From positions 1 to 11,038 of the forward strand of contig JAESUA010000327.1 in the NCBI GenBank assembly GCA_016763255.1: a DNA stretch of 11,038 bases, written 5' to 3'. The notes under the pieces were generated by a model. It was not told where the DNA came from, did no database searches, and saw only the letters and a program-made list of their open reading frames with translations. The translations under genes were made by a program, and so were the position numbers. Origin of the DNA: Magnetovibrio sp. GTDB lineage: Bacteria; Pseudomonadota; Alphaproteobacteria; Rhodospirillales; Magnetovibrionaceae. Shown here in pieces: positions 1-11,038 of the stretch; positions within the stretch are counted from its first letter, which is position 1; the number at the start of each line of letters is the position of its first letter.

Positions 1-627
1 ATAAACCAAGACCAGCGCCAGATCGGTGAACAAGACGCTGCGCCACACCTTGGCAAAGGAAAAGGGCATGCCCAGGGGGATGCGCTGGGCGATGATGAAG
101 TGATAAGGCATGCCGAATACAAACAGCACCAATGGATGGCGGTAAATGCGATAGCTCAGGCGTTTGGCGTCCGATAAGGCGTTGTATTCGCTCACCGTCA
201 GGGTGTTGATGTCGCCAAAACCGCGATTGCCCAAATTGCCCGATGTTGCGTGATGCATGGCGTGGGCTTTTTGCCAGAAGGCGTAGGGCGTCAGCGTCAG
301 CAGGCTCAGTATCCGCCCCAGGCCATCGTTGACTTGGCGCGAGCGAAAGTATGATCCGTGGCCGCAATCGTGCTGGATGATGAATAAACGCACCAAAAAG
401 ATTCCTGCGGGCAGCACCAGCACCAAGCCAAACCAATAGCCGTGTTCCAAGGCATACAGCATCGCCGCGGTGAGGGCGAAAAAAGGCACGGCGGTGAGGA
501 TCAGCTGGATCACGCTACGCTTGGTGTCGGCACCCTTGTAAGCGGCGCAATGCTTGGCAAGGCGGCGTGCAACGGCCTGGATGCCTTGGTCTGTTTGCTC
601 GGTACCTGGGGAGGTGTTGTTTTGCAT
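1..627 (-). CDS. Membrane fatty acid desaturase, 3' end cut by the window edge
   Basis: The reading frame is open from ATG at 627 to base 1, giving 209 residues with no stop, so the C-terminal part lies outside the window. Two histidine boxes of membrane-bound di-iron acyl desaturases are visible: HDCGH (residues 86-90) and HAMHH (122-126). The third box, expected near the C terminus, is beyond the edge. Hydrophobic stretches at about 40-60, 64-84 and 105-117 agree with a membrane enzyme. The family introduces double bonds into acyl chains using O2 and an electron donor, and the box spacing resembles the DesA/omega-6 type group. The start is supported by an AGGA-like ribosome site a few bases upstream. 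It points away from cheW and has no visible link to the catabolic genes. The exact regiospecificity cannot be told. Confidence 0.88.
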   Translation of the reverse strand, partial: MQNNTSPGTEQTDQGIQAVARRLAKHCAAYKGADTKRSVIQLILTAVPFFALTAAMLYALEHGYWFGLVLVLPAGIFLVRLFIIQHDCGHGSYFRSRQVNDGLGRILSLLTLTPYAFWQKAHAMHHATSGNLGNRGFGDINTLTVSEYNALSDAKRLSYRIYRHPLVLFVFGMPYHFIIAQRIPLGMPFSFAKVWRSVLFTDLALVLVY

Positions 628-930
628 CGTTCCTGTCTAATTTAACCCCGGCCGTGGCTCTTTGTGCAGCATCAGGGTGATGTTCGGTCACGTATCTGTC
701 ACATCGCAATTGTAGAGTGTGTTAAAAGGGATGTGCGACACACCGCAGAAGGTGCTACATAACAGAATATATGGTAAACAATCTATCTTAATGATCTCAG
801 TTTTGATGACCTCAGTCTTCATGATTTCAGCCGAGCTTATGATTTTGCCATCACACGCAGGTGTGACCCCTTAAAGTACCCCCTGTAATTTCACGCGGTG
901 CAGGCGGCTCAACGTTTTTGGAAACATACT
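628..930. other. Intergenic region between divergent desaturase and cheW
   Basis: About 300 bases without a convincing gene. It must hold the promoters of the leftward desaturase and the rightward cheW, but no clear -35/-10 pair stands out. Visible structure: a short dyad TGTG-CGA-CACA near 734-744, three 15-bp tandem units at 791-835, and a 6-bp-arm inverted repeat TCACAC-GCAG-GTGTGA at 851-866 that could be an operator or a small hairpin ahead of cheW. Confidence 0.5.
791..835 (+). repeat. Three degenerate 15-bp tandem units upstream of cheW
   Basis: Units start at 791, 806 and 821, and each begins ATGA(T/C)(C/T)TCAG. Because 15 is a multiple of three, the units keep one frame and open a 27-codon ORF (791-874, TAA stop) rich in Met, Ile, Val and Ser. 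There is no ribosome-binding site in front of it, so translation is doubtful. The array could equally be a chance simple repeat. Confidence 0.5.
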
Positions 931-1431
931 ATGGCTCAAGACCTTGTCACCACAGATTCTCTAGATTTAGACCCCATCGGGGAGCGAAATCTCGATGATT
1001 TCGTCACCTTTATGGTCGGTGGGCAATTGTTTGGAATTCCAATCTTGATGGTCCAGGACATCTTGCGACTGGAAGCCATTGCGGTGATCCCGTTGGCACC
1101 GCCCAAGGTCAAGGGCTCGATCAATCTGCGCGGCTCAATCGTCACCGTGATCAGCGTGCGCATGTGCTTAGGCATGGGCGAACGTGCAGAAGACGCCGAT
1201 GGCGCCGAAGAAACGGACATGGGCGTCACCGTCGAGCAAGGCGGCAACCTCTACACCTTATTGGTTGACCGCATCGGCGAGGTCGTCAACGTCTCGCCCG
1301 ATTGTTACGAAGCAACCCCGCGCACTCTGGATGCCAAATGGCGCGATTACGCCCTCGGCGTGTACCGTCTCGACGCTCAGCTGATGGTGGTTCTCGATGT
1401 TGAGCGGATGCTGGAAATTGAACCCAGCTAA
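931..1431 (+). CDS. cheW: CheW-like chemotaxis coupling protein
   Basis: A 166-residue protein consisting of a single CheW domain at about residues 22-162. CheW is a cytoplasmic adaptor that joins methyl-accepting chemoreceptors to the CheA histidine kinase. Visible family marks are the first beta strands (VTFMVGGQLFGIPI), the pattern INLRGSIVTVI at 64-74 that follows the receptor/kinase-binding surface, and a C-terminal LMVVLDVERML. A GTG at 898 would add 11 residues, but ATG at 931 is preferred because the extra residues are not CheW-like. Neither start has a strong Shine-Dalgarno. No cheA, cheY or receptor gene is next to it, so it is an orphan coupling protein. It converges on fliN with 26 bases between stops. 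It may serve as a main or an accessory CheW. Confidence 0.88.
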   Translation: MAQDLVTTDSLDLDPIGERNLDDFVTFMVGGQLFGIPILMVQDILRLEAIAVIPLAPPKVKGSINLRGSIVTVISVRMCLGMGERAEDADGAEETDMGVTVEQGGNLYTLLVDRIGEVVNVSPDCYEATPRTLDAKWRDYALGVYRLDAQLMVVLDVERMLEIEPS

Positions 1432-1457
1432 GCCGCGCTCAACCAATCGGCCTGCGT

Positions 1458-1721
1458 TCAGTAGCTAATGTTGGATTTATAGATTTTCGTCATCGTGACG
1501 GCGATATGGTCTTCGACCACCACCACATCGCCACGCGCGATGAGGTTGCCGTTGGCTTTAACCTCAATGTCTTCATTGATGGTGCGGTCCAACATCACCA
1601 CGGCACCACGGCCCATCTTCAAAAGCTGGCTCACCTTCATGGTGCTGGTGCCGAGTACGGCCGTAATTTCGACCTGCACATCCAAAAGCGACTGGTGCTT
1701 TTCGTCGTTGTCGTCTGCCAT
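1458..1721 (-). CDS. fliN: Flagellar motor switch protein FliN
   Basis: An 87-residue protein that is almost entirely one SpoA (surface presentation of antigens) domain. It starts around LLDVQVEITAVLG (12-24) and ends at VTMTKI (75-80), with the typical LLKMGRGAVVMLD core and the ANGNLIARGDVVVV strand pair. FliN forms part of the cytoplasmic C ring of the flagellar motor with FliM and FliG, and sets rotation direction in response to CheY-P. The frame stays open upstream to 1769, but ATG at 1721 is chosen because AAGG lies about six bases before it and the 16 extra residues are not FliN-like. It is short, as many alphaproteobacterial FliN proteins are. No other flagellar gene is visible nearby. 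YscQ-type homologues share the domain, but no secretion genes are present. Confidence 0.87.
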   Translation of the reverse strand: MADDNDEKHQSLLDVQVEITAVLGTSTMKVSQLLKMGRGAVVMLDRTINEDIEVKANGNLIARGDVVVVEDHIAVTMTKIYKSNISY

Positions 1722-2163
1722 GGCTACCTTAACCGTACGAATCGTTGAAACAGATACATAGTCTAACACCGAAACGCCGGCGTGCGCCGAGAATGTGCAC
1801 CGTCATGCCCGTGTTTCAGGATCACGAAGCCTCTAAAAGACGAAACTCCCACATGATCCTCGCCCGCCATGGGCATTTCTTACAGGCTCGATTAAACAAA
1901 GAACCTAATGAGATGCGGCAAAATAATCTGCAAGCGAGGATCAATAATTTGGTTCTCGCACAAAAGCAGTTGCAGGCAGAGTTTATGCAACCCGGTCTTG
2001 TTGGCGCAACCGCCCACAATTGAAAGCCAGCATGAAATCAATTGGCGTTGCACTTGAAACTTGAGCCCAGCACCTGCCCTTCTGGCTCAGGCCCTCTTCC
2101 TCAGGCACTCCTCCTCCGACCAGGCCCTTTTTACCCGGCACTGCCGCCTCGCTGTGTACCTAC
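1722..2163. other. Boundary region between fliN and the TRAP genes
   Basis: About 440 bases with no recognisable gene apart from a doubtful small ORF. The left end carries the upstream region of fliN. The right end is the 3' flank of dctM and contains three similar CAGGC(C/A)CT words around 2088, 2102 and 2121, and a weak CGGC-AGT-GCCG dyad near 2139-2149. No convincing intrinsic terminator for dctM is seen. Confidence 0.4.
1806..2023 (+). CDS. Doubtful small hypothetical protein
   Basis: An ORF of 72 codons from ATG 1806; the same frame is open from a TTG at 1745. I do not recognise it. The C-terminal half looks helical and polar (residues like Gln, Asn, Leu, Arg). The hexapeptide LQAR(L/I)N occurs twice, about 20 residues apart, and is encoded by different codons each time. 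That is weak evidence for selection at protein level, or chance. No good Shine-Dalgarno precedes ATG 1806, 1853 or 1911. It may be a relic or not a gene. Confidence 0.22.
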
Positions 2164-3759
2164 TTAGCGAAAAAACATCGTGAGTTCCGGAAATAGCAAG
2201 ACCAACGTGAGAACCAGAATTTGTAGAACGATGAAGGGCATGAACCCGCGAAAAATCGAGATCAACGAAATATGTGGCGGCGCGACAGATTTGAGGAAAA
2301 AGGCTGCCGGGCCGAAGGGGGGCGACAAAAATGAAACCTGCATTGCGATGCAAAAGACAATGCCAAACCATATCGCAACGAAACTCGTATTGCCGACCAA
2401 AGGAGATAATAAGCCAAGTTCATCGATTGGGAGCTTGGAAATGATGGGCAGAAAAACCGGCATCACAAGAAGGACAATGCCGACCCAATCCATAAATGCA
2501 CCTAGAAAAAGAAAAATCACCATCATTATGAAAAGAACACCGACGGTGGATAAATCAGATCCAATTATAAGGTTGGCCACATAGGAGGGGCCTCCGGAAA
2601 TTGTGTAGGCTCCCGCGAGCGCTGTTGCACCCATTGTGATCCACAGAATTGTCCCCGTGGACATGAATGTACGGGTGGCCGCCTCTTTGACCAACTTAAC
2701 GGTCAATTCTTTGCGCAAGAAAATGATAACCAGAACGGCAACAGATCCCATCGCCGCGGCTTCGGTAATTCCAGTAATGCCGGCGTAAATCGAGCCAAGA
2801 ACAACCAACACAACGAGCATCGGTGGAATCAGGCCTTTCGACATCAACCAGGTTTTTGCGATGATACCCTTGCCGAATAATAAATAGGTGCCGGCTGCGC
2901 CAAGAAGCAAAACTACAATGGAAACGAGCAGTTGATTGGTTTCATAGGGAACGTATTCATCTGCGCGCAGTAGACCGTTTGCGTTCTGTACTTCAATTGA
3001 CACGGCGTGAAACAGGCGACCAAATCCCCACAGAGCAAATCCCCATCCAAAGAAGGTGAGGAAACACAACATTTTTTCCTTGGGATCGGGCTCATCATCG
3101 CGGGGTTCTGGTAACGGGGCCAGGCTGGGGTTCAACTGCGTGCGGACAACAATGTAAATGATATAAAACATCGCCAAGATGAAACCCGGTACGAAAGCAG
3201 CCTTAAACAAGGCGTAAATAGAGGTCTCAGTGACCAGGCCGTACATAATCAAAACGATGGAAGGCGGAATCATGGTCCCAAGGCTTCCGCTGGCGCAAAT
3301 TGTCCCCACCGCAAGATTTTGGTCATACTTGAGCCGAAGCATCTGGGGCAATGCAATGAGGCCCAAGAGAACAACTTCGCCGCCGATAATCCCGGACATC
3401 GCAGCCATAACGATGGCCATAATGGAGGTCACGATTGCGATGCCACCACGCGTTCGCGACAGCCACATGTTCAGACTTGTGTACATGTCACGCGCGATAC
3501 CGGATCGTTCAAGCAAATTTGCCATGAAGATAAACAAAGGCACCGAGATCAACACATAATTGGTTGTTATCCCGTAAATTCGCTGACCAAGGATGTTAAG
3601 TGGACCGGTTCCAAAATTGCTGAATATCACGTCCGGACCGAATTTTAGAACCATCACGACAACGGCCAGAAATCCGGACGCAAAGCCGAGCGGCACGCCA
3701 ATTGCCAGCAGCATCAGCATGCCAACAAGCAGGATTATAGAGATCGTTCCCACATCCAT
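2164..3759 (-). CDS. dctM: TRAP transporter large permease, DctM family, extended form
   Basis: A very hydrophobic 531-residue protein, the 12-plus-helix subunit that carries out sodium-driven solute transport across the inner membrane in tripartite ATP-independent periplasmic systems. DctM marks are visible: GTMIPPSIVL at 161-170, GITEAAAMG at 330-338, and the C-terminal FLSPPFGPAAFFLKS at 477-491. It is about 100 residues longer than a usual DctM (around 430). The extra part lies at about 211-310, begins with an acidic, proline-rich linker (PLPEPRDDEPDP) and holds two more hydrophobic stretches. This layout is known in the TRAP group annotated as mannitol/chloroaromatic transporters. ATG 3759 has AAGGG nine bases upstream. 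The gene lies 18 bases behind dctQ, surely in one operon. The substrate is probably an organic acid. Confidence 0.94.
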   Translation of the reverse strand: MDVGTISIILLVGMLMLLAIGVPLGFASGFLAVVVMVLKFGPDVIFSNFGTGPLNILGQRIYGITTNYVLISVPLFIFMANLLERSGIARDMYTSLNMWLSRTRGGIAIVTSIMAIVMAAMSGIIGGEVVLLGLIALPQMLRLKYDQNLAVGTICASGSLGTMIPPSIVLIMYGLVTETSIYALFKAAFVPGFILAMFYIIYIVVRTQLNPSLAPLPEPRDDEPDPKEKMLCFLTFFGWGFALWGFGRLFHAVSIEVQNANGLLRADEYVPYETNQLLVSIVVLLLGAAGTYLLFGKGIIAKTWLMSKGLIPPMLVVLVVLGSIYAGITGITEAAAMGSVAVLVIIFLRKELTVKLVKEAATRTFMSTGTILWITMGATALAGAYTISGGPSYVANLIIGSDLSTVGVLFIMMVIFLFLGAFMDWVGIVLLVMPVFLPIISKLPIDELGLLSPLVGNTSFVAIWFGIVFCIAMQVSFLSPPFGPAAFFLKSVAPPHISLISIFRGFMPFIVLQILVLTLVLLFPELTMFFR

Positions 3760-3777
3760 TTGAATTTGCCCTTAGAA

Positions 3778-4353
3778 TTATTTTTCGACGTCTTTATCGA
3801 TGTCGAGTGTGTTTGCTTTGATGGCTTCTAGATCGACCTCATCGGTCACATCATGTGTCACCGGTGGCTTGTTCCAGTCGCAAATCAGGTTCGAGATCGC
3901 CTGAATCAAAATCAATGCAAGAAAAGTCAGAATAAGCGGTTTGATGGTTCCCGGAATGGGCGGATCCCACGCGGTTCCATACGTTTCCATAGTTAGTAAT
4001 TTCCGCTTTACCTCTGAAAAAGAGCCCCATATCACCGCAAATGAGAAGACCGCCAGGCAGGCGACTGAGATGCAGTCAAAGATATGCTGTACCCACCTTG
4101 GGACAATATCATAAATGATGAAAATCCGGATGTGGCTACGATGGCGCATTGCGTAGAGACCAGCAAAAAGATAGGCACCACCAGAAACCCAGAGAGACAT
4201 TTCATTTACCCACATGGTTGGGTTAACAAAAACGTACCTTAGGACGACTTCATAGAAAATAATGGCGACAACAAATGGCGTACTCCACAAAGCAACCAAC
4301 CCTAACCAGGTGGACAGCTTATCGATAATATTTTGATCTTTACGATATTCCAC
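3778..4353 (-). CDS. dctQ: TRAP transporter small permease, DctQ family
   Basis: A 191-residue inner-membrane protein with four predicted helices at about 16-38, 50-70, 95-115 and 136-158, the normal DctQ layout. The motif RYVFVNPTMWVNE at 39-51 is the family signature after the first helix. DctQ is the small membrane subunit that works with DctM and the periplasmic DctP. The start is GTG at 4353, preceded by GAGGA four bases upstream; an ATG just before it runs into a stop after three codons. The C-terminal tail, after about 160, is acidic and cytosolic-looking. It leads the dctQ-dctM operon and is divergent from dctP across 280 bases that carry two operator-like sites. Confidence 0.92.
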   Translation of the reverse strand: MEYRKDQNIIDKLSTWLGLVALWSTPFVVAIIFYEVVLRYVFVNPTMWVNEMSLWVSGGAYLFAGLYAMRHRSHIRIFIIYDIVPRWVQHIFDCISVACLAVFSFAVIWGSFSEVKRKLLTMETYGTAWDPPIPGTIKPLILTFLALILIQAISNLICDWNKPPVTHDVTDEVDLEAIKANTLDIDKDVEK

Positions 4354-4406
4354 TAGGTCCTCATTTTTTTTATCTAGTTTTAAGCTTTTGAACCAAGTCT
4401 AGTCTG

Positions 4407-4421
4407 ATTGCCTGACAATCT
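4407..4421 (-). promoter_or_regulatory. Putative GntR/FadR-type operator, dctQ side
   Basis: ATTGCCTGACAATCT. The core ATTGCC-T-GACAAT is a dyad with one degenerate position per arm pair and a right half ACAAT. The same 15 bases occur in reverse orientation at 4565-4579, and a perfect version of the dyad lies at 9693-9705. The regulator is inferred to be the GntR/FCD protein encoded at 6870. Confidence 0.62.
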
Positions 4422-4564
4422 TACAGATTTTTCGGCTCGTCAAGTGGTTTCATACAGCATTCAATATAGTGAAGCATTGTACCGTTCAGGCACTATTTTT
4501 TGCCGGATGTATTGAGGCATGGCCCGACCTCACCATTAAATATTTGGAATATTTCCTTGCAATC

Positions 4565-4579
4565 AGATTGTCAGGCAAT
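4565..4579 (+). promoter_or_regulatory. Putative GntR/FadR-type operator, dctP side
   Basis: AGATTGTCAGGCAAT, the exact reverse complement of 4407-4421. Its core is TTGT-CAG-GCAA. It lies 55 bases before the dctP start and overlaps or abuts possible -35 elements (TTGTCA at 4569 or TTGTCT at 4584), so bound protein could affect dctP transcription directly. Confidence 0.62.
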
Positions 4580-4583
4580 ATGC

Positions 4584-4612
4584 TTGTCTTACTGTATAGA
4601 GGGAATGATAAA
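4584..4612 (+). promoter_or_regulatory. Possible dctP promoter
   Basis: TTGTCT (4584-4589), a 17-base spacer and GATAAA (4607-4612). This would give a very short leader before the ribosome site at 4621-4626. An alternative -10 is TATAGA at 4595. The choice cannot be settled by eye. Confidence 0.25.
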
Positions 4613-4633
4613 TAATTTTAAGGGAGCGGTTAC

Positions 4634-5650
4634 ATGAACTTTAAATCGAAACTTTTGGGAGCGGTCGTCGCGACTGTATTGACGACGGGTAGCGCTTACG
4701 CTGCACAAACATCGCTGACTTTCGCCACCCATCATTCGCCTGAAGGACCTTCTGGCGAACTCATGGGGGCGTTTCTCAAAGATATTGAAGCAATGTCAAA
4801 TGGCGAGATTAAAACCACGGCGTTTTATTCGTCCTCGCTTGTGAAATCTCAAGATACATTCGACGCCGCAGCAAATGGTGTTGTCGATTGTGATATGACA
4901 AATGGCAGCTATCAAACCGGTAAAAATCCGGCTTTTCAATTCGTTGCCGATGTTATGGGCGGTTACGACACACCATTGCAGTACCTGACCTGGGTTAACT
5001 ATGGCGGTGGTGCGGAAATCATCGACAGCCTGTATGCCGAATATGGAATGAAATTCGTTGGCTCTTGGGTCGGCGGCCAGGAATCGCTGACCTCTTCGCG
5101 TCCGTTGAATGGCGTAAGCGATTTGAAAGGCTTCAAATTCCGCTCACCTCCGGGCATGGAATCGGAAATTTTCGCATCCTTGGGCGCCAAACCGGTTGTG
5201 ATGGATTTCACCGAAATCTTTTCCGCGCTTGAGACGAAAGTCATCGATGGCGCCGATGCATCATCGCTGGCCAATAACGTCGGTCTCGGCCTCTATGATA
5301 TCGTGAAGTACACGACCTTCCCGGGCTTCCATTCGATGTCGTCTGACCATATGGCGTGCAATCGTACCGTATGGGACGCATTGCCAGCCAATCATCAGGC
5401 AATTATTGAAACGGCCATGCAGAAGCTCTCCTTGCAACTGATGATGAAAACAATTGTGGCAAACGGCGAAGCGGTCGCAAAGCTTTCCAGTCAAGGTGTG
5501 ACATTGCACAACTGGTCTGGTGAAGACCGTGCGACGTTCCGCGCTGCTGCTAAATCGGCGTGGGGCAATTGGGCCAAGAAAACCCCTGAAACGGCAAAAA
5601 TTGTGGAAAGCCACAAGACGTTTCTTGCCCGCATTGGCCTGGGTGGCTAG
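4634..5650 (+). CDS. dctP: TRAP transporter periplasmic solute-binding protein, DctP family
   Basis: A 338-residue protein with a clear Sec signal peptide: Lys-rich start, hydrophobic core and an AYA-A cleavage site near residue 23. The mature part is a DctP-type binding protein. LKGFKFRSPPG at 164-174 contains the conserved Arg (R170) that, in characterised DctP proteins, clamps the carboxylate of the ligand, and DFTEIFSALETKVIDGAD at 191-208 is the typical following helix region. It captures the substrate in the periplasm and delivers it to DctQM. AGGGAG lies seven bases before ATG 4634. It is transcribed away from dctQM, whereas TRAP genes are often co-directional. Downstream, a weak nine-pair stem (5663-5696) may end or attenuate its transcript before the SDR gene. 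The ligand is probably an acid sugar, judged from the neighbours only. Confidence 0.93.
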   Translation: MNFKSKLLGAVVATVLTTGSAYAAQTSLTFATHHSPEGPSGELMGAFLKDIEAMSNGEIKTTAFYSSSLVKSQDTFDAAANGVVDCDMTNGSYQTGKNPAFQFVADVMGGYDTPLQYLTWVNYGGGAEIIDSLYAEYGMKFVGSWVGGQESLTSSRPLNGVSDLKGFKFRSPPGMESEIFASLGAKPVVMDFTEIFSALETKVIDGADASSLANNVGLGLYDIVKYTTFPGFHSMSSDHMACNRTVWDALPANHQAIIETAMQKLSLQLMMKTIVANGEAVAKLSSQGVTLHNWSGEDRATFRAAAKSAWGNWAKKTPETAKIVESHKTFLARIGLGG

Positions 5651-5721
5651 CACCAAAATGGTACAGGGACGTTGGGGGCAAACTTAGCGTTTCTGTTCCT
5701 TCAATAGAGAAGTTATGACCA

Positions 5722-5765
5722 GATCAACCTGCGCATAAATGAATTCATTTAAGCGCAGGTTGATC
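5722..5765. repeat. Near-perfect 44-bp palindrome
   Basis: The outer arms GATCAACCTGCGC (5722-5734) and GCGCAGGTTGATC (5753-5765) are exact reverse complements, and the centre is AAATGAATTCATTT. The whole 44 bases are self-complementary, except for a single A opposite A (5735/5752), with no spacer. No T run follows in either direction, so it is not a standard intrinsic terminator. It sits between dctP and the SDR gene, 39 bases before the SDR start. It could be a large operator, an RNA hairpin separating dctP from downstream expression, or a mobile palindromic element. Confidence 0.85.
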
Positions 5766-5804
5766 AAATATAAATACCAAATAAGCTAGAATACGGAGCG
5801 ACCA

Positions 5805-6761
5805 ATGAAGATTATGATCCTGGGGGGCGGCGGTTTTATTGGGCAAAGACTCGCCCGTGAACTGAGCCGCCGTGAGATGCTCTGCGGGCAGAAAATTGAC
5901 AGCCTTATTCTTGCCGATATCGCAAAACCTGCGAACGTTGAAGCTTCTTTTTCAGTTGAAACAATCGAATGTGACATGTCGGACAAGCAGTCGGTGGAGC
6001 GCGCATTTGCCGACGACATCGACGTGATCTACATGTTGGCGGCGGTTGTTTCTTCACATGCCGAAGCCGTCTTCGAGGACGGCATGAACGTCAATCTCTT
6101 TGGCATGCATAATGTATTGGAACGATGCCGTGAGATGGCGAATTGCCCAATATTTGTTTACACCTCATCCGCGGCGGTTTTCGGAGGGGAAATTCCCGAC
6201 CTGATCGAAGATTGGACGTTGCTCAATCCTCAGACCTCCTATGGAACGCAAAAGGCCATCGGCGAGCTCTTGTTAAACGACTATTCTCGGCGCAAATTTT
6301 TACAAGGCCGAGGCTTCCGCCTGCCGACGATTTCGGTGCGCCCTGGCAAGCCGAACAAGGCCGCTTCGTCGTTTATGTCATCCATCATACGCGAACCTTT
6401 GAATGGCGAAACGGCGATCTGCCCGGTGGATCGAACCTTCAATCATTACTATTTGTCGCCAAAGCTCTGCATCGAAAATCTAATCTTAGGGGCAGAACTC
6501 AAACAAGAAGATCTTGGCATGAATGTGTGCATGACCATGCCGGGGCAGTATCTTTCCGTTGGCGAAATGATTGATGCCATGAAAGCCATTGCTGGTCCCG
6601 ACTTAGAATCGCTCATCAAATGGGAGAAAGACCCCGCCGTTGAGAAAATTGTATCGGGGTGGTGCAGAAACTTTAACCCACAAAAAGCTTTGTCCCTGGG
6701 GCTAAAACAGGACGCATCGTTTGCTGAAAACATCCAATACTATCTCAACGAAGACATGTAG
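5805..6761 (+). CDS. denD: DenD-like NAD-dependent SDR dehydrogenase of acid sugars
   Basis: A 318-residue extended short-chain dehydrogenase. The Rossmann motif GGGGFIG is at 7-13, the acidic residue of LADIA near 38 suggests NAD, and the active site is TSS (120-122) with Y146 and K150 in YGTQK. The segment RLPTISVRPGKPNKAASSF (172-190), followed by IIREPL, matches what I recall as the signature of D-erythronate dehydrogenase (DenD), which oxidises D-erythronate to 2-oxo-tetronate. The symbol is therefore given for the family, not for proven substrate. The normal DenD partners (DUF1537 kinase, isomerase, class II aldolase) are absent from the window, so it may act on another aldonate. GGAG lies about seven bases before ATG 5805. 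It follows dctP on the same strand, across the 44-bp palindrome. Gne-type epimerases are the nearest alternative. Confidence 0.8.
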   Translation: MKIMILGGGGFIGQRLARELSRREMLCGQKIDSLILADIAKPANVEASFSVETIECDMSDKQSVERAFADDIDVIYMLAAVVSSHAEAVFEDGMNVNLFGMHNVLERCREMANCPIFVYTSSAAVFGGEIPDLIEDWTLLNPQTSYGTQKAIGELLLNDYSRRKFLQGRGFRLPTISVRPGKPNKAASSFMSSIIREPLNGETAICPVDRTFNHYYLSPKLCIENLILGAELKQEDLGMNVCMTMPGQYLSVGEMIDAMKAIAGPDLESLIKWEKDPAVEKIVSGWCRNFNPQKALSLGLKQDASFAENIQYYLNEDM

Positions 6762-6797
6762 TCTGTATTGCCAATAATGCTTACAAATAAGCCTTTC

Positions 6798-6826
6798 TTG
6801 ACGGACTCTGCGAATGTGTATTTTAT
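6798..6826 (+). promoter_or_regulatory. Possible gntR promoter
   Basis: TTGACG (6798-6803), a 17-base spacer and TTTTAT (6821-6826), 43 bases before the gntR start. The ATTGTC/GACAAT dyad is not seen here, so direct autoregulation through that site is not suggested. Confidence 0.4.
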
Positions 6827-6869
6827 GCCAGCTAAACTAAAATATTCTTCACCGGGATAAGAGCCTGAT

Positions 6870-7625
6870 ATGTATGCAATCATTGAACAAACGCAACGTT
6901 TTAAGCTGGTTGCAGATCAACTCGCAGCCAGTATCCGGTCCGGTGATCTGGCGGCCGGCCAGAAGATGCCGCCGGACAAAAAATTGGTTGAAAGTTTTCA
7001 GGTCAGTCGCGCAACGATCAGAGAAGCGATGATTGCACTTGAAGTGATGGGATTGGTCGAAACTAAATTTGGTTCAGGGGCTTATGTTTGCAAGTCCCTG
7101 CCCAAGTTTATCGAGGTTCGAAAACGCCATCATGGATATTTTGAAAATGTTGAGGCGCGATACTCGATTGAACCCGAAATTGCAGCTTTGGCCGCATTGA
7201 ATGCAACCCAAAAAGAACTCGATTTCATGCGTAACTGTGTCGACAACATGATGGCGCCGGACGTCTCGACCCAAATAATTTCCAAGAACGATTGGGCCCT
7301 ACACCTGGCTATCGCCGAAGCCTCAAGAAATACCGTGTTTGTTTCAGTGGTCGAATTTCTGTGGGAAGTCCGAAACAAACTTCCCAAATGGACGCGTCAT
7401 TTCAATGAAAGATCACAAGCTGACAAACACCAGCACCTGTGCATTGAACATTCCAACATTGTCGATGCAATTAAAGCAAAAGACCCAGAGGCCGCACGCG
7501 AAGCCATGCGCATCCATTGTCGCAGTATGGGGACATCAATGCTAAAGGCTTGGCACGAACAAGAAAGTGAATTGAAAGGGGCCGAACAAACCGTTGTCGG
7601 ACGTTTGGAAAAATGGGAACCCTGA
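6870..7625 (+). CDS. GntR-family transcriptional regulator, FadR subfamily with FCD domain
   Basis: A 251-residue DNA-binding regulator. The N-terminal winged helix-turn-helix spans about 10-78, with the typical SGDLAAGQKMPPDKKLVESFQVSRATIREA run and the GSGAYV wing. The C-terminal all-helical FCD domain spans about 95-225 and keeps candidate metal/ligand residues D141-x3-H145, H194 and H216. Members such as UxuR, LldR, PdhR and DgoR sense carboxylic or sugar-acid effectors and release or alter DNA binding. It lies inside the catabolic locus, 108 bases behind the SDR gene, with a possible own promoter. It is the natural candidate to bind the ATTGTC-N-GACAAT dyads at 4407, 4565 and 9693, whose GT-N3-AC core fits this subfamily. 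AAGAG precedes ATG 6870. The effector is unknown, perhaps the substrate or a 2-keto-3-deoxy intermediate. Confidence 0.9.
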   Translation: MYAIIEQTQRFKLVADQLAASIRSGDLAAGQKMPPDKKLVESFQVSRATIREAMIALEVMGLVETKFGSGAYVCKSLPKFIEVRKRHHGYFENVEARYSIEPEIAALAALNATQKELDFMRNCVDNMMAPDVSTQIISKNDWALHLAIAEASRNTVFVSVVEFLWEVRNKLPKWTRHFNERSQADKHQHLCIEHSNIVDAIKAKDPEAAREAMRIHCRSMGTSMLKAWHEQESELKGAEQTVVGRLEKWEP

Positions 7626-7645
7626 CGTCACGGACTTAACAATTT

Positions 7646-7668
7646 ATTGTCAAGATTATTGTCTGAAT
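7646..7668 (+). promoter_or_regulatory. Degenerate half-sites downstream of gntR
   Basis: Two direct ATTGTC half-sites (7646-7651 and 7658-7663), the second running into TGAAT as a damaged version of the operator dyad. ACAAT-TT-ATTGT (7639-7650) is also an inverted pair. The position between convergent genes makes a promoter role unlikely; this may be a decoy, a relic or chance. Confidence 0.2.
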
Positions 7669-7686
7669 CGGCCCTAGCAGCCAGTC

Positions 7687-7729
7687 AAATTAAAGCCGAG
7701 CATGTGTTGCACATGCTCGGCTTTAATTT
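7687..7729. terminator. Bidirectional intrinsic terminator between gntR and the dehydratase gene
   Basis: Perfect 20-base arms (7687-7706 and 7710-7729) around a three-base loop TTG. The stem is GC-rich in its middle (GCCGAGCATGTG), with an A-rich 5' foot and a T-rich 3' foot, followed by more T at 7734-7741. This shape works on both strands and fits the convergent ends of gntR (7625) and the dehydratase gene (7805). Confidence 0.9.
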
Positions 7730-7804
7730 TACATATTTTTTGCCCCGTAAAGCAGACCCAGGAGCCGATCTAAACCCCTAGGTCTGAATCAAGGAAAACA
7801 ATCT

Positions 7805-9625
7805 TTAGTGATTGTCTCTCGGGTGGCCTTTACGCGCGATGTCTCTATGTTCGGTTGCGCCATCCAGGACCATGCCCTGACTGAACGGGGTAACTTTTTC
7901 ACGAAACAATTCCTGCCAGGGTGTCTGGCTTGCTGGAGTGGGATATCCACCGCTGGCTTCCAGCGATGCTTTTCGCTGTTCCAGTTCTGCGTCACTTACG
8001 TTCATATTGACCGTGCAGGCATTCAGATCGATGCGTATCGTGTCGCCCGTTTGCACCAATGCCAGACCACCACCGTCTGCCGCCTCCGGAGAGGCATTGA
8101 GAATCGATGCGGAACCAGAGGTCCCAGACTGCCGCCCATCGCCGATGCAAGGCAGCACGTTGACGCCCTTCTTGATGAGATAAGACGGGGGACGCATATT
8201 CACGACTTCGGCGCCGCCAGGAAATCCTTTTGGTCCAACCCCGCGCATAATGAGGATGGAATGTTCGTCGAGTTGCAGGTCCGGCTGATCAATGCGTTTG
8301 TTAAAGTCCTCAGGCCCGTCGAACACAATAGCCCGCCCTTCAAACGCATTCGGCGTTGTCTCACTGGACAGGTAACGCTGCTCAAACTCTGGGCCGATGC
8401 ATGAGGTTTTCATGATGGCTGAGTCAAAAAGATTGCCCGATAGATTCAAAAATCCAGCGTTCTTCATGAGAGGGTCCGTTGCCTTGCGGATGACCTCCAG
8501 GTTCTTAATTTCAATGCCCGAATAATTCTCGGCCACGGTTTTGCCGTTCGCTGTCAACGCATCGCGATGGGGCATTAAGCCGGCCGACAAAAGTTCTGCG
8601 ATTACGGCCGGCAAGCCACCCGCATGATGGAAATCTTCGCTTAAGAAACGCCCGGCGGGCTGTAAATCAACAAGCAGCGGAATGTTGTAGCCGATCTCTT
8701 GCCAATCTGAGTTTGAAAGGTCAACTCCCATGCGGCTTGCAATGGCATTCATATGGATGGGGGCGTTGGTCGAGCCGCCGAGTGCAGAATTAACCACAAT
8801 CGCGTTTTCAAACGCCTGACGGGTCATGATGTCGCAAGGACGACGGTCTTGTTTAACCATGGCCACAATTTCGAGCCCTGTCTTGTAGGCCATCTGTGCC
8901 CGTTCACGGTAGGGTGCCGGTATTGAGGCGGAACCGGGAAGCTGCATACCCAAGGATTCAGCCAAAGAGTTCATCGTCGTGGCCGTGCCCATGGTATTGC
9001 AATAGCCCACCGACGGCGCCGACAGCGCGACCATCTCAAAAAACTCATCGTCGGTAATTTCACCGGCGGCGTGTAGATTTCTGGCTTCCCACATGATGGT
9101 GCCGGAGCCAGAACGGTTGCCGTTGTGATATCCGTTCAGCATAGGGCCAACTGAAAATGCCAAAGCCGGAATGTTTACTGTGGCTGCGGCCATCAACAAT
9201 GCCGGGGGGGTCTTGTCACAACCAATTGTCAAGACAACGGCATCAATGGGATATCCATAAAGAGTTTCAACCAAGCCAAGATACGCCAGGTTGCGATCCA
9301 GCATTGCTGTTGGACGTTTGCCGGTCTCCTGAATGGGATGCACCGGAAATTCCATCACAATCCCGCCGGCTTCGCGAATGCCTTCACGGGTGCGCTTTGC
9401 CAACTCGATATGGTGGCGATTGCAGGGCGACAGGTCCGACCCCGTTTGGGCAATTCCGATGATCGGTTTTCCCGACTGAAGCTCTTCTAACGTCAGGCCG
9501 TAATTGAGATAACGTTCAAGGTATAGGGCTGTCATTTCAAGGTTGTCAGGATTATTGAACCATTGACGAGATCGCAACGTAGAGCCCTTGCCCAGCTTCA
9601 CGGAAGGTTCATTTTTTTTGGTCAT
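7805..9625 (-). CDS. xylD: IlvD/Edd-family dehydratase, D-xylonate dehydratase type
   Basis: A 606-residue Fe-S dehydratase. It closely follows the remembered sequence of Caulobacter D-xylonate dehydratase: [20 protein letters not shown] (18-37), [19 protein letters not shown] (52-70), [15 protein letters not shown] (125-139) and the same end type PRDNH. The three cluster-ligating cysteines expected in the family are C68, C136 and C209. The reaction in this branch is removal of water from an aldonate to give a 2-keto-3-deoxy acid; D-xylonate gives 2-dehydro-3-deoxy-D-pentonate. Related enzymes take L-arabonate or other aldonates, so the substrate is inferred only. ATG 9625 has GGGGA about eight bases upstream. 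The neighbouring HpcH/HpaI aldolase could split the product, as in a Dahms-like route. The gene converges with gntR and is divergent from the beta-hydroxyacid dehydrogenase gene. Confidence 0.92.
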
Positions 9626-9658
9626 GGGAGGTCCCCGCTATGGCGAATGGTTGGCCGG

Positions 9659-9687
9659 TTAAAACAGATTGAAGTAATTTATGTCAA
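9659..9687 (-). promoter_or_regulatory. Possible dehydratase promoter
   Basis: Read leftward: a perfect TTGACA (9687-9682), a 17-base spacer and TTTTAA (9664-9659), giving a leader of roughly 27 bases. The operator dyad at 9693-9705 lies five bases upstream of this -35. Confidence 0.45.
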
Positions 9688-9692
9688 GGTAT

Positions 9693-9705
9693 ATTGTCTG
9701 ACAAT
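9693..9705. promoter_or_regulatory. Perfect operator dyad between the dehydratase and dehydrogenase genes
   Basis: ATTGTC-T-GACAAT, six-base arms that are perfect reverse complements around one base. It shares its layout with the two sites between dctQ and dctP. It lies just upstream of the dehydratase -35 and overlaps the likely -35 area of the rightward gene, so one bound dimer could control both. Confidence 0.68.
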
Positions 9706-9772
9706 CAGTCACAATCTTTATTTTTGTTTTGGCCGTAGATGCCGAAGCGCAGACGTAATTAGCGGAGTTTAG

Positions 9773-10648
9773 ATGTTAAAAAAAATCACACTTATTGGCA
9801 CAGGCTTGATGGGGTATCCAATGGGCGTGCAATTGCTGAAAGCTGGCTACAGTCTTCAGGTCTGGAATCGCACCATTGATAAGGTAAAGGGTTTGGAAGA
9901 TCTGGGTGCTGTCGTGGCTTCATCGCCGGGCGAAGCGGCAAGATCGGCTGATGTTGTCATAACCATGCTCAGCAATGGCGAGGCCGTGTCAGACGTTCTG
10001 ACATCCGGGGGCGTTGCAAAAGCGATGAAACCGGGCGCTATTTTTGTGGACATGAGTTCCGTCACCCCCTCGCAAGCCCGAGAACATTTCGAAATTTTGT
10101 CAAAGCACGAAATTTCGGCGTTAGATGCTCCGGTATCAGGCGGCACAAAGGGCGCGCAATCAGCTCAGCTCGCGATCATGGCCGGGGGCGACCCCGATGC
10201 CTTCGAACGCGTTAGGCCCGTTCTGGAGGCTATGGGGGCACCTGTATTGGTAGGCCCAACAGGAACTGGGGCTTTGGCAAAACTGGCAAATCAGGCGATT
10301 GTGGCCGTTACGATATGCGCCGTGGCCGAAGCAACTCTGCTTTTGGAAAAGGGCGGCGCGGATGTACCTGCCGTGCGAAAGGCCTTGGCCGGTGGTTTTG
10401 CCGACAGCATTATTTTGCGCCAACACGGCGACCGGATGACCCGACGAGACTTCGAACCGGGCGGCCCGTGTAAGATGCAACTGAAAGACCTAAACAATCT
10501 CGTGAATGTCGCGGAAACATTAAACTTAACATTGCCCCATGTTGAAAAGGCCCGAAGCAGATTTGAAGATTTGTGCAGTAGGCTGGACGGCGGAAATCTC
10601 GATCATTCGGCGATTTTTCTCGAACTGTTGGATATCAACAAGTCGTAA
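9773..10648 (+). CDS. Beta-hydroxyacid dehydrogenase (3-hydroxyisobutyrate / tartronate semialdehyde reductase family)
   Basis: A 291-residue cytosolic NAD(P)-dependent enzyme. The N-terminal Rossmann motif is GTGLMGYPM (9-17), the substrate-binding loop is DAPVSGG (118-124), and the catalytic lysine is K170 in ALAKLANQ. The later KDLNN (238-242) is also typical. Length and motifs are complete for the family, which includes GarR/GlxR (tartronate semialdehyde to glycerate), LtnD (L-threonate oxidation) and 3-hydroxyisobutyrate dehydrogenase. WNR at 31-33 after the second strand lacks the usual NAD-type acidic residue and has Arg instead, which points toward NADP(H); this is an inference. GGAG lies six bases before ATG 9773. 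In this locus it may reduce an aldolase-derived semialdehyde or oxidise the sugar acid itself. It shares a divergent control region with the dehydratase gene. Confidence 0.9.
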   Translation: MLKKITLIGTGLMGYPMGVQLLKAGYSLQVWNRTIDKVKGLEDLGAVVASSPGEAARSADVVITMLSNGEAVSDVLTSGGVAKAMKPGAIFVDMSSVTPSQAREHFEILSKHEISALDAPVSGGTKGAQSAQLAIMAGGDPDAFERVRPVLEAMGAPVLVGPTGTGALAKLANQAIVAVTICAVAEATLLLEKGGADVPAVRKALAGGFADSIILRQHGDRMTRRDFEPGGPCKMQLKDLNNLVNVAETLNLTLPHVEKARSRFEDLCSRLDGGNLDHSAIFLELLDINKS

Positions 10649-10665
10649 GGCCAAGGCTCAAATTA

Positions 10666-10698
10666 AAGGCGACGCCGCTGGCACAGCGGCGTCGCCTT
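10666..10698. terminator. Hairpin between convergent dehydrogenase and aldolase genes
   Basis: Perfect 15-base arms AAGGCGACGCCGCTG (10666-10680) and CAGCGGCGTCGCCTT (10684-10698) around a GCA loop. It is very GC-rich with only short A/T feet, and lies between the two facing stop codons. It most likely ends both transcripts. Confidence 0.85.
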
Positions 10699-10706
10699 AG
10701 ATCGGC

Positions 10707-11038
10707 TTAAAGGGCCGCTTTGAGATTTTCCAAAGCCGCTTCGCGCAACAAAAATACATCCGACCCCGGCATCACTAAATTGTAGCCACGCTTGAACATA
10801 TCTGCGGTCGAGTCACCGGGCATGACAAGTCCGCCCAGCCATTTATCGCTGTCGCGGATGGTGGTTTCGGCTCGTTCCAGGGCCTTGACGAAGGTCGGAT
10901 TTTTATAATCGCCCATGCATCCGGCGGAGGCCGAAAGGTCCAATGGTCCGATAAAAAACATATCGATGCCGTCTTGGGCGCAGATGGCGTCAATATTTTC
11001 AACCGCTTGCAGGCTTTCAATCTGGCAGATCACCAGCA
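10707..11038 (-). CDS. HpcH/HpaI-family aldolase, C-terminal fragment at the window edge
   Basis: The frame is open to the right edge, so only the last 109 or so residues are present; an internal GTG near 11033 is not the real start. Family marks are LVICQIES at the edge, which carries the metal-binding Glu, then FFIGPLDLSASAG with the conserved Asp region, and the C-terminal helix ending in LKAAL. Class II HpcH/HpaI aldolases, such as HpaI, GarL and RhmA, use a divalent metal to split 2-keto-3-deoxy acids into pyruvate and an aldehyde. That is the step that should follow the dehydratase in this locus, giving glycolaldehyde if the substrate is a 2-keto-3-deoxypentonate. It converges on the dehydrogenase gene across a strong hairpin. 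Citrate lyase beta-like proteins are distant relatives but fit less well. Confidence 0.88.
   Translation of the reverse strand, partial: LVICQIESLQAVENIDAICAQDGIDMFFIGPLDLSASAGCMGDYKNPTFVKALERAETTIRDSDKWLGGLVMPGDSTADMFKRGYNLVMPGSDVFLLREAALENLKAAL

Follow-up and report, generated by a model that had tools for sequence, protein, structure and literature searches.

A dyad repeated in a sugar-acid locus of Magnetovibrio sp. as the candidate operator of a GntR/FCD regulator

The locus raises a simple question: are the three copies of a short dyad in the window (the whole stretch of 11,038 nucleotides analysed here) operators of the GntR/FCD regulator, of FadR type, that is encoded in it at 6870..7625 on the plus strand? 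In our opinion this is very probable. The reading that we favour, judging from sequence, is that this protein would bind all three sites and repress until a sugar-acid ligand releases it. A first-pass annotation had placed a perfect dyad, ATTGTC-T-GACAAT, at 9693-9705 and one-step variants at 4407 and 4565, all within two divergent spacers, and this description stands. The perfect dyad ATTGTCTGACAAT (candidate operator O3, 9693..9705, without strand) is centred 74 bp from the start codon of each divergent gene, a dehydratase gene on one side and a reductase gene on the other. Candidate operator O1 (4407..4419, minus strand) reads ATTGTCAGGCAAT on that strand and ATTGCCTGACAAT on the other, its centre 60 bp 5' of dctQ. 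Candidate operator O2 (4567..4579, plus strand) is again ATTGTCAGGCAAT, with its centre 61 bp 5' of dctP, and is by position the counterpart of a site that is invariant in 20 related dctP promoters. All these distances run to the start codons as called, which is GTG for dctQ. Over 15 bases, 4407-4421 is the exact reverse complement of 4565-4579, the centres of O1 and O2 lying 160 bp apart in mirror orientation. The two spacers are 4354-4633 (280 bp) and 9626-9772 (147 bp); the third divergent spacer in the window, 628-897, outside the sugar-acid cluster, was searched and has no site. The same annotation had read a GT-N3-AC core into the dyads, and this holds in full only at 9693, because O1 and O2 carry GC for GT in one half. 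The centre base of O2 is A, not T, and O2 lacks the upstream ATTG half-site of its related promoters.

The genes served by these spacers belong to sugar-acid metabolism. On the minus strand lie dctM (2164..3759, PF06808) and dctQ (3778..4353, PF04290), the large and small permeases of a TRAP transporter. On the plus strand follow dctP, its solute-binding protein (4634..5650, PF03480; nearest solved chain 4pe3), a denD-like NAD-dependent dehydrogenase (5805..6761; it scores 384 bits with the D-erythronate dehydrogenase model NF043036, whose cutoff is 325) and the regulator gene. A terminator-like stem-loop of 20 pairs (7687..7729) separates the convergent gntR and dehydratase genes. The dehydratase (7805..9625, minus strand; IlvD/Edd family, PRK13017 subfamily) is probably a sugar-acid dehydratase and is 71% identical to the one adjoining the Pseudoroseicyclus regulator. 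Across O3 from it is a 3-hydroxyisobutyrate dehydrogenase / tartronate-semialdehyde reductase-like enzyme (9773..10648, plus strand), under the cutoff of every NCBIfam model that it matched, and then the C-terminal part of an HpcH/HpaI-type aldolase (10707..11036, minus strand), truncated by the contig end. Of the tetronate genes, denD is above its cutoff and 3-oxo-tetronate kinase and decarboxylase are absent from the 11,038-nt contig. At the other end, a fatty-acid desaturase-family gene is truncated by the contig start.

The regulator has an N-terminal GntR winged helix (PF00392, 62.5 bits, cutoff 27) and a C-terminal FCD domain (PF07729, 86.1 bits, cutoff 24.3). Effector domains of this kind have seven helices in the FadR group and six in the VanR group. 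It reaches no NCBIfam cutoff for the named members LldR, ExuR, UxuR, PdhR, GlcC and FadR, the best being LldR at 111.7 bits against 311. Among genomes near the host, 24 of 100 (its own included) hold a match at E 1e-20; regulators outside the window are, among the matches listed, at most 36% identical, and therefore these genomes yielded no orthologous locus. Of the proteins found, the nearest, 71% identical, comes from a metagenome contig of 1019 bases, and a search of viral contigs returned no relative.

Is the motif rare enough to matter? A loose scan, allowing up to three mismatches, found 10 matches where the mean was 5.9; since 16 of the 200 shuffled sequences did at least as well, this is not significant, and therefore the strict form alone was used. 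That form, ATTGYCNGRCAAT, was written from these same three sites, and the assembly is 67% complete; with this in mind, it matches three times in 2,712,421 bp, each time in this contig, and its reversed control not at all. The expectation is 0.63-0.79 matches over the whole genome and, for the two spacers (427 bp together), about 1e-4; when the spacers were shuffled 20,000 times, no shuffle had more than one match. Random spread over the genome, which the first-pass annotation had proposed to look for, is thus not what the scan returned, all three matches of the assembly being at this locus. Within the order, 28 of 60 genomes (the window's included) have a match to the degenerate pattern. Genomes other than the window's give 52 matches; 27 of these, as counted from those listed, are ATTGCC[C/G]GGCAAT, in genomes where no regulator relative among those listed exceeds 36% identity; eight others that were retrieved all lie inside called ORFs. 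Hence the degenerate pattern alone is not diagnostic.

Further evidence comes from homologous loci, a scan that had likewise been proposed: the site is kept at the locus in 23 of the 25 genomes with near regulators, in two of them adjoining dctP on another contig. TTG-type sites occur in 22 of 26 near loci, most of which have the gene order dctP-denD-gntR. Before dctP, the 13-mer ATTGTCTGGCAAT is invariant in all of 20 loci with regulators 43-49% identical to ours, while the flanks have diverged, and it is still invariant (17/17) after thinning to flank-diverged promoters. An ATTG half-site 9 bases 5' of it is conserved in 14-16 of these 17, and a single mismatch in the gene-proximal half of the site is fixed in all 20 promoters and in O2. 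Each promoter has one copy, except L071 with two direct copies. Away from the locus, ATTGTCTGGCAAT occurs four times in 114.9 Mb of the relatives' genomes against 3.4 expected, and 20 of 43 pattern matches are off-locus against 27 expected, both at equal base frequencies. For 14 of these 20 that were retrieved, a crude ORF caller put eight inside ORFs and six between; in four of the eight (L135, L138, L139, L140) the site falls 5' of a gene once the ORFs are chosen better. Flanks were scanned for L133 and L134; there may be further targets at L132, L141, L142 and L148. Phaeovulum (L049) and Limimaricola cinnabarinus (L063, whose contig begins inside denD) have the regulator and no match genome-wide. 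In the Limimaricola loci L057 and L070, the nearest dctQM homologues and a second dctP lie near the regulator with no site within one mismatch of TTGTCNGACAA; thus the case for O1 and O3 comes mainly from rarity, geometry and a parallel in Pseudoroseicyclus.

In Pseudoroseicyclus the regulator neighbourhood is dehydratase-gntR, without dctP and denD alongside. The genome has four perfect palindromes: one precedes dehydratase-gntR and the others three genes of sugar or aldehyde metabolism, namely one for glucuronate isomerase and, at different loci, two for aldo/keto-reductases. The regulon had been called local; indeed the sites are confined to this locus in our incomplete assembly, but in Pseudoroseicyclus they are dispersed. 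Tranquillimonas has one site between an operon resembling L-threonate dehydrogenase, 3-oxo-tetronate kinase, decarboxylase and isomerase genes and dctP-denD-gntR. In L051 the tetronate dehydrogenase, kinase and decarboxylase are above cutoff and the isomerase is below (288 against 325); the kinase is found in only two of the 26 near loci. The GntR/FCD protein is the partner that sites share across the dctP-denD-gntR and dehydratase-gntR contexts, and the link between operator and regulator, which the first-pass annotation offered as inference, is now supported.

Could a regulator encoded elsewhere, GntR/FCD or of another family, be the true binder? We think this improbable. In its favour, the palindrome was familiar to the literature, even if the first-pass annotation did not recognise it from a described regulator. 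Footprints on it are published for two members of the GntR family, of which one is an FCD protein (PMC12042122, PMC8206213). AlkR of Pseudomonas aeruginosa SJTD-1 protects ATTGTCAGACAAT from DNase I, which is our 9693 palindrome on the other strand (PMC12042122). Like the window regulator, AlkR combines a GntR winged helix-turn-helix with an FCD domain, and it is a dimeric, ligand-released repressor with its operator over promoter -10 regions, a behaviour whose counterpart we propose here; unlike it, AlkR controls alkane oxidation, responds to C16- and C18-CoA, belongs to the VanR group and has 219 aa (PMC12042122). Its chain 9isw matches the window regulator weakly and partially (E 0.0013, residues 13-106). 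Full-length close homology to AlkR is lacking, and no alkane monooxygenase is named among the genes scanned. For LhgR, of l-2-hydroxyglutarate metabolism, the footprinted sequences are TAGTCTGACAA and, in front of the gene for LhgR itself, TTGTCTGACAA (PMC8206213). It resembles our case, by description, in being a GntR-family dimer on the 11-base core of the palindrome that a hydroxy acid keeps from binding, and differs in controlling lhgO rather than a TRAP/sugar-acid operon (PMC8206213). CrgA, which is of LysR type, is reported to bind at the level of the alkB2 promoter, for which the probes carry the palindrome (PMC6422896). In Donghicola tyrosinivorans, ATTGTCAGACAAT lies 22 bases 5' of the start of a different FCD regulator, 26% identical to ours, so operator and regulator are not one-to-one. 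Against all this, the regulator gene common to the site-bearing loci is of our clade, the sites accompany it in loci of dctP-denD type and of dehydratase type, between which no other shared gene was found, and it lies within the putative operon behind the site.

Sister GntR/FCD loci (L074-L128 except L076, many from Caulobacter and Sphingomonas) likewise encode a regulator, 35-42% identical to the window's; unlike the near loci, they have TGGTC-N-GACCA sites, in 10 of 54, seven of these within 200 bases 5' of the gntR match. Residue 48 is Pro in 54/54 sister loci and Ala or Thr in 26/26 near loci. Residue 37 (Lys or Arg) was considered as the cause of TTG versus TGG operators and rejected, as L068, L072 and L073 combine Arg with TTG-type sites. 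Nor may the wing residue be a general rule: AlkR, whose wing was compared by description, reportedly has Arg66, Arg67 and Gly68 in and beside it and yet recognises this palindrome too.

How would the regulator act? Of 17 related dctP promoters, 14 have TA at offset 27 or 28 from the site and 8 have TANNNT there; between 11 and 59, no other offset taken singly gives TA in more than three or TANNNT in more than one. At O2, a -10-like TATAGA (4595..4600, plus strand) begins 27 bases past the first T of TTGTC. The site of related dctP promoters overlies the -35 region predicted there and keeps a constant spacing to a conserved -10, an arrangement that suits a repressor acting by steric block. There is no TA at these offsets at O1, at the reductase side of O3 or at the Pseudoroseicyclus site; the dehydratase side of O3 has TA without TANNNT. 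FadR-subfamily proteins can also activate. It is nevertheless quite unlikely that the same protein on the same sites is an activator, or a dual regulator looping between both sites of the dctQ/dctP spacer: the distance of 160 bp and the mirror orientation would suit a loop, but the operator over -35 is the usual position of a repressor, and among 20 aligned related dctP promoters a second site, differing from TTGTCNGACAA by one mismatch at most, occurs in L071 alone. A small mobile element with the 4407/4567 pair as its inverted termini, or an RNA stem with the pair as its arms, is scarcely credible and largely refuted already, despite the exact inversion (15 bases, centres separated by 160 bp), since the third copy at 9693 is solitary, related dctP promoters have a single copy or (L071) two direct ones, and the conserved -10 is downstream of the site, which would thus not be transcribed from it.

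The layout is that of known FadR-subfamily divergons (PMC4494728): a site that is alone lies in the middle, and where there are two, each tends to lie close to its operon, as in 71 of the 100 double-site cases that include a regulator gene; here the single site is mid-spacer (74/74 bp) and the double sites are near their operons (60 and 61 bp). The subfamily uses TKGT-N3-ACMA palindromes with weak extra half-sites nearby, 7-12 bases from the centre in that study against 11-14 here (PMC4494728).

The DNA gives directly the sites, their rarity, their conservation with the regulator clade and the operator/-10 geometry of related dctP promoters; from these we infer binding, its sign, the effector and the operon limits. 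Lacking inducer, a dimer of the GntR/FCD regulator would occupy each site and, as the operator covers the -35 region, would block RNA polymerase. O1 would control dctQM and O2 dctP-denD-gntR, so that the regulator would be autoregulated; O3, midway between the divergent genes, would control both dehydratase and reductase. The FCD domain would be occupied by a sugar acid, be it tetronate, aldonate or hexuronate, or by its 2-keto-3-deoxy derivative; this would release the protein, and uptake and breakdown would be switched on together.

The pair belongs to a known type, the FadR/FCD-type regulators of sugar-acid uptake and catabolism. The comparative study of the subfamily names no group for the TRAP/erythronate-dehydrogenase clade in the parts examined (PMC4494728), and we found no prior report of this clade's regulon in the open-licence literature, including the parts of PMC5343134 considered. 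It is possible, though somewhat less likely than not, that this is an undescribed clade of FCD repressors in which one operator, ATTGTC-N-G[A/G]CAAT, joins the uptake and oxidation of tetronate to the dehydration of aldonate and, in certain genomes, to the isomerisation of hexuronate; that the operator shifted from TGG to TTG relative to the sister clade through changes at a few positions (Ala/Thr for Pro48, and Phe/Tyr at wing residue 67); and that the fixed gene-proximal mismatch in dctP promoters tunes the operator or the -35 within it. A motif seen by eye has become a well-supported candidate regulator-operator pair, kept in 23 of the 25 genomes examined, and it gives a testable regulator assignment for the TRAP/erythronate-dehydrogenase operon found in 20 related loci. 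It also gives a new GntR-family setting to a 13-base palindrome known from two others, which bears on how operators are shared by regulators with different ligands.

The three dyads reported by the first-pass annotation are indeed present in the window, at 4407-4419 (O1), 4567-4579 (O2) and 9693-9705 (O3), and they are real and conserved. The degenerate pattern ATTGYCNGRCAAT covers all three sites. The genome scan that the annotation had proposed returned only these three matches in the host assembly (2,712,421 bp, 425 contigs, 67% complete), all at this locus, and the reversed control gave none. From base composition, 0.63-0.79 matches would be expected in the whole assembly and about 1e-4 within the two divergent spacers, which together span 427 bp; 20,000 dinucleotide shuffles of these spacers never gave more than one. 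ATTGYCNGRCAAT was derived from the three sites themselves, yet the choice of pattern alone does not account for three of three falling in two spacers. With at most one mismatch, ATTGTCNGACAAT occurs at eight places in the host genome, the three in this contig being O1-O3; with up to three mismatches allowed, the window showed no enrichment of the dyad.

The window, a complete contig of 11038 bases, carries, in order, a cut desaturase gene, cheW, fliN, dctM-dctQ (minus strand), dctP-denD-gntR (plus), an IlvD/Edd-family dehydratase gene (minus), a reductase gene (plus) and the C-terminal part of an HpcH/HpaI-type aldolase gene (minus); gntR, at 6870-7625, encodes the GntR/FCD regulator. O1 lies 60 bp from the dctQ start and O2 61 bp from the dctP start, in mirror orientation, and O3 is equidistant from two divergent starts, at 74 bp. 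According to the passages of PMC4494728 on FadR-subfamily divergons, a single site tends toward mid-spacer, and where a regulator gene is present, 71 of 100 double-site divergons are of the kind with one site for each operon; the window has both layouts. At 7687-7729, where gntR and the dehydratase gene converge, stands a strong 20-pair stem-loop with a T-rich tail.

Within the order, no other match listed for the regulator exceeds 36% identity, and more distant orthologues were therefore compared. The regulator alignment gave 80 loci from named genomes, the best 80 of 467: a near group of 26 (L049-L073 and L076; regulators 40-49% identical) and 54 sister loci (35-42%). The link between sites and regulator, which the annotation had only inferred, is supported by this comparison. 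A TTG-type site lies in 22 of the 26 near loci and a TGG-type site in none; the sister loci have a TTG-type site in 4/54 and a TGG-type site in 10/54, anywhere in the locus, seven of the ten TGG-type sites lying upstream of the gntR match at a distance of no more than 200 bases. The site stands at the locus in 23 of 25 whole genomes (that of L072 was searched separately). This count includes Pseudoroseicyclus, with the site before the dehydratase gene, and L146 and L147, where it adjoins dctP on another contig; in L147 this dctP is a putative member of the regulator's operon. Two genomes are without the site, G100 (Phaeovulum) and G114 (L. cinnabarinus). Nowhere in the genome of Phaeovulum vinaykumarii does the operator pattern match, and at its locus the dctP match is two overlapping stretches apart from gntR (L049:4918-5846).

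The site precedes dctP in 20 near loci (regulators 43-49% identical to ours), thinned to 17 with flanks less than 60% identical. In this check of homologous loci, which the annotation had suggested, all 13 positions of ATTGTCTGGCAAT are invariant in the flank-diverged loci. From -40 to +59 bases around it, conservation of 80% or more occurs elsewhere only at a single C and at an ATTG half-site lying 9 bases upstream. Off-locus, ATTGTCTGGCAAT has four copies in 114.9 Mb versus 3.4 expected at equal base frequencies. One of these, in Donghicola mangrovi (L133:6005-6017), is flanked by a cupin-like gene and a gene for a XylR-type sigma-54 activator; this species also has two direct TTGTCTGGCAA copies 31 bases apart before dctP (L071:8734 and 8765). 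The same-order genome G052 has 16 copies of the reversed control pattern, versus 0-2 in the other 59 genomes, and the pattern may therefore belong to some repeat family there.

The site also occurs in other gene contexts. In Pseudoroseicyclus tamaricis (L068) the regulator gene stands behind a dehydratase 71% identical to that of the window, a perfect palindrome precedes the operon, and the locus has no dctP or denD match. This is one of four perfect copies in that genome. The second precedes a glucuronate isomerase gene (558 bits, cutoff 387) by 27 bases, and the fourth precedes an L-glyceraldehyde-3-phosphate-reductase-like gene (485 bits, cutoff 448) by 56 bases. The third copy has, 12 bases downstream, an aldo/keto reductase gene, which is followed by sugar-isomerase-like and zinc-dehydrogenase genes and has a second aldo/keto reductase gene divergent from it. 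There are also two one-mismatch copies, one of them 1.7 kb from the third copy in the same cluster, and a fifth match to the degenerate pattern. Granulosicoccaceae L072 has a perfect copy in front of a TRAP dctP (25% identical). Tranquillimonas L051 has one site, between dctP-denD-gntR and a divergent operon whose genes score above cutoff for 3-oxo-tetronate kinase, 3-oxo-tetronate-4-phosphate decarboxylase and L-threonate dehydrogenase and below cutoff for an isomerase; the kinase was found in only 2/26 near loci. Judged from these gene neighbourhoods, the common partner of the sites is the GntR/FCD protein. Against this link count Limimaricola L057 and L070, where homologues of the window's dctQM (52-65%) and a second dctP (58%) near the regulator are without a site.

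The annotation did not recognise the palindrome from a described regulator, but binders do exist. According to the relevant passages of PMC12042122 and PMC8206213, AlkR, a GntR/VanR FCD regulator of Pseudomonas aeruginosa, protects ATTGTCAGACAAT, and LhgR, the GntR-family regulator of l-2-hydroxyglutarate metabolism, protects TAGTCTGACAA and TTGTCTGACAA; hence the operator class is already known. Primers of PMC6422896 also contain ATTGTCAGACAAT. In Donghicola tyrosinivorans the gene of a different GntR/FCD regulator (26% identical) starts 22 bases after ATTGTCAGACAAT (L135:6001-6013) and diverges from an enolase-superfamily gene. Our regulator scores below cutoff for all 25 NCBIfam models listed (best LldR, 111.7 versus 311 bits), and no report of its regulon was found in open-licence papers.

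Residue 48 is Ala or Thr in 26/26 near regulators versus Pro in 54/54 sister regulators, and residue 67 is Phe or Tyr in 26/26 and something else in 54/54; both differences run parallel to TTG- versus TGG-type sites. This one split between the groups may, however, be a single event, and to judge from AlkR, with Arg in its wing, residue 67 may not hold as a general rule. In three Sphingomonas sister loci (L115, L116, L126) TGGTC-N-GACCA and TTGCCTGACAA sites lie upstream of gntR with a common spacing of 21 bases, about two helical turns (9819 and 9840 in L126), and look as if both operator types worked together.

In 14 of the 17 related dctP promoters TA begins at offset 27 or 28, counted from the first T of TTGTC, and in eight TANNNT does; any other single offset from 11 to 59 has TA in at most three and TANNNT in at most one. 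For a spacer of 17-18 bases the -35 hexamer, placed by eye, is CTGGCA, inside the operator. In the window O2 has TATAGA at offset 27 and O3, on its dehydratase side, TACTTC at offset 28; at neither offset is there a TA for O1, for the reductase side of O3 or for the Pseudoroseicyclus site. Binding of a dimer would mask the -35 element and would therefore repress. This model has its best support at dctP; effector and sign of regulation we infer from gene content. In our opinion, the three dyads very probably form the set of operators for the GntR/FCD regulator encoded beside them, a regulator-operator system that is ordinary in kind.
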